Below, piece after piece: positions 1-64,000 of a stretch of DNA of 64,000 nt. The stretch's first letter is position 1. Each line of letters begins with the position of its first letter. The translations under genes were made by a program, and so were the position numbers. The notes beneath the pieces are model-generated. The model did not search any database and had not been told where the DNA came from. It saw only the letters and a program-made list of their open reading frames with translations. The stretch comes from Planctomycetota bacterium (lineage in GTDB: Bacteria > Planctomycetota > Brocadiia > Brocadiales > Brocadiaceae). Where the stretch lies: the NCBI GenBank assembly GCA_016873165.1, contig VGXV01000002.1, positions 1 to 64,000 of the forward strand, in the 5' to 3' direction.

Positions 1-289
1 TGCCTGCGTCAATAGGGTAGGTCGGCACTACAAGCTGTTTTTGAAATCGACTTCAGTAAAATCAATGGTTCCCAGACGACAAATGTCCAAAAATAACCGT
101 TTTTTGGCGCGAATTGCGAAAGTCGGGTTAAAGGGGTGCTTTTGTGGGCATAAGGAGCAGGTTAGAGCGATGAACTGGCGTAGTGGTTTAGGTTTGAATA
201 CCTGTTTATATCCCCTTTTAAACATTTTGCATCTTACGTCTCAGGAAATCACAGGGTTACAGGCAGTTGACTCAGATGGGGTTTAAGAT
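1..289. other. No recognisable gene
   Basis: Overlapping short open frames run in both directions here, but none resembles a known family or has a convincing ribosome-binding site. The segment lies upstream of a decayed restriction-type locus and may be part of the same degraded island. I see no strong promoter or hairpin in it. Confidence 0.4.
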
Positions 290-871
290 ATGAGCAAAGA
301 AAAATCTATACGCAGAAAACCGGCGGTCTTGCCGAAAGATTATGCCGCATGGGTTGTTTCTCTGAAAAAGAGAATCGCCGGAGCTCGACAGAAAGCCCTG
401 CTTTCCGCAAACGCTGAACAGATCAAATTGTATCATGAGATCGGTTGTGAGATATTGGACCGTCAGAACCGGCAGGGGTGGGATGCCAAGGTGATTGATC
501 GGCTCTCGGCGGATTTGCGGGAGGCATTTCCGGATATGAAAGGTTTATCCGCCTCGAATCTTAAATATATGCGGTTTTTTGCGCAGGAATGCCCTGACCG
601 CACAATTGGTCAGCAGCCTGCTGACCAATTACCCTGGTTTCATGTTGTCATTCTGATTACAAACGATAAGCCGACTACCGGGCTTTTGCTTTTCAAGACC
701 AAAAAGAAAATGGTGGCAGAGTACGCTTTATCGGGCATTGACAAACCTATGGGTGTAGCTGAATACCAGTTGGTACTGTCTTTGCCCAAACCCCTCGACA
801 CATGCCTGCCGTCGATCGAAGAACTGGAATCCCATCTTTCCATCGATCTTGACCAAAATAAAGAGGAGTGA
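290..871 (+). pseudogene. DUF1016 (YhcG/PDDEXK-type) protein with internal deletion
   Basis: The 193-residue product begins like a DUF1016 N-terminal domain: a helical region from about residue 15, then SNLKYMRFFAQ and ending near QLPWFHVVILIT. It then jumps directly to the family's C-terminal end (GLLLFKTKKKMVAEYAL, then DKPMGVAEYQL). Full-length members are about 340 residues, and the missing middle of roughly 150 residues is the part that carries the PDDEXK nuclease core. The deletion is in frame, with the join around 650-680, so a short protein could still be made, but it should lack catalysis. The stop codon overlaps the start of an hsdS stub (TGATG), the arrangement expected in type I restriction loci where these genes are often embedded. 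I infer a decayed restriction-associated gene. Confidence 0.75.
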
Positions 872-942
872 TGAACCGTACACAAATTCCAAAAGGGTAC
901 AAGCAGACGGAAGTCGGCGTTATTCCGTATTGGGAAAAATAA
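871..942 (+). pseudogene. hsdS (type I restriction specificity subunit) N-terminal stub
   Basis: A 23-codon frame starts at the ATG overlapping the previous stop. It reads MNRTQIPKGYKQTEVGVIP followed by a tryptophan, the characteristic opening of HsdS specificity subunits (PKGYKQTEVGVIPEDW in intact members). It then runs into a TAA. Nothing of the target recognition domains follows. This is seen directly in translation; the family link rests on the conserved opening motif. It supports the view that 290-1367 is what remains of a type I restriction-modification locus. Confidence 0.65.
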
Positions 943-979
943 AATATTTACACAATCTGAAGCAGATGTCTTATTTGCA

Positions 980-1105
980 ATGCCCAAGAAACCAAAGGCA
1001 AGCAACTCTTTTGCCTTTCCTCATGCCGGAAGGAAATTGCTTGCGGAGTTTGTGTCACCGAACGGTAGAGAAGTTTTTGATAAGGCTTCCAATAAAGGAT
1101 TATGA
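980..1105 (+). pseudogene. Short hypothetical ORF, probable gene fragment
   Basis: A 41-residue frame starts at ATG 980. The same frame stays open upstream to about 920 and reads KIFTQSEADVLFAMPKKPKA just before and across the ATG, so the current ATG is probably internal to a former longer gene. The sequence is reminiscent of the start of short uncharacterised accessory proteins that open with a (F/L)TQxEAD motif, but I cannot assign a family. It sits between the hsdS stub and the antitoxin remnant and is most likely debris. Confidence 0.3.
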
Positions 1106-1134
1106 GATAATAACATGTTTGAAAGGAGGTTGAG

Positions 1135-1284
1135 ATGCAGGCGAGTTATAAAGAAAAAATATTGCGTGAAATCGGGAAAATCCCTGATGACAAGCTGTGA
1201 AATATTTGCAAAATTATCCGTTTGTTGATTACAGTTGGTGCAAGAAAAACAGACCAAAGGACTTCTCTAAGAGGGATAAGAAAG
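1135..1284 (+). pseudogene. Antitoxin-like small protein gene, interrupted by a stop codon
   Basis: A very good ribosome-binding site (AAAGGAGG, 1122-1129) precedes ATG 1135. The frame reads MQASYKEKILREIGKIPDDK, then L and a TGA at codon 22. Read through the TGA, it continues with KIIRLL and ends with a SLRGI-like segment. That layout (a short amphipathic N-terminal helix and a GSLRGxWKG-like tail) matches the roughly 70-residue VapB/DUF2281-type antitoxins common in accessory regions. The call is a nonsense-mutated antitoxin gene. The family assignment is by resemblance only; the stop and the strong ribosome-binding site are seen directly. Confidence 0.4.
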
Positions 1285-1367
1285 GTCTTATTGTATGTGA
1301 CCCCAAAATTCTTAATGGGAAGCCTATTGTTGGGGACACAAGAATATTTGTGGCTCTGATACTGTAA
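1281..1367 (+). pseudogene. DUF433 antitoxin-like fragment
   Basis: In the third forward frame, DPKILNGKPIVGDTRIFVAL is followed by a stop. This closely follows the DUF433 signature (DPxILxGKPxIxGTRIxV), a small winged-helix domain often paired with PIN-like or DUF5615 toxins. No start codon lies in a suitable place and the domain stops after its first third, so it is a remnant. It directly follows the interrupted antitoxin-like gene, pointing to a former toxin-antitoxin cluster. Confidence 0.55.
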
Positions 1368-1917
1368 AATATTCTGAATCTGGATATAGAATGTACAGAC
1401 ACTACGATTAAGAGAAATCGCATTTTTATTTGCTTTCCTTCGTTTTCTGCACCTTCTGTGGTATAGTCAAACAAATCTGGCTTTCGATTAGCCTTTTAAT
1501 GCTTCGGCTACGCTTAGCATGACGAAGCTGTCATCTGAGCACATTCGCACACTCAGTGTAAACTCCGTCGAAGGGTTGTGTTTCCGAGCAAAAACTTATT
1601 TGATATTTCGAAAACCGGATGTATTTGACTATAGATTGTTACAATTTTACAAATATCTTAAATATCTTAAAGTTTTTTTGAGTGATTCAGCACTTTCTGG
1701 TAAAATAAGGTGCAACCATGAGAAATCAAACTACTAATGAGTCTCATTCTTCAAAAGTTGATGGAAGATATAAATGTCCGATTGAATGCCCATCGGTTTA
1801 TATGGCGGGAACATATGTGTATAAAAATTTTTTTATGCACAGAAAACTTGTAAAGACGGTGCATTAGCATAATTATCTGTAGTTTATTCTTTTGAATAAT
1901 CCATCATAGGAGTATAC
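1368..1917. other. Intergenic region upstream of ftsH
   Basis: No supported gene. A 49-codon frame at 1718-1867 has two cysteines but no ribosome-binding site or recognisable family. Around 1505-1575 there is a degraded copy of a dispersed repeat ending in AAACTCCGTCGAAGGGTTG, also present near 10,006-10,024. The last 80 bases are AT-rich and probably contain the ftsH promoter, but I cannot place clean -35/-10 boxes. Confidence 0.4.
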
Positions 1918-3807
1918 ATGCTCAAAGACTTAAAAAAAATTAAGTTTAAAATGCCGAAGAAATTTTCCATCTGGCATATTATTATTGCCTTTGGGTTTCT
2001 TATAGTTATCCAGATGTATTTAATGAATCCGGGAATAAGAAATATATCGTACAGCGAATTTAAGAAATTAATGCGTGACGATATGATACTGGAATGTCAT
2101 ATTGCCCATAATGCTATTCGCGGCAAGTTAAAAGAATATGAACGCGGCACAAACAAATACGCAATCTTTATTACGGCGCGGGTGGAAGACCCTGACCTTG
2201 TAAATGAACTGGAAGCAATGGGGGTGAAATATGAAGGCCAGTACGAAAGCCCCTGGTTCAAGACATTTTTTTTCTCATGGGTGATACCATTGCTTATACT
2301 ATTTTTGATTTGGCGCTTTATATTTAAACGGTATGGGCCTGCCAGCAGCATCATGACATTTGGCAAAAGCAGAGGACGCCTTTATGCCCAGGAAGATTTA
2401 AATGTGACATTCGACGATGTGGCGGGTATCGACGAAGCAAAAGAGGAATTACAGGAAATAATAGAATTCCTGAAGACGCCGGAAAAATTTCGTGCCATAG
2501 GCGGCAAAATACCCAAAGGAGTGCTTCTTGTCGGCGCTCCGGGCACAGGAAAAACCCTGTTGGCAAAAGCGGTGGCTGGGGAGGCCGGCGTGCCGTTCTT
2601 TAATATGAGCGGTTCCGAATTCGTTGAAATGTTTGTTGGCGTAGGTGCGGCACGGGTGAGAGATTTGTTTAGCCAGGCTGACCAAAAGGCGCCATGTATT
2701 ATCTTTATTGACGAACTTGATGCGCTCGGCAAGGCGCGCGGACAGAGCCCCATCGGAGGGCACGATGAACGCGAACAGACGTTAAACCAGTTGCTGGTGG
2801 AAATGGACGGCTTTGATTCCAATAAGGGTGTAATTATTATGGGTGCTACAAACCGTCCTGAAACTCTGGATTCCGCCCTTTTAAGGCCGGGAAGATTTGA
2901 CCGGCAGGTGGTGGTTGACAGGCCTGATCTGCATGGACGAGAGGCAATACTCACTGTTCATTCAGCGGACGTAAAGATGGAAAAAGACGTTGATTTGCAT
3001 TCTGTCGCCGCAATGACGCCGGGATTTGTCGGGGCAGATCTGGCTAATCTTATCAACGAAGCGGCATTGCTTGCTGCCAGAAGGAACAAAAAAGCCGCCG
3101 GTATGCCTGAATTTGAAGAGGCAATTGACCGGATTATGGCAGGGCTCGAAAAAAAGAAACGTCTTATGAACAAGAAAGAGAAAGAAATCGTTGCGTATCA
3201 TGAATCCGGCCATGCCCTTGTTGCATGTTCGGTTCCCAATGCAGACCCTGTCCGGAAAATATCCATGATCCCCAGAGGCATAGGCGCCCTTGGGTATACT
3301 TTGCAGAAACCCACGGAAGACCGCTATTTGATGACAAAGGTAGAACTTCTTGACAGAATCGCAATATTGCTCGGCGGCAGGATTGCGGAAAAAATCATTT
3401 TTGATGAAATTTCAACCGGCGCTCAGAATGATCTGAAAAAGGCGACGGAAATAGCACGAATGATGGTGAAGGAATACGGCATGAGCGAAAAGATGGGTCT
3501 TGTCACTTTTGATCAGAGCGACAGACAATCTCTTTACGGACTTTCCGCTTCGAAAGAATACAGCGAAGAAACCGCGCGGGAAATTGATCTGGAGATTAAA
3601 AAAATTATGGACGAATCATTCCGGCGCGTTGAAACGATGCTGCTTGAAAAGAAGGAAATCCTGAAGGGTATGGCGAAAAAACTCATAGAGGATGAGGTTA
3701 TCGAAGGTGAAGATTTGAAAAAACTTCTTGAATATCTCCATAAATCCACCGGAGAAGGCGGTTCTTTGGAAACAGCGGATAAAACAACAAAAAACAGTGA
3801 TAAATAA
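1918..3807 (+). CDS. ftsH: ATP-dependent zinc metalloprotease FtsH
   Basis: FtsH is a membrane-anchored AAA+ protease that extracts and degrades misfolded membrane proteins and short-lived regulators. The 629-residue length is typical. Two membrane segments (about residues 18-36 and 118-136) flank a short periplasmic domain. The AAA+ module follows with Walker A GAPGTGKT (206-213), Walker B IIFIDELDA and the second region of homology ATNRPETLD. The protease domain has the zinc site HESGH (428-432), with the third ligand probably Asp505 in GAQNDLKKAT. The start is supported by AGGAG eight bases upstream. It opens a run of proteostasis genes (lon follows after a 278-base gap holding a palindromic element and a hairpin), so it is probably transcribed separately from lon. 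Confidence 0.98.
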   Translation: MLKDLKKIKFKMPKKFSIWHIIIAFGFLIVIQMYLMNPGIRNISYSEFKKLMRDDMILECHIAHNAIRGKLKEYERGTNKYAIFITARVEDPDLVNELEAMGVKYEGQYESPWFKTFFFSWVIPLLILFLIWRFIFKRYGPASSIMTFGKSRGRLYAQEDLNVTFDDVAGIDEAKEELQEIIEFLKTPEKFRAIGGKIPKGVLLVGAPGTGKTLLAKAVAGEAGVPFFNMSGSEFVEMFVGVGAARVRDLFSQADQKAPCIIFIDELDALGKARGQSPIGGHDEREQTLNQLLVEMDGFDSNKGVIIMGATNRPETLDSALLRPGRFDRQVVVDRPDLHGREAILTVHSADVKMEKDVDLHSVAAMTPGFVGADLANLINEAALLAARRNKKAAGMPEFEEAIDRIMAGLEKKKRLMNKKEKEIVAYHESGHALVACSVPNADPVRKISMIPRGIGALGYTLQKPTEDRYLMTKVELLDRIAILLGGRIAEKIIFDEISTGAQNDLKKATEIARMMVKEYGMSEKMGLVTFDQSDRQSLYGLSASKEYSEETAREIDLEIKKIMDESFRRVETMLLEKKEILKGMAKKLIEDEVIEGEDLKKLLEYLHKSTGEGGSLETADKTTKNSDK

Positions 3808-3810
3808 TAT

Positions 3811-3911
3811 ATGCCTTACGAGTTCACAAATTGTGATTTCTTAAAGGTTGTAGTTGTAGAGCGAAGAGGCTCTTCGCTCTGCATTTGGTCATTTATGAAA
3901 TCGTAAGGCAT
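3811..3911. repeat. 101-bp palindromic (MITE-like) element
   Basis: The ends 3811-3831 and 3891-3911 are inverted repeats matching at 19 of 21 positions (ATGCCTTACGA... and ...TCGTAAGGCAT). The centre holds a perfect 11-bp inverted repeat, AGAGCGAAGAG/CTCTTCGCTCT, at 3858-3880. The element begins three bases after the ftsH stop and has no coding potential. I see no clear target-site duplication. Confidence 0.7.
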
Positions 3912-3925
3912 GTCTCTCTTCTGTT

Positions 3926-3953
3926 GAGAATGGGTATGGCTGAATCCATTCTC
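3926..3953 (+). terminator. Possible terminator downstream of ftsH
   Basis: GAGAATGG and CCATTCTC form an 8-bp stem with a 12-base loop, followed by GGTATTTTTG. The U-tract is short and offset, so this is a weak candidate for the ftsH terminator. Confidence 0.35.
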
Positions 3954-4085
3954 GGTATTTTTGCAAATTCATTTCTTTTCTATACGCCGTGTAAATCGTA
4001 CATGCTTTTCCCGTCTGCAATAGGCGGCGCTAACCGTTTTTCTTCCTGTAATTTTATATAAAAAGAAGGCAGGCATAAACACCGT

Positions 4086-6443
4086 ATGGAAAAAGCGACC
4101 TTTACTTTGCATAGAAGTGATAATGGCAGTCCGTTGCCTGAATCGATTCGCATCATTCCGGTAAAAGAGGATATTGTATTTCCCCGTCTTGTCCGTTCAT
4201 TGGAATTAAATGAAAAAGGACTTGTAAAGGCAATAAACGAGGCCCATGCAAAAAAAGAATATATTGGCATCGTTGTGCTGAAATATCATGTTGCGTCTCC
4301 AAACCCCGAAGACTTTTATGATGTCGGCACGGCGGCAAAGGTTGTCAGGATATTCGAGTCATCTTCAGACAATATAAAATGCCTTGTTGAAGGCATTGCG
4401 AGAATAAAAATAACGGAATATACCCAGACGGAACCCTATTGCATGGCAAAGGTTGAAGAACTCAGGGAGTTCACCGAAAAATCCGAAACTGTCGAGGTGT
4501 TAATACAAAGCGTTAAAACTCTTTTTAAACTAAGCGCGATGCTGGGAAAATCCCTGCCGAAGGATATTATCCCGATGATCGATACCATAAATAATCCATC
4601 CATTATGGCTGACCTTGTCACCGTTTATCTTGACCTGCATATTGACGAAAAACAAAAACTCCTGGAAATGGTCGATCCGCAGAAGCGGTTGCGGATTGTG
4701 TTCCATTATCTCAACAAAGACGTTCAGGTGCGAGAGGTAAAAGGCAAAATAAACGATGAAGTTGCCAAAGAGATGTCAAAGGCGCAGCGTGAATATTTTT
4801 TACGGGAACAGATGAAGGCGATTCAGAGGGAGCTGGGGGAAAACGACCCGCATACGGCGGAATTCCTGAAGCTGGAAGAAAATATTAAAAAGGCGGAAAT
4901 GCCAAAGGAGGTAGAAGTGATCGCTATGAAGGAATTGGAGCGATTGAAAGACATAAATCCCGCATCGCCGGAATATACCGTCTCTCGCACATATCTTGAT
5001 TATCTTATAAACATACCCTGGAATAAGAAAACGGTGGACAATCTCGATATCAAACAGGCTGAAAAAATTCTCGATGAAGACCATTACGGCCTGAAAAAAG
5101 TGAAGGAGCGCATACTCGAATTTCTTGCCGTTCACACACTGAAGGAAAAATTAAAAGGTCCTATTCTTTGTTTCTGCGGCCCTCCGGGAACCGGCAAAAC
5201 TTCTCTGGGAAAATCGATCGCGCGGGCTCTTGGCAGAAAATTTATCCGCATTTCTCTGGGAGGAATACGCGATGAAGCCGAAATCAGAGGGCACAGGCGC
5301 ACTTACGTCGGGGCGCTTCCCGGCCGTATTATGCAGGAAATCTGCCGTGCCGGAGCGAGCAATCCGATATTTATGCTTGATGAAATAGATAAAATTGGCG
5401 AAGATTTCAGGGGAGACCCGGCGTCCGCGTTGCTGGAAGTGCTGGATCCGGAACAAAATTTCAGCTTCGTTGATCATTATCTGGATGTATCCTTTGACCT
5501 TTCCGATGTGCTGTTTATCACTACGGCAAATATTCTTGATACGGTGCATGTTGCGTTAAGAGACCGTATGGAAGTGATATATCTTTCCGGATACAGTGAG
5601 GATGAAAAATTGAAGATTGCGCATCAGTTTCTCATTCCGAAACAAATAAAAGAAAACGGGTTGAAAAACCATCCTCTTGAGTTTAAGGATGCTGCTATAA
5701 CGAAAATTATTTTGGAATACACACGGGAAGCGGGCTTAAGAAATTTAGAAAGGGAAATCGCCTCTATTTGCAGAAAAGTAGCAAAAGAAATCGTGGAAAA
5801 AGAACAAGTCACGAAAATCATCACACCGGAGACTATTGAAAAGTTTCTCGGTCCGAGAAAATTCTTTTACCAGGTGACCGAGGAGGAAGACAAAGTCGGC
5901 GTTGTCACGGGTCTTGCATGGACGGAGACAGGCGGCGACATTATTTTCATAGAAGCGTCCAGGATGCGGGGTGAAAAGGAACTTACCCTGACCGGTTTAT
6001 TGGGAGACATCATGCAGGAATCCGCTATCGCCTCACTCAGTTACATCCGCAGCAATGCGAAAAAACTGAGTATCGATGAAACCTTTTATGACACTTCGGA
6101 AATACATATCCATGTGCCTTCCGGAGCGATACCGAAGGATGGCCCCTCCGCCGGCATAACCATGTGCATGGCCCTTGTCTCATTGCTTACCGGCAGACCG
6201 GCAAAACGGGAGGTTGCGCTTACAGGAGAAATTACTTTGACGGGCAATGTGTTGCCCATCGGAGGGGTGAAGGAAAAAATCCTCGCTGCCATAAGAGCGG
6301 GGGTGAAAACGATTGTATTGCCAACAAAAAACAAGGACGACTTTGAAGAGATCGACAAGGAAATCCGAGAAAAAATTACATGCGTTTATATTGACAAAAT
6401 AGATGATGCCGTAAATATCGTCCTTTCTCAAAAAACCTCATGA
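4086..6443 (+). CDS. lon: ATP-dependent serine protease Lon
   Basis: Lon is a cytosolic AAA+ protease that degrades damaged and regulatory proteins. The 785 residues match bacterial LonA. The N-terminal substrate-binding LON domain (about 20-215) is followed by a coiled-coil helical region (about 220-320). The ATPase carries Walker A GPPGTGKT (365-372) and a FMLDEIDKIG Walker B. The protease domain has the catalytic Ser688 in PKDGPSAG and Lys731 in GGVKEK, spaced as in E. coli Lon. The first ATG giving a normal N-terminus is at 4086, with only a weak ribosome-binding site. The stress-protein gene starts 13 bases after its stop, so the two are probably cotranscribed. Confidence 0.98.
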   Translation: MEKATFTLHRSDNGSPLPESIRIIPVKEDIVFPRLVRSLELNEKGLVKAINEAHAKKEYIGIVVLKYHVASPNPEDFYDVGTAAKVVRIFESSSDNIKCLVEGIARIKITEYTQTEPYCMAKVEELREFTEKSETVEVLIQSVKTLFKLSAMLGKSLPKDIIPMIDTINNPSIMADLVTVYLDLHIDEKQKLLEMVDPQKRLRIVFHYLNKDVQVREVKGKINDEVAKEMSKAQREYFLREQMKAIQRELGENDPHTAEFLKLEENIKKAEMPKEVEVIAMKELERLKDINPASPEYTVSRTYLDYLINIPWNKKTVDNLDIKQAEKILDEDHYGLKKVKERILEFLAVHTLKEKLKGPILCFCGPPGTGKTSLGKSIARALGRKFIRISLGGIRDEAEIRGHRRTYVGALPGRIMQEICRAGASNPIFMLDEIDKIGEDFRGDPASALLEVLDPEQNFSFVDHYLDVSFDLSDVLFITTANILDTVHVALRDRMEVIYLSGYSEDEKLKIAHQFLIPKQIKENGLKNHPLEFKDAAITKIILEYTREAGLRNLEREIASICRKVAKEIVEKEQVTKIITPETIEKFLGPRKFFYQVTEEEDKVGVVTGLAWTETGGDIIFIEASRMRGEKELTLTGLLGDIMQESAIASLSYIRSNAKKLSIDETFYDTSEIHIHVPSGAIPKDGPSAGITMCMALVSLLTGRPAKREVALTGEITLTGNVLPIGGVKEKILAAIRAGVKTIVLPTKNKDDFEEIDKEIREKITCVYIDKIDDAVNIVLSQKTS

Positions 6444-6456
6444 AAGGGAAAAAACA

Positions 6457-6927
6457 ATGATTACCATTAATAATATCCTGTGCCCTGTAGATTATTCTGT
6501 TTTTTCAGAAAAAGCATTAACCTATGGGGTCGAACTTGCCACAAGGTTTCAGGCGAAACTCTACCTCCTGCATGTGCTGGATATACGGTTTCTTGATGTG
6601 AACAATCCTGAGTTGCCTTACATTCCCCCAGCAAATAGTATAAGCGCAGAAACTATTGATATGCTTAAATCCAGACTGCTGAAATCGGTGAATGAGGAAA
6701 CACAGGGCAAAATATCAGTAGAAGCTGTCGTTGTTCAAGGCGTTCCGTTTGCCGAAATTATCAGAACAGCGAAGGAACTCCATATTGACCTTATTGTGAT
6801 CGGCACTCATGGCAGAACGGGTTTAGCGCATGCCGTTATGGGCAGCGTTGCGGAAAAAGTAGTGCGTAAAGCCCCTTGCCCGGTGCTTACCATCCGGCAT
6901 CCCGAACACGATTTTGTTATGCCATAA
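6457..6927 (+). CDS. Universal stress protein (UspA family)
   Basis: A 156-residue single Usp domain. The N-terminus (ILCPVDYSVFSEKAL) and the ATP-binding signature G-2x-G-9x-G-S (GTHGRTGLAHAVMGS) near the C-terminus are intact, so this should be an ATP-binding Usp. Members are cytosolic stress-survival proteins without a single defined reaction. A ribosome-binding site (GAAAGGG) lies in the 13-base gap after lon, and archease begins eight bases after its stop. It therefore sits inside a lon-usp-archease-rtcB transcription unit, which suggests general stress rather than a specific pathway. Confidence 0.93.
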   Translation: MITINNILCPVDYSVFSEKALTYGVELATRFQAKLYLLHVLDIRFLDVNNPELPYIPPANSISAETIDMLKSRLLKSVNEETQGKISVEAVVVQGVPFAEIIRTAKELHIDLIVIGTHGRTGLAHAVMGSVAEKVVRKAPCPVLTIRHPEHDFVMP

Positions 6928-6935
6928 AGATAAAC

Positions 6936-7352
6936 ATGCTCAAATACAAATTAATAGACCATACCGCGGACATCGGAATTGACATCTTCGGAAGCACAAT
7001 GAAGGAATTATTTTCCAATGCCGGTTACGCTATGTTTGATATAATTACCGATCTTTCCTCTGTCGATAGTAAAAATAGCCGCACCATTGCCGTGGAAGGA
7101 ATCGACCGGGAACAATTGCTCGTAAACTGGCTGAGCGAATTATTGTACTTGCATGAGGTAGAGAATATACTGTTTAAAGAATTTTGCATTGACAAGATAG
7201 AAGACAATCGGTTAGTCGCAACGTTGTGTGGAGAACCCCTGGATGAAAGGAAACATATTATTAAAACAGGGATAAAGGCGGTAACCTATCATAATTTATC
7301 GGTAAAAGAAGAAAATAACCGCTGGAAAGCCCGCGTTATTTTTGATTTATAA
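6936..7352 (+). CDS. Archease, RtcB activation cofactor
   Basis: A 138-residue protein of the archease family (LIDHTADIGIDIFGSTMKELFSNA at the N-terminus, LLVNWLSELLYLHE in the middle). Archease speeds guanylylation of the RNA ligase RtcB and widens its NTP use. A longer in-frame opening exists upstream, but it overlaps the stress-protein gene; ATG 6936 gives the normal family start. The acidic N-terminal metal-site residues (Asp in HTADIGI) and the C-terminal V(I/V)FDL end are present. rtcB starts 56 bases downstream, the classical archease-rtcB pairing, which supports the call strongly. Confidence 0.95.
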   Translation: MLKYKLIDHTADIGIDIFGSTMKELFSNAGYAMFDIITDLSSVDSKNSRTIAVEGIDREQLLVNWLSELLYLHEVENILFKEFCIDKIEDNRLVATLCGEPLDERKHIIKTGIKAVTYHNLSVKEENNRWKARVIFDL

Positions 7353-7408
7353 ATCAGGTGTTTAACGGAGACACTCAACACTTTATAAAAACAGAGACAG
7401 GAGATGTT

Positions 7409-8860
7409 ATGAATGAAGGGAAATACAAAATACAAAAAATAGACGATTACCGCTGGCGTATTCCACGGGAAGGAAAGATGCGCGTGGATGGAATTGTGTA
7501 TGCCGACGAAGAGATGATGAAGGAAATACAAAAAGACGAAAGCCTTCAGCAGGTAATAAACGTTGCATATCTTCCGGGAATTGTGGGTCATTCGCTTGGG
7601 ATGCCCGATATTCACTGGGGATACGGCTTTCCCATCGGCGGCGTGGCGGCATTTGACCTTGACGAAGGCGTAGTTTCTCCCGGCGGGGTAGGCTACGATA
7701 TCAATTGCGGCGTCCGGTTGCTGCGCACAGGATTACAGCGCCATGCAATTTCCGGCAAACTGGAAACCCTGGTAAACACCTTGTTTAGTAATATTCCTTC
7801 GGGAGTAGGGTCGCACCGTAAAGATTTGAAACTTACCCTTCCTGAAGAAAAAAGAGTATTGATAAACGGGGCACAATGGGCAGTATCACAGGGTTACGGA
7901 ACAAAAGAAGAACTGGAGCACATTGAAGAACGCGGGTGCATTGCGGGGGCAGATCCCGAACTCATTTCAGACCGCGCGCTGGAAAGAGGACGCGCACAAC
8001 TGGGAACCCTTGGGTCAGGAAATCACTTTGTTGAGGTTGGCTATGTGTCCGAAGTCTACGATGAAAAAATCGCACGGGTGCTTGGCCTTGAAAAGAACGG
8101 TGTAACGATTGTTGTTCATACCGGGTCGAGAGGGTTGGGGTATCAGGTATGCGACGATTTTATACGCGTCATGATAAATGCCGCAAAAAAATATAATATC
8201 GATTTGCCGGACAGACAGCTCTGCTGTGCGCCTATCAATTCTCCGCAAGGGCAGGAGTATCTTGCGGCGATGGCCTGTGCAGCGAATTACGCCTTCGCGA
8301 ACAGGCAGATGATCACCCACTGGGTAAAAGAATCCTTCGAAGGGGCTTTACAAGTCAGCCCGAGTGAGTCTCAGATATCCATTGTATACGATGTCTGCCA
8401 CAACATCGCAAAAATCGAAGATCACATTGTAGAAGGTAAGAAAAAGCCATTATGTGTGCACCGCAAAGGCGCCACACGTGCGTTTCCCCCCCAACATCCG
8501 CAAACACCGGAGGCGTACAAAGAAGTCGGCCAGCCCGTACTGATACCGGGCGACATGGGACGTTGTTCCTATGTGCTTGTCGGCACTGAAAAGGCGTACA
8601 CCAGCACATTCGGAAGCACCTGTCATGGAGCAGGAAGGGTTTTAAGCAGAGTGAAGGCAAAGAAAGCCGCAGGCGGACGAAACATTGCCCGTGAATTAAA
8701 AGACCAGGGAATCCTTGTCCGCGCCGATAGCCAGGCCACACTGAACGAAGAACTCTCCGAAGCATACAAGGACGTAACCGAAGTGGTGGACGTCGTTGAA
8801 TACGCCGGCATCAGCAAAAAAATAGCACAACTGAAGCCGTTGTGTGTTATTAAGGGGTAA
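7409..8860 (+). CDS. rtcB: RNA-splicing/repair ligase RtcB
   Basis: RtcB joins RNA 2',3'-cyclic phosphate (or 3'-phosphate) ends to 5'-OH ends using GTP and Mn2+. The 483 residues match the family. Visible landmarks are GGVGYDINCGVR with metal ligand Cys100, GSGNHFVEV, HTGSRGLG, HRKGATRA, and STCHGAGR with His406 corresponding to the guanylylated histidine of the Pyrococcus enzyme. I chose ATG 7409 over an upstream in-frame start because AGGAG sits six bases before it and the family begins near here. It follows archease directly. In bacteria this pair usually serves RNA repair after ribotoxin or stress cleavage. A 21-bp inverted repeat follows the gene. Confidence 0.97.
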   Translation: MNEGKYKIQKIDDYRWRIPREGKMRVDGIVYADEEMMKEIQKDESLQQVINVAYLPGIVGHSLGMPDIHWGYGFPIGGVAAFDLDEGVVSPGGVGYDINCGVRLLRTGLQRHAISGKLETLVNTLFSNIPSGVGSHRKDLKLTLPEEKRVLINGAQWAVSQGYGTKEELEHIEERGCIAGADPELISDRALERGRAQLGTLGSGNHFVEVGYVSEVYDEKIARVLGLEKNGVTIVVHTGSRGLGYQVCDDFIRVMINAAKKYNIDLPDRQLCCAPINSPQGQEYLAAMACAANYAFANRQMITHWVKESFEGALQVSPSESQISIVYDVCHNIAKIEDHIVEGKKKPLCVHRKGATRAFPPQHPQTPEAYKEVGQPVLIPGDMGRCSYVLVGTEKAYTSTFGSTCHGAGRVLSRVKAKKAAGGRNIARELKDQGILVRADSQATLNEELSEAYKDVTEVVDVVEYAGISKKIAQLKPLCVIKG

Positions 8861-8920
8861 TTATTTGTAGCAATCTGGTTTTTTTGAAAAATTTTAATAA
8901 TAGTGATATTGCCACGCGAT

Positions 8921-8994
8921 GTAGGGGCGAAGCATTTGCCATAAAGTGGTATAAATTTGTTCATATCCCAGGCTGGCAAATGCTTCGCCCCTAC
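8921..8994. repeat. Perfect 21-bp inverted repeat
   Basis: GTAGGGGCGAAGCATTTGCC plus A (8921-8941) is the exact reverse complement of 8974-8994, separated by 32 bases. The arms have no coding content, and a TTTTAAAA follows. It may act as a terminator after rtcB but looks more like a member of the dispersed palindromic repeats of this genome. Confidence 0.75.
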
Positions 8995-9017
8995 TTTTAA
9001 AAAACCAAATTATTGTG

Positions 9018-9713
9018 ATGATTTACATTGTAGAAGGTAGGCTTTTGGATACTTCAGAAAATACCGATAAATATGCAGCGGACAGATTTCAGATGGTGCA
9101 ATACCAACTGATACACCGGGGTATTCATGACAAGCGCGTCTTGAAGGCAATGTCAGAAATACCCAGACACAGATTCGTTCCCGACATGTATCAACACGCG
9201 GCTTACGAAGACTCTCCGCTGCCCATTGGTGAAGGGCAAACTATTTCCCAGCCATACATGGTGGCGATAATGACCCAATGCCTTGAACTGAAAGGTGATG
9301 AGAAGGTGCTGGAAATCGGGACGGGTTCAGGATATCAGGCGGCAATTCTCTCTGTTCTGGCGGCACATGTCTATTCAATTGAGCGGCATGAACCGCTTGC
9401 GACAAAGGCAAAATATCTGTTAAAAGATTTGGGATATGGCAATGTGGAGGTAATTGTAGGAGACGGAAGTGTCGGATTGCCTGATCATTCACCCTTCCAG
9501 GGAATTATTGTCACCGCCTGCTCTCCAAAAATACCGCAGAATTTAATAGATCAGCTTGCCATTGGCGGACGTCTGGTGATACCTGTCGGAAATCCTTTCG
9601 GACAAACGCTGTTTCAGGTAGTCAAAACCGAAACCGGAACGGACACGAAAGGCATTTTGGAATGTGTCTTTGTGCCGTTAATTGGCAAGGAAGGGTGGAG
9701 GGAAGAAGGATAA
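9018..9713 (+). CDS. pcm: Protein-L-isoaspartate O-methyltransferase
   Basis: Uses S-adenosylmethionine to methylate isoaspartyl residues in aged proteins so that they can be repaired. Family landmarks are MVQYQLIHRGIHDKRVL, RHRFVPDMYQHAAY, the active-site stretch LPIGEGQTISQPYMVA, the SAM-binding loop VLEIGTGSGYQAA and IIVTACSPKIPQ. The length of about 231 is normal. The start is uncertain: ATG 9018 is preceded by GTG 9015 without a clear ribosome-binding site. TTG 9045, with GAAGG just upstream, is a realistic alternative that trims ten residues. It stands alone between two repeat-rich gaps but extends the protein and RNA repair theme of this block. Confidence 0.95.
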   Translation: MIYIVEGRLLDTSENTDKYAADRFQMVQYQLIHRGIHDKRVLKAMSEIPRHRFVPDMYQHAAYEDSPLPIGEGQTISQPYMVAIMTQCLELKGDEKVLEIGTGSGYQAAILSVLAAHVYSIERHEPLATKAKYLLKDLGYGNVEVIVGDGSVGLPDHSPFQGIIVTACSPKIPQNLIDQLAIGGRLVIPVGNPFGQTLFQVVKTETGTDTKGILECVFVPLIGKEGWREEG

Positions 9714-9763
9714 ATGTGGGAGCATTCCCAAATTTTTGCAAAATTCCAAAAGAGACCATGTCT

Positions 9764-9872
9764 CGTTCCAAAGCTCCGGCTTTGGAACGTAATTGCTTGA
9801 GAAGCTTCGCTTCTCATAACAGGAAGCATGAGCTTCCTTCATAATTGTGTTCCCAAGCAGGAACTTGGGAAC
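9764..9872. repeat. Cluster of four tandem hairpins
   Basis: Four short palindromes follow one another. These are CGTTCCAAAGC/GCTTTGGAACG (9764-9789), GAGAAGC/GCTTCTC (about 9799-9815), AGGAAGC/GCTTCCT (9821-9838) and GTTCCCAAG/CTTGGGAAC (9849-9872). The first two have the same order and AATTG linker as a copy at 30,309-30,361, so this is a dispersed composite repeat rather than a gene-specific signal. The 700 bases between pcm and the mla operon contain no supported gene. Confidence 0.75.
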
Positions 9873-9887
9873 AAGAATGAATTTATG

Positions 9888-10025
9888 CTTCGACTCCGCG
9901 CAGCATGCTTTTTCATAGATGTCATAGATGACATTCACGGTCACCCTGAGCCCTTCGCTTATGTCATGCTGAGCGGAGTCGAAGCATCTTTTACCGCTCA
10001 GGATAAACTCCGTCGAAGGGTTGAA
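9888..10025. repeat. Dispersed repeat of the GCTTCGACTCCG type
   Basis: TGCTTCGACTCCGCGCAGCATG (first part, near 9888) recurs inverted as CATGCTGAGCGGAGTCGAAG near 9966-9985. It is followed by AAACTCCGTCGAAGGGTTG (10,006-10,024), which is also found near 1559-1577. It is non-coding. A 107-codon open frame across it is composed of these repeats and is not a gene. Confidence 0.6.
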
Positions 10026-10327
10026 TTTCTTCGTGAGATGAGGAACTTTTCATATTCGGCAGAATTGTTTTATTTACAAAAAATCGGGAATGCTCCCGTA
10101 AAGCAGGTAAAGATCGCGAAGATTTTTTTTTCGGCAATTCTTCGGCATTGAGATTTGCAAAATCATAAAGACTGTTTTGCATCATGATTCTTTCCGGAAA
10201 AACCAATTTCGATTCAATCGGTTTCGTAACATACTCTGCTTTTTAACAGGAGGGGGATAGGTATCTTTTCAATGGTGAGTATCGGGGATTCACATCGGGT
10301 TGTGTTCTGTTTCGTTGTATGAGATAT

Positions 10328-10363
10328 AAATCAAAATCCCCTCTCACGAGGGGATTTTGATTT
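10328..10363. terminator. 16-bp perfect hairpin at the end of the mla operon
   Basis: AAATCAAAATCCCCTC and its exact complement flank a four-base TCAC loop. The stem ends in a T-rich arm on both strands, so it could stop transcription from either side. It lies 50 bases beyond the mlaA stop codon on the minus strand and is the best terminator candidate for that operon. Confidence 0.6.
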
Positions 10364-10412
10364 AGGCAACGATTATTATTTGCAAAACAGTTAAGTTTGA
10401 ATAAGAGCATTC

Positions 10413-11435
10413 CTATTCATTGATCTTTTTGATGCGATTTTTTGTATAGGCATCCTGCAGCGCTATGTAAGGATCAATGGCAGGTTTTGTGATATTCTCA
10501 TACGTTTCTTCCGCTTCTAAAGAACCGGTGTTTGTGACATCATATGCTTTGATTCCGAATCCTTCTAATGGCGCAAGGAAGAAATAGGTAACCCATGTTA
10601 CCGGATTAAGGGCGGTATCTCCGGCAAGTCCAAAAGTGTCTCGTACGTTAGAAGGACCAAAAAAGGGCAATACTATGTAGGTGCCGGGTTCCATATCGGC
10701 CTTGGCAAGGGTTTGTCCCACGTCTTCATCATATTCCTTTAAATTAAATTCGGATTTTGCCGCATCGAAAAAACCTGCAACCCCGATGGTGCTGTTGATG
10801 GTGAATCGTAACAATTCGGTTCCGGCACCTTTTCCTTTTCCCTGGAACAGACAATTGAAAAAACGTCCCGGCATTTGTAAATTCGTGTAAAAATTTCTCA
10901 CACTCTTTCTGGCCGGTTCAGGCATTACGAAACTGTAGCCTTTGTATATTGGCTTGAAGAAGTAATAATAAAACTTATCGTTAAATGCAAACATGGCGCG
11001 ATTAAAGGATTCGATGGAATCTTTTATCTGAATTTGATCTTCCTCTCCCCCCAGTTCTTCTTCTGAAGCGAGTTCTTCCTCGGCAGCAACGTCTCCCCCT
11101 GTTTCCTCCGGTATTTCTTCAATTTCAGCGGGTTTTGTTTCTAATGTTATTTCTTCCGGTTTGGTTATGTTTTCGGCTTGAGATGGTTCTTTCTCTGGAG
11201 GGGTATCTTTTTTTTCTTCCACAAAGACAACTTCCATTTCAACATCAGCAGATTCCCCATTTTTGTTTTCATCATTTTTGCTGGTCAAATCACTTGCGGC
11301 ACTGATCTCTTCAGCGTTTTCGGCTTTGGTCGTTTGTTCTTCCGATGCCGTTGTCGTTTTTAACCCAAAAGGCATTGTGCTGAACTGGAGAGTTAAGAGG
11401 GAAATAAATGATAACAATAAAACGGGTTTTTTCAC
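10413..11435 (-). CDS. mlaA: MlaA family outer-membrane lipid-transport protein with acidic linker
   Basis: MlaA is the outer-membrane component that removes misplaced phospholipids and passes them to MlaC. The C-terminal 200 residues are a clear MlaA/VacJ domain (SFNRAMFAFNDKFYYY, NFYTNLQMPGRFFNCLFQGK, GFFDAAKSEFNL, ADMEPGTYIVLPFFGPS). I chose GTG 11435 because AGGAG lies seven bases upstream and it starts directly at a signal peptide (KKPVLLLSFISLLTLQ); the open frame itself reaches 11513. Two things are unusual. There is no lipobox cysteine, so it may not be lipidated. About 108 strongly acidic, Glu/Pro-rich residues (31-138) separate the signal peptide from the domain. It is the last gene of the operon, 64 bases after mlaC. 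Confidence 0.9.
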   Translation of the reverse strand: MKKPVLLLSFISLLTLQFSTMPFGLKTTTASEEQTTKAENAEEISAASDLTSKNDENKNGESADVEMEVVFVEEKKDTPPEKEPSQAENITKPEEITLETKPAEIEEIPEETGGDVAAEEELASEEELGGEEDQIQIKDSIESFNRAMFAFNDKFYYYFFKPIYKGYSFVMPEPARKSVRNFYTNLQMPGRFFNCLFQGKGKGAGTELLRFTINSTIGVAGFFDAAKSEFNLKEYDEDVGQTLAKADMEPGTYIVLPFFGPSNVRDTFGLAGDTALNPVTWVTYFFLAPLEGFGIKAYDVTNTGSLEAEETYENITKPAIDPYIALQDAYTKNRIKKINE

Positions 11436-11499
11436 TTGTATGCTCCTGAAATTAAAGGTTGATAAAAAAGTTATGTCGTCTATTTGCGAATGCCGGGGA

Positions 11500-12102
11500 T
11501 TATCCTTCAGCAACCTTTTCCTTTAACATTTTTACGAGTTCTGTATAGGAAGATTTTACCAGGATGCTGCTGAATTGGCTGCGATAATTATTCACCAGAC
11601 TTACCCCTTCAATGATTACGTCATATATTTTCCAATTTCCATCGTTGCTCTTCATGCGAAAATCTACAGCGGCTTCTTTGCCGGTATTTAAAACAAAATT
11701 CGTGTGCACTGCCGAGTACTTCCCTTTTTCTTTTTCCCTGATTAAAACAACTTTTTTGGCCGTATAAGAGCCGGTTTCTCCCAGATAAGTGTTTTTCAGG
11801 ATGCCGGTAAATAATCCTGTAAACTCTTCTCTTTCTTCCGGAGTCAGTTTTTGCCATTGCTGACCGAGAGCTCTTTGGGACATTTCATCAAAATTAAAGA
11901 TGGGCGTGAGCTCTCCCCACAGTCTTTCCTTACGTTCCTCTTTTTTGTCGTCTCCTTTAAGTGTTTCATCTTCCAGGATTGCTATCCCTTTTTCGACATA
12001 TTTCATAACCAGATTTCCTGTCTCCCCTGCCCATAGAGAAGAAACAGGCGTTATGAGTAATGCGAAAACGAGCAGTTTCAAAGCAATTCTTATATTTTTC
12101 AT
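11500..12102 (-). CDS. mlaC: MlaC/Ttg2D family periplasmic phospholipid-binding protein
   Basis: A 200-residue secreted protein with a signal peptide (about residues 1-25, ending near SLWAGET). The MlaC fold follows, with the recognisable features RAFGQQW-like RALGQQWQKLTPEE, FTGLFTGILKNTYLG and VDFRMKSNDGNWKIYDVIIEGVSL. It should shuttle phospholipid between the outer-membrane MlaA and the inner-membrane MlaFED complex. It lies 12 bases after mlaD and within the same minus-strand operon. Confidence 0.93.
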   Translation of the reverse strand: MKNIRIALKLLVFALLITPVSSLWAGETGNLVMKYVEKGIAILEDETLKGDDKKEERKERLWGELTPIFNFDEMSQRALGQQWQKLTPEEREEFTGLFTGILKNTYLGETGSYTAKKVVLIREKEKGKYSAVHTNFVLNTGKEAAVDFRMKSNDGNWKIYDVIIEGVSLVNNYRSQFSSILVKSSYTELVKMLKEKVAEG

Positions 12103-12114
12103 GTAATTATTCCT

Positions 12115-12561
12115 CTACTTTTCTACTTTTCCAAAAACAAAATTCCCAATAAGCTTTTCTAAATCAAGCGGGGGTTCTGTCTCAATCAGAAAACCTCCGG
12201 GTTCTATTAGCTGGTCGGAGCCTCCCGGTGTAATTTCAACATATTTTTCGCCCAAAAGGCCTTTTGTGCGGATAGAAGCAATAGCGTCTTCCTGCAATGC
12301 GATGTCTTTTCTGATTTCCAGGGTGACCACTGCTTCGTAATCTTCAAGAGCTATATCATCGACCTTGCCCACTTCCACACCGGCTATTTCCACGATGGTA
12401 TCTTTTTTGAGACCTTTTACCGAACTAAAGACGGCTTTCACCTGGTAGTAATTATCACTTAAAAAATTGAGTCTGCCAAGCTTCACCGAAATATAGCCCA
12501 TGCAAAGTATACCACAGAATATAAAGATACCAACGGCAATTTCAACATCAAATTTTCTCAT
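12115..12561 (-). CDS. mlaD: MlaD, MCE-domain protein of the phospholipid ABC system
   Basis: 148 residues: one N-terminal membrane helix (about 7-26, IAVGIFIFCGILCMGYISV) followed by a single MCE domain (KAVFSSVKGLKKDTIVEIAGVEVGKV, then RTKGLLGEKYVEITPGG). MlaD forms the hexameric ring in the periplasm that channels lipid to the MlaE permease. The length and single MCE domain fit the MlaD class rather than the longer Mce or PqiB proteins. It is 35 bases after mlaF in the operon. Confidence 0.94.
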   Translation of the reverse strand: MRKFDVEIAVGIFIFCGILCMGYISVKLGRLNFLSDNYYQVKAVFSSVKGLKKDTIVEIAGVEVGKVDDIALEDYEAVVTLEIRKDIALQEDAIASIRTKGLLGEKYVEITPGGSDQLIEPGGFLIETEPPLDLEKLIGNFVFGKVEK

Positions 12562-12596
12562 ACATTTTCACCTTTGTTAACAGGGAGCAAACTAAA

Positions 12597-13343
12597 TTAT
12601 TTTATAGAAATAGGGCCTTCCAGTTCCGCATGGATAAACTGATGCACTATGGGATTACCTGAATCCTGTATTTCCTGCGGAGTTCCTTCCGCGATAATTC
12701 TTCCGTCATATAACATAGCAATACGGTCTGCGACACTGAATACTTCAGGAATTTCATGTGTTACCATAATTGCCGTAAAGTTTAAACTTTTTTGCAACGA
12801 CCGTATTAAGTTGTGAATTGCTTTGGCAATCAAAGGGTCAAGTCCTGTTGTAGGTTCATCGAATAAAATTATTTCAGGATGCATTACCAGGCATCGCGCA
12901 AGCGCAACGCGTTTTTTCATGCCGCCGCTAATTTCTGCCGGGTATTTATTTTCTGCGCCGGAAAGACCAACATTTGCAAGTTCCTTGAATACCGTTTCTC
13001 TTATTTCCAGCGCCTTCATCCGTGTTTTTTCCCTAAGAGGAAATGCCACATTTTCAAATACGGTATATGAGTCAAAAAGCGCTCCGCCCTGAAAAACGAT
13101 GCCAAAGCGTTCCTTTAAACGTTTTAATGCCCTTCCTCTTAATTTGCTGATATCCTGGTTGTCTATCAGTATTTTCCCCTTATCGGGTTTTGTCAGGCCA
13201 ATTATGTGTTTTAAAAGTACGGATTTTCCCTTCCCGCTGCCTCCAATCAATGCCAGGATTTGGCCGTCTTCAATTTTTAAGTTAACACCGCGCAATACTT
13301 TGTGTTCATTAAAACTTTTATGTAAATCGACGACCTCAATCAT
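12597..13343 (-). CDS. mlaF: MlaF, ATP-binding subunit of the phospholipid ABC transporter
   Basis: A 248-residue ABC ATPase. Walker A is GGSGKGKS (34-41), the MlaF-typical form with Lys in the loop. The signature is SGGMKKRVALAR, Walker B ILFDEPTTGLDP, and the switch His is in MVTHEIPEV. I chose ATG 13343, where the ABC fold starts (MIEVVDLHKSF). An in-frame ATG 18 bases further upstream would overlap the mlaE stop. The gene powers lipid movement through MlaE and MlaD. Confidence 0.95.
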   Translation of the reverse strand: MIEVVDLHKSFNEHKVLRGVNLKIEDGQILALIGGSGKGKSVLLKHIIGLTKPDKGKILIDNQDISKLRGRALKRLKERFGIVFQGGALFDSYTVFENVAFPLREKTRMKALEIRETVFKELANVGLSGAENKYPAEISGGMKKRVALARCLVMHPEIILFDEPTTGLDPLIAKAIHNLIRSLQKSLNFTAIMVTHEIPEVFSVADRIAMLYDGRIIAEGTPQEIQDSGNPIVHQFIHAELEGPISIK

Positions 13344-13353
13344 GTATTCATCT

Positions 13354-14136
13354 CTATGCAACCAGCAAAGATGTCATAAAGTAATCCCATATAAGTATTA
13401 CAACGGAAGAAATTACCACAGATTGGGTTGTGGCTTTACTTACCCCTTCTGCTCCATAACCCGTATAAAACCCTTTGTAACAAGAAATCCACGTTATTAA
13501 AACACCAAAACTCAGTGATTTATAAAATCCTTCGAAAATATCCTTGGCTTCGACAAAATCGTTAATTCCTCCAAAATAGGTGCCGCTGGAGACGCCCATA
13601 AGCACGACGCCGATTAAATATCCTCCGTAAACCCCAAGAACGACAAAGATCGCATTGAGGAGGGGGAGTGATATTACCCCGGCAAGTATGTTTGGTATAA
13701 TAAGATACTTATAGGGATTTAAAGCCATGGCGTCAAGGGCATCCACTTGTTCGGATATTCTCATAATCCCGATTTCCGCTGTTATTGCAGAACCTGCGCG
13801 ACCAGTAACCATCAAAGCGCAAATAACCGGCCCCAGTTCTTTAATCAATGATAAGGCAACCGCCGGCCCGAGCCTTGCTTCAGCGCCAAATTTAATCAAT
13901 ACATGATACATCTGTAAGGCCAGCACCATTCCGGTGAATGAGCCGGTCAAGACAATTACCAGAATTGTCTTAACCCCAATGAAGTTAATTTGTTTGATAA
14001 CCCTTCTGACCAAATAGGGGGGGAATAACATCCAAAACAAAGCATTGGCAAAGAAACACCCCATTCTCCCCAATTCCCTGATGAATTTATGGAGAGATTT
14101 TCCTAATAGTTTAAACGGGAAAAAAACAGGATTCAT
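13354..14136 (-). CDS. mlaE: MlaE, permease subunit of the phospholipid ABC transporter
   Basis: A 260-residue MlaE-family permease with five or so hydrophobic segments and the family core GPVICALMVTGRAGSAITAE, followed by EQVDALDAMALNPYKYLIIP. It sits in the inner membrane, pairs with MlaF and carries the MlaD ring. It is the first gene of the minus-strand mla operon, so the operon promoter should lie in 14,137-14,311. That gap is AT-rich, but I could not fix clean promoter boxes in it. Confidence 0.95.
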   Translation of the reverse strand: MNPVFFPFKLLGKSLHKFIRELGRMGCFFANALFWMLFPPYLVRRVIKQINFIGVKTILVIVLTGSFTGMVLALQMYHVLIKFGAEARLGPAVALSLIKELGPVICALMVTGRAGSAITAEIGIMRISEQVDALDAMALNPYKYLIIPNILAGVISLPLLNAIFVVLGVYGGYLIGVVLMGVSSGTYFGGINDFVEAKDIFEGFYKSLSFGVLITWISCYKGFYTGYGAEGVSKATTQSVVISSVVILIWDYFMTSLLVA

Positions 14137-14311
14137 GAATAGTAAAAAGTATAATTTTTGTAATAAGTATTATTGCAAAATTCGCAATATTTTAGAGCGA
14201 AGAATGAAAGAGTTTCAAATAAGTAATATTTACATGAAACAGATAATTTAACATAAAATTTTTTATTTATCAAGATTTAACAACGTAATGGTATGTAAGT
14301 TTTAGCTATTT

Positions 14312-15328
14312 CTAATGTATGTCTTGTTTTGAAAGGATTGATTTCATTTCAGTGTCGGCTTCCATATTTTTTATATGATAATAATCCATTATACCCATAT
14401 TCCCTTCACGAAATGCCTGGACGATGGCTTTCGGCACTTCTGCTTCTGCCGTAAGTATTTTCACTTTGCTTTCTTCCGCAAGCGCTTTTACTTCCTGTTG
14501 GCGTGCAATGGCAGCTTTTTTTCGTTTTTCCGATTCCGCGAGGGCTATTTGTGTATCTGTCCTGATTTGTGCAGATTGTAATTTTGCCCCGATATTTTCA
14601 CCGACGGTAATATCAATTATGTTAACTGAAAGCATGGTAAAGGCAGTATCGGCATCGGGTTTTTTTTCCGTAACATATTGAGAGATAATATCCGGCCTCT
14701 CCAAAACTTTTTTATAACAGTCCGATGATCCTATGGCAGTAATAATGCTTTCTCCCACCCTTGCAACTATAGTTTCTTCTGTGGCGCTGCCAACCAGTTT
14801 CCCGATATTTGTGCGCAACGTAATGCGTGCCTTTACTTTTATCTGAATGCCGTCTTTTGTTGTTGCATCGAGCGTTGAAGACCCCTTTGCCGGATCTGGA
14901 CAGGCAAATTCCCTGGGATAAATGCTGGTTTTCACTATGTCGAAAACATTTCTTCCCGCAAGGTCTATGGCACAAGCATTATCGAAGCTAAGCTCCATAT
15001 TTGCCTTGCTCGCGGCGATAATTGCCCGCACAACCTGATCAACGTTTCCTCCGGCAAGATGATGGGCTTCCAGGGATGATGGCGCAATATCTATTCCCAC
15101 TTTTTTTGCCATAATACGGTATTTTACTATTGATTTTACATCAATTCGTTTAATGGCCATGCCGATTATTTGAGAAAGAGATATTGTGGCGCCGGAAGAA
15201 AGGGCGGTTATATAAAGCCTGCCGTAACTTAAAAAAATGAATAAGATTGTGCAAATAAACAAAAAAAGCACTACGTAGAATGATAATGAAATTGCTGCCG
15301 GCAACAAAAGGAAGGGCATATATTGCAT
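14312..15328 (-). CDS. floA: Flotillin-like protein FloA
   Basis: A 338-residue membrane-scaffold protein of the bacterial FloA (YqfA) family. An N-terminal hydrophobic hairpin (about 5-35) is followed by a SPFH/PHB-like domain (DATTKDGIQIKVKARITLRTN, EETIVARVGESIITAIGSS) and an Ala/Glu-rich coiled segment (IALAESEKRKKAAIARQQEV). FloA organises functional membrane microdomains and often affects envelope enzyme assembly. GAGGAAAA upstream of ATG 15328 supports the start. It points the same way as mla but is 175 bases before it, so it could share or precede that transcript. The usual nfeD-like partner is not adjacent. Confidence 0.93.
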   Translation of the reverse strand: MQYMPFLLLPAAISLSFYVVLFLFICTILFIFLSYGRLYITALSSGATISLSQIIGMAIKRIDVKSIVKYRIMAKKVGIDIAPSSLEAHHLAGGNVDQVVRAIIAASKANMELSFDNACAIDLAGRNVFDIVKTSIYPREFACPDPAKGSSTLDATTKDGIQIKVKARITLRTNIGKLVGSATEETIVARVGESIITAIGSSDCYKKVLERPDIISQYVTEKKPDADTAFTMLSVNIIDITVGENIGAKLQSAQIRTDTQIALAESEKRKKAAIARQQEVKALAEESKVKILTAEAEVPKAIVQAFREGNMGIMDYYHIKNMEADTEMKSILSKQDIH

Positions 15329-15387
15329 AGTTTTTCCTCTATGTGAAATTTTTGGACAGATAACCCGGTTTTATTTTTAATTCAGTG

Positions 15388-15469
15388 TTTAGGAATTTCA
15401 ATTCGTGGGTGGGCATTGCCCACCGCCTCACGTTGCTTGTAGTAGAGACGCATAGCAATGCGTCTCTAC
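15388..15469. repeat. Partial copy of the modular hairpin element
   Basis: It begins TTTAGGAATTTCAAT (the left end shared with 18,817 and, inverted, 52,542). It continues with a GGTGGGC/GCCCACC hairpin and ends with the hairpin GTAGAGACGCAT/ATGCGTCTCTAC (15,442-15,469). The right terminus seen in other copies (AAAAGTTGCCGAATGCC) is missing here. It occupies much of the gap between floA and mutS. Confidence 0.6.
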
Positions 15470-15528
15470 ATTTTATATTTAATTTCTATAGTTGTACTAC
15501 AAAAAAGATAAAATGCAAGAGCAGTCTT

Positions 15529-18141
15529 TTATCCATTTTCATCGAGCTTTTTTTTCAGTTCTGCAAGTTTGCCGAGGGCTTCTTCCGGCGTTATTTTCTC
15601 CGGAGAAAGTTTTTTTATTTCATCGATTACCAAATCTTCCTTTGAGGCGAATAGTTTTCGCTGAATGGGCTTTTTTACGTGGTCGGTTTTTAAAGGGGCG
15701 AATTTCGGCTTGCCGTTTATATCTAATGTTGCGGCTTCCAGATTGTTCAAAATAGTGCGGGCACGCTGAATAATTTGCCTGGGTATTCCTGCAAGGCGGG
15801 CAACATGAATTCCGTAGCTCTTGTCTGTCCCTCCGGATACAATTTTCCGCAGGAAGATTATTTCTTCTCCCCATTCTTTTACTGCGATGTTAAAATTTTT
15901 GATGCCGGGGAAGAGTAACGATAATTCCGTTAATTCATGATAATGAGTGGCAAATAACGTTCGTGCCCGGATGTTCTGGTAGATGTATTCCGTAATTGCC
16001 CAGGCAATGCTGATTCCGTCAAAGGTACTCGTTCCTCTTCCCACTTCATCTAAAATGATCAGACTGCGTTCGGTCGCATTATTCAGAATGTTTGCGGTTT
16101 CATTCATTTCCACCATAAAAGTGCTTTGTCCTTTGGAGAGTTCATCAGAGGCTCCTACACGGGCAAAAACTCTGTCTGCGGCGCCGATTATCGCGTTTTT
16201 TGCAGGGATAAAGCTGCCCATTTGCGCCATGATAACGAGAAGCGCAGTTTGGCGGATATACGTGCTTTTCCCTGCCATGTTAGGGCCCGTTATGACCATA
16301 GTTTTGTCGTGAATACCGTCCAAATGTATATCATTGGGCACAAACCGGTCTCTTTCAAGTTCCATAGCAAGGACGGGATGGCATCCGTCGGTTATTTCCA
16401 ATTCAAGGCCGTCAGTAATTTCCGGCAATGTATATCTGTTTTCAACTGCGATTTTTGCCAATGTTGTCAGGATATCAGTTTGCGCAATTGCTTCTGAAAT
16501 GCCCTGGAGTTGTTTCGTAAAAGAGCCTGTCTTTTCCCGTAGCTGAATAAAAAGATCGTATTCCATATCTTTTGCCCGTTCATCCGCGGTGAGCACTTTT
16601 GTTTCATAATCTTTGAGTTCCGGCGTGATATAACGTTCGGCGTTTTTCAGGGTTTGTTTTCTGATATAGGCGGGAGGGATATTGTCTTTGTGTGTGTTGG
16701 TAATTTCAATATAATATCCAAAAACCTTATTATATCCGACTTTCAGGGAATTAATATTTGTTCTGGCAATTTCTTCTGCCTGAAAATTCGCAATCCATTG
16801 TTTTCCATTTTTGCTAATATAGCGCAGTTCGTCAAGCGCTGCGTCGTATCCTTCTCTAATAATGCCGCCGTCTTTGACGGAATGCGGAGGATCCGGCACG
16901 ATCGCCATGCCGATCAGTGTTCTTAATTCATCAAGGGGGTCGATTTGTTTTTCCAGATCGGCAATAATAGTACTGATGAAGAAAGCCAGTTTTTCTTTGA
17001 GATCCGGCAATTTTGAGAGAGATTGCAGCAGCGATATAAGGTCCCGCGCATTGGCGCGGCCGCAGCTTACCTTTGCGGCAATTCTTTCAACATCGTAAAT
17101 ATCCTGCAAAATAGCTATGATCTCCCTGCGCAATTCTGACTTTTCCGTCAATTCCTTTACGCCCAGTTGCCGGTATTTGATTTCATGGGAATTTTTTAAT
17201 GGGCTTACGATCCAGTCTTTGAGCAATCTTGCTCCCATAGGTGTTTTTGTCTGATCAAGTACTCCAAGAAGCGATCCCTCACGGTTTTTGTTCCGGATGG
17301 TTTGTGTTAGTTCCAGGCTTTGTTGTGTCGCCCTGTCCATAACTACCCGGTTGTTTGTTTCATACTTTTGTATTTTGGTAATATGTTTAAGCGATGTCTT
17401 TTGTGTTTCTTTTAAGTAGTGGAGTATTGCGCCTGCTGCCCCCAAAGCATATCCTGCATCCTGACATCCGAATCCTTCCAGGGAATTTGTGCCAAAGTGC
17501 TCCAGCAAGCTTTGATAGCCTGAGCTTTCTGAGAATTCCCAGTCGGGGCGCGGGGTGATCATAACGTTGCGCTCGGTTCTTATTTTTTGTGTGAAAGCGG
17601 CATTGTTTTTCGTAATATCATCAGGAAGCAATATTTCGGATGGGTTTAGCCGTGCAAATTCGTCAAAAAGTCTTTCTTTCTGAATATTTTCAATCTCGAA
17701 TCTCCCGGTGGATAAATCTATCCAGGACAAACCGATCATTTCCTTATTCTTCAGCACGGCCAGCAGATAATTATTGTTTTTGTCTTCAAGGAGCGCATCT
17801 TCTGTTACCGTTCCCGGTGTAATGATTCTGATAACACCGCGGTCGACAATTCCTTTTGCCTCACTGGGGTCCTGCAGTTGTTCACAGATTGCGACTTTGT
17901 GGCCTGCCTTGATGAGTTTTCTGGTATACGATTCTGCGGCGTGATGGGGTATGCCGGCCATCGGGACGGCATTTTGTCCTTTGGAACGGGAAGTGAGGGT
18001 AATCCCTAATATCTTTGAGGCAATTTTCGCGTCTTCAAAAAATAATTCATAAAAATCGCCCATGCGGAAAAAAAGCAACGCATCTTTGTGTTCCTTTTTA
18101 ATCTCATTATATTGGCGTATCATAGGGGTTTCTGTGATCAT
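15529..18141 (-). CDS. mutS: DNA mismatch repair protein MutS
   Basis: MutS recognises mismatches and small loops and starts methyl-independent or strand-directed repair. The 870 residues contain the mismatch-contacting F-x-E motif (Phe30 and Glu32 in GDFYELF), the connector, lever and clamp regions, and the ATPase with Walker A GPNMAGKS (619-626), the DEVGRGTSTFDG signature and the THYHEL region. The C-terminal tail is short. The length and motifs are those of MutS1 rather than MutS2. It begins three bases after the stop of an upstream GIY-YIG gene, so the two are almost certainly cotranscribed. Confidence 0.98.
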   Translation of the reverse strand: MITETPMIRQYNEIKKEHKDALLFFRMGDFYELFFEDAKIASKILGITLTSRSKGQNAVPMAGIPHHAAESYTRKLIKAGHKVAICEQLQDPSEAKGIVDRGVIRIITPGTVTEDALLEDKNNNYLLAVLKNKEMIGLSWIDLSTGRFEIENIQKERLFDEFARLNPSEILLPDDITKNNAAFTQKIRTERNVMITPRPDWEFSESSGYQSLLEHFGTNSLEGFGCQDAGYALGAAGAILHYLKETQKTSLKHITKIQKYETNNRVVMDRATQQSLELTQTIRNKNREGSLLGVLDQTKTPMGARLLKDWIVSPLKNSHEIKYRQLGVKELTEKSELRREIIAILQDIYDVERIAAKVSCGRANARDLISLLQSLSKLPDLKEKLAFFISTIIADLEKQIDPLDELRTLIGMAIVPDPPHSVKDGGIIREGYDAALDELRYISKNGKQWIANFQAEEIARTNINSLKVGYNKVFGYYIEITNTHKDNIPPAYIRKQTLKNAERYITPELKDYETKVLTADERAKDMEYDLFIQLREKTGSFTKQLQGISEAIAQTDILTTLAKIAVENRYTLPEITDGLELEITDGCHPVLAMELERDRFVPNDIHLDGIHDKTMVITGPNMAGKSTYIRQTALLVIMAQMGSFIPAKNAIIGAADRVFARVGASDELSKGQSTFMVEMNETANILNNATERSLIILDEVGRGTSTFDGISIAWAITEYIYQNIRARTLFATHYHELTELSLLFPGIKNFNIAVKEWGEEIIFLRKIVSGGTDKSYGIHVARLAGIPRQIIQRARTILNNLEAATLDINGKPKFAPLKTDHVKKPIQRKLFASKEDLVIDEIKKLSPEKITPEEALGKLAELKKKLDENG

Positions 18142-18144
18142 TCG

Positions 18145-18621
18145 TTATACCTCTTTGGCTTTTCTCTCGCTATGTTTTCTGTTTGCATTATAGTGTTTGC
18201 ACTCCGGCATGGCAAATTTGCTTTTAAGGGAAACTATTGCGTTGCCGGGATTATTCCTGAAAAAATACAGATGGGAATCGCAGGAACAGTCTGATGATCC
18301 AAAACCTTTTACGGGGAGGATTGCGCCTTCTAAAGCTCCAACTTTACGACCCATCATGCATTCAAGACTTTTCCCCCCGGCATAAGAACAAATTGTCGTG
18401 ATTTTTCCATAATGCAGCAGATAATCAATATGCCAGCGGTTATTTTTTGTTTTGCTTAGATGTCGTTCAATTCGATGGTTCAGGTTGTTTTGCGCGCTTC
18501 CGATATAAACATAAAAACCCGTTGGAAAATGATATGTTCCCAATTTGCCGATTGGTATCTTTTGCTCCTGAAAAAGTCTGATTATGAGGCAATAAATTCC
18601 CTTATTTAAAGAAAAATCCAT
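18145..18621 (-). CDS. GIY-YIG family protein with DUF123 domain
   Basis: 158 residues matching the DUF123 GIY-YIG class: GIYCLIIRL at the N-terminus, GFYVYIGSA as the YIG element, HRIERHL, RWHIDYLL, a glutamate in SLECMM and the family-typical GFGSSDCSCDSHL near the C-terminus. Proteins of this class are small predicted endonucleases, sometimes fused to endonuclease III; their substrate is not known to me. The last 25 residues are basic and Lys/Arg-rich, a tail that could bind nucleic acid. The gene ends three bases before mutS on the same strand, suggesting coupling to DNA repair. The family call is firm, the function is inferred. Confidence 0.88.
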   Translation of the reverse strand: MDFSLNKGIYCLIIRLFQEQKIPIGKLGTYHFPTGFYVYIGSAQNNLNHRIERHLSKTKNNRWHIDYLLHYGKITTICSYAGGKSLECMMGRKVGALEGAILPVKGFGSSDCSCDSHLYFFRNNPGNAIVSLKSKFAMPECKHYNANRKHSERKAKEV

Positions 18622-18632
18622 ATCGCAATGCA

Positions 18633-18654
18633 GGGGTTGAAAATCTTCAACCCC
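18633..18654. repeat. Short hairpin GGGGTTGAA/TTCAACCCC
   Basis: A 9-bp perfect stem with an AATC loop, just upstream of the GIY-YIG gene. A diverged form of the same arms occurs inside the element in front of bcsB (30,578-30,632). Confidence 0.5.
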
Positions 18655-18684
18655 TACGTTTCCCCTATACTTTGTGAGTAATTT

Positions 18685-18720
18685 TAACCCTGACAGGGTT
18701 CTGAAACCCTGTCAGGGTTA
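18685..18720. repeat. Perfect 16-bp hairpin TAACCCTGACAGGGTT
   Basis: The two arms (18,685-18,700 and 18,705-18,720) are exact complements around a CTGA loop. Half of this unit (AACCCTGTCAGGGTT) also forms the 3' end of the radical SAM gene at 46,822-46,836. It is non-coding here. Confidence 0.7.
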
Positions 18721-18816
18721 AACCGGTAAGCAAGATTTACCGTATGTTGTCACAGTTTTTCAAAAAACTAAAGTGATACTATCTTTCAGCAATTGCGAGG
18801 CATCCATCGTTTATGT

Positions 18817-18951
18817 TTAAGGAATTTCAATCTTTGTAAAGGTAGGAATTGCCCACCGTTTCACGTCGCTTGTAGAGACGCATAGCAATGCGTCTCTACG
18901 TTTGGCGGGTGATGCCCACCCTTACCCTGGTAAAAGTTGCCGAAGGCTTAA
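18817..18951. mobile_element. Modular MITE-like element with nested hairpins
   Basis: The left end TTAAGGAATTTCAATCTTTG and the right end AAAAGTTGCCGAAGGCTTAA are imperfect inverted repeats. The same two ends bound a 70-bp copy at 52,473-52,542 and flank the bcsB start at 30,557-30,669. Inside lie the hairpin GTAGAGACGCAT/ATGCGTCTCTAC (18,872-18,899) and a partly decayed GGTGGGC-type hairpin. It has no coding capacity, so any movement would need a transposase elsewhere. The rest of the 390-base gap between the GIY-YIG gene and the DHH gene is non-coding. Confidence 0.6.
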
Positions 18952-19011
18952 TGTAATGATAGTATAAAAAAATATATTGTAAATGGGAAGTTACAATTTC
19001 TGTACATTTGG

Positions 19012-19968
19012 TTAATGAAAATAGCCCAGAATGAGATTTTTGAGAACTCCGTATTGAAATCGTTTGATCAATTCTTCTAAAGTTTTTTCGGCTTTTTCAT
19101 TGGGAACCTGGCATGTTCCGGCGTTTGCGTGTCCACCTCCGCCGTACAAAGACATTATTCTTCCGATGTTTACTTTGAACGACCGGTCAATAATGGATTT
19201 ACCCGCTACAAAGATAGTGTTGGCATGAGAGGCATCCGACAGAATCTGGAGTGATATGTTACATTCCGGATATAATGCATATGCAATAAATCTGTTTCCC
19301 GGATATATGACATCTTCATGGCGGAAGTCAATTACCGCTAAATTATAGTATAAGGAAGCGCATCGTAGAATCTGTTCTTTGCATTGTTCGACTACGGAGA
19401 AATAGGAATCGATCCTTTCTTCTATTTCCGGCAAACTGAGTATTTCCAATATGGTGTGGTCTTTGCAGTAATCAACTAATTTGAGCATTAACTGATAATG
19501 TGGAGATCGGAATTCCCCGAATTTTTCAAGACCGGTTCTCTGGTCGATTATGTAATTCAAAAGATCCCAGCCCGAAGGATAGAGAATCTCATATGTAGTG
19601 AAATTGGCAGTATATCCTTTGTCCACAGCGGTTAATAACTCATCACTGATTTTCGGAAACGTTTTCTTCCCCCCGAAATAATTATATACCACCTTCGTGG
19701 TGGAGGGCACATGGGTATCAATAATAAAATTGTCCTTTTTCCCTTTTGCATTTTTTATGCTGCCGGGATAGTTGTCAAATACCAAGTGGGCTTCTTCTCT
19801 ATAGGGCAAGCCCGTCATGATATCGTGGTCGGTGATCTTAATATTCCCTCTTTCGATTTCTTTTGGATGGGTGAAAAGTATGCTTTCTATTATATCTAAT
19901 GATTTAAGAAGAATCGCGCATCCCAAACCGTCAAAATCGCCTTTAGTGATTAATCGATATTTTTTCAT
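19012..19968 (-). CDS. DHH-family phosphoesterase-like protein
   Basis: 318 residues. The N-terminus has the DHH-family metal motif DFDGLG (11-16, equivalent to DxDxxG), and DTHVPST could match a later metal motif. The C-terminal DHHA1-type motif is GGGGHANAG (276-284), as in nanoRNases, exopolyphosphatases and other DHH/DHHA1 enzymes. The canonical DHH triad itself is altered (VFDNYPGS occupies the place), so the substrate cannot be deduced. Its start overlaps the end of the GT2-like gene by 26 bases, implying translational coupling. It is the last gene of that pair. Confidence 0.75.
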   Translation of the reverse strand: MKKYRLITKGDFDGLGCAILLKSLDIIESILFTHPKEIERGNIKITDHDIMTGLPYREEAHLVFDNYPGSIKNAKGKKDNFIIDTHVPSTTKVVYNYFGGKKTFPKISDELLTAVDKGYTANFTTYEILYPSGWDLLNYIIDQRTGLEKFGEFRSPHYQLMLKLVDYCKDHTILEILSLPEIEERIDSYFSVVEQCKEQILRCASLYYNLAVIDFRHEDVIYPGNRFIAYALYPECNISLQILSDASHANTIFVAGKSIIDRSFKVNIGRIMSLYGGGGHANAGTCQVPNEKAEKTLEELIKRFQYGVLKNLILGYFH

Positions 19969-21103
19969 ATTTTTTCATGGGAAAAAGTTTTACACTGCTG
20001 CACAAAGCGATGATGTGCTTCCATGTGTTTTTTAGTTTTTGATAATCGTTAATGCTAAACGAAATATCGTTAATAAGAGAAGTTGTATATTCTTTGGCTT
20101 GTATTTTTTTTCCAATAGATGTGCAGTATTGATTTTCTATAGTCAAGAGAACGTTTCCGTAGCGTAAAATATTATTTATTGTAGTGTCAAAATTCATTCC
20201 ATTATAGAGAGATTCAAAGGAAATGGTTCGCGCCCAGGATTCCAGATATGCGAGGATGGAATGCTTGTTGCTTTTAAATTGAAAATGCTCATGAATGACA
20301 GATTTCCGGCTTTTCACTACCTGGTGGCCTTTTTCAATAACTCTTCGTGCGACAAAAGTATCGTCGATGCCGGGCGCTTGTTTTGTTGTTGGACAAACGA
20401 TATCCCCGTAAATAGCGCCGATGAGAAAATTTCCGCCGCGTATATTTTTCACGGTTTCAAAATGATGTTCAGAGCTTTCGACCGGGGAATTTTCCCTTGT
20501 TGCTTCCCGGCTTGTTAAATAGTGTAATGAGCTTTCACCGTGGTGCCCCAACGCTTCCAGAAATTTTATTTGATCAGTCCGGTTTTCGATAAAGGTGAAA
20601 TTTATGCCACGCACTCCCGTGTACGGGCCGCTTACTATTGATATTTTCTGTGAATCTTTTTCTCTGCCAAGTATTTCAAAGTGGGCTTTAAATATAGCGC
20701 CGTTCGGTCTGGTATCATCATCAAAAAAGAATATTGATTCCGCCCCCAGACTCTTTGCGATAAGAAAGCACTTGTTTCTTGATGCTCCGTATCCTGACGA
20801 GTTTTTTAGTATCTCAATTGATTCTCTGTCGATTCCTTTTTTTGCCAGTTCGCAAAAGAAAATCGTTTGCTCCTGTTTCCCAAAATGATAAAGCGTAACC
20901 TTCCCTTCGAAACGACCTTTTATTTCTTCAAGGTAAAACCTGTTTGCTTCATAAATATGACTTTCGGAATTATCGACAACGCAAATGGGCATGACAAAGT
21001 CCTCAATCAGCATTTGTTGTATATAACATTCAACACTTTTTGATTGAGAAATATTATGTATGGTAGGTATAATGACCACGCACTTATCTTTTTTGGAACT
21101 CAT
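19943..21103 (-). CDS. GT2-like glycosyltransferase family protein
   Basis: About 386 residues. It opens with a Rossmann-type strand (KCVVIIPTIHN) and carries a GT-A style acidic motif FFFDDDTRPN (Asp128-130), GYGASRNKC upstream of it and a later GIDDTFVARR, as expected of nucleotide-sugar dependent GT2-type transferases. The acceptor and donor are unknown. The frame opens at 21172, but the family fold begins just after Met at 21103; neither start has a good ribosome-binding site. It is cotranscribed with, and overlaps, the DHH gene and diverges from the CotH gene, so it may belong functionally to the envelope-polysaccharide region. Confidence 0.7.
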   Translation of the reverse strand: MSSKKDKCVVIIPTIHNISQSKSVECYIQQMLIEDFVMPICVVDNSESHIYEANRFYLEEIKGRFEGKVTLYHFGKQEQTIFFCELAKKGIDRESIEILKNSSGYGASRNKCFLIAKSLGAESIFFFDDDTRPNGAIFKAHFEILGREKDSQKISIVSGPYTGVRGINFTFIENRTDQIKFLEALGHHGESSLHYLTSREATRENSPVESSEHHFETVKNIRGGNFLIGAIYGDIVCPTTKQAPGIDDTFVARRVIEKGHQVVKSRKSVIHEHFQFKSNKHSILAYLESWARTISFESLYNGMNFDTTINNILRYGNVLLTIENQYCTSIGKKIQAKEYTTSLINDISFSINDYQKLKNTWKHIIALCSSVKLFPMKKYEKISINH

Positions 21104-21282
21104 TTTGTTACAAGTATATAAGAGAAAAAATGAATGAAATTGTTGTTCTCTGAAAACTTCATCTGTTACCATATTTAATCATATTTAACAATAATATTTT
21201 TATTATTTGGAGACAATTTAATTTTTCGAAAGGGTATGGTAAGGCATAATTACTCCTGTAATCATTCATCTGGAGGAAAATA

Positions 21283-23718
21283 ATGAAAAAACTCTCTATT
21301 CTGGTCGTAGTTATTGTTCTATGTCCCGGCATATTCCTGATTGACGGCAAATCTTTCGCAAAAAATAAAGAACAACCCTACGAACTTTCTGTTAATATCC
21401 TGCAGGATGCCGATAATATTGCCGAAGTTTCCCTTGATATTATGGTGATGAATGACAGTTATTCAGCCCCCACTACTGCAAAACAGATTAAGCTGAAATC
21501 GTCATCAGGGAAAAAAATCTTTAAGAACGTTTCATTGACACCAAAAACAGACGGTTCGGGAAGTTTTGTTGTGCTGCAATATGACAACAAAAAAAACGCA
21601 AAATCAATTAATGTCTCAGTGAAAATCGAAGAAAACGAAGAAGGTATAAAACTGAACGTAAAAAGCAAAGTGCGTTTATTGCCGGATGTGACGGTAGAAG
21701 ATATTGGGGTGCGTTGCTCTATTGCTGAGAACCAGGAAACCAAGATCACTGCAAAAATTATTGAATTGAATGGCGATACGGAAGCATCGGCGGATATTTC
21801 CCTCTTTGTTGAAGACACAGTTGTCGGCAGTTCTACGGTTACAGTAAAGCCAGGAGAAATAACGGATGTTGTTTTTAATACTTCCTTTGATACAACCGGA
21901 GCGTATGATGTAACTGTCCGAGTTGACAACGTTCAGCCGGAAGACTATGACCAGACAAATAACTCCTCATCTTCCACTGCCTTGGTTTCTAAAACACCTG
22001 ATGAGGCACTGGCGTTGAGTGAAAATTTAAACTATGTATTCGATATCGACTCATTGCCTGTTATCACAATTACCATTAGTACCGACGAGTGGAATAATCA
22101 ATTGCTCTATTACGATTCAAATCCAATGCATGAAGAGTACTCAACGGCAGATTTTACATTTGAGAAAAACAGTGAGATTGAAAATATAGAAGGCATTGGT
22201 TTTCGGATTAGAGGAAATATGTACAGCCGGAAACGTCTTGAAGGGGAAGAAGGATATCTTCACGACCCAGAGTCGCCTCAATGGCGAAAGGCACATTTGA
22301 AGATAGATTTTACTGAATATAACAAAGATGTCCGTTTTCGAGGTCTCCGGGGATTGAATTTAAAGTACTTTAAGGATGATGATGCCTATGTGCGGGAAGT
22401 TTACTGCTATGATTTGTTTAAAAAATTCGGAGTATGGACTGCTCCGTTTTCAAGCTATGTCAGGGTGTACATAAAGATAAAAGAGGATGATACGCCTGCG
22501 TATTACGGAGTATATTGTATGGTAGAAAATATTGATAAAGAATTTCTCCAGGAAAGATTTGGCAAAGATAATGACGAGGGATATTTATGGAAATGCTTAT
22601 ATCCCGCCGACTTAACCTATATTAACCTAGATACTTACAGAATAGGGGTAGAAGATGTTTCATTAAATGAAGAGGAAAGCTACCGGCCTGCTTACGACCT
22701 TAAAACCAACAAATCCGATTTGGATACAGCAAAGGAACAGTTGATCCGGTTTATTGAAGACCTGAACGAAAAGGGAAGTGATGAATTTGCTGATTGGATT
22801 CAATCGACAATGGATGTTGATCTGTTTATTAAAACACTTGCTGTCCATGTGCTTTTGGGTTCGTGGGATGATTACTGGATAAATATCAACAATTACTATT
22901 TGTATTTTGATGAATGCGGGATGGTTTATCTTATTCCCTATGATTATGACCTTACCCTGGGAATTTCCGATCTTCTTGTAAATACGGGGACACAAGATGT
23001 TATGAAGTGGGGTGCGATGAACAACAGTAAACCTTTCGTGTATAAAATGCTCTCTGTTCAGCAGTTTCGGGATATATATAAATCATATCTCAGAGAGCTT
23101 ATTGACGAAAATAATGATTACTTCGATTACGAACATAGTATTGCGAGAATCAATACGTGGCATGCGTTGATAGAAAATTACATTGAAAATGATACCGGCA
23201 GAATGATGGAAATAAAAGACCAGCCGCCTGATTGGTCAAATGCGACTTTTTATCGATTGCTAAGTGGAGATGACAGTGGTGCCGAGCCTGAGGCAAACTG
23301 GTTCAAAACCAGAAGTACCTTTGCCCTGGAACACATTGCAGCAGATGAAGGCTGGACGTCGGGAGTAGCGCAAATAACTGCGGAACTTTATTTGATGGGT
23401 TCTATGAATGATTGGGAGTCGGAGGCTGAATATAGATTCACGAATAATGAGGGTCTCTATACGCTGGAGATTTCCTTGTCAGAGAACGAATATACATTTC
23501 GTATTTCCGATGATTTACAGAATGAGCTTACAAATTTTGGCGCTCCGGATTATGCAAAGAATCTAAATACAGGGGAAAAAATGTATCTTTACAGTGAGTA
23601 TTCAGATCCTATCCTTGCCGATATTGAATGGACTCTTGGCAAGGCGGGCAAGTACCGTTTTGAATTTGACGCGACAGATAGTGAAAATCCAACGTTACTG
23701 GTTACCCGTATTAAATAA
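21283..23718 (+). CDS. Secreted CotH-family protein with CARDB-like and C-terminal carbohydrate-binding-like modules
   Basis: 811 residues with a signal peptide (1-27, ending SFA). Residues about 140-235 resemble a CARDB adhesion-type beta-sandwich (PDVTVEDIGVRCSIAEN). The CotH domain runs from about 257 to 650 (ITISTDEWNNQL, FRIRGN, LNLKYFKDDDAYVREV, YYGVYCMVENID). Its active-site-like stretch NYYLYFDECGMVYLIPYDYD lies near 536-555. The C-terminal part (from about 700, LYLMGSMNDWESEAEYRF) resembles a CBM20/48-like sandwich. CotH is an atypical protein kinase in spore coats; in other bacteria CotH domains occur in extracellular polysaccharide-degrading complexes. TCTGGAGG upstream of ATG 21283 supports the start. 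A secreted hydrolase follows. Confidence 0.88.
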   Translation: MKKLSILVVVIVLCPGIFLIDGKSFAKNKEQPYELSVNILQDADNIAEVSLDIMVMNDSYSAPTTAKQIKLKSSSGKKIFKNVSLTPKTDGSGSFVVLQYDNKKNAKSINVSVKIEENEEGIKLNVKSKVRLLPDVTVEDIGVRCSIAENQETKITAKIIELNGDTEASADISLFVEDTVVGSSTVTVKPGEITDVVFNTSFDTTGAYDVTVRVDNVQPEDYDQTNNSSSSTALVSKTPDEALALSENLNYVFDIDSLPVITITISTDEWNNQLLYYDSNPMHEEYSTADFTFEKNSEIENIEGIGFRIRGNMYSRKRLEGEEGYLHDPESPQWRKAHLKIDFTEYNKDVRFRGLRGLNLKYFKDDDAYVREVYCYDLFKKFGVWTAPFSSYVRVYIKIKEDDTPAYYGVYCMVENIDKEFLQERFGKDNDEGYLWKCLYPADLTYINLDTYRIGVEDVSLNEEESYRPAYDLKTNKSDLDTAKEQLIRFIEDLNEKGSDEFADWIQSTMDVDLFIKTLAVHVLLGSWDDYWININNYYLYFDECGMVYLIPYDYDLTLGISDLLVNTGTQDVMKWGAMNNSKPFVYKMLSVQQFRDIYKSYLRELIDENNDYFDYEHSIARINTWHALIENYIENDTGRMMEIKDQPPDWSNATFYRLLSGDDSGAEPEANWFKTRSTFALEHIAADEGWTSGVAQITAELYLMGSMNDWESEAEYRFTNNEGLYTLEISLSENEYTFRISDDLQNELTNFGAPDYAKNLNTGEKMYLYSEYSDPILADIEWTLGKAGKYRFEFDATDSENPTLLVTRIK

Positions 23719-23855
23719 TGATGTTCTGGGCGTACATGCGGGTTATTCACAGGTAATGAAAATCCGGTATGCGATAAAAAAAAGTTCGAAGGGCTGAAAT
23801 TATTATAGAATCTTCAGACTGATTCAGGTTATAAACCCGCCGGGGCACATGGATA

Positions 23856-26800
23856 ATGAATATATTTAATATATATAGAATAACGTATGTTTTTTGGGTA
23901 TTTATTTTGCCATTTTCTATTTGCATAAACCATACATATTGTTATTCCGAGACGAAAGCCCGCAATGATGAAAACAGTACTGATGCCAATGTCCGATTGA
24001 CAGTTGATATTTCACGCGACCGAAAACAGATCAGCGATTATATATACGGCGTTAACGCTGCCAACTGGTGTCAGGGGTATTATTTTGATTTATGTGCGCC
24101 GAAACTGAAAGAGGCAAATGTTTCAGTTGTCAGACTTGGTGCAACAAACATGGAACGGTACAATTACACCAATAACCGCATGTACAATGCAATATCCCGT
24201 GAAAATCAATACACGCCGATGAGTTGGGAGAGTTTTGTTGCTTGGTGTCATGATGAGATAAATGCCGAACCATTCCTTATGGTACCGGTTTTTGGCTATG
24301 TGGCAGGTAATGGAAATACTATCGGTGACGAGGATTTTTACCGCATACAAACTACCGATGACGTCAAATCGTGGGTATCTCAGGCAGGCGAGGAGGTAAA
24401 ATTCTGGGAAATCGGAAATGAACCGTGGATTGCATGGAAACGATATGACTATCCAGGACTTTATGAAGACAGCGCCCACGGGGATTTGGTGCTCAATTCC
24501 GACACTGCCTTTGATAAGTATTTTCCGCGTTTACTTTCCATTGCAGATGCAATAAAAGTGGCAAACCCCAAAGCCTCAGCCTTTGGCCCCACTTCTGCCA
24601 ATTGGTGGCTATACTGGAATAATGACTATTCTCCCTATTGCCCCGTTACCGAAATTAACGGGCCATCGCTGCCTGACGATGCCGGGTGGCAGACAATGAT
24701 GGACGAAGAAAATGAATGGAATAATTATGTATTCCCTGACAGGGGTGATGATCCGGAACTTTCAGGATGGGAAACGGATGAAAACCGTGTTTTGTGTCAG
24801 TATCTTATTCGTGCGGAAAAACATGAGGCAGATTCAGGAACGAGGGTGCTTGATTTTTTGAACGTCCACAGGTACATCAGGGCTTTAACGGAATATGATG
24901 CAGTTCAGGAGACAAGGGGTATGTGGGAGGAAGGTTTTTATTCTCAGGACGCCGAAGTAGTAACTTCTTTTGCTATTGAACCAAAGATACTGAAGCGGTT
25001 TCAGGATATGATTGCCAATTATTATCCCGGTACGGAGATATCCTTTTCCGAGTATGATTATTTCTACTGGAGCGGGTATCCGGAAAATCCTCAAATTGCG
25101 GCTATTGGCCAAATGGACTACCTTGGGTCTTTTGCCAGAATGGGGGTGAAACTTGCCTGCAACTGGTATATAGGAGAACCGAATCAGGCCGGAAGCAGTT
25201 ATGGCAGGGAAGCCGATTCGGCAGGACAGGCGATGTTTAATGAAAAAGGCGAACCCAATCCGAAATACTGGGCTTTCTTTCTCATGAGCAACTATTTCAG
25301 AGGAGAATCTGTTTATTCCGAATCAAGTGATTGGGATGCGTTTACTGTCCATGCATGTGTGCAATCCGATAATGATATCGTTGTAGTTGCTGCATATAAA
25401 GGGGAATATGACGAGTCGGGCAATTTCGCGGAAGATCAATTGGCAAAGACTGCTCAAGTACAAATAAGCGGTTTTGGCAATGCGCTTTACGTAAAACAAA
25501 TACTTCGTTTCGGGATGAATGACCCTTCCATTGTAGAAATGGAAACAACAGGAGTTGATATCAGCAACGGCACATTGACATATGAATTCCAGCCGTTGGC
25601 GATATATGCCTTCATCCTTTTTGAAAAAAATGAACAAATACAGCCAGATACATACCTTCATGTAAATCCGGCAAAATTGAATTTTGGACATTATGAAACC
25701 GGTTTCTTCACAAGCGAAGAAGAAACAGAATATACAATGCCAGTTTATATAACAAACGCACGGCAGGGAAGCACAACATGGTCTGTTTCAGAAACCGCCT
25801 CGTGGTTGAATATTGAAGGTGAAATAACCGGAGAAGCAATTATCACCGATACGGTATATATAACTGCCGACCGTTCAGGTTTATCCAATGGGGTGTATGA
25901 AACCACAATAGAGGTGAATACATCAGAAGGCATAGTTGAAATACCGGCAACTATGGAAGTAGTTTCCCGGGAATCAGATGGAGTAAAAAGGATTTGTGAT
26001 TTTGAAACGGGTTCGTTGGCGCATGCATGGAATGTGTCTGAGCCTTATTCAGTGGGCTGGTGGGATGCTCACGGCAGTCCTGAAGACAGGAATAGCCCTT
26101 ATGTTTACCGGTTTTCTCTGGATTATGAAGAAAAGCCCTCTATGGGAGGCATTGCCTCTATGAAGATAGAGTTTGACCGTTCACATGGGGATACCGAGGA
26201 TGGCACATTGTATGTGCCTTTTGGTACGTATGGACATAAGACCGTAATTTCTGATGATGATGGGCAATCTTCTGTGACATACGATGCAACTGCAAACTGG
26301 GAGGGATATAAGAATCTACAGTTCGATATTAAAACAGACACTACAGATAATTCCATGACAAAGTTTTTGGTGGTGATTACCGATGAACACGGCAATAAGG
26401 GAAAACCGGATGTAGGAATAAAAAAATACAACACACTTCCAGAATTAGAAGACGGGCAATGGCAGACATTTACAATACCCCTTGATGGAAAATTTTATGA
26501 TTGGAAGTATCCCGGAGGTCAGGACGGATCAACAACGCAACTCGATTTTGGCAACATATCAATGATTGAGTTTATTCCATGGAATGGCAGTGCAGACGCT
26601 TCCGGCGTTATGTATCTTGATAATATTCTCTTAACCTCAAAAGGAGAGAACAAAGGAAAATTGTATGGTACTGTAGTGAACAAAAAGACAGAGGAGCCGA
26701 TTGAGTCTGTAAATATAACATTAAAGAAAATTTCAGAAGATACTAAGTTGAAAACTTTCTCTGATAAAGACGGTTCCTTTTCATTTGAGAATCTGGAAAA

Positions 26801-26909
26801 TGGGAGATACAAAATAAAAGCAAAAAAAAGAGGATACAAAAAAGTTACTACTAAAATAGAGATACAAGACGAGACGGAAATTACGATTGAAATGAAGAAG
26901 ACAAATTAA
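23856..26909 (+). CDS. Secreted multidomain glycoside hydrolase (GH44-like, clan GH-A type)
   Basis: 1017 residues with a signal peptide (about 1-31). The catalytic part (about 45-590) has a TIM-barrel signature: ISDYIYGVNAANW near the start, FWEIGNEPW with predicted acid/base Glu189 and ISFSEYDYF with predicted nucleophile Glu399. This resembles GH44 endoglucanases most, though I would not exclude another clan GH-A family. Then come a BACON-like sandwich (about 597-705, TWSVSETASWLNIEGE), a CBM11/CIA30-like module (about 712-930, from ICDFETGSLAHAW) and a C-terminal carboxypeptidase-regulatory-like domain (about 933-1017, GKLYGTVVNKKTEEPIESV). It stands 137 bases after CotH and upstream of bcsA, pointing to remodelling of a beta-glucan. 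Confidence 0.82.
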   Translation: MNIFNIYRITYVFWVFILPFSICINHTYCYSETKARNDENSTDANVRLTVDISRDRKQISDYIYGVNAANWCQGYYFDLCAPKLKEANVSVVRLGATNMERYNYTNNRMYNAISRENQYTPMSWESFVAWCHDEINAEPFLMVPVFGYVAGNGNTIGDEDFYRIQTTDDVKSWVSQAGEEVKFWEIGNEPWIAWKRYDYPGLYEDSAHGDLVLNSDTAFDKYFPRLLSIADAIKVANPKASAFGPTSANWWLYWNNDYSPYCPVTEINGPSLPDDAGWQTMMDEENEWNNYVFPDRGDDPELSGWETDENRVLCQYLIRAEKHEADSGTRVLDFLNVHRYIRALTEYDAVQETRGMWEEGFYSQDAEVVTSFAIEPKILKRFQDMIANYYPGTEISFSEYDYFYWSGYPENPQIAAIGQMDYLGSFARMGVKLACNWYIGEPNQAGSSYGREADSAGQAMFNEKGEPNPKYWAFFLMSNYFRGESVYSESSDWDAFTVHACVQSDNDIVVVAAYKGEYDESGNFAEDQLAKTAQVQISGFGNALYVKQILRFGMNDPSIVEMETTGVDISNGTLTYEFQPLAIYAFILFEKNEQIQPDTYLHVNPAKLNFGHYETGFFTSEEETEYTMPVYITNARQGSTTWSVSETASWLNIEGEITGEAIITDTVYITADRSGLSNGVYETTIEVNTSEGIVEIPATMEVVSRESDGVKRICDFETGSLAHAWNVSEPYSVGWWDAHGSPEDRNSPYVYRFSLDYEEKPSMGGIASMKIEFDRSHGDTEDGTLYVPFGTYGHKTVISDDDGQSSVTYDATANWEGYKNLQFDIKTDTTDNSMTKFLVVITDEHGNKGKPDVGIKKYNTLPELEDGQWQTFTIPLDGKFYDWKYPGGQDGSTTQLDFGNISMIEFIPWNGSADASGVMYLDNILLTSKGENKGKLYGTVVNKKTEEPIESVNITLKKISEDTKLKTFSDKDGSFSFENLENGRYKIKAKKRGYKKVTTKIEIQDETEITIEMKKTN

Positions 26910-26921
26910 TTGTGGATTAAT

Positions 26922-26936
26922 GTGGGCATCGCCCAC
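26922..26936. repeat. Short hairpin GTGGGC/GCCCAC
   Basis: A 6-bp stem with an ATC loop just after the hydrolase gene. It is the minimal core of the GGTGGGC-type hairpins found at 15,409 and 52,502. Confidence 0.4.
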
Positions 26937-26999
26937 CTGCTTCAAAATTATCTGGACGTAAGAATAAAATATTGATGGAGAAATTAGTTGCAGGAAAAC

Positions 27000-27311
27000 T
27001 TATTTTTTAAAAAAAGCAATGAGGATGCCGATGATGGTTACGACCTGACCGGCCCAGAAAATGAACATCCATTTGATGAGGTCTGCCTTGACGTTGGCGA
27101 TATCTGTTTTTAATTCAGCCTTTACCGTGTTAATTTCGTCTTTTAATTCCGACTTTGCTTGTTCAACCTTTTTCTCAAAACGTTCTTCTGCTACCTTGAG
27201 CGTGTGTGCCTCGCTTCAGTCTTCGACTTTGTCAAGAACGCCTGCAAGAGCCTCGGTGCCTTCTTCGGTAAGCTTTTCACGGAGAATTTTAGGAATGGTT
27301 ATGATAGTCAT
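27000..27311 (-). pseudogene. Coiled-coil membrane protein (DUF1640-like), one nonsense codon
   Basis: Read on the minus strand from ATG 27311 there are 103 codons with a single TGA at codon 32 (27,216-27,218). Before it comes MTIITIPKILREKLTEEGTE and ALAGVLDKVED. After it comes a heptad-rich Lys/Glu coiled coil and a C-terminal membrane helix (IKWMFIFWAGQVVTIIGILIAFF). This is the pattern of small coiled-coil tail-anchored proteins resembling DUF1640. The frame remains open on both sides and the composition is coherent, so it is a recently inactivated gene, or a shorter product starts inside it. No ribosome-binding site is evident at ATG 27311. Confidence 0.6.
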
Positions 27312-27485
27312 GTGAAAAAAATGTCATATTTACAAAAAAACCGTCAATAAAATTGTTGTATCTATGCAGCGAAATTTGCCATATTCCCCCTTATTAAATG
27401 GGGTTAGGGGGTTATCTTACATCTTACTGTTTTATCACAACCCCCTGCCTGTGCGATGCATGCAGACAGGCTGAATCCCCCTTTT

Positions 27486-27514
27486 GTAGAGACAGGTTTC
27501 AAACCTGTCTCTAC
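27486..27514. repeat. Hairpin GTAGAGACAGGTTT/AAACCTGTCTCTAC
   Basis: A perfect 14-bp stem with a one-base loop. It belongs to the same GTAGAGAC-type hairpin class as 15,442 and 18,872. It lies in the roughly 500-base gap between the coiled-coil pseudogene and bcsA, which otherwise holds no gene. Confidence 0.65.
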
Positions 27515-27566
27515 TTGGTCGATAATTATTTCGCTGAATAGATATATTATATAAATCTCAATTTTT

Positions 27567-27618
27567 CTATGGTGTTTGTGCCATAGAAAGAATTTTCTGT
27601 TATGGTGTCAGTGCCATA
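27567..27618. promoter_or_regulatory. Pair of near-identical palindromic boxes upstream of bcsA
   Basis: TATGGTGTTTGTGCCATA (27,568-27,585) is repeated as TATGGTGTCAGTGCCATA (27,601-27,618), exactly 33 bases apart, about three helical turns. Each is a palindrome with TATGG/CCATA arms, and the second is followed by six Ts. They lie about 190 bases before bcsA. They could be a tandem operator or two leader hairpins; this is inference from spacing and symmetry. Confidence 0.4.
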
Positions 27619-27805
27619 GTTTTTTATTTCCTTCATAGTGTAGGAAAAAATAAATTTCCTATGCTATTTGTATGTAAGGAGATAGAATACATAATTAAAT
27701 TTAAGGAATTGTCTTAAAACTTGGAATGTTTTTCGCTATGTTGTAAATGTAAAGATTTAATATGCATACCTACTATATTTAAGCCGCAAAGTTTAAACCA
27801 TAACC

Positions 27806-30097
27806 ATGATTTCCATTGGCAACCTGAGAAAAATACATATCGGAATGTTTGAGAGCGAAAAAGTTGTCTTTTATCTTATGAGCTTTTTTGCGTGTGCGTG
27901 TGCATTCTGTTTTATTTTTATGGCGGGATGTTATTTGAATATCCACTACCAGCTTTGGATATTCTGGGGGCTTGTTGGTTTTATTATCATTGCATCGAAA
28001 ATCGAAGTATTTAAACGCCCTCCCTTACGAATCCTGTTTATTCTGATCATAGTGTTTATTACACTGAGATACCTTCTTTGGCGTACTTTCCAGAGTTTAA
28101 TATATACAGGACCTATAGATTATGTAGCGACCATATTGCTTTATCTTGCAGAGGCATACGCAGTTACTATTCATTTTTTCGGTTTATTTGTCAATGTATG
28201 GCCTCTCAACCACAAGATAGCGCCGTTGCCTGCCGACCCCCGATTCTATCCCACAGTAGATATTTTTATTCCCACATATAGCGAGCCTGAGGATGTTATC
28301 AGAACCACAGCCCTCTCGTGCACGCAGATTGATTACCCGAAGGACAAATTTACCGTTTATATACTGGATGACGGCGGCACTGTCGCAAAAAGGAATCATC
28401 CTGAAAAGGGAATGGATGCATGGAACAGGTACTATTCCTTAAAAAGGATGGCGAAGGAACTGGGAGTCCGTTATATTACCCGGCAGCAAAATATCCATGC
28501 CAAGGCGGGGAATCTGAATCATGCCTTGCAGCATACCAACGCGGAACTGGTCCTTGTGCTGGATTGCGACCATGTGCCGACAAGAGATATTCTGCGGAAC
28601 ACTGTGGGATGGTTTTTAAGAGATGAGAAGCTTTTTCTTGTGCAGACGCCCCATTTTTTTATTAATCCTGACCCTTTTGAAAAAAATCTTGCAATATTCG
28701 GCGACGCTCCAAGCGAGAATGAAATGTTTTATCACAGCATTCATCATGGCCTTGATTTCTGGAATGCCACATATTTTTGCGGTTCTGCCGCTGTTTTGCG
28801 AAGAAAATATCTAATGGAAGTGGGGGGCATTGCCGGTGAAACCATAACGGAAGATGCGGAAACAACCGTTGCTTTACATAGCAAGGGCTATAACAGTGTG
28901 TATGTCGACAGGCCGATGGTATGCGGATTATCGCCGGAAAGTTTTGACGATATGCTTTTGCAGAGAAGCCGCTGGGCGCAGGGGATGATACAGATTTTTA
29001 TTCTGAAGAACCCGTTATTTGCGAAAGGGATGAAGTTGTATCAGCGTCTTTGCTATATGAGCGCTTCCCTGTTCTGGTTTTTCGGTTTTTCCCGGTTTAT
29101 TTTTTATATCGTTCCCGCGGCCTTTTTATTGTTTGGGCTGAAGGTTTATCATGCATCGTTTACAGAGACAATGGCATATGCATTACCCCATGTTGTGGGG
29201 TGTATTATCGTAACGGAATTTCTCCATGGCAAATTCAGATGGCCGTTTTTTTCCGAAATATATGAAAGCGTGTTGTCCATATTCCTTCTTCCTGTGATAT
29301 ATTCCGTTATCAGGAATCCCCGGAAACCGACCTTTAAGGTTACCCCAAAAGGGACGAGTTTGGATGAAACGGTACTTACCAGGCAGGCAATACCCTTTCT
29401 TCTTATGGTAATTACCATTGTCGCGTGTGTTCCTATGGCGGTTATAAAGTGGATTCAGTATCCATTATTCAGGGATATTATTCTTATTACGTTATCGTGG
29501 ACGATATTTAATCTCTTTATTGCTATGGCATCTCTGGGGGCATTTGTAGAGAGGAGACAGGTACGCCGTCACCATCGTATGTGGGCAAGGGGCAAGGTCA
29601 ATGTATATTTTCCGCGTATGAGGTCGACTGTGCAGGGGGAAATAATGGATATTTCCTATTCCGGAATGGGCGTGCAGTTAAAAACGCCGTTTCAGATAAA
29701 ACCGGAAGAACATATTGTATTGAACGTCAGGGATATATATGGGGAAAAGTACGAATTTGAAGCAAGGGTATTCAGACAGATAAAAAAGAAAGACGAAGTT
29801 TTTTGCGGATGTGATTTTGCTGCAAAGGAAAAAGCAATAAAATTGCGATTGATAAAATATGTGTATGGCGATAGCCAGAGGTGGGAAGATTTTTTACAGA
29901 AGCGGTTTAAGCGCGCAAGCCCATGGGTTATTTTTTACTTTATAATACGGATGGGGACAAAGGGAAGCAAAGATTGTGTTTTGCTTTCGTCAAAGTTATT
30001 CTATCGAATGATGAAAAAGTCTCTTTTTGCAATGTATACTGGATTACAATCCATGTGGCCGAGAACAATGAAAGGTGAAGGATTGCGCGCAAAATGA
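27806..30097 (+). CDS. bcsA: Cellulose synthase catalytic subunit BcsA with PilZ domain
   Basis: 763 residues. An inner-membrane processive GT2 enzyme polymerising UDP-glucose into beta-1,4-glucan and extruding it. Four N-terminal membrane helices precede the GT domain with VDIFIPTYSEPEDV, LDDGG, the DCD metal motif (LVLDCDHVP), TED (348-350) and QRSRW (386-390). Further helices follow, then a PilZ domain with RxxxR (Arg587, Arg591) and DxSxxG (Asp615, Ser617, Gly620), the residues that bind c-di-GMP, all intact. It is therefore expected to be c-di-GMP activated. ATG 27806 has no strong ribosome-binding site, and Met14 is an alternative. It is followed by bcsB after 564 bases of repeats, a larger gap than usual in bcs operons. 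Confidence 0.96.
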   Translation: MISIGNLRKIHIGMFESEKVVFYLMSFFACACAFCFIFMAGCYLNIHYQLWIFWGLVGFIIIASKIEVFKRPPLRILFILIIVFITLRYLLWRTFQSLIYTGPIDYVATILLYLAEAYAVTIHFFGLFVNVWPLNHKIAPLPADPRFYPTVDIFIPTYSEPEDVIRTTALSCTQIDYPKDKFTVYILDDGGTVAKRNHPEKGMDAWNRYYSLKRMAKELGVRYITRQQNIHAKAGNLNHALQHTNAELVLVLDCDHVPTRDILRNTVGWFLRDEKLFLVQTPHFFINPDPFEKNLAIFGDAPSENEMFYHSIHHGLDFWNATYFCGSAAVLRRKYLMEVGGIAGETITEDAETTVALHSKGYNSVYVDRPMVCGLSPESFDDMLLQRSRWAQGMIQIFILKNPLFAKGMKLYQRLCYMSASLFWFFGFSRFIFYIVPAAFLLFGLKVYHASFTETMAYALPHVVGCIIVTEFLHGKFRWPFFSEIYESVLSIFLLPVIYSVIRNPRKPTFKVTPKGTSLDETVLTRQAIPFLLMVITIVACVPMAVIKWIQYPLFRDIILITLSWTIFNLFIAMASLGAFVERRQVRRHHRMWARGKVNVYFPRMRSTVQGEIMDISYSGMGVQLKTPFQIKPEEHIVLNVRDIYGEKYEFEARVFRQIKKKDEVFCGCDFAAKEKAIKLRLIKYVYGDSQRWEDFLQKRFKRASPWVIFYFIIRMGTKGSKDCVLLSSKLFYRMMKKSLFAMYTGLQSMWPRTMKGEGLRAK

Positions 30098-30186
30098 AGC
30101 GATTGAGGATCATTTCCTTTGAAAATGTGATGTGCGGCAACATTTTGGCTTTTTGAAAAATACACGGGATAGTATTATTCCTCTAA

Positions 30187-30215
30187 GGGTGGATTAAGCG
30201 GTAGCGAATCCACCC
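30187..30215. repeat. GGGTGGATT/AATCCACCC inverted repeat
   Basis: A 9-bp stem around AAGCGGTAGCG. The same GGTGGATTAAGCG arm begins the 90-bp inverted repeat at 33,905. Confidence 0.5.
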
Positions 30216-30308
30216 CTTACTACCGGGGAGGAACCAGAGGGTGCGGTTTGCGTGTTTTGTATCTATTCAGCGAAATTTACCAAACTATCTGGGGCGCAGA
30301 GCGCAACT

Positions 30309-30361
30309 CGTTCCCAAACTCCAGTTTGGGAACGCAATTGCACGGGAAACTTTGTTTCCCG
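30309..30361. repeat. Composite hairpin repeat (CGTTCCCAAAC + AATTG + CGGGAAAC)
   Basis: A 26-base hairpin CGTTCCCAAAC/GTTTGGGAACG, a CAATTGCA linker and a 19-base hairpin CGGGAAAC/GTTTCCCG. The order and linker match the first half of the cluster at 9,764-9,872. Confidence 0.65.
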
Positions 30362-30442
30362 TGAGGGTTTGACTTAACAAGTTATTTAAATTGCAAACTA
30401 TTTGAATCAGGTAATTTTATTTCCTATCTGTCAATATACCGG

Positions 30443-30496
30443 CGAGAAACCGGAGTTTCTCGAACACGTGCATTTCCAAGTCGGAACTTGGGAACG
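30443..30496. repeat. Composite hairpin repeat, opposite orientation
   Basis: CGAGAAAC/GTTTCTCG (30,443-30,462) followed by a TTCCAAGT/ACTTGGGAA-type hairpin ending GGAACG (30,496). These are the two modules of the 30,309 copy in reverse order, so the pair forms an inverted arrangement about 80 bases apart between bcsA and bcsB. Confidence 0.55.
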
Positions 30497-30556
30497 AGCC
30501 AAACGCGAGTTTGTTTGTTTCTAATTTAAAAAAGGGGGGGGCTTCATAGGCATAAC

Positions 30557-30669
30557 TAATGAGAAATTTCAATCTTTGTAGGGGCTGAAGACTTTGTCGT
30601 GAGCTCAGTCGAACGATTTTCAACCACTACGTTGAAATGTTTTATCCCAAAAAGTTGCCGGATGCCTGA
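30557..30669 (+). mobile_element. Modular MITE-like element at the 5' end of bcsB
   Basis: The left end carries AATTTCAATCTTTGTA (30,565-30,580), shared with 18,817. The right end AAAAGTTGCCGGATGCCTGA (30,650-30,669) matches the end of the 52,473 copy at 18 of 20 positions. The interior has GTAGGGGCTGAAGA and TTTTCAACCACTAC arms interrupted by CTTTGTCGTGAGCTCAGTC-type sequence. The ATG inside the right end is the likely bcsB start codon. Confidence 0.55.
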
Positions 30670-32814
30670 TTTTAAATTGAAAAAATCATTATTTTGTATA
30701 GCAGTCATCTTTTGTTTAGCAAGCATGGCGCATGCGGCAGTGTTGGAGGTGCCTTTATATAAACTTACTCCCGCGAAAACCATCGATTTAAAATGTATCA
30801 GCGCCGAATACACAATTCCGCTCAGTGTGCCGGAGCGATGGGAAATTGAAAAAACGGTCATGCGTTTTAAGTATGTGAACTCTTCTTCTCTGCTGGAAAA
30901 CAAATCTACCCTTGTCGTGAAAGCAAACGGGTATCCGATTGCGCAAATCAAGCTGAGTCCCGTTGTTCCTGAGGGGGAGGTAAAAGTGGCTATTCCTGCA
31001 ATTTTGCTTGATCCGGGGTATAACAATATCAGTTTTGCCGTTTCGCAGCATTATACCGATGAGTGTGAAGACCCGTGTGCTCCCGACCTCTGGACGACAA
31101 TTAAAGTTGACGAATCATTTTTACGCGTGGAATACAGCTTAAAACCGGTTCCTTTACAATTATCGGCGATTCCCGAGTATATATTTGATCCGAAAATATT
31201 TCCTCATGGAAAGGTTAATTTTATTGTGGACGGCCTTACTTCCGAGGAACTGGTCAATTATGCGGGTATCGTCGCATCCGGGATTGCGCTAAGATTCGAT
31301 TACCGGCAGGTATTTTTCACACTGAGTAAAGATATCAAACCCAATGTGGATAATATCCTGTTGGGAAAAAAGGAATTTACAGACGATTTTTTGAGAAAAA
31401 ATGGCATAGAGTTGAATGAAAATTCCGGCCCCCTTTTAAAAATAACGCATCTTCCATTGGAAAAAACCGTACGTGATCCCTATCATGCCTTAATAACTAT
31501 TTCAGGAGAGGATATTGACCAGGTGAAATTGGCAGCCGAAACATTTGCCATAATGTCTTTTCCTTTTCCTGACAGTGACGAAATGAAGCCGGTCAAATTC
31601 GAACTTCCTGATGTTTCACAATACAGCGGCAGGCTTATGCTGGTTCCCGATAAAAAATATACCTTTAAAACCCTTAACCTTGAGACATATACTTTTAAAG
31701 GAATAACCCCCAATCCTGCGGAAATCACCTTTCGGCTGCCCCCCGATTTTTTGGTGAAACAAAATCAGTATGCAAATATTTCATTGCACTTTGCGTATGG
31801 CGCCGGGATGAGGAATTTTTCGGTGGTAAATGTATTGCTGAACGGAAAACATATAAGGGCGGTTCGCCTTGACAGTGAGTATGGGAATATTGTGGAAGGG
31901 TATAATGTCTCAATCCCCACCCATTTATTCCGGGCAGGAACCAATGTTATTACCTTTGCGCCGGTCTTAACGCCTACGATGGGCAGCAATTGCGAACCTA
32001 TACCGATAGACAATCTTTTCTTTACCCTGTTTGATAATTCCACGTTTATTTTTCCTCCTATGCCCCATCTGGTGGAATTGCCGAAACTGGAGTTGTTTTT
32101 TTTAAATGGTTTTCCTTTTACCCGCTGGCCTGATGGGCACGAATCGCTCATCTTTATAGCCCAGCCAACCTCCAGTGCAATTGCATCCGCCTTTAACATC
32201 ATGGGGTCAATTACTCAAAAAAACGGATTTCCCCTTTTGGAAATGAAGATTGGCTTTCGCAAGCCTGATGAATGGGATGGTGAAATTATTATTTTGGGCA
32301 GTATCGAAAGCATTCCGGACGATTTAAAAGAACTGGCTCCTTTGAAACTTACAAAAAAGACGTCCGTTCCTTATCCTGTGGTGAAAAGCTGGAGGGAGAA
32401 AAAACCATTGCTTTCAGCGGGCAAATAAGCGATTTTGGAAAAGGGAAAGGCGCTGTCATGCAATTTAAATCTCCGTATAAAGTAGGACGGTCAATATTGA
32501 TGATCACCGCGTTATCTCCGAAGGAGTTAAATACTTTCAGCAAGATGCTTTTAGAACCTGCGGTGGAAGGCGCGTGCAAGGGCGATCTGGCATTAGTTGA
32601 TCTTACCTCCGCTCCTGATTACAAAGTATTTGCCTTTGATATAGGGAAAAAGTATTTTAGCGGCAAGGGTGGAAAGATATCCAGAATGAAGGCCTATTTA
32701 TACTCCATCACCAAGTATTATGTTTACGTTTTAATTTTTGTCCTTCTGTTTTTGGGAATAACTATTTTCTATCTGCTAAATCGCTTTAGAAAGAGGAGGT
32801 TGAAAAGTGCATAA
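30662..32814 (+). pseudogene. bcsB: Cellulose synthase subunit BcsB, split by a frameshift
   Basis: BcsB is the periplasmic, membrane-anchored partner of BcsA that guides the emerging glucan. The 5' frame (30,662-32,428) has a signal peptide (to AHA near residue 25) and BcsB-type repeats of jelly-roll and flavodoxin-like domains (VPLYKLTPAKTIDLK, RFDYRQVFFTLSK). The conserved C-terminal end, including SPYKVGRSILMITALS and the final membrane helix, lies in a different frame (32,458-32,814). Both frames join at an A6 run (32,399-32,404). One more A would give a continuous protein of about 717 residues reading REKKTIAFSGQISDFGKG, which is close to the usual length. It could be a sequencing error, slippage, phase variation or a real mutation. 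An alternative start is TTG 30677. It overlaps bcsZ by eight bases. Confidence 0.85.
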
Positions 32815-33838
32815 GATATTGGGTGGTGTTGCGGTCTGTTTGCTGCTGGCGATGGGTATGTGCAAAATAGTGCATGGGAATCAACCTTCTGTATGGGAAG
32901 AGTTTAAGTTGAACTTTGTCAATAAGGATGGCAGGGTGATTGATTGTTACAACGGATACGTCAGTCATTCGGAAGGACAAGGGTACGGAATGTTATTGGC
33001 GGTGAAATATAATGATAAAGCCGCCTTTGACAAACTTTGGCAGTGGACGCAAGATAATATTGCGGTAAGAAATGATGATCTGTTTGCATGGAAATGGGGA
33101 GAGCGAACAAGCGGCGTTTGGGGGGTGGTCGATTATAATAATGCAACGGATGGGGATATTTTAATCGCATCGGCTCTGCTTAAGGCTGATGAACAATGGC
33201 CAAACAATAATTATAAGAATACGGCGTTAAGGATAATTAAAAGTGTGCGGGAAAATCTTGCGATAGAGTGGAACGGATGTCAACTCCTTTTGCCCGGTCA
33301 TCACGGATTTATCAGGGAGAATCGTTTTATAGTAAATCCTTCTTATATTATTTTTTCAGCATATCGCGCATTTGCGAAGATTGACGACGAAGCTTTCTGG
33401 CAAAAGGTTTACAAAGACAGCATGTTGCTCGTTGCGAAGTCGTGTTTTGGGACGCTTAAAATGCCTGCAGATTGGGTGATGCTGGATGGGAAAGACGTAT
33501 CAATTTGTTATGAAAGAAAACCCTATTTTGGTTACGAAGCAATCCGTGTATTTCTCTATCTTTCATGGGAAGAAAATCCTCAATTTCCCGAGGGACTGGA
33601 GAAGATGCTGGACATATATAACAAACTTGGTTTTATCCCCCTCTGGGTAGATCTCGCAAACGATAGCATTTCGTTACAAAATTCTCCTCCTGGTTTTTAT
33701 GCCGTATTTGCAAGGGCAGCAGAAAGAATCGGAGAAAAAATGTTAAGTAAAAAATTGTTTAAAGAAGCAGGCGAGAGGCTGATGTATGATAAAAAAGATT
33801 ATTATTCCTTTTGCTTATACCTTCTGGCAGAAGAATGA
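32807..33838 (+). CDS. bcsZ: BcsZ, GH8 family periplasmic endo-beta-1,4-glucanase
   Basis: 343 residues, signal peptide to about residue 24 (CKIVHG). GH8 features are SEGQGYGMLLA with the proton-donor Glu56, DLFAWKWGER, NNATDGDILIA, and PADWVMLDG. In BcsZ the catalytic base is an Asp in the YDAIR motif (Asp243 in the E. coli enzyme, from memory); here the motif reads YEAIR, with Glu244. That substitution may weaken or alter activity. BcsZ trims nascent cellulose in the periplasm and affects secretion. GAGGAGGTT (32,794) is a good ribosome-binding site and the gene overlaps the end of bcsB, so the two are translationally linked. Confidence 0.93.
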   Translation: MHKILGGVAVCLLLAMGMCKIVHGNQPSVWEEFKLNFVNKDGRVIDCYNGYVSHSEGQGYGMLLAVKYNDKAAFDKLWQWTQDNIAVRNDDLFAWKWGERTSGVWGVVDYNNATDGDILIASALLKADEQWPNNNYKNTALRIIKSVRENLAIEWNGCQLLLPGHHGFIRENRFIVNPSYIIFSAYRAFAKIDDEAFWQKVYKDSMLLVAKSCFGTLKMPADWVMLDGKDVSICYERKPYFGYEAIRVFLYLSWEENPQFPEGLEKMLDIYNKLGFIPLWVDLANDSISLQNSPPGFYAVFARAAERIGEKMLSKKLFKEAGERLMYDKKDYYSFCLYLLAEE

Positions 33839-33868
33839 ATGTGTTTTCACATTTATGATTATTGAAGG

Positions 33869-34133
33869 AAATTTTCTTGATAAATTTAATTAAGTAGACA
33901 AAAGTAGGGTGGATTAAGCGACAGCGAATCCACCTTTCCTGTGCATATTATTGGTGGATTCGGCGTAAAAAACAACGCCTTAATCCACCCTACCTTTAAT
34001 TGATAAGCAACGGTTAATCAAGAAGGTATGGGTATTAGACACAGCAATCATGGAGAAAGTAAGCTTGGCAGTAAAAAATATACTGGATGTGTAAGTATTG
34101 TGGAAAATTTTCTTGATAAATTTAATTAAGTAG
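33869..34133. repeat. 29-bp direct repeat flanking a 207-base segment
   Basis: AAATTTTCTTGATAAATTTA followed by ATTAAGTAG occurs at 33,869-33,897 and again at 34,105-34,133. In one frame both copies read NFLDKFN and a stop, so the repeat may derive from a coding end. The 90-bp inverted repeat at 33,905 lies between them. Confidence 0.6.
33905..33994. repeat. 90-bp element with 17-bp inverted ends
   Basis: GTAGGGTGGATTAAGCG and CGCCTTAATCCACCCTAC are inverted repeats differing by one inserted base. The interior has a second, weaker GGTGGATT/AATCCACC pair. It shares its arm with the hairpin at 30,187. It is non-coding. Confidence 0.65.
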
Positions 34134-34250
34134 TGTAAAAGACGCAGGTTAGAGTTGTTTTTTGGGGGGAGAATAGCATTTATTTGCTGTTATGGAGGGG
34201 AATAACCAATAAATCCCAAATCCCAGTATCCAAATAACAAATAAATTCCA

Positions 34251-34615
34251 GTGAATAAAAACCAAAACTTCAAACAATACGATCTTGAGAAAGGGCGTTT
34301 CAATTTGCAAAGAATGTTGCTCTTTACATAAAACAATTATCCAAAAATGTTTCAAACATAGAATATGGAAAGCAAGTTATTAGAGCTTCCGGGTCGGTTG
34401 GCGCCAATTATATTGAAGCGAATGAAGCATTAAGTAAGAAAGATTTTATTATGAGGATAAAGATAAGCCGGAAAGAAGCAAAAGAATCTGCTTACTGGCT
34501 GAGATTAATTATAGAAACAAATGAAGAAGAATCTAAAAATAGAGGAATGGTACTCCACAAAGAAGCTATTGAGTTAAAGAAAATATTTTCTTCTATTCTT
34601 GTAAAGTCGCAATAG
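34251..34615 (+). pseudogene. Four-helix bundle (23S rRNA intervening-sequence type) protein gene, frameshifted
   Basis: The first frame from GTG 34251 reads MNKNQNFKQYDLEK, then shifts. The second frame continues FAKNVALYIKQL, then YGKQVIRASGSVGANYIEAN, FIMRIKISRKEAKESAYWLR and a C-terminal end at TAG 34,613. This is the complete layout of the roughly 120-residue four-helix bundle proteins once found as S23/IVS proteins. Insertion of one base in GAGAAAGGGCG (about 34,288) restores the frame. Both flanks carry the AT-rich AAATCCCAAAT/ATTTGGTATTTGG type sequence, in roughly inverted orientation, that often borders these genes. It is probably a recently inactivated mobile cassette. The remainder of 33,839-34,696 is repeats. 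Confidence 0.65.
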
Positions 34616-34696
34616 CAAAGTTTGGATTTTGGGAATTTGTGATTTATTTGGTATTTGGAGATTGTAATTTGTAAATTTGCCTGAACAATTAATAAC

Positions 34697-37600
34697 ATGA
34701 AAGTAGTCTATAGCTTTATAACGGTATTGTTTATCTTTTTGCTGATAATCGGTGACACGGTATATTCAGCCGGCAGTTCCGGTGCATTACGTTTGTATAC
34801 CATTCAAGTCGCACATATCACTGACCCGGAAGAAGCAAAGAGACGCGCGGAGCAGATATCGCACCTCATATTTCTTCCCGTTCGCATAAAAAAAACCATT
34901 CAGGATTATTTTGTTATTCTTGCAGGAGAAGCGGAAAGATATTCAGACCTCTCGGAGTATGAAGACATTCTCAGGAAGAAGGGGTATATTCAGGCATCTA
35001 TAGTGAATGATTCATACGGCGCGATTCCTGCTGTTATGGAAATAGTCCCAGCGCAAACCGACGCAAGGTTGGCGACAGTAAAAAAGAAACCGGCGAAGGC
35101 AAAAGGCTTCACCTCTTTCTATATGATACAGGTCGCCCATATAACAAGCAGGGTAGAAGCCAAAAAACGCGCGAAACACCTTTTTCATATTACCCGTCTC
35201 CGCACGCGGATAAAAGAAAAGGATCAATATTATATTCTTCTTGCAGGCGGGGCAGAGAGGAGGTCTGATTTGCTGGATGATATGAGAATTATCCGGAAGA
35301 ACGGATATCCTCAGGCAGTGATTATCAATAATCATCGTTTAGAGCCGCCGGAAACCTTAGAGGTTTTTTCTTCTATAGAGGTAGCGAAGGAAAAGCAGTC
35401 GAACCTGTTGTCGCTTGTCCGGAAAACTCATTACGGAGCGGATGATTACACTATGCTTGAGACCGATGTGATGCCTCATTTGATGGAAAGAACGGAAACT
35501 ACTGAGGAAGCCGGAAACGGTGAGAAAAATGATGATATCTCGCAGGCATGGACCTATTATCGGGAAAAACAATTTGATAATGCTCTTGAATTATGCGACA
35601 GGGTTTTATTTTTCGACCCTTTCGATATGGATGTCCTCTATTTGAAGTTGAATATTCTTGTGCAAACCCGGCAATTTATGGAAGCGAGGATGATTTTGGC
35701 CAATGTGTCCGGAGAAAGAAATTCATTGAAGCTGTTGCAGCTTCGCGCAGATCTCGAGTGTTGGCTGGAAAATTATGATGGCGCTATTGTTTTGTATCAG
35801 GATTTAATCAGAAAATGGCCGGAAAACGGTGATATCTGGTTCGGGTACCTGAAAGCCCTTTCATCGGCACAGGAGTGGTCATTGCTGTCAAAAGCGATAA
35901 AAGAAGGCATTGACAAGATAGAAATGTCCGACGAAAGGCTGGATTTCATGGTTGAGATGTATTTGTCTCTGGAAGAGACGGAAAAAGCGCTTTGTATATG
36001 GAAGGGAATGGACACTGCTTCAAATCATTGGGGCAGAATTCTTTTTGCCATAGTGAACAAATTGACTGCCGGTAAGAAACCGGAAATAGCGGTTCAGGTT
36101 CTGGAGCAGGCATTGTCAATGGACGAAACGAATGCCCAAGTTGCCGGTGCATTATCCCTTAAATACGCTTCGATGGATATGCCGGAGAAAGGGATGGAGG
36201 TCTTGCGTCAATTCAAAAAAGCGCCGGAAACGGGAAACACGATGAATGTCGCAAAAGCGCAATTATTTTCTCTTATAAATAATTATGAAATAGCATTGTC
36301 TCTGCTACAGACAGTCGAACACGGTGATGACAACAATTACAAGGCACAACTTATTGAACTGGAATGCTATTATGGTTTGGAGGATTATGAAACGCTTATT
36401 GCAAAATCATCTTCATTATTACAGAAATGCGGTGAGGATACGTCTTTCCCGAAATCAAGGGTTTTGGCATTGCGTATACTGGCGCTGATAAAAGCGGGGT
36501 TGCAGGCAGAGGCGGAAAGAGAGATTGGATTATTGTTTGCAACGGAGGAGAATAAATACACAGCCGCAATGCTTTCCGTTTTACTTTATGCGTATGACGG
36601 CATTGAATTATTATCGGCGATGGAAAATTCCGATTACGGTTCCGCAGTCTTTTCCTTGTCATTATTCGCTTCCAGCGGACAACTGGAAGAACATTACAAG
36701 TCTATTCAGGTTCTCGGAAAAGCCCTGAAGGAGCCTTCAGATACGCCACACCCTCAGTTTTTTGAGGAGGAATTAGCGTCCGACAGGTCAAAGGTGATTG
36801 CCCTCCGCATGCTCCATGCATGGAAGATTGCGGATGAATTATCCGGACATACTAATGAAGACATAAAGGCGCAATTGGCAATGGCTGAATACCGAGCGGG
36901 GAATTTTCAGAGAGCGTTGGAGTTGTATGAGCAATTATATAGTATACGGAAAGAGGCTGCATATAAGCTTGGAATGATGGAATGCTTTCTGGCAATGAAC
37001 AATAAGAAGAAAGCATTGGAAGTGTGTGATGAAATACAGCTATCAGGTTTGCCCCGGCAGGAAGTATCCCGCTATCTGGAAAATATGGTGAAATTGGAAA
37101 TTGAAAGAGAAGCATTTTATACAATAATCTCCGGATTGCCGGAAGATTTGACAGGAAATACACGTATAACAGCGGCAATTGTAATAGCAAATATTCAATA
37201 CGGCGATTACTTTCTGGCAAATAAGACGCTAACGGAATATCTCTTAAATAAGCAGTCATCCATTTCCCTCTTTCAATTAATTATGGATATGATAGGAGAT
37301 TTTGACAAAGGGATGAAGGGGAAGTACTACCAATTTGTGAAAAATTGGTTGAATTTCGCAGTGGATTTATATCCGGAGAATATGAGTTTACCGTATCAAT
37401 ATGCACAATTGCTGGCTATGCACGGTGAGGATGAATTGGCACAGAAGCAATTTTTAGCAATGTGGGAATCAAATTTCAATGATACACGGGTGATGCGATG
37501 GATGGGAAGATTAAATAGCCGGGCACAACAATTTGAGACTTCGTTGAAATGGTATGACTTGTATGTGAAAATCAGACCATCGGACATTATTGTCCGCCGG

Positions 37601-38212
37601 GAAAGAGACCACGTTCACCATTGGGTAGTATGTAAGAAACAATCTGATATGATATATGCAATCGTCAGTCAGTGTATGCCGGGAGATTACAACAGATATT
37701 GGGAGTGGCAGGCAAAGAGGAGTGATTTAAACGCAAAACAGCAGTCAGTATTTCTGCAGGATACATTTGCCACGCATTATCAGAAAAGACGCCATCCCCT
37801 TGCTCAGTTGAAACAGATTGCTTTTTATGATGGTTCCGGCAGTGGACGGAAAACTATCAATCAGGAGTTGTCTGAAGATAATCCTGGTGATGGCGGATAT
37901 TCCTTTGATCAAAATGCGGGAAAATGGAAACGAAATCAATCGTTTCATTTCATGACTTTGAATGAAAGTTTTGAAGAGAAACTGAAGAATTATGGAGAAG
38001 AAAGGATATTACAGTATCCGGGAGATGATGGGAAAGGGGAGAAATTTGAGATTATTGGAAATAGCCGGATGAATGATACTTTTAATTTATTATTGCGGTG
38101 CGATAAAGAAGGAATACTCAATGGGTTTTATGCGGCGCCTTCGTATGAGTTAAAAAATATTTCAACAAAACGAGGGAGAACTTTCCTGGGGAGTATGTTG
38201 TGTGAAGGATGA
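34697..38212 (+). CDS. Secreted SPOR-TPR protein (BcsC-like, lacking the barrel)
   Basis: 1171 residues with a signal peptide (1-24). Two SPOR-like modules (about 33-105 and 147-218, each YxIQVAHIT...EAKxRA) would bind peptidoglycan. From about 280 to 1000 a long array of TPR-like helical repeats follows, as in cellulose-export protein BcsC. It is clearly paralogous to the next gene along most of its length (for example WLENYDGAIVLYQDLIRKWP against WAKNYERAIEKYQKLIQQFP). After YWEWQAKRSD (about residue 1010) the similarity fades, and the last 160 residues are hydrophilic with no barrel strands and no terminal aromatic residue. It is probably periplasmic. It might be a decaying duplicate or a dedicated periplasmic scaffold for the glucan. 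Confidence 0.75.
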   Translation: MKVVYSFITVLFIFLLIIGDTVYSAGSSGALRLYTIQVAHITDPEEAKRRAEQISHLIFLPVRIKKTIQDYFVILAGEAERYSDLSEYEDILRKKGYIQASIVNDSYGAIPAVMEIVPAQTDARLATVKKKPAKAKGFTSFYMIQVAHITSRVEAKKRAKHLFHITRLRTRIKEKDQYYILLAGGAERRSDLLDDMRIIRKNGYPQAVIINNHRLEPPETLEVFSSIEVAKEKQSNLLSLVRKTHYGADDYTMLETDVMPHLMERTETTEEAGNGEKNDDISQAWTYYREKQFDNALELCDRVLFFDPFDMDVLYLKLNILVQTRQFMEARMILANVSGERNSLKLLQLRADLECWLENYDGAIVLYQDLIRKWPENGDIWFGYLKALSSAQEWSLLSKAIKEGIDKIEMSDERLDFMVEMYLSLEETEKALCIWKGMDTASNHWGRILFAIVNKLTAGKKPEIAVQVLEQALSMDETNAQVAGALSLKYASMDMPEKGMEVLRQFKKAPETGNTMNVAKAQLFSLINNYEIALSLLQTVEHGDDNNYKAQLIELECYYGLEDYETLIAKSSSLLQKCGEDTSFPKSRVLALRILALIKAGLQAEAEREIGLLFATEENKYTAAMLSVLLYAYDGIELLSAMENSDYGSAVFSLSLFASSGQLEEHYKSIQVLGKALKEPSDTPHPQFFEEELASDRSKVIALRMLHAWKIADELSGHTNEDIKAQLAMAEYRAGNFQRALELYEQLYSIRKEAAYKLGMMECFLAMNNKKKALEVCDEIQLSGLPRQEVSRYLENMVKLEIEREAFYTIISGLPEDLTGNTRITAAIVIANIQYGDYFLANKTLTEYLLNKQSSISLFQLIMDMIGDFDKGMKGKYYQFVKNWLNFAVDLYPENMSLPYQYAQLLAMHGEDELAQKQFLAMWESNFNDTRVMRWMGRLNSRAQQFETSLKWYDLYVKIRPSDIIVRRERDHVHHWVVCKKQSDMIYAIVSQCMPGDYNRYWEWQAKRSDLNAKQQSVFLQDTFATHYQKRRHPLAQLKQIAFYDGSGSGRKTINQELSEDNPGDGGYSFDQNAGKWKRNQSFHFMTLNESFEEKLKNYGEERILQYPGDDGKGEKFEIIGNSRMNDTFNLLLRCDKEGILNGFYAAPSYELKNISTKRGRTFLGSMLCEG

Positions 38213-38268
38213 GATGATTATTGTAAATATTTATAATTCCTCAATCGCAGTATCCGTAGCATCCGTAG

Positions 38269-38295
38269 GTTGGGTTGAGTGAGGCGAAACCCAAC
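38269..38295. repeat. Hairpin GTTGGGTT/AACCCAAC-type repeat
   Basis: GTTGGGTTGAGTGAGGCGAA plus ACCCAAC has an 8-bp stem and an 11-base loop. It lies between the two SPOR-TPR genes, in a 211-base gap that is otherwise featureless. Confidence 0.45.
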
Positions 38296-38423
38296 TGAGT
38301 ATTTTCCACAAACAAGCCGTACATTTTTGTTATTCACTCCTTGCCGCTTTTCTTCTCTGCTCATAACTTAACCACAAAGTTTTTCCTTGGCAGGATTTGG
38401 GGAATATTTTCTAAAAACATTAA

Positions 38424-41400
38424 ATGAGAGAGGGTATGAGAAAATATTATTTGCGAATGTTGGCCGTGGTTTGCAGCTTTTTTCCGGTGTTGATGTTCCT
38501 TCATTCCCCCGCCACTATACGAATAAATTGGGCAGAGGATTATCTTCGTCATGAAAGTGTTTTTAATGAAGGTTATTACATAAATTATGAACGGGTTGAG
38601 GGATTGAATAATTACCTTCTGGCGGAAAATACTTCTCAGGATTTGGTCGCTATGTTGGGAATGTTCGGCGGTAATGCGATAGCAAAACAGGTGAAAATGT
38701 TCACTATTGAAGTGGCACGTTTTGCCGATTTGGAGGAAGCGAAGCAACAAACCATGCGGGTTTCTCGAATGGTGCCCTTCCCTGTATGGTTAGAACAGAC
38801 TGATCATACGTATAGCATCCGTGCCGGCTATTCCGCGAGACAAGATGATTTATTACCGTATATAGGGAAAATTAAAGAAAGTGGCTATCCTGAAGCATCG
38901 TTAAGTGTTGTTTCTTTCGGAGAGAGAAAGGTGGTTTTGGAGGTGTCTCCTGCTTTGGAAATAAAGAGGAAAGAGGGAGAACATTTTGTGGAAATTAAAA
39001 GAAAAGAACAGGTTGGCACGGGGAGGGTGGATATTTCTGATATAGAAGATCAGTTGATTGAAAGCGAAGAAAAATCTAAGGAATTTTTTCAAACATACGA
39101 AGGAGAGTATTATATCGGCAAGGCATGGCGGAGTTATCATGAGGGTAATTTTGAGCAGGCAATAGAGTTTTTTAATTTTGCAGGATCGTTTCCTGAAACC
39201 GCGCAGGACGCCAAACTCGGCGTGGCATATTGTTATATTGAACAAGGCAAAAGGAATGAGGCGCTTTCTTTGTTTGACGAATTGGTGGCAGAAAAATTCA
39301 AGATAAAAGAGATAGCAAATGTGCTCGTGAAAATACAATGTCTTGATAAAGCCATTGAGTTGTGCAACAAGGTCTTGTTTACCGATCCGTTTAATACGGA
39401 TTTTCTGATAATGAAAATAAACATTCTTGTGCAAAGAAAGAATTTTGACGCGGTGCGGTTAATTCTGGCAAGTATTCCGAAAGACAAAAATACCCTGGAA
39501 TTGTCACTGCTTGCGGCTGATATTGAGGCGTGGGCGAAAAACTATGAAAGGGCAATCGAAAAATACCAGAAATTGATTCAACAATTTCCTGAAGAAAGCG
39601 ATGTATGGCTGGGTTATATAAAGGCGGTGACATGGGCGAAGAACTGGCTGTTGTTATCTGACATTTTGCCGCAAGGGATAGAGAAGGTTAAAATGACGGA
39701 TGAGAATCGCCCTTTTTTTGTGGAAGCCTATCTTGGACTGGGCGAGATAGAAAATGCCCTGGAAGTGTGGGATGAAATGGACGTTAATGCGAAAGACTGG
39801 AGCAAGTCCCTCTTAACAATAGTTGATAAATATATGGCACGGGGAAAACTGGAAGAAGCGACAAATTTATTAAAAAAAGTTTTGGCGACCAAGAAAAAGG
39901 ACATACACCTTACGGAGCGACTGGCAATAAATTATTTGTATTCAGAGATGCCTGAAAAAGGGTTTGAAGTAATTGGCCAGTTTCAACGTACACCGGAGAC
40001 GCAGCTCGGTATTGACCTTACCAGAGCGGAACTTTTTGCTTTGCTAAAAAATTATGAAGAATCTTTGTCCCTCCTCCAAACAATTGACGTATCAAAAGAA
40101 GAAGGAAACCGTGCTGAAATGGTTGAATTAGAGTGTTATTATGGATTGGAGAAAGATGAACAACTGGTGGAAAAGGCAGCGGCTTATATACAAAAATTGC
40201 CCGAAGACGATGTAATTGATAAAGCGAAGATGCTGACCATGTCTATTCTCTCCCGCATGAGAATTGGCCAGTATAAGGAATCGGAGAAAGAAATTGAAAT
40301 ATTGGAAGGTATAGTGCCTGATGCCTACGATCCGGCAATTCTCAGGGTTTTATTGAAAAATGCCGGCAGGCAGTTGACAGAGCATGATGAATCGATCAGG
40401 ACTTTAGGTGAAAAGTTAGCAGGATATTCAAAAGAGGCGGCAATGGTGCGACCGCAACTTCTCGCAGATGAAATGTTATATGATCAGTCAAAGATTCTGG
40501 CAATTCGTATTCTCGACGCATGGAGGATTGCCGATGAATTGGAAAAACATAAAAATACAGAGATAAAATACCAGCGGGCGCGGGCTGAATATAAGGCAGG
40601 CAATTATCAGCAATCTTTTGATATATATAAAGAACTCTATGAAGAGGAGAAAATCGATCAGTATAAAATGGGAATGGCGGAGTGCATGCTGGATTATGGT
40701 GATAATAACAGAGCAAGCGAGTTGTTTGATGAAATACAAATGCTGAGTTTGCCGCTGAAAGATATTTCCCGCTATTTTGAAAGTATGATCCGGTTGCAGA
40801 AGGATGAAGAATTTTTTAATGAGAAATTTTCAGAGATACCTGAAAGCATTACTGCTGCTGTACCGATGAAAACATTAGCTATTATTGCAAACTTAATGTC
40901 TGAAGATTTTGCTTCTGCAGATAATAAAATAAAGCACTATATCACAGAAAATCAGGAGGATATTTCCGTTTTTCGTTTAATTATGGCAAGAATGGGATAT
41001 TTTGAAAAAGGATTAATGGGAAGGTGCTACGAATTTGTAAAAAATTGGTATTGTACAGCAATAGAAAAATTTCCGGAAGATACCGGAATTCGCTATGAAT
41101 ACGCAAAGCATCTTGCTTCTCATAGAGTATATGAACCGGCAATAGAACAGCATTTGGTTTTGTCTGAACTTGCTCCGGATGATTATAGAGTTGTGCGGTG
41201 GCTTGCACGTCTTTTTAGCTGGACGAAACAATTTGAAAATGGGTTGTCATGGTATAGCAAATATACAGAATTAAGACCGGGAGACATTGTGGTGCAGCAT
41301 GAAATCGTGAGGGTATACGGCTGGGCGCTGATGTTTGATGAAGCGAACAAGGCGTATGAAAAACTTTGTGCGGACTTTCCTGATAATTATGAACTCTATT

Positions 41401-42518
41401 GGGAATGGCAGGCAAAGAGAAATAACTGGTTAAGACGAAAGCGAACGGCGGTTGTATATTATGAAAAATTAGTGGAGAGCCATCCTGAAGATGCTGAACT
41501 CGTGTTTGATCTGGGGCAGTTATACTCGCAACTCAATTTCAGTGAAAAATCGGAAGATACCTACAGAAAACTACTTGTTTATGAGCCTGGCCACAATCGC
41601 GCAACATTTGCCGCGGATTCCGAAAAATGGCGAAGGATGCAATCTTTGGGGCTGAAACAGACGTATATCCACCAGGAAGGGACGGGAGATAGCTTTGGCA
41701 ATTTTGAAATAACACGGTTTAGAACGGATGTGAATTATATTCCCGCAAGGTTTTCTGAAGCAACGGATATTTCATTGAGCATGGGGCATACCATATTTAA
41801 TTTCACGGAATATACCGGATCAATGGCAGAGCATTTTTCGCTTAAGGGAAGTAAAAATTTCCGGAATGGAATTAAAACGTATTTAAATGGTGAATTGTCG
41901 ACGTATACGGAAAACAATAAAGAAACGGTTCAATTTGAAACGGGCATACATTATCAAATTGCTGAAATGTTTGACACAACGGCATTCATGGGGAGAGAGG
42001 ATGTTCTGGAGAATTTTATTACGTTAAGTAATCACAGGGCGCGCTACTTTACCGGAGGTCGTTGTATGTGGGAGGTGGACGAACATCTTGAAACATATGC
42101 CCAGGCGAAGCAGTACTGGTATAATGACGAAAATGAGGGATTTGAGTATGATGTGTCGGTAGGGTATAAATTTTTTGTGTATCCGAGGATTTTGAAATTA
42201 TCTGTGGGAATATTTGGGTTTGATGTAGATCAAAATGTCAGTGAGTACTGGTCTCCAAACGCATACAAAAAGTATTCCGCGACCCTTAGCTGGCGCCATT
42301 ATCTGGGAAAAGAACATTACACCGGCGCACCTGAACTTTTTTATGAACTTGCTATGAAACAGAGTATAGATAGCGACAGCATCGATTTTGCCGAACCTTC
42401 ACTTGTCCTGGGATGGGATAACAAAAGACGCATGAATGCCGGGTTGGAAGTAAAGCCTATGAGGTCGATTGTGTATGATGAGGAAAGGATACATTTCTTT
42501 TTTAACGTGCGGTTTTAA
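38424..42518 (+). CDS. SPOR-TPR-beta-barrel outer-membrane export protein (BcsC-like)
   Basis: 1364 residues. A hydrophobic N-terminus (signal, about 10-30) is followed by one SPOR-like module (about 90-158, MFTIEVARFADLEEAKQQT), a long TPR solenoid (about 225-1060) and a C-terminal barrel (about 1075-1364). The barrel has alternating amphipathic strands, ends FFFNVRF, and its terminal Phe is typical of BAM-assembled outer-membrane proteins. This is the BcsC plan (TPR scaffold plus porin), with the SPOR module as an unusual addition. It should carry the glucan across the outer membrane. ATG 38424 lacks a ribosome-binding site; ATG 38436 (MRKYYLRM) is possible. It ends one base before the convergent cyclase gene. 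Confidence 0.82.
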   Translation: MREGMRKYYLRMLAVVCSFFPVLMFLHSPATIRINWAEDYLRHESVFNEGYYINYERVEGLNNYLLAENTSQDLVAMLGMFGGNAIAKQVKMFTIEVARFADLEEAKQQTMRVSRMVPFPVWLEQTDHTYSIRAGYSARQDDLLPYIGKIKESGYPEASLSVVSFGERKVVLEVSPALEIKRKEGEHFVEIKRKEQVGTGRVDISDIEDQLIESEEKSKEFFQTYEGEYYIGKAWRSYHEGNFEQAIEFFNFAGSFPETAQDAKLGVAYCYIEQGKRNEALSLFDELVAEKFKIKEIANVLVKIQCLDKAIELCNKVLFTDPFNTDFLIMKINILVQRKNFDAVRLILASIPKDKNTLELSLLAADIEAWAKNYERAIEKYQKLIQQFPEESDVWLGYIKAVTWAKNWLLLSDILPQGIEKVKMTDENRPFFVEAYLGLGEIENALEVWDEMDVNAKDWSKSLLTIVDKYMARGKLEEATNLLKKVLATKKKDIHLTERLAINYLYSEMPEKGFEVIGQFQRTPETQLGIDLTRAELFALLKNYEESLSLLQTIDVSKEEGNRAEMVELECYYGLEKDEQLVEKAAAYIQKLPEDDVIDKAKMLTMSILSRMRIGQYKESEKEIEILEGIVPDAYDPAILRVLLKNAGRQLTEHDESIRTLGEKLAGYSKEAAMVRPQLLADEMLYDQSKILAIRILDAWRIADELEKHKNTEIKYQRARAEYKAGNYQQSFDIYKELYEEEKIDQYKMGMAECMLDYGDNNRASELFDEIQMLSLPLKDISRYFESMIRLQKDEEFFNEKFSEIPESITAAVPMKTLAIIANLMSEDFASADNKIKHYITENQEDISVFRLIMARMGYFEKGLMGRCYEFVKNWYCTAIEKFPEDTGIRYEYAKHLASHRVYEPAIEQHLVLSELAPDDYRVVRWLARLFSWTKQFENGLSWYSKYTELRPGDIVVQHEIVRVYGWALMFDEANKAYEKLCADFPDNYELYWEWQAKRNNWLRRKRTAVVYYEKLVESHPEDAELVFDLGQLYSQLNFSEKSEDTYRKLLVYEPGHNRATFAADSEKWRRMQSLGLKQTYIHQEGTGDSFGNFEITRFRTDVNYIPARFSEATDISLSMGHTIFNFTEYTGSMAEHFSLKGSKNFRNGIKTYLNGELSTYTENNKETVQFETGIHYQIAEMFDTTAFMGREDVLENFITLSNHRARYFTGGRCMWEVDEHLETYAQAKQYWYNDENEGFEYDVSVGYKFFVYPRILKLSVGIFGFDVDQNVSEYWSPNAYKKYSATLSWRHYLGKEHYTGAPELFYELAMKQSIDSDSIDFAEPSLVLGWDNKRRMNAGLEVKPMRSIVYDEERIHFFFNVRF

Positions 42519-42519
42519 A

Positions 42520-43554
42520 TCATTCTTCGCTATCAAATATAATAGTAACGGGATGTTCTAATAATTTTTTCACACTCTCTTCAGAAATGTCTGCGGAGAG
42601 AGAACGTTGTTCCGCTTTTGAAGCGGTTGCTGATATGAACGGATTTGGCACGACCCCACCCAGCATGAGCAGATAGGTAATCATGAGCGGGATTGAAACC
42701 ATCATTGAGACTTTTACGACAGGAAAGCGTTTTTTTACAACAACTTTTTCTTCTTTTGCGCCGAATTTATCCAGTTCGATTTCTTTCTCATCCCAGAATG
42801 CCTTATAAAGTCTGAATTCCCCCTTTTTCCCTTTTAATGTGGTGGATTTTATATAGCGGATATATATTTCTGCCTTATCTGTTAACGCGTTGTATGAATC
42901 TTCCGAAAGATAGATTTCTCCGGGATTTGACGCGGATTGGATTCTCGATGCTACATTCACCACATCGCCAAAAATGTCATTTTCTTCCACTACGCCTTGT
43001 CCGGTATGCAACCCTATACAGACAAGGAGGAGTGTCTTCGGTTTTTTTTCCACATTGTATTTGTCAAAGCCGATTTGCGCTTCGACTGCGGCGCGAACTG
43101 CCTTTTGAGCGTCTTCGAAGTAGGATAGTGTTCCGTCACCCATGGTTTTTACCAATACCCCGTCATGCTTTTTGATAATGGGAAAGAGAATGTCATTATG
43201 TTGTTTCATGATAGTTCTGCTTGCGATATCACCTTCCGCATCGGCAATGGCAGTTGAGCCTTTGAGGTCGGTAAACATTACCGTCATGGTTTTGGTGAAT
43301 TTTTCCTTAAGAAGGCTTTCCAGGTATTCCCTTTGTTCGATGAGTTTTTCTATGTCAGTTGGTTGGGTGGAGAAGTTTTTGTTGATTTCGTTCTTTTGGT
43401 GCGTTTCTTCCTTTGCCATTTTCTCCTCATGGTCATATTCCTGTTTTTCGGACGTTTGAAGACTTTCTTTTTGTTCTGAATAGTTTTCTTTTTTTTCGTC
43501 TGTTTTTTCAGATGAATTGAAAGAATCATCGGATTTTATATCAGAAATAGACAT
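42520..43554 (-). CDS. Class III adenylate/guanylate cyclase with C-terminal membrane helix
   Basis: 344 residues. A charged, low-complexity N-terminal region (1-70) and a short coiled coil lead into a class III cyclase domain: VMFTDLKGST with metal Asp96, KTMGDGTLSYF with Asp140, and DVVNVASRI with the transition-state Asn/Arg pair. A single membrane helix lies near 282-304, leaving about 40 residues outside. The topology, catalytic domain before the anchor, is the reverse of the common sensor-first layout. The nucleotide product cannot be decided from sequence alone. AAGGAG precedes ATG 43554. It converges on the BcsC-like gene with a one-base gap and diverges from argG. Confidence 0.88.
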   Translation of the reverse strand: MSISDIKSDDSFNSSEKTDEKKENYSEQKESLQTSEKQEYDHEEKMAKEETHQKNEINKNFSTQPTDIEKLIEQREYLESLLKEKFTKTMTVMFTDLKGSTAIADAEGDIASRTIMKQHNDILFPIIKKHDGVLVKTMGDGTLSYFEDAQKAVRAAVEAQIGFDKYNVEKKPKTLLLVCIGLHTGQGVVEENDIFGDVVNVASRIQSASNPGEIYLSEDSYNALTDKAEIYIRYIKSTTLKGKKGEFRLYKAFWDEKEIELDKFGAKEEKVVVKKRFPVVKVSMMVSIPLMITYLLMLGGVVPNPFISATASKAEQRSLSADISEESVKKLLEHPVTIIFDSEE

Positions 43555-43690
43555 ATCTTAAAACTCCTTGAAATTAAAGAAAGTTCTATTAAGGAAAGGC
43601 TTTACTACTATAACTACTACCCTTTTTAAAAGCAATATTAAATAACTTTTTTTGTGGTGAGAAGTGTGTTTTTGTTGTTTTGAAAATCAT

Positions 43691-43718
43691 TTGAATATTG
43701 CAACTTGTCTGCTATAAT
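43691..43718 (+). promoter_or_regulatory. Sigma70-type promoter for argG
   Basis: TTGAAT (43,691-43,696) and TATAAT (43,713-43,718) are separated by 16 bases, a perfect -10 with a good -35. The transcript would start about 57 bases before ATG 43782. Confidence 0.65.
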
Positions 43719-43781
43719 TTCATTTTGAAATGCTCAGCCCTGATTCATTATGCAATTTAACACTTGGAGTTTAATTATTTT

Positions 43782-45053
43782 ATGACTAAACAAAGAAAAA
43801 AAGTAGTTTTGGCATATTCCGGCGGACTTGATACCTCTGTGGCAATTAAATGGATACCGGAAAAATATAATATGGATGTTATTACGGTGACGATGGATCT
43901 TGGCGCGGTGAAGGATCTTGAAGCAATTCGCCAAAAGGCTTTAAAAATAGGGGCAAAAAAGGCCATTGTTATCGATGCGAAAGAGACGTTTGTTAAGTAT
44001 TTTGTTATGCCGGCATTGCAGGCAGGCGCGTTATATGAAGGGGTGTATCCTCTTGCAACCGCATTGGGCAGACCCCTTATCGCTAAATTACTGGCAGATG
44101 TGGCTGCAGAGGAGAAGTCTGACGCCGTAGCCCATGGCTGTACGGGGAAGGGGAATGATCAGGTTCGTTTGGATGTTTCATTGCAGGTGCTAAACCCGAA
44201 ATTACAGATTATTGCTCCGTTGCGGGAGTGGAAGATGTCCCGCGAGGAAGAGATTCAATATGCGGAAGCGCATGGTATTCATGTTGAGGCAAAAGTAAGC
44301 AGTCCGTACAGCACTGATGAAAATCTTTGGGGAAGGAGCATTGAGTGCGGCATATTGGAAGATCCATGGATGGAACCGCCCGCCGATGTTTTTAAGTGGA
44401 CGAGAAACGGCAAAGATGCCCCCGATGAACCGGGTTATGTGGAAATTGATTTTAAAAAGGGCATCCCGGTAGCCTTGAATGGCAAAGAAACGGATGGCGT
44501 CTCGCTTATTAATACATTAAATGCATTGGGGGGAGAACATGGTGTCGGACGCATTGATCATGTGGAAAACCGGCTGGTGGGAATAAAATCACGTGAAATT
44601 TATGAGGCGCCGGCTGCTGTTATACTTCATGCCGCACATAAGGCGCTTGAAGGTATGAATATGACTAAAGATGCTTTGCGGTTTAAGGACATAGTTTCAA
44701 GCCATTATGCAGATTTGATTTATAATGGTCTTTGGTTTTCGGCTTTTCATCAGGATCTCGTTGCTTATGTATTGAGTAGTCAGAGAGTGATGAATGGGAC
44801 GATTCGCGTAAAATTGTCAAAAGGGTCTTGTATGGTTGTCGGGAGAAAATCCCCGCATGCCCTGTACAGTGAGGAACTTGCCACCTATCAGAAAGCAGAT
44901 GTATTTGATCATTCGGCTTCCCTCGGATTTATTAAGATTTACGGTTTGCCTGCAAAAACACAATCGCAGAAGCAAATGAATGTTTTGAGCGGCAGGGAGG
45001 TATTGCATTTGGAATCTATAATGCCGCCTAAGATGGATAGCGTAAATGAATAA
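43782..45053 (+). CDS. argG: Argininosuccinate synthase
   Basis: Joins citrulline and aspartate using ATP in arginine biosynthesis. 423 residues. The N-terminal PP-loop is VVLAYSGGLDTS (Asp17), followed by YPLATALGRPLIAKLL, AHGCTGKGNDQVR, SPYSTDENLWGRSIECG and the C-terminal substrate loop. The frame runs six codons further upstream, but ATG 43782 matches the family start, with TTGGAG twelve bases before. argG is separated from argB-argD, which lie 17 kb downstream on the same strand. Confidence 0.97.
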   Translation: MTKQRKKVVLAYSGGLDTSVAIKWIPEKYNMDVITVTMDLGAVKDLEAIRQKALKIGAKKAIVIDAKETFVKYFVMPALQAGALYEGVYPLATALGRPLIAKLLADVAAEEKSDAVAHGCTGKGNDQVRLDVSLQVLNPKLQIIAPLREWKMSREEEIQYAEAHGIHVEAKVSSPYSTDENLWGRSIECGILEDPWMEPPADVFKWTRNGKDAPDEPGYVEIDFKKGIPVALNGKETDGVSLINTLNALGGEHGVGRIDHVENRLVGIKSREIYEAPAAVILHAAHKALEGMNMTKDALRFKDIVSSHYADLIYNGLWFSAFHQDLVAYVLSSQRVMNGTIRVKLSKGSCMVVGRKSPHALYSEELATYQKADVFDHSASLGFIKIYGLPAKTQSQKQMNVLSGREVLHLESIMPPKMDSVNE

Positions 45054-45078
45054 GTAAAATAGCAGAAAGGTGAATGTT

Positions 45079-46845
45079 ATGAAAGTATTGTTGCTTTTTC
45101 CCCCTTCATGGCATCCATCTCAACCCTATCTTAGTTTGCCTTCCTTAACGGCTTTTCTGAAACAAAACGGCGTCAGCGATATAACGCAAAGAGATTTGAA
45201 TATTGAGTTATTGGATATTCTTTTGACGCGGAAAACGTGCAGCGAATTTTACAGTAAAATTACTGATAAACTAAGCCGTTTGGAGGGTTATCTCATAAGC
45301 AGTCTCAATTATCAGGAAGAAAGAAATGCCTTAATAGAGGCAATGGAATCGTTGCCTTTGTTCATGGAACAGGTAGAACGCGCAAAAAACACTTTGCGGA
45401 CGGATGCTTTCTATAATCTTGATAATTATATGGAAGCAGTCCATATTGTGAACGAAACCCTTCGGCTCATGACCTCCCTCTTTTATCCCTCCGCAATGAC
45501 GGCGGTAAGCAATGCCATGCGGTTTTCAGTATATTCTTCAAATGCCATTATGCAGTCAATTCAATCGGAAAGGGAAAATATTTTCCTTTCCCTTTATAAA
45601 GAACACGTTCTTTCTTCTATTTTGGAATCGGCGCCCAAATTAGTAGGAATTTCGATTACAAACACTTCGCAGATAATACCCGGCCTTACCCTTGCACGGC
45701 TGATAAAAGAACAGAACAGGGAGATACATATCACTATAGGCGGAAGCGTTTTTACAAAACTGATAGAAGAGTTAAGAAGGGTTGATTCAGTATTTTCATT
45801 GGTGGACAGTTTTATTGTTTTTGAGGGAGAGCACGCGCTGTTGGAATTATGCGTTCAGGTTGACGGCAAAAAAGAATTAAAAAAAGTTCCGAATCTTGTT
45901 TATCGTGAAAATGGCATTACAAAGGTGAATGATAATTTCTTTTCGGAAGATTTAAATATGTTGCCGACTCCGGATTTTAAAGGGTTTCCGTTGGATTTGT
46001 ATTTTGCTCCTTCTCTTGTTTTGCCCATACAGACGTCCCGGGGTTGCTACTACAGGAAATGTGCTTTTTGCAATCTGCACTTAGACCATAGAAATTTTCG
46101 TTTACGGCGCACTGATCTGATAATGGATGATATCCGGAAACTTTCCCGTGAATACAAAACAAAGTTTTTCTTCTTTACGGATGAATCGGTTCCGATTAAT
46201 AAGTTGCGTGAAATTTCTCGGTGTTTGCTGGAAGGCAGGGATGAAATAAAATGGATGGGAGGCGTGCGTTTCGAGAAAGCCCTCACCGATGGTGACATTT
46301 TGGAGAAGATGGTGGAAGCAGGGTGCCGGAAACTGGTATTTGGATTGGAGTCATATAATCAACGTGTGCTTGATGCGATGAAAAAGGGGACAAAGGCTGA
46401 TGTGGTGAAAAAAGTGCTGGACGAATGTTTGAAACTGGGGATAGCGTTCCATCTGTATGTCATAGTGGGATTTCCTACAGAGACCGAAGATGAAGCGTTG
46501 GAAACGCTCAATTTTGTGCTGAATAAAGAGTATATAAATTCTGAGGGTTACTCGTGTTTGCCGTCACTGTTTGGCATGGAAAAGGATTCCCCGATTGTTG
46601 GCAATCCTTCCGAATATGGGTTGGCAAGTATCCGGGCGCCAAAAGGCGAGGATCTTGGTTTGGGATACTTATATGAAGTAGGGCAGGGAATGTCACCGGA
46701 AAAAGCAGAAGAAATGTATCATTACATGATAGGCAAATTAAGCGAGATATTGTGCCCCTTTCCTTACAATTATTCAATGGCGGACGGGTTGTTGTATCTT
46801 GTGCATAGAAATAGAGTTCATAACCCTGTCAGGGTTGGCTTATAA
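45079..46845 (+). CDS. B12-binding-type radical SAM protein
   Basis: 588 residues. The N-terminal part (LLLFPPSWHPSQPYLSLPSL, then LARLIKEQNREIHITIGG) resembles the cobalamin-binding half of B12-dependent radical SAM enzymes. The radical SAM core has TSRGCYYRKCAFC (Cys323, Cys328, Cys331). The spacing is CX4CX2C rather than the usual CX3CX2C; this spacing does occur in some B12-type and RiPP-related subfamilies. FFFTDES and GLESYNQRVLDAMKKG are typical of the barrel. The reaction is unknown. AAAGGTG before ATG 45079 decides the start over GTG 45070. The last codons (NPVRVGL) come from a dispersed AACCCTGTCAGGGTT palindrome. It follows argG by 25 bases. Confidence 0.87.
   Translation: MKVLLLFPPSWHPSQPYLSLPSLTAFLKQNGVSDITQRDLNIELLDILLTRKTCSEFYSKITDKLSRLEGYLISSLNYQEERNALIEAMESLPLFMEQVERAKNTLRTDAFYNLDNYMEAVHIVNETLRLMTSLFYPSAMTAVSNAMRFSVYSSNAIMQSIQSERENIFLSLYKEHVLSSILESAPKLVGISITNTSQIIPGLTLARLIKEQNREIHITIGGSVFTKLIEELRRVDSVFSLVDSFIVFEGEHALLELCVQVDGKKELKKVPNLVYRENGITKVNDNFFSEDLNMLPTPDFKGFPLDLYFAPSLVLPIQTSRGCYYRKCAFCNLHLDHRNFRLRRTDLIMDDIRKLSREYKTKFFFFTDESVPINKLREISRCLLEGRDEIKWMGGVRFEKALTDGDILEKMVEAGCRKLVFGLESYNQRVLDAMKKGTKADVVKKVLDECLKLGIAFHLYVIVGFPTETEDEALETLNFVLNKEYINSEGYSCLPSLFGMEKDSPIVGNPSEYGLASIRAPKGEDLGLGYLYEVGQGMSPEKAEEMYHYMIGKLSEILCPFPYNYSMADGLLYLVHRNRVHNPVRVGL
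46821..46836. repeat. Palindrome TAACCCTGTCAGGGTT inside a coding end
   Basis: It is identical to the arm of the 36-bp hairpin at 18,685-18,720 and forms the last codons of the radical SAM gene. Confidence 0.6.
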
Positions 46846-46863
46846 TTAATATACAGACAGATT

Positions 46864-49800
46864 ATGTTTTTGTTTAAATCAATAAAAAAAGGTTTCATTT
46901 TAATATTGTTAATGTGTTCTTTCATGCCGCTGCTGCTGTTGCTTTTTTTTGCATTTCCAAAGGCTAAAGCGGATCTGGAAAGTGTGTTGGTGCGAAATCT
47001 TGAGGGGGTAAAGCAGAAACAAGCCGAACTTGTAAAGATGTGGCTGAATGAAAGGAAACATGAATCGAAAATTATAACAAAAAATATTTCCACTCTGTTT
47101 GCAAATGCCATTTCTGCCGATGATTTTTCAGCATTATCAGAATATACGGAGAAAATTAAAAGTGAGTATGGATACAAAACGATATCCATTGCCTTGCCGG
47201 AGGGAAATGTAGTTGCTTCGACGGAAGAAACTGCAGAGGGGAGCAATATCATGGAGTACGATTATTACCGCGAGGCATTAAAAGGAAATATATTTACGTC
47301 TGATATCAGATATCTTGCCTCTGAGGTGGATATAAGAAATTCTATTAAAAGCTATGTGATATTTTTTGCCGTTCCGCTTCTCAATTCGGATAATTCTTTG
47401 ATCGGTGCGGTTGTTTTTGGCATTGATACGACGCCTCTTAACGGGATGCTAAAAAGTTTGAAATTGGGTGCAACGGGCGAGACATTCCTGATTAACAGAG
47501 AGGGTTATATGGTGACTGAGTCACGCTTTTTAGATGAATTAAAAAATTCCGGGCTGATAAAAAATACTACCATATTTGAGTTAAAAGTATTAAATCCACG
47601 CACCGGAATGTATACAAAAGGCGTGGAGAAGTGTTTGAGCGGCAGAGATGGATACGATACAAACGGCTATATCAATTACAATGGCTGTAAAGTATTGGGC
47701 GCATGGTGCTGGATTTCGGATATTAATTGCGGATTATTGACGCAGATCAATATTCACGAGGGATTTGAAACGGCGTATAGTTTGAAAAATTTCGTTCTTT
47801 CCATGTTAATGGTATTGGCATTTCCGCTCACATTGGCAGCGTTTTATTTTAGCAGGAAAATCACCTTGCCTCTCTATAAAATTACTGAGGTAACGAAACA
47901 AATAACCAGCGGTGATTTGGGGCAAAGGGTTATTTATAAAGGAAGAAGCGATGAAATAGGGAAACTCGCAAAAGAGTTTAATGTGATGGCGGCGTCCCTT
48001 GAGGAAAAAACGATAAAACTGAGAAATTACACGATTGACCTCGAAAATAAAGTTAAGGAAAGAACCCTTAAGCTTCAGTCCACGACAAATTTTTTAAATA
48101 GTATTTTAGCCGGTTCTACGGAATATTCTATTATTGCCCAGGATTTGAGCGGCAATATTCTTGCATTTAATAAAGGCGCGAGTTTGATTTATGGGTACAG
48201 ACAGGAGGAGATGATTGGGGTTGCTAATATAAGAAAGCTTCATGTCGAAGATGATATTGAGTCCGGAAAGGTGGATTATATCCTTGATAAGGCCCTGAAG
48301 ACGGGGCGGTTTGAAGGGGAGGTGATGAAACGGAAGAAAAATGGCGAAATCTTTCCTGTCCACAATACGGTTACTTTACGGCGGGATGAGAACGGAAAAC
48401 CAATAGGTTTTGTGGTAATATCAAAAGATATCACAAAAGTTAAGCTGGTGGCGTTGGAAAAGGATATTATCAATAATATCAACAAAACAATTGCATCGGG
48501 TATTGATATAAAAGAGATTTACCAGACCGTTTTCAGAGAATTGAAACGCATGATTGATATCACGTGGTTGAGTGTGGCATATTTCCTGGATGGGTCTGAT
48601 ATCGTCGAAGAAACAAATATTATCGATGGGGTGTTGCTGACAAAAGACTGGCTGGGCATCCGGCAATTGCCGGAAAAACCATTGGCGCAGGATGTTGTTT
48701 TTGAAAAAGGTATTCCCGTTTTTGTGTCGGATACACTGAAGGAAGAATACGCGACCGACAAACAACTCTATGAGAAAGAGATACATTCTTATCTATGTTT
48801 CCCTTTGAAATCGAAAGGAAAATCTGTTGGAACGCTGACGCTGGGAAGTTATAAGAAAAATGCTTTTAAGGAAATGCATTTTGATTTATTGAATCAGGTG
48901 ACTTCTCAAATAGCGATTACTATTGAAAATGCCAGATTATTTTTATCTATTAAAGAATCGGAAAAAAAATACAGAGACCTTGTGGAGAATGCGCCTGAAA
49001 TGATTCATGAGATACATCCCGAGGGAAAATTTGTTGATGTTAATAAAACAGAGTTGAACAAATTGGGGTACTCTCTTGATGAAATGAAACAGATGAATCT
49101 TGAAGATATCGTTCCGGTTGAATACAGGGATGAGATAAGGAGGCATGTTAATCTGATAAAAGAAACAGGAAACAGTGAACTGGAAACCGTCTTCCTGTCA
49201 AAGTCGGGAAATGAAATTAATGTCGAGATTCACGGAACGGGTATTTATAACCGGAAAACCGGAGAATGTATATTTATCAGAGAATTTGTCAGAGATATTT
49301 CCGAGAGGAAAAGGATGGAAGAGCAGGTGCGGCGGTCGGAAAAACTGGCCTCAATGGGCGAATTAGCCGCTGCAATTGCTCATGAGATAAGAAATCCTCT
49401 GGGTGCGATCTGTAATTCTGTCGGGATTTTGGACTCGAGGTTGAAACTATCCGGACAAGACAGGGATTTGCTGGAAATGATTGTGGGGGAATCGGAAAGA
49501 TTAGACAGGATTATAAGTGATTTCTTGTCCTTTGCACATCCCCGGGAACCTTCTTTTGTCCTGCAGGACATTAAAGGCATAATAAAGAATACCATTTTCC
49601 TCCTGGGGCAGGATAAGCGGTTTACGGATAAAATCGAAATAAAGGAAATTTACGAAAGTGTATTGCCGAAAGTATATATTGATTCGGATTTAATTCATCA
49701 GATATTATGGAATTTATTTATAAATTCTCTGGATGCAATGCCCAATGGTGGCCGAATCAGAGTTGTGGTGCGAAAGACGACATTGTTTTTGAGAAATGCA

Positions 49801-50049
49801 ATAGAGATTATTATATCCGATACCGGTATCGGAATGGCTGAACATGAAATAAATAAGGTGTTTGAGCCTTTTTATACGACAAAGTCGGAAGGCACGGGGT
49901 TGGGACTTTCTGTTGTTCAGCGTATTATTGATGAGCATGGCGGAACGATTGATGTGAAGAGTAAATATGGCAGAGGGACAACTTTTTATATAAAATTGCC
50001 CGTTGTGAACGAAAAACAAGCAGTTCAAAATAATATTTTTACAGGATAA
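46864..50049 (+). CDS. Membrane sensor histidine kinase (Cache-HAMP-PAS-GAF-PAS)
   Basis: 1061 residues. One membrane helix (about 8-30), an extracytoplasmic dCache-like sensor (about 35-305, with GYMVTESRF), a second helix (about 310-332) and a HAMP segment. Then come PAS (about 415-530), GAF (about 545-690) and PAS (about 700-820). HisKA follows with His840 in AHEIRNPLGA, and HATPase_c with NLFINSLDAMPNGG, DTGIGM and GTGLGLSVVQRII. It should phosphorylate the NtrC-type regulator 10 bases downstream. The signal sensed cannot be deduced. The gene follows the radical SAM gene after 18 bases, so a shared transcript is likely. Confidence 0.93.
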   Translation: MFLFKSIKKGFILILLMCSFMPLLLLLFFAFPKAKADLESVLVRNLEGVKQKQAELVKMWLNERKHESKIITKNISTLFANAISADDFSALSEYTEKIKSEYGYKTISIALPEGNVVASTEETAEGSNIMEYDYYREALKGNIFTSDIRYLASEVDIRNSIKSYVIFFAVPLLNSDNSLIGAVVFGIDTTPLNGMLKSLKLGATGETFLINREGYMVTESRFLDELKNSGLIKNTTIFELKVLNPRTGMYTKGVEKCLSGRDGYDTNGYINYNGCKVLGAWCWISDINCGLLTQINIHEGFETAYSLKNFVLSMLMVLAFPLTLAAFYFSRKITLPLYKITEVTKQITSGDLGQRVIYKGRSDEIGKLAKEFNVMAASLEEKTIKLRNYTIDLENKVKERTLKLQSTTNFLNSILAGSTEYSIIAQDLSGNILAFNKGASLIYGYRQEEMIGVANIRKLHVEDDIESGKVDYILDKALKTGRFEGEVMKRKKNGEIFPVHNTVTLRRDENGKPIGFVVISKDITKVKLVALEKDIINNINKTIASGIDIKEIYQTVFRELKRMIDITWLSVAYFLDGSDIVEETNIIDGVLLTKDWLGIRQLPEKPLAQDVVFEKGIPVFVSDTLKEEYATDKQLYEKEIHSYLCFPLKSKGKSVGTLTLGSYKKNAFKEMHFDLLNQVTSQIAITIENARLFLSIKESEKKYRDLVENAPEMIHEIHPEGKFVDVNKTELNKLGYSLDEMKQMNLEDIVPVEYRDEIRRHVNLIKETGNSELETVFLSKSGNEINVEIHGTGIYNRKTGECIFIREFVRDISERKRMEEQVRRSEKLASMGELAAAIAHEIRNPLGAICNSVGILDSRLKLSGQDRDLLEMIVGESERLDRIISDFLSFAHPREPSFVLQDIKGIIKNTIFLLGQDKRFTDKIEIKEIYESVLPKVYIDSDLIHQILWNLFINSLDAMPNGGRIRVVVRKTTLFLRNAIEIIISDTGIGMAEHEINKVFEPFYTTKSEGTGLGLSVVQRIIDEHGGTIDVKSKYGRGTTFYIKLPVVNEKQAVQNNIFTG

Positions 50050-50059
50050 TTTTGTAATC

Positions 50060-51472
50060 ATGGAAAACAATAAAATACTTGTAGTAGAAGATCAGGATGC
50101 GATGAGAGAGTCCCTTTTGATTGCATTTAGGGATGAAGGGTATCATGTGGAATGTGTATCGAGCGGAGAAGGGGCTGTTAAAAAATTGTCCGATGGCAAC
50201 GTATACGATCTGGTGATTACAGATTTAAAGATGAAAAAGGTTAATGGTCTGGAAGTGTTGAAAACGGTCAAGACGCTGAACCCGGCAACGGAAGTTATAT
50301 TAATTACAGCATATGGCACAATCAGCACGGCGGTTCAGGCGATTCGAGATGGGGCATATGATTATGTCACCAAACCTTTTCGTTACCAGGAAATGTTAAA
50401 GGTCGCAAAAAATGCCCTTGAGAAAAAGGAACTGAAAGACAGGCTCAAATATCTGGAAGGAGAAGTTAAGGATAAATATAAATTTGAGGGAATTATCGGA
50501 AATTCCGGCGCCATGATGGACGTGCTGAAAATTGCGTCAAATGTGTGCCGTACCGAAAGCACTGTCCTGATAACCGGAGAAAGCGGAACGGGGAAGGAAT
50601 TGATTGCAAGGGCAATTCATTATAACGGACACCGAAGCGGCCATCCCTTTGTTGTTATTAATTGTGGCGCATTGCCGGAAAATTTACAGGAGAGCGAACT
50701 CTTTGGCCACGTAAAAGGGTCTTTTACCGGAGCGGTGAAAGATAAGATCGGGTTGTTTCAGCATGCGCACAAGGGAACTATTTTTTTGGATGAAATCGGA
50801 GAGACCTCGGCTTCGACGCAGGTAAAACTTTTACGTTTTCTGCAGGATGGGGAAATTCGTCAGGTAGGAGGAAACAAATCAATACATGTGGATGTGAGAA
50901 TTATTGCCGCGACGAATGAAAATCTCGAAAGGGCTGTGGATATGGGGAGATTTAGAAAAGACTTGTTTTACCGTATTAACGTTATACGCATTCAGTTGCC
51001 CCAATTGAAAGAACGAAAGGAAGACATTCCTTTGCTGGTCGGTTATTTTTTGGATTTATATATAAATAAATTAAAAAAGGAAAAAAAGGGGTTTTCCCGT
51101 GAAGCTATGGATGCATTGCTGAATTATGAATGGCCGGGGAATATCAGGGAATTACAGAATATTGTTGAAAGGGCGGTTGCGCTGTCTAAGAACCAGATAA
51201 TCGGAGTGGAGGAACTTCCGCTTCCTGTTCCTGCCGGAGGATTCGTGATGCATGATAAAAATTCAGTGGCGGAAGAACCGATAAAGTCTTCTATTGTTGA
51301 GACCTTGGCTGAACAGGAAAAAAATGCCATAGTTGAGGCAATGAATAAGTACGGTGGTAATCAGACAAAGGTTTCGCAGATTCTTGGAATATCAACAACC
51401 ACATTGTGGAGAAAGATTAAAAAATACAAAATTAAACCCCAGCATGAAATTTCAGATAATGGAATGAAATGA
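50060..51472 (+). CDS. Sigma54-dependent NtrC-family response regulator
   Basis: 470 residues. A receiver domain with phospho-acceptor Asp55 (LVITDLKM) and the LITAYG and KPF motifs is followed by an AAA+ domain with Walker A GESGTGKE (173-180) and Walker B FLDEIGE. The sigma54-contact loop is GSFTGA (220-225, normally GAFTGA). A C-terminal Fis-type helix-turn-helix (KYGGNQTKVSQILGISTTTLWRKI) ends the protein. It should activate sigma54 promoters after phosphorylation by the kinase immediately upstream. The targets are unknown; the surrounding envelope and polysaccharide genes are candidates. Confidence 0.95.
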   Translation: MENNKILVVEDQDAMRESLLIAFRDEGYHVECVSSGEGAVKKLSDGNVYDLVITDLKMKKVNGLEVLKTVKTLNPATEVILITAYGTISTAVQAIRDGAYDYVTKPFRYQEMLKVAKNALEKKELKDRLKYLEGEVKDKYKFEGIIGNSGAMMDVLKIASNVCRTESTVLITGESGTGKELIARAIHYNGHRSGHPFVVINCGALPENLQESELFGHVKGSFTGAVKDKIGLFQHAHKGTIFLDEIGETSASTQVKLLRFLQDGEIRQVGGNKSIHVDVRIIAATNENLERAVDMGRFRKDLFYRINVIRIQLPQLKERKEDIPLLVGYFLDLYINKLKKEKKGFSREAMDALLNYEWPGNIRELQNIVERAVALSKNQIIGVEELPLPVPAGGFVMHDKNSVAEEPIKSSIVETLAEQEKNAIVEAMNKYGGNQTKVSQILGISTTTLWRKIKKYKIKPQHEISDNGMK

Positions 51473-51509
51473 TTTCATAGGGAAATATTTGATCTTTTCG
51501 TTATTAAGA

Positions 51510-52340
51510 TTACGGTGTCTTTGCCAGGCGGAAACCCAGGTAGTTATATTTGAACGACGGGGGATAGTAGCGGCGTTTCGCGATGTGCAAGATCCTTGGC
51601 GAGTCACACCAACTGCTGCCGCGAAGAATCCGTGAATTGCCGCTGTTTGGCCCCTGCGGATTATTGCGGGGGCTTTTCGCATAATAATCATAGCCATACA
51701 CATCGGAACACCACTCCCACACATTTCCTGACATGTCATAAATACCCAACCCATTAGGTATTTTCTGCCCTACAGGATGAGTCTGATCCCCTGAATTATG
51801 ACTATACCACAGGTAATCTGAAATCTTTTCCTCCGTATTTGTCCCCGCCCACTCCTCGTCCCTGCCGCCGCTCTTTGCCGCATATTCCCACTCTGCCTCT
51901 GTCGGCAAACGATAATTTTGCTTTGTTTTCCTGTTGAGTTTCCGTAGAAACTTCTGCACATCATGCCAGCTTACCTGCTCTACGGGATAGTTATCACCTT
52001 TCCTGAAATGCGAAGGATTGCTTCCCATTACGTTTTTCCACTGGCCTTGTGTGACTTCGTACTTGCTGATATAGAAATCATCCAGACATACCTCATGCAC
52101 CGGTTTTGCGTCAATCTCGTCATCCCCCATTTTAAAGCACCCTCCCTTTACCAATACGAATTCAAAATCAAGTGAAGAATCCGTGTCGATGTGTGATTGA
52201 GGTTTCTCACCCTCATTATCAACTGATTTGGCGCTTTCCTGCCCTGACTTCAATTCTGCAAAGTTTGAAGCAATAACTGTTTGTGCCATTGATATGCCCA
52301 ATACTATCGGAACTATTATAGAACCTAACATTGCTTTCAT
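51510..52340 (-). CDS. Secreted SUMF1/formylglycine-generating-enzyme-like protein
   Basis: 276 residues with an N-terminal hydrophobic signal (about 4-24). The FGE-sulfatase domain (from about 55) shows FVLVKGGCFKMGD, YEVTQGQWKNVMGSNPSHF, PVEQVSWHDVQKFL, RLPTEAEWEYAAKSGG, MSGNVWEWCSDVYG, ILRGSSWCDS and a final LGFRLAKTP. This is a compact C-type-lectin-like SUMF1 fold. Such bacterial proteins are mostly of unknown role; only some act as true formylglycine generators, and no sulfatase is nearby. A GGAG eight bases before ATG 52340 supports the start. It converges with the NtrC-type gene. Confidence 0.88.
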   Translation of the reverse strand: MKAMLGSIIVPIVLGISMAQTVIASNFAELKSGQESAKSVDNEGEKPQSHIDTDSSLDFEFVLVKGGCFKMGDDEIDAKPVHEVCLDDFYISKYEVTQGQWKNVMGSNPSHFRKGDNYPVEQVSWHDVQKFLRKLNRKTKQNYRLPTEAEWEYAAKSGGRDEEWAGTNTEEKISDYLWYSHNSGDQTHPVGQKIPNGLGIYDMSGNVWEWCSDVYGYDYYAKSPRNNPQGPNSGNSRILRGSSWCDSPRILHIAKRRYYPPSFKYNYLGFRLAKTP

Positions 52341-52472
52341 TAGTACGTCTCCATGCAGTATTTAATTATATCCCGCGAATTAATAGTTTACTGAGGTTTT
52401 TCATAAAAACTACATTGCAACTGATAACAATAAAAATACGAATCTGGTTCCTCTCTCCGCGGTTATTTTTAA

Positions 52473-52542
52473 TTAGGCATTCGGCAACTTTTAAGAGAGT
52501 AGGGTGGGCAATGCCCACCCTGCAAAGATTGAAATTCCTAAA
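52473..52542. mobile_element. 70-bp copy of the modular MITE-like element
   Basis: It begins TTAGGCATTCGGCAACTTTT and ends CAAAGATTGAAATTCCTAA, which are imperfect inverted ends. The centre is AGGGTGGGC/GCCCACCCT (52,501-52,521). This is the cleanest and shortest copy in the window. The rest of 52,341-52,692 contains no gene. Confidence 0.65.
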
Positions 52543-52692
52543 CATTATTCTTCGGGAAAATACGTAAGTGTCACGGCACACACCATGAATAATGAACAAC
52601 ATATTGGCAGAAAAGCAGAGACATATGACATTTTCATGCCCTGATACGGCATTATCTTGGGGTTCAAAACCCTTACGACTGTTGTATTTGTT

Positions 52693-53580
52693 TCAATTGC
52701 TCCCGTCGGCAGCCCTGCTATGTTCCATTAACTGTTCGATCCTTTTCAGGAGAGAGCTTACGGTATCATTCGGCAATGCCATTGTTGCGCAAACAGATGC
52801 CGTTACGCGGACAATTTCATTCCCCACAGAATAACCTGACTGCGCGATAAGGGTGCGAATTTTGTTGGCAATAGAATTCAGATGGTCTTCACTTACGTTC
52901 ATGGCAATTACCATAAATTCCTTATTCCCCCATCTTCCAACCACATCGACTGCCCGCACACTGTTGGTCAGCGTTTTTGCCACCATCTTCAATACGTTGT
53001 TTCCAATGTCGCATCCATAGACGTCGGTTATTTTTTTCAGATCACCCACATCAATAAAAAAAATACCGTAGGACCAGCCGTATCTGTTCATGACGCCGAA
53101 TACCGAACGCAGGTTCATTTCCAGGCCGAATTTTTTCATTACACCGGTAAGGGGATCAAGCAGGGCGCACTTTTCAAGGTCTTCAATTTTGTGGGTATAC
53201 TCCACCTTGGATTTATTGTCACGAATCTCTTCAACAGCGCCTACGATTTGCCCATCCGCATTTTTAATCGGAGCCGTGCGCACCACGACCGGCACCCGGT
53301 AACCATCCTTATGGCGGACATATACCTCCATGGTATGCATGCCTCCGTTTATGAACGACTTTACTGCCAGGCAATCCCGCTCGCAAGAGTTGACGCCATT
53401 GCCATCCACGTACATTAAAACACTGCCCTTGCAGCATCGTCCTACGAGTTCGGAATCCTTATAGCCTGTAAGCGCCTCTGCTCCCTTGTTCCAGTAGGTA
53501 ATTATTCCATTCTGGTCAACAATACATATTCCCTCAGAAATGCTGTCCAACAAGTATTTGTAAATAGTATCATTGTGCAC
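52693..53580 (-). CDS. PAS-GGDEF protein with degenerate signature
   Basis: About 295 residues. A PAS domain (about 10-120) of the cysteine-rich type (GRCCKGSVLMYVDGNG, then SCERDC) precedes a GGDEF domain. The signature is GNKEF in RWGNKEFMVI, where GGDEF is expected. The second Gly and the acidic residue are lost, so diguanylate cyclase activity is doubtful. Other positions (CALLDPLTGVMKK, GIFFIDVGDLKKI) look normal. I chose GTG 53580 since AAGGAG lies six bases before it; the frame can also open at TTG 53598. It is 80 bases downstream of the MscS gene on the same strand and may report on it. Confidence 0.85.
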   Translation of the reverse strand: MHNDTIYKYLLDSISEGICIVDQNGIITYWNKGAEALTGYKDSELVGRCCKGSVLMYVDGNGVNSCERDCLAVKSFINGGMHTMEVYVRHKDGYRVPVVVRTAPIKNADGQIVGAVEEIRDNKSKVEYTHKIEDLEKCALLDPLTGVMKKFGLEMNLRSVFGVMNRYGWSYGIFFIDVGDLKKITDVYGCDIGNNVLKMVAKTLTNSVRAVDVVGRWGNKEFMVIAMNVSEDHLNSIANKIRTLIAQSGYSVGNEIVRVTASVCATMALPNDTVSSLLKRIEQLMEHSRAADGSN

Positions 53581-53661
53581 AACAGTCTCCTTTGTCAACC
53601 CATATGCAGTTCAACCACAATACCGTAAATGTGACTAAAAAGTCGTTCTCCAGGTAACTTC

Positions 53662-55446
53662 TTAAATATTTTTCCCCATGTGGGGCTCTGCCGCTTTATG
53701 GCTTCTGGCCTCAGACGTTTTCACAACGGGTTGGGAAATTCTTTGACCTTCCCCTGAGGGAGGTGTATGAATCGTATATGTCGTATAAGGAATTTCCCAA
53801 TTATAGGTGTTGCACGCTTCCAATGCGATTTTTTGAATGATTCTGGAAAGTTTGTAATAGTCTTTTGCAACCCTTCCTGAAAATTCCGCATAAATTAAGT
53901 AGTCAAGGGAAGAATCCCCCACCTCTTTAAACTCCACATTAAGATTCCCGATGTCCTCTCCATAGCCCTCATCGATCAGCCCGGATTTTACCGCCTCTTT
54001 CAGTTTAGGGGGAATTTCTTTTATAAATATTGACTGATAGCGGTAATCAATGCCGAAGGTCACCCGGACACTAAAATTTTTGGAGAGGTTGAGGGGGTTT
54101 TGGTTCAAAAATTCTGACGTGGGATACGTTTTATAACTGCCCCCGGCAATCACCATCTGCACTATTTCAGGAGTTTGGGCGACTACCCTGCCGAATGTTC
54201 CGTCTGCAAGGATAAGCCAGTCGTTTTCTTTGCAGGGAAACCATGGTTCATCCGGATGATACGGACGCGATCTGATGTCTTTAAGGTCCCGTATGGGAAT
54301 CCTGAGCATCCCACCCTTCAAATCCGGATTAACCAGTTGTGTATAAAGACGCAACGAAACCACCTTCCAGGGGAGGCCGTTGTATATTACCCGCTCATTT
54401 TCCTTCACTGTGCCGAGGTTTAATAAAAGGGTTCCCTGTTCATAAAAACGGGGAAGTGTTTGTTTTGCCGTCCAAATAAGCCCTATTATGAAAATAAACG
54501 CAATTCCCAGGAGCACCCAATCACCGCAAATATACAGCACAAACAACAACGCACCCATAGCAAGAACAAAGGTAAAAATGTGATACAGAACCTCAGTCAG
54601 GCGGACGTAAAACGAACCCGCTACCGTCTTGTGAATTGAACTTCCCCGGTAGATATGCCTGTGAGCGTAACGGAGCAGAAAGAATACGAACAAAAATGAG
54701 AATACAGACAGGACAAAGTTTCTTCCCCGGCTTTTAAAAAATACCTCCATGATACTTTTACCCGATTCAAGAAAAGATTTTCTTTCTCTCTGTTTATCAG
54801 CCAATTGATATTTTGCCACGGTAAGCCGGCTTGAAATCTGTTTTCCTTTGTTGTTCCAATCATTTTCCAATTCTATCAGTTGGTCTTTGAGATACTCATC
54901 CTTGGAGACACCCGCAAGTTTGCGGATATTATCGAGGGCATTTTTTACCCGTGATATCTGCTTTTCATAGTACGATACCTGCGTGCGCAGATTTTCAATT
55001 AACCGGGGACGGGAGGTTATATTTTTCAAGTCATTAATGAGAGGACCTATCAGTGTCTGGAGTTCTTCTTTCCAATCAAAACGTTTTTGAGGTTTTTCAT
55101 AAAATGTCTCCATATCCAACCCAGTGACTATTTCCTCAAAATTTACCCTGAGCGTCTCCAATCGTTCATTGAGTTTATCAATTTCTTTCGCTAGTTCCAG
55201 TCTCTCTTCACTGGTTTCCGCTTCCCGGATTTTTATCTTTTTGTCTTCAATTTCTTTCCCTAATTCCTTTATTACCTGAACAACGCCGGTAAGGGCATCT
55301 ACTGTATTTTCCTCCTGTGTGGCAACAGGTTCTCCGGACACGTGAAGTTCCTGATTTTTCGTTTCGGCGCATAAAAAGGCATGTTTTGAAAAAAGGAAAA
55401 CCGTGGCAATAACCCAGAAGATGGCCAGATTTGTTCGTGTTTTCAT
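53662..55446 (-). CDS. MscS family mechanosensitive channel
   Basis: About 594 residues with a signal peptide (KTRTNLAIFWVIATVFLFSKHAF, start of the processed form). A coiled-coil periplasmic region (about 40-240) is followed by membrane helices (about 265-350) and a MscS-like pore/beta domain with a long C-terminal cytosolic part (VRVTFGIDYRYQS, then EIPYTTYTIHTPPSGEGQ). It should release osmolytes or ions under membrane tension. The 30-codon extension upstream of ATG 55446 has no family features. With the GT2 synthase gene ending 80 bases before, the two are likely one transcript with the PAS-GGDEF gene. Confidence 0.8.
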   Translation of the reverse strand: MKTRTNLAIFWVIATVFLFSKHAFLCAETKNQELHVSGEPVATQEENTVDALTGVVQVIKELGKEIEDKKIKIREAETSEERLELAKEIDKLNERLETLRVNFEEIVTGLDMETFYEKPQKRFDWKEELQTLIGPLINDLKNITSRPRLIENLRTQVSYYEKQISRVKNALDNIRKLAGVSKDEYLKDQLIELENDWNNKGKQISSRLTVAKYQLADKQRERKSFLESGKSIMEVFFKSRGRNFVLSVFSFLFVFFLLRYAHRHIYRGSSIHKTVAGSFYVRLTEVLYHIFTFVLAMGALLFVLYICGDWVLLGIAFIFIIGLIWTAKQTLPRFYEQGTLLLNLGTVKENERVIYNGLPWKVVSLRLYTQLVNPDLKGGMLRIPIRDLKDIRSRPYHPDEPWFPCKENDWLILADGTFGRVVAQTPEIVQMVIAGGSYKTYPTSEFLNQNPLNLSKNFSVRVTFGIDYRYQSIFIKEIPPKLKEAVKSGLIDEGYGEDIGNLNVEFKEVGDSSLDYLIYAEFSGRVAKDYYKLSRIIQKIALEACNTYNWEIPYTTYTIHTPPSGEGQRISQPVVKTSEARSHKAAEPHMGKNI

Positions 55447-55526
55447 TGTGTTTCCATAGCCTCCGATTGTTTCATACTGAAGACCTGATTTGTTTTGCAA
55501 AGAAATGCAGATCGGGCGCTGTATTT

Positions 55527-57053
55527 TCAACATTTTATATATTTGCGAAAAGCTTGCAGAAAAGAAAGCATTCCAACATAAAAAAAACCTATTGCGTATA
55601 TCAGCAAAAAAGGGCCGAAAATGAATCTCTTATCGCTCGTGTATTGCATGAACCCTACACAACAATATACACTGAGGAGTATTTCAACAACAAAGGTTGA
55701 CTTTAATGGCAGCGTGTAATCTTTTGCCATTTTATTTCTTCCCTGTTTTACCACGCCATACTTTGGTGTTCTGAGAAAATCACTCTTTATGCGTAATAAA
55801 GCTTCAATAACGGCTTTTGTGTTATTAATAGCAATGCCACAGCCTAAAAACATGAGCACAGGAATAAAAAGACACCTTTTCCACCAATCTTTATATGCTA
55901 TTTTCTGGGATATAATGTAAAGAAATGAGGGGGCAAGAACTCCCAGGAACATGAGGAAAAAGAAAACCATCATGGGAACGGAGGTTGGGATTGTGACTGA
56001 TTTCAGGAGCAAAATCAGCGGCAGCGACAATACGGCAAGAATACACATCATCGGATGCACCATGTATTGTGTAAGATGCATTGTGGCTTCAATTTTCTTT
56101 ATGAGGGTATCGTGTGTATTGAACAAACGAGGCAAAATTTTTATGGCTGTCTGTATCGAACCTTTTGCCCATCGATGTTGCTGGGATTTATAGGCGTTGA
56201 TATCTACCGGAAGCTCGGAAGGAGCCACCACGTTAATGAGATATTTTGTTTTCCATCCTTTTAGCTGCGCCCTGTATGACAAATCTAAATCTTCCGTCAA
56301 AGTATCGGCATGCCATCCGCCGGCATCAAAGATTGCTTCTTTCCGCCACATGCCTGCGGTACCATTAAAGTTCATATAAAGTCCGTTCCACGTCCTTGCG
56401 CCTTGTTCAATTACAAAGTGACCATCAATACCGATGCTCTGCGCTTTCGACAAGAGAGAATAATCTCCGTTTACATGCCCCCAGCGTGCCTGGATCAGCG
56501 CAACTTTTTCCTTTTCATAAAAGAACGGTATCATTTTATAGAAAAAATCTTTCCCGGGAATAAAATCAGCATCGAAGATTGCCAGAAACTCGCCTTCCGC
56601 CACTTCAAGGCCGCTATTTAATGCGCCTGCCTTAAAGCCGCTCCGGTCGTTTCTCCGTATGCACTTTATATTGAAACCCTTTGATTTGTAGGTATTGACG
56701 AGACTATCAACTATCGTTTTCGTTTCATCCTGAGAATCATCAAGTATCTGCACCTCATGAAGCACCTGAGGGTAATCAATATTTACAACCGCATGGATTA
56801 ACCGTTCTATTACATTTCGTTCATTATAGATAGGCAGTTGCGTGGTGACTTTCGGCAGGCTATCCTGTCCGTGTGTTGACCAGAATTTTTCAAGATATTC
56901 TGAATTTTGTAATAATTCCTTCTTGTTCTTTCGCAAAAAAAGAAAAACCATGTAATAATTGTTTATTCCGTAAAGAAAAAGCCACATCGTGGCAGGGCCA
57001 TACAAAACAAGTATTAAGACAAAAAATATTTTCCCCACATGAATATGATGCAT
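55527..57053 (-). CDS. Processive GT2 family glycan synthase (CSLA/glucomannan-type)
   Basis: 508 residues. An N-terminal membrane segment (about 8-40) is followed by a GT2 domain with VTTQLPIYNERNVIERLI, the donor motif DDSQDE (Asp105), DADF (Asp161/Asp163), TED (253-255) and QQHRW (291-295), the full D,D,D,QxxRW set of processive synthases. Four or five C-terminal helices follow. It resembles plant CSLA/CSLC-like and bacterial beta-mannan/glucan synthases rather than BcsA, and it has no PilZ domain. The polymer cannot be named from sequence. It is the first gene of the minus-strand unit with mscS-like and PAS-GGDEF genes. Confidence 0.88.
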   Translation of the reverse strand: MHHIHVGKIFFVLILVLYGPATMWLFLYGINNYYMVFLFLRKNKKELLQNSEYLEKFWSTHGQDSLPKVTTQLPIYNERNVIERLIHAVVNIDYPQVLHEVQILDDSQDETKTIVDSLVNTYKSKGFNIKCIRRNDRSGFKAGALNSGLEVAEGEFLAIFDADFIPGKDFFYKMIPFFYEKEKVALIQARWGHVNGDYSLLSKAQSIGIDGHFVIEQGARTWNGLYMNFNGTAGMWRKEAIFDAGGWHADTLTEDLDLSYRAQLKGWKTKYLINVVAPSELPVDINAYKSQQHRWAKGSIQTAIKILPRLFNTHDTLIKKIEATMHLTQYMVHPMMCILAVLSLPLILLLKSVTIPTSVPMMVFFFLMFLGVLAPSFLYIISQKIAYKDWWKRCLFIPVLMFLGCGIAINNTKAVIEALLRIKSDFLRTPKYGVVKQGRNKMAKDYTLPLKSTFVVEILLSVYCCVGFMQYTSDKRFIFGPFLLIYAIGFFYVGMLSFLQAFRKYIKC

Positions 57054-57281
57054 ATCCGTTAATTCCCATAACTCCGCAATAAGATGAAGAAATTACTGTT
57101 TCATGACTTTCAAAAAGACACTAATAATGTAAGTTGTTTTAGGATTAAATGCAATAGTGCACTCTTAATTCATAAATATTGTATTGATATTAAGATAAAA
57201 GAAGCAACTACTATTTTTTGTTTGTTGATAAATAAGCCGCTGTTCATTACAAATAACAATTAAAAATTTTTCAGAAAAAGC

Positions 57282-57309
57282 TTGCAATTTTATTCAGTTC
57301 TGCTTTAAT
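57282..57309 (+). promoter_or_regulatory. Possible sigma70-type promoter for the HDOD kinase gene
   Basis: TTGCAA (57,282) and TTTAAT (57,304-57,309) are spaced by 16 bases, a moderate match. The 312-base gap between the two divergent genes is AT-rich and holds nothing else that I can identify. Confidence 0.35.
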
Positions 57310-57365
57310 ACCAGCTAAGTCTAAATGTAGAAACGATTTCTGATTATTTTTACCGACGTTTGCAA

Positions 57366-59501
57366 ATGCCTCCTGCCATAGATCAAACAGCACAAACTAT
57401 CTTGAATGAATTGCACGGATTTAAGCCGCCGTCGCTGCCTCATAATCTGCTGCATTTGCTGCGTGCCTGTCAGAAAAAAGACACACCATTTCAGGAAATA
57501 GCAGAACTTATCCGCAGAGATGCCGCCATCTGTGTAAATGTAATAAGTCTTGCCAATTCGGCTCTATACGGACATCGAAGGGAGATAACCAGCATCGACA
57601 AAGCTTTGGTGGTGCTTGGCATAGAAACACTGAAGACAATTGCGATGACAACTGCCGTTCATCAGTTTTTTTCAAATTTTAATGCAGATCGAATCCACAT
57701 TCTCAAGACATTTTGGCATCGTTCGCTTACCAGCGCAATGCTCGCAAAATCCTTGTCTGCATTGACAGGATACAACTGTCCTGATGAAGCGTACCTGACC
57801 GGCCTTTTACATAACATAGGCCAACTCATCTTGATAAGCTGCTATACGGAGAGATATGAGGAGATTATCCGCCGTGTGAAAAATGAAGAAGAGCTTGTTA
57901 TGAATGAAAAAAAAGACTTGGGCATTACTCACAGTGAAGTGGGCTTTTGGCTCGTAAATGACTGGAATCTGGAGAGTTTTGCTGCGGATGCTATCTTATA
58001 TCACCACGAACCTGCGAATTCCATTTTAGACGCACACCACCTTGTAAAAATCGTTAATCTGGCAAGCTTGCTCAGCAGCGAGAATGCCGCAAACCGGCAA
58101 TCAGTTGTTGAAACAGCAGATTACTTATTCGGGCTGACTGCTCCAATGGCCAAAGAAATTATCGACAGAACAGAAAGGGAAGTGCGGCTCATCGCAAATT
58201 CAATGGATATTGCCGGAGAAAAAAATACAAACGCAAAAACGACTGAAAACACAGACCAAAACAAACTTGCACAGCTTGCGGAAGAAGTAAAGAATTTCAG
58301 TCTTATAAGTTCTGCCAGGAACCAGCTTCAACAGGCCATGAACAAGACAGATCTGCCGGGTCACATCAGGATTGCCCTTAAGCTTTTGTTCGGATTGAAC
58401 AATTGCCAGATATTTCTCTACGACGCCTCTGCCAATGTGGTAAAAGTCACTCTTCACAGGAATGACAAGGAACCTGAACAAAAGAAACCCGGGGAAATTT
58501 CAATCTCCGTTGAGCCAAACAGGAGTATTGTCACTAATGCGCTGTTACAAAACCGCATAATTTCATCGTTAACGGACAATTTTTCCAAACTGAGCATTGT
58601 TGACCGGCAACTTATACGATTATCACACTCTGACGGAATAGTATGCCTGCCGTTATCAGTAAACAACGAATTCATTGGAGTATTGGTTATCGGCATTGAT
58701 AAAAACTATCACATCCGCCATAATGGCCAACAACGGTTACTTGAGTTCTTCGCGGCAGAAGCGGGATTATTCATCAGGAAGCTTGAATCCGGAATCCCTG
58801 ACCAAAAATCCGCCTCAAATATTGAATTTCGTGAGTTGTCAAAAAAGGTAAGAGAAATAATTCATGAAGCCAGCAACCCTTTAAGCATTATTAAAATCTA
58901 CCTAGAAACGCTGTGCCATAAATTGGGAGCCGATTCGAACGCTCAAAAAGAGTTGCAGATTATAAAAGAGGAAATTGACCGGACAGGCAAGATTCTTCTG
59001 AGATTTTCCGACGTTAATTCCGGCGCTATTGAAAATGACGGTATCGATGTAAACAAATTGATTAGTGACACATTTCTTATTTTTAAACAATCCTTATTTA
59101 TCACCCATAACATCGGGTGCCAGCTTACCCTCGATAAATCAATGCCGCTTGTTCAAACCGACGGCACTGCCCTGAAACAGGCATTGATAAATCTGCTGAA
59201 AAATGCGGTAGAAGCGCTGCCGAAAGGAGGAAAAATACATGTGACAACGAATAATGACATCACTATCGATGGCAAGCCTTTTTTCGAAATAGTCGTTGAG
59301 GATAACGGACCGGGCATACCGGAACATATCCTTCGGAACATCTTTAAGCCGCTGCAAAGCACAAAAGGAGAAAATCACTCCGGACTTGGACTGAGTATTG
59401 TAAAGAACCTGGTGTCTTCCATGAACGGATTTATTCATTGCCGAAGTTCAAAAACCGGAACTGAATTTATACTCCATCTGCCGAGGCGGACGGTCAAATA
59501 A
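57366..59501 (+). CDS. HDOD-GAF histidine kinase
   Basis: 711 residues, cytosolic. An N-terminal HDOD domain (about 5-215: FKPPSLPHNLLHLL, VISLANSALYG, TGLLHNIGQL) is followed by a GAF-like domain (about 325-470). A HisKA-like helix has His500 in IIHEASNPLSI, and the HATPase_c domain shows INLLKNAVEALPKGG, DNGPGIP and SGLGLSIVKNL. HDOD is a regulatory, usually non-catalytic relative of HD hydrolases. ATG 57366 is preferred to TTG 57360. The response regulator gene is 62 bases downstream on the same strand and is the natural partner. No membrane segments are present. Confidence 0.9.
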   Translation: MPPAIDQTAQTILNELHGFKPPSLPHNLLHLLRACQKKDTPFQEIAELIRRDAAICVNVISLANSALYGHRREITSIDKALVVLGIETLKTIAMTTAVHQFFSNFNADRIHILKTFWHRSLTSAMLAKSLSALTGYNCPDEAYLTGLLHNIGQLILISCYTERYEEIIRRVKNEEELVMNEKKDLGITHSEVGFWLVNDWNLESFAADAILYHHEPANSILDAHHLVKIVNLASLLSSENAANRQSVVETADYLFGLTAPMAKEIIDRTEREVRLIANSMDIAGEKNTNAKTTENTDQNKLAQLAEEVKNFSLISSARNQLQQAMNKTDLPGHIRIALKLLFGLNNCQIFLYDASANVVKVTLHRNDKEPEQKKPGEISISVEPNRSIVTNALLQNRIISSLTDNFSKLSIVDRQLIRLSHSDGIVCLPLSVNNEFIGVLVIGIDKNYHIRHNGQQRLLEFFAAEAGLFIRKLESGIPDQKSASNIEFRELSKKVREIIHEASNPLSIIKIYLETLCHKLGADSNAQKELQIIKEEIDRTGKILLRFSDVNSGAIENDGIDVNKLISDTFLIFKQSLFITHNIGCQLTLDKSMPLVQTDGTALKQALINLLKNAVEALPKGGKIHVTTNNDITIDGKPFFEIVVEDNGPGIPEHILRNIFKPLQSTKGENHSGLGLSIVKNLVSSMNGFIHCRSSKTGTEFILHLPRRTVK

Positions 59502-59563
59502 AAAGTGACACAGACAGTAGCTGTCGCATAAAAATTACTGCTTGGATGAAAAGGGCATAATAC

Positions 59564-61741
59564 ATGATCTCACAACCAATATATCAACATTTAACTGCTG
59601 GAAATGATTTTTGTGAAATGCAGGTTCTGGTAGTTGATGACGATCCAAAAATGTTGGAAGGCGTTAGGCAGCTTTTGGAAATTCACCGGTATTCCGTCTC
59701 CACTGCTGAAGGCGGCGCCCAGGCCTGCCTGGAACTTTTAAAAAAATCATATGATGTTTTATTGCTTGACCTTCATCTCGATGGCATATCCGGCTATGAT
59801 GTTATGGAATTTATAAAAGACAATTCAATAAAAACACCTGTCATCGTGATAAGCGGGAACTCATCTTTTGCTTCCGTCAGCAAAGCAATGCAAATGGGCG
59901 CTCTTGACTACATTAAAAAGCCATATGATCCAGAGGAATTGCTCATAACGATTAAAAATACAACATCCAAAAAACAGCTTGAAGAGATAAACACAAAAAT
60001 GCAGCGTCAGTTGAAGAAATCCGAAGCGCTTCACCGGTATATCGTTAATAACTCTCCGGACATAATTTGCACACTCAACCACGAAGGCCGGATCATGTTT
60101 ATAAATTCTAAAATTGAGAAATTTTTAGAATATAAACCGCATGAACTTATAGGGAAACAATACTCCGAAATTGTTAATCCCGATGATATCGAAAAATTAA
60201 ATTTATTTGTAAAAGAAAAAATATTGCACAATCCGGGAGATTATCAACCCGATAAAATAGAGGTGCGCCTTGTTCCGAAAGGAAATTATTTTCAAAGCCG
60301 TTTTTTTGAGCTTACGCTATTCCCTATTGAATTGAATTCTCTGGGATTTCAGCCAAAGTCTGCCAATGAAAAATTATTCGGCATCTATGCAATCGTCCAC
60401 GACATTACCGAGAGAAAAGAAGCGAAAGAATATATACATTTTCAAGCCTGCCACGACTTATTAACAAAATTACCGAATCGGGCATTTTTCGAAGACAGGG
60501 GACGCATTGCCATAAGCAGAACAAATCAAAATAACTGCACTGTTGGCGTAATGTTTCTTGATCTGGACAGATTTAAAGTCATCAACGATTCACTTGGTCA
60601 TGCAATGGGAGACCGGCTACTTCAATCCGTAACGAACAGACTTGAATCCTGTTTGCGAAAATATGATACGTTATCACGTTTTGGCGCCGATGAATTTATG
60701 CTGCTGCTCCCGGAAATAAGTTCCCGTGAAAATGCCGAGCATGTGGCATTGAAAATTATCGATATAATGCGCGAACCCTTTATGCTTGGCAATCAGGAAA
60801 TCTTTGTTGATATCACCATCGGTATTTCTATTTTACCTGATGGCGGAGAAACAATTGAACAACTTATTCAAGATGCTGAAATTGCAATGTACCACGCAAA
60901 AAGCCGGGGGAAAAAGGGAATTCAGTTCTATGACAAGGAAATGAATGCTTCCAGCCCTCACCGTTTAGTGATGGAAAGAGATCTGAGAAGGGCTTTGAAG
61001 AACAATGAGTTTGAAATTTCCTATCAACCGCAAATAGCTCTGAATAGCGGAAGGATAATTGGCTTTGAGGCCCTTGCCCGGTGGAATCATCCGGAAAAAG
61101 GAAAAATTCGCCCCATAGAGTTTATTCCTATCGCCGAAGAAACAAGATTGATAGAAGATTTAGGTGAATGGGTGCTGCGCAACGCATGTTCTGAAGCACT
61201 GGAGTGGATAAAAAAAGGCTACGATATGATTCGTCTGTCAATTAATATTTCTCCCATGCAGATTGAAAATCCCCGTTTTGTGGAAAAATTTCTGCATATA
61301 CTTGACATATGCAAGTTTCCCGGGAAAAATATGGAAATTGAGCTGACAGAAAGCATATTAATGACCGACCTTGAGCGCATGGCCCACATACTGAATCAAC
61401 TTCATAAACACGCAATAACAGTCGCCATAGACGACTTCGGCATCGGTTATTCATCATTATCCTATATACAAAAACTACCAATCCATACGCTCAAGATTGA
61501 TCAATCATTTATGCACAGCATAAAAAACGAAACAGATGAATCCTGCCTCGTTAACGCAATAATTGCTATGGGAAAAGGACTCAATTTGAACACCGTTGCT
61601 GAAGGCGTAGAAACCATGACTCAGATTAAATACTTACAGAATCTTGGTTGTCATGCTGTGCAGGGATATTATTTTGGAGAACCACGTTCAGGTCAAAAAT
61701 GTTTTGACCTGTTAACAGAAACCACGTTTGTTACATCTTAA
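59564..61741 (+). CDS. Response regulator with PAS, GGDEF and EAL domains
   Basis: 725 residues. Receiver (about 21-135) with phospho-acceptor Asp69 (LLLDLHLDG), PAS (about 155-285), GGDEF (about 300-455) with signature GADEF (374-378), and EAL (about 475-715) with intact FEALARW (Glu502) and DDFGIGYSSL. The EAL domain looks catalytic, so c-di-GMP hydrolysis is likely; the Ala in GADEF makes synthesis less certain. Phosphorylation by the upstream HDOD kinase would set its activity, and the nearest obvious c-di-GMP target is BcsA with its PilZ domain. AAAAGGG nine bases before ATG 59564 supports the start. Confidence 0.93.
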   Translation: MISQPIYQHLTAGNDFCEMQVLVVDDDPKMLEGVRQLLEIHRYSVSTAEGGAQACLELLKKSYDVLLLDLHLDGISGYDVMEFIKDNSIKTPVIVISGNSSFASVSKAMQMGALDYIKKPYDPEELLITIKNTTSKKQLEEINTKMQRQLKKSEALHRYIVNNSPDIICTLNHEGRIMFINSKIEKFLEYKPHELIGKQYSEIVNPDDIEKLNLFVKEKILHNPGDYQPDKIEVRLVPKGNYFQSRFFELTLFPIELNSLGFQPKSANEKLFGIYAIVHDITERKEAKEYIHFQACHDLLTKLPNRAFFEDRGRIAISRTNQNNCTVGVMFLDLDRFKVINDSLGHAMGDRLLQSVTNRLESCLRKYDTLSRFGADEFMLLLPEISSRENAEHVALKIIDIMREPFMLGNQEIFVDITIGISILPDGGETIEQLIQDAEIAMYHAKSRGKKGIQFYDKEMNASSPHRLVMERDLRRALKNNEFEISYQPQIALNSGRIIGFEALARWNHPEKGKIRPIEFIPIAEETRLIEDLGEWVLRNACSEALEWIKKGYDMIRLSINISPMQIENPRFVEKFLHILDICKFPGKNMEIELTESILMTDLERMAHILNQLHKHAITVAIDDFGIGYSSLSYIQKLPIHTLKIDQSFMHSIKNETDESCLVNAIIAMGKGLNLNTVAEGVETMTQIKYLQNLGCHAVQGYYFGEPRSGQKCFDLLTETTFVTS

Positions 61742-61752
61742 GCTACTTTTGC

Positions 61753-61780
61753 TTGACACCCAAGCCTCTTTTGTTATAAT
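61753..61780 (+). promoter_or_regulatory. Near-consensus sigma70 promoter for argB
   Basis: TTGACA (61,753-61,758) and TATAAT (61,775-61,780) are both exact consensus, with a 16-base spacer. It lies just after the GGDEF-EAL stop codon and about 60 bases before argB. Confidence 0.8.
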
Positions 61781-61841
61781 CAGCCCCTTGTTTTCATTTT
61801 ACTAAACGATGCTTTTTTATAACATTAATGACAAAATATTC

Positions 61842-62729
61842 ATGGAAACTGCTATTCAAAAAGCCGGCATACTTTTAGAGGCTCTCCCTTATATTAAACG
61901 CTTCAAGGATAAAATTATTATTATCAAATTTGGTGGAAGCGCCATGTCGGACGAGAAAATTCTCACGAATGTACTGCAGGATACGGTATTTATGAAAACG
62001 GTCGGCATGATGCCAATCCTGGTGCATGGCGGAGGACCGCATATCAGCAAGGAAATGGAAAAAAGAGGATTACAGCCAAAATTTGTTGAAGGGCACCGTA
62101 TTACAGACCGTGACACCCTTGAAATAGCAAAAGACGTCCTTATTAACCGGATAGGGGCTTCCATGGTGAGAAAAATCTCAGAAATGGGGAATGATGCGGC
62201 CTGTGTGTGGGAAGACGGATATTGCCCGATTACCGCGGAAAAACATTATATAGAAGTAAAAGAAGAAGACGGCACCATAAAACAACTTGATATCGGGTAT
62301 GTGGGGAAAGTAATATCGATTGTCAGAGAAAAATTTTTAAGCTTATGCAGCGAGTGCACAATACCAATCGTTCCACCCCTGGCAAAAGGAAATGACGGAG
62401 AAATATATAACATCAACGCGGATAGCGTCGCGGCTTTTATTGCGAAGGCGCTGGGCGCGGAAAAACTTGTGTTTTTATCAAATACTCATGGTATTATGAC
62501 AAGACCGAACGATGAAACTTCTTTTGTTTCCACTTTACATGAAGACGAGATACATTCGCTTATTAGGAAAAAAATTATCAGCGGAGGAATGCTTCCCAAG
62601 GTATTCGCCTGCATTGCCGCCGTAAAAGCAGGGGTAAAGAAAGCTCATATTATTAACGGACAACTCCCCCATGCTCTCCTGCTGGAAATTTTTACCGATA
62701 AAGGGGTGGGAACTCAGATTATTGTGTAA
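61842..62729 (+). CDS. argB: N-acetylglutamate kinase
   Basis: Phosphorylates N-acetylglutamate, the second step of the acetylated arginine pathway. 295 residues, the normal length. The amino acid kinase fold shows IIIKFGGSAM, ILVHGGGPHISKEM, AKGNDGEIYNINADSVAAFIA and KIISGGMLPK. The frame reaches upstream to 61809, but ATG 61842 (METAIQKAGILLEALPYIKRF) is the family start. No strong ribosome-binding site is visible. It heads the argB-argD unit. Confidence 0.96.
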   Translation: METAIQKAGILLEALPYIKRFKDKIIIIKFGGSAMSDEKILTNVLQDTVFMKTVGMMPILVHGGGPHISKEMEKRGLQPKFVEGHRITDRDTLEIAKDVLINRIGASMVRKISEMGNDAACVWEDGYCPITAEKHYIEVKEEDGTIKQLDIGYVGKVISIVREKFLSLCSECTIPIVPPLAKGNDGEIYNINADSVAAFIAKALGAEKLVFLSNTHGIMTRPNDETSFVSTLHEDEIHSLIRKKIISGGMLPKVFACIAAVKAGVKKAHIINGQLPHALLLEIFTDKGVGTQIIV

Positions 62730-62783
62730 TAACGGTATTTGTTTTTTATTTTTATAGCACCTTTACGAAATGATTTTACTGTA

Positions 62784-63965
62784 ATGAATACCCAAGAAAT
62801 CCAAAAAATATATGAACGCTATGTTATTCCCAATTACATCAGAAATCCGATACTGCTGGTAAAAGGGAAGGGAGTGGAAATCTGGGATGCTGATGGCAAG
62901 CGCTACCTGGATCTTTTTTCCGGCTGGGCAGTAAGTTTACTGGGGCATTGCCACCCCGCGACCGTAACGGCGATTCAAAACCAGGCCGCCAAACTTCAAC
63001 ACGCTCCTAACATTTATTACACCGAACCTCAGGGCATGCTGGCAAAACATATTTCTGAAAAATCGTTCGGAGGTCAATGTTTTTTTTGCAACAGCGGCGC
63101 AGAGGCAAATGAAGCCGCTATCAAACTTGCCCGTATACATAACTCAGGCAGGGGAAAATACAAAATTATCACCTTTTCCGACTCATTCCACGGCAGAACG
63201 CTTGCCACGGTAACAGCCACCGCACAACCAAAATATCACAAAGGATTCGCGCCGCTTGTTGAGGGATTTTCCTATATCCCGTTTAATAATCTGGAAGCAT
63301 TAAAAAACGCTGTTGATGATAAAACCTGCGCAATTATGCTGGAGACAATTCAGGGAGAAGGCGGCATCAACATTGCGACAAAGGAATTTTTGAGGGGCAT
63401 AAGAAAACTTTGCGATGAAAAAGGATTGCTGCTAATCCTCGATGAAGTACAATGCGGAATGGGAAGAACGGGCAAATACTTCGCTTACCAGCATTATGAT
63501 ATTGAACCCGATATTATGACACTGGCAAAGGCGCTGGGAGGCGGAGTTGCGATTGGGGCAATGACAGCGAAAAAAGAAATTGCCAAAAACCTTGTGCCGG
63601 GAAGCCACGCTTCCACCTTCGGAGGAAATCCCCTGGCATGCGCGGCTGGAGTCTCCGTGTTTGAAACCATCGAAAAAGAAAACCTGCTCGACAATGCAAG
63701 AAAAATGGGAGATTATGCCATGGAACAATTGCGCATCCTTAAGTCAAAATGCAGCGTGATAAAAGAAATACGCGGCATCGGCCTTATGATCGGAATTGAA
63801 CTTGCCACAAACGGAGCGGAGATTATCAAAAAGTGCATTCAGGCAGGTCTGTTCCTTAACTGCACGCATGATACGGTTATCCGGTTTATGCCTCCTCTCA
63901 ATGTAAAAAAGGAAAATATCGATGAGGGTCTGAATATTTTAAAAACAGTTCTGTCAAACTATTAA
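62784..63965 (+). CDS. argD: Acetylornithine aminotransferase
   Basis: A PLP enzyme converting N-acetylglutamate semialdehyde to N-acetylornithine with glutamate. 393 residues. Class III aminotransferase features are DLFSGWAVSLLGHCHP, CNSGAEANEAAIKLAR, SDSFHGRTLATV, LDEVQCGMGRTG, the PLP lysine in LAKALGGG (Lys249) and STFGGNPLAC. The frame is open to 62739, but ATG 62784 gives the conserved N-terminus. It follows argB by 54 bases and precedes a further gene by 15 bases. Succinyl-diaminopimelate activity is common in this family and cannot be excluded. Confidence 0.95.
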   Translation: MNTQEIQKIYERYVIPNYIRNPILLVKGKGVEIWDADGKRYLDLFSGWAVSLLGHCHPATVTAIQNQAAKLQHAPNIYYTEPQGMLAKHISEKSFGGQCFFCNSGAEANEAAIKLARIHNSGRGKYKIITFSDSFHGRTLATVTATAQPKYHKGFAPLVEGFSYIPFNNLEALKNAVDDKTCAIMLETIQGEGGINIATKEFLRGIRKLCDEKGLLLILDEVQCGMGRTGKYFAYQHYDIEPDIMTLAKALGGGVAIGAMTAKKEIAKNLVPGSHASTFGGNPLACAAGVSVFETIEKENLLDNARKMGDYAMEQLRILKSKCSVIKEIRGIGLMIGIELATNGAEIIKKCIQAGLFLNCTHDTVIRFMPPLNVKKENIDEGLNILKTVLSNY

Positions 63966-63980
63966 TTTGTAAAAGTATTT

Positions 63981-64000
63981 ATGAAAAACAAGGATTTAAT
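63981..64000 (+). CDS. Start of the next arg-cluster gene, partial (possibly argF)
   Basis: Only six complete codons are visible (MKNKDL) before the window ends. The 15-base spacing after argD and the usual argB-argD-argF order suggest ornithine carbamoyltransferase, but the sequence itself is too short to show it. Confidence 0.3.

Follow-up and report, generated by a model that had tools for sequence, protein, structure and literature searches.

A pore-less paralogue of BcsC in the cellulose synthase cluster of Kuenenia-type anammox bacteria: a probable periplasmic scaffold

Introduction

The bcsA–bcsB–bcsZ cluster of a Kuenenia-type anammox bacterium ends in a pair of paralogous genes, the first of which (gene 1; positions 34697–38212, + strand, 1171 amino acids) encodes two SPOR domains, a TPR solenoid and an eroded half barrel, and the second of which (gene 2; 38424–42518, + strand, 1364 amino acids) encodes a BcsC-type exporter. 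We propose, with a probability of roughly 0.6, that gene 1 is an old BcsC paralogue without a pore and that its product is a periplasmic scaffold of the Bcs machine, tethered through its SPOR domains. The original prediction, made from the window (the whole stretch of DNA analysed here, 64 000 nucleotides), had recognized the two open reading frames as paralogues and had left two readings of the first: decay of a duplicate, or specialization of an exporter into a periplasmic adaptor. The adaptor or scaffold reading is favoured because the short form is found throughout the genus (three of three species) with the same end point, and because its dN/dS intervals lie below 1; of the decay reading, the erosion of the tail has proved real.

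In Escherichia coli, the TPRs of BcsC bind BcsB and a putative cello-oligosaccharide (PMC11379886). In type III systems BcsC is often replaced by BcsK, which serves in periplasmic scaffolding only (PMC11470070). A literature search returned no paper joining cellulose synthase, anammox and Kuenenia, and nothing relevant on Kuenenia for either cellulose synthase or the export of exopolysaccharide. The window genome (G000; 4.05 Mb in 191 contigs) was compared with those of two other Kuenenia species, G001 and G002 (n = 3 species), and with G010, a 100% complete genome used as the outgroup with a type-A BcsC. Among named relatives, gene 1 was found only in Candidatus Kuenenia hertensis YC6 (SOET01000001.1), in which the positions match those of G002.

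The gene cluster

The five genes all lie on the + strand in the order bcsA (27806), bcsB (30599), bcsZ (32807), gene 1 (34697) and gene 2 (38424). The bcsA gene (27806–30097) encodes a cellulose synthase catalytic subunit with a PilZ domain (TIGR03030, 828.8 bits against a cut-off of 699.1; PilZ match) and bcsZ (32807–33838) a GH8 endoglucanase (PF01270, 205 bits). The bcsB open reading frame, as read, encodes 609 amino acids (30599–32428; PF03170, 350 bits); DNA alignment with G002 reveals one base fewer near 32387, ahead of an A-run, and the remainder of the gene, including the C-terminal membrane helix, is open in another frame to about 32803. This break is either a sequencing error or a very recent frameshift.

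The spacer between bcsZ and gene 1 is 0.6–0.9 kb long and contains repeats in the window and in G002; in G001 gene 1 starts only 3 nt past the bcsZ stop (L030, about 9071), forming a tight operon. The window spacers at 33838–34696 and 38210–38423 contain palindromic repeats (GTAGGGTGGATTAAGCG..., GTAGGTTGGGTTGAGTG...) and, apparently, part of a gene for a four-helix-bundle (23S intervening) protein. A gene for a guanylate/adenylate cyclase-domain protein (42520–43554, − strand) is convergent with gene 2, and a similar open reading frame adjoins bcsC in G002 and G010.

The tandem arrangement of genes 1 and 2 is preserved in two of the three species (G000 and G002). It fails in G001, where bcsC lies about 260 kb from the tight bcsA–bcsB–bcsZ–gene 1 cluster (L031, 10188–14138 and 14051–15604; G001:C1:536–542 kb) and its barrel is cut after about 197 of 299 residues, beside a 518-amino-acid multicopy element, of which the genome contains at least 21 near-identical full-length copies. 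A search of the rest of G001 did not recover the last 100 or so barrel residues. G001 has no whole barrel in either paralogue, yet bcsA, bcsB, bcsZ and gene 1 are open, and this arrangement is a caution. G010 possesses a syntenic bcsA–bcsB–bcsZ–bcsC cluster without gene 1.

Elsewhere, a BcsC-type gene of G022 (L033, 5796–9412) consists of overlapping frames of 959 and 324 amino acids, apparently split by a frameshift. Other genera of the family (L032, L035, L036, L037 and L054–L057) carry a second kind of locus with a SPOR-less TPR-barrel exporter, which at several of these loci, as judged by eye, stands beside large synthase-like membrane-protein genes and a GH8-like lipoprotein.

Overall architecture

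Gene 2 (open reading frame, structure model and Foldseek) comprises one weak SPOR-like domain (38700–38894, + strand; residues 93–157), a long TPR solenoid with Pfam TPR matches and a C-terminal barrel part (41646–42515, + strand) that closes with a terminal Phe. The predicted barrel is borne out by an AlphaFold2 model, of low confidence (pLDDT 51), in which the C-terminal 290 or so residues form 16 strands. When the model was searched against the PDB with Foldseek, the only matches at E < 0.001 were to E. coli BcsC (9b8a and 9b8h), with BcsC 6tzk at 0.006. Profile comparison, suggested as a check on the pair, recovered SPOR in both proteins, although in gene 2 at 16.6 bits, under the 21-bit cut-off of PF05036; this region is 55% identical to the same region of G010. 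Pfam BcsC_C gave no match to gene 2 even at E 10, NCBIfam PRK11447 scored 19 bits (cut-off 858) and over the TPR part only, sequence searches of the PDB gave matches confined to the TPR part, and the barrel matched PF21197 (PgaA) weakly, at E 0.013 and under the curated cut-off. Gene 2 is BcsC-type by its operon company of bcsA, bcsB and bcsZ, by its architecture and by its modelled fold, not by family-model recognition.

Gene 1 (open reading frame, BLASTP, orthologues and model) opens with a hydrophobic N-terminal signal sequence without a lipobox Cys (approximately 34697–34774, + strand; read by eye, not by a predictor). Two SPOR domains follow, at 34787–35011 and 35114–35332 (+ strand), as anticipated against the single one of gene 2. 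PF05036 matches the second (residues 140–210) at 36 bits against a cut-off of 21; the first is 50% identical to it and has an alpha/beta fold in the model, and both modules are above the cut-off in G001 and G002. The two window modules resemble the SPOR of gene 2 by only 25–33%, and the pair is, on sequence identity, an internal duplication common to all three Kuenenia species. When the three genomes were searched with PF05036, SPOR matches at threshold were confined to gene 1, but the window copy was missed too, so that the sensitivity of this search is limited. A search for amidases (PF01520), meant to support the supply of the SPOR ligand, matched only in G000 and is uninformative.

The TPR solenoid (about residues 275–1010; 35519–37726, + strand) is supported by Pfam TPR matches, conserved BcsC columns and a model pLDDT of mostly 75–90. 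In the AlphaFold2 prediction for the whole window protein, both SPOR domains are folded, the solenoid is confident, and the tail (residues 993–1171, pLDDT < 50) is unstructured and forms no barrel; Foldseek with this model returned generic TPR/superhelix proteins only. The two paralogues share 33% identity over 1063 columns (BLASTP, 595 bits). The alignment covers the SPOR and TPR regions, as originally described, but YWEWQAKR is not its end: homology continues into the last TPRs and about seven strands.

The C-terminal tail

The loss of the barrel from gene 1 is confirmed, whereas the strandless hydrophilic drift said to have replaced it proves to be an eroded half barrel with a charge that is somewhat, not strikingly, higher than that of the barrel (27–31% KRDE versus 22–27%). 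A profile of the three tails is collinear with BcsC-type C-termini (hhalign probability 97.9%) and aligns to the last two TPRs and about the first seven of the 16 strands, as mapped on the gene 2 model. The degenerate counterpart of these TPRs lies at 37727–37921 and the eroded counterpart of strands ~1–7, delimited by hhalign, profile search, alignments and the gene 2 model, at 37922–38140 (both + strand). When the TPR remnant and the KWKRNQS motif are removed, the remaining barrel part scores 51.9; the best of 200 column shuffles reaches 26.1 and the reversed profile 9.4. Amphipathicity counts are uninformative on strands, even the true barrel half being barely distinct from its own shuffles. 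A search of 392 genomes from the phylum with the tail profile returned gene 1 itself and, beyond it, only BcsC-type barrels belonging to the same family; there is no Pfam match to the tail, and an unrelated acquired domain is rejected. The tail is, by these sequence comparisons, a diverged and truncated barrel rather than unrelated hydrophilic sequence. Since the barrel matches always end at position 213–215 of 237, the last 23 residues (38141–38209, + strand) are unique to gene 1; by orthologue alignment they are conserved in the three species, with a dN/dS of 0.05 between G002 and G001.

The window copy of gene 1 carries a private in-frame deletion of 60 residues at ~37952–37963, residues that are present in both the G001 and G002 orthologues. 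The counterparts of strands ~1–4 have gone with it, leaving those of only about three strands and no terminal aromatic residue. Short direct repeats (type ATCGYTT) seem, from the alignment, to flank the deletion. Neither the gene 1 protein nor the DNA 3′ of its stop codon contains, in any of the three genomes, anything similar to the second barrel half, and a barrel relic beyond the stop is rejected. A barrel concealed by a frameshift or assembly error (one appearing after frame correction would have refuted the original prediction) is rejected as well: all frames of gene 1 were read and none encodes one, and the two sister species share the frame, the stop and the C-terminus. With constraint on it relaxed, the tail continues to shorten, so that the old barrel has genuinely eroded even as the protein overall is maintained.

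Sequence conservation and phylogeny

Orthologues of gene 1 are present in both other Kuenenia species (1238 amino acids in G002 and 1314 in G001) and share the C-terminus LL.EG, so that the short form and its end point are common to all three. Values of dN/dS (Nei–Gojobori, codon bootstrap) are 0.17–0.22 for the TPR region, 0.25–0.33 for SPOR and 0.26–0.50 for the tail, with every 95% interval below 1. The short form is neither unique to the window genome nor neutrally evolving, and gene 1 is, on these sequence measures, under purifying selection. It is about twice as free as gene 2 (TPR dN/dS ~0.2 versus ~0.11; gene 2 range 0.11–0.12), the corresponding values for bcsA, bcsB and bcsZ being 0.07–0.10. 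Before residue 1000 (G002 numbering), gene 1 retains 139 of 185 BcsC-conserved columns, a column being taken as kept when it is kept in G002 or G001, but retention drops to ten of 38 columns over the last TPRs and to 24 of 73 over the barrel part; judged by these columns, constraint is released at the pore end.

In a tree of the TPR regions, gene 1 falls outside gene 2 and the BcsC of G010 (support 100/100). A recent duplication confined to Kuenenia, which would unite gene 1 with the Kuenenia gene 2, is rejected (p-AU 0.0012), and recent decay is therefore unlikely. On the strength of the tree, the AU result and the absence of gene 1 from G010, the duplication seems to predate the genus, gene 1 having been lost or never kept elsewhere, although the single type-A outgroup genome and the long gene 1 branch could inflate this age through long-branch attraction.

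Discussion

In the history that we propose, the second barrel half would have disappeared from the ancestor of gene 1 before the Kuenenia species split, what remained of the barrel would have worn down, together with the last two TPRs, to the short conserved tail, and the SPOR domain would have been doubled. The protein would be exported into the periplasm through its N-terminal signal sequence, and its SPOR pair, by analogy with other members of the SPOR family, may tether it to peptidoglycan. By a second analogy, with E. coli BcsC, its TPR solenoid may dock on the BcsB crown, hold nascent glucan, or both, and the glucan would then be passed on to the true BcsC pore, the product of the neighbouring gene.

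E. coli BcsC (PDB entries 9b8a and 6tzk) resembles the present pair in its periplasmic TPR solenoid, its bcsA–bcsB–bcsZ operon and the 16-strand C-terminal barrel that is predicted for gene 2. It differs in that gene 1 has no barrel and carries two N-terminal SPOR domains, and in that the barrel of gene 2 escapes the Pfam and NCBIfam BcsC models. The best reading of gene 1 is as an independently derived analogue of the BcsK found in type III cellulose systems. Like BcsK, compared here by description, it would be a TPR scaffold of the periplasm (a location suggested by the signal sequence) that has no outer-membrane barrel and is encoded with bcsA, bcsB and bcsZ. BcsK, however, is described as replacing BcsC, whereas gene 1 is kept beside a full BcsC-type gene in G000 and G002, is derived locally, has a visible barrel relic and has doubled its SPOR domain.

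Alginate export employs a periplasmic TPR protein, AlgK, and a separate barrel, AlgE. Likened by description, this division of labour recalls the present pair, but the barrel protein here retains a TPR arm of its own. PgaA, the PNAG export porin, shares with gene 2 the combination of TPRs and a 16-strand barrel and a weak PF21197 match; that match is under the cut-off, and the synthase of the operon is BcsA rather than PgaC.

Gene 1 might instead be a regulator or decoy that throttles export by competing with BcsC over the BcsB crown or the glucan, or that retains cellulose in the periplasm or wall. A docking solenoid of the same kind without a pore would suit this role, as would the state of G001, where the true BcsC barrel is truncated beside the multicopy element while bcsA, bcsB, bcsZ and gene 1 are open; no sequence feature, however, separates a competitor from a scaffold, and we consider this explanation unlikely. 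Decay of a bcsC duplicate, barrel first and the rest to follow, could account for the eroded tail, the missing second barrel half, the further 60-residue deletion in the window species and a dN/dS above those of gene 2 and bcsA, bcsB and bcsZ. It does not sit well with a frame that is open and an end point that is identical in three species, with dN/dS intervals below 1 even in the tail, with the retention of 75% of BcsC-conserved TPR columns or with a duplication older than the genus; the gain and retention of a second SPOR domain would also be unexpected in a dying gene. This explanation is already strongly weakened and appears quite improbable.

On the evidence of homology to about seven strands in the long forms (G001 and G002), the tail might still insert into the outer membrane, with oligomerization or BcsC completing the partial barrel, but this is very improbable given that the window copy has counterparts of only about three strands and no terminal aromatic residue, that the modelled tail is unstructured and that 24 of 73 barrel-conserved columns are kept even in the long forms. 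Acquisition of a proteobacterial BcsK by transfer, to which the barrel-less layout of a periplasmic TPR scaffold would conform (PMC11470070), is scarcely credible, as the tree places gene 1 with the type-A BcsC of its family and apart from the type-B exporters, the tail is a homologue of the type-A BcsC barrel, the GC content of the gene is not atypical and import from plasmids is rejected by the lack of any plasmid match.

If gene 1 is indeed a SPOR-tethered periplasmic scaffold, a TPR-barrel exporter would have become a barrel-less, BcsK-like scaffold, with the stages of this change visible in three species. A bolder conjecture, to which we give little credence, is that Kuenenia operates a two-arm cellulose machine in which a peptidoglycan-anchored pore-less paralogue works with the exporter (or, in G001, instead of a broken pore), some of the glucan being kept in the periplasm or wall and not secreted. 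The finding suggests that cellulose-type secretion in anammox bacteria may involve an additional arm bound to the wall.
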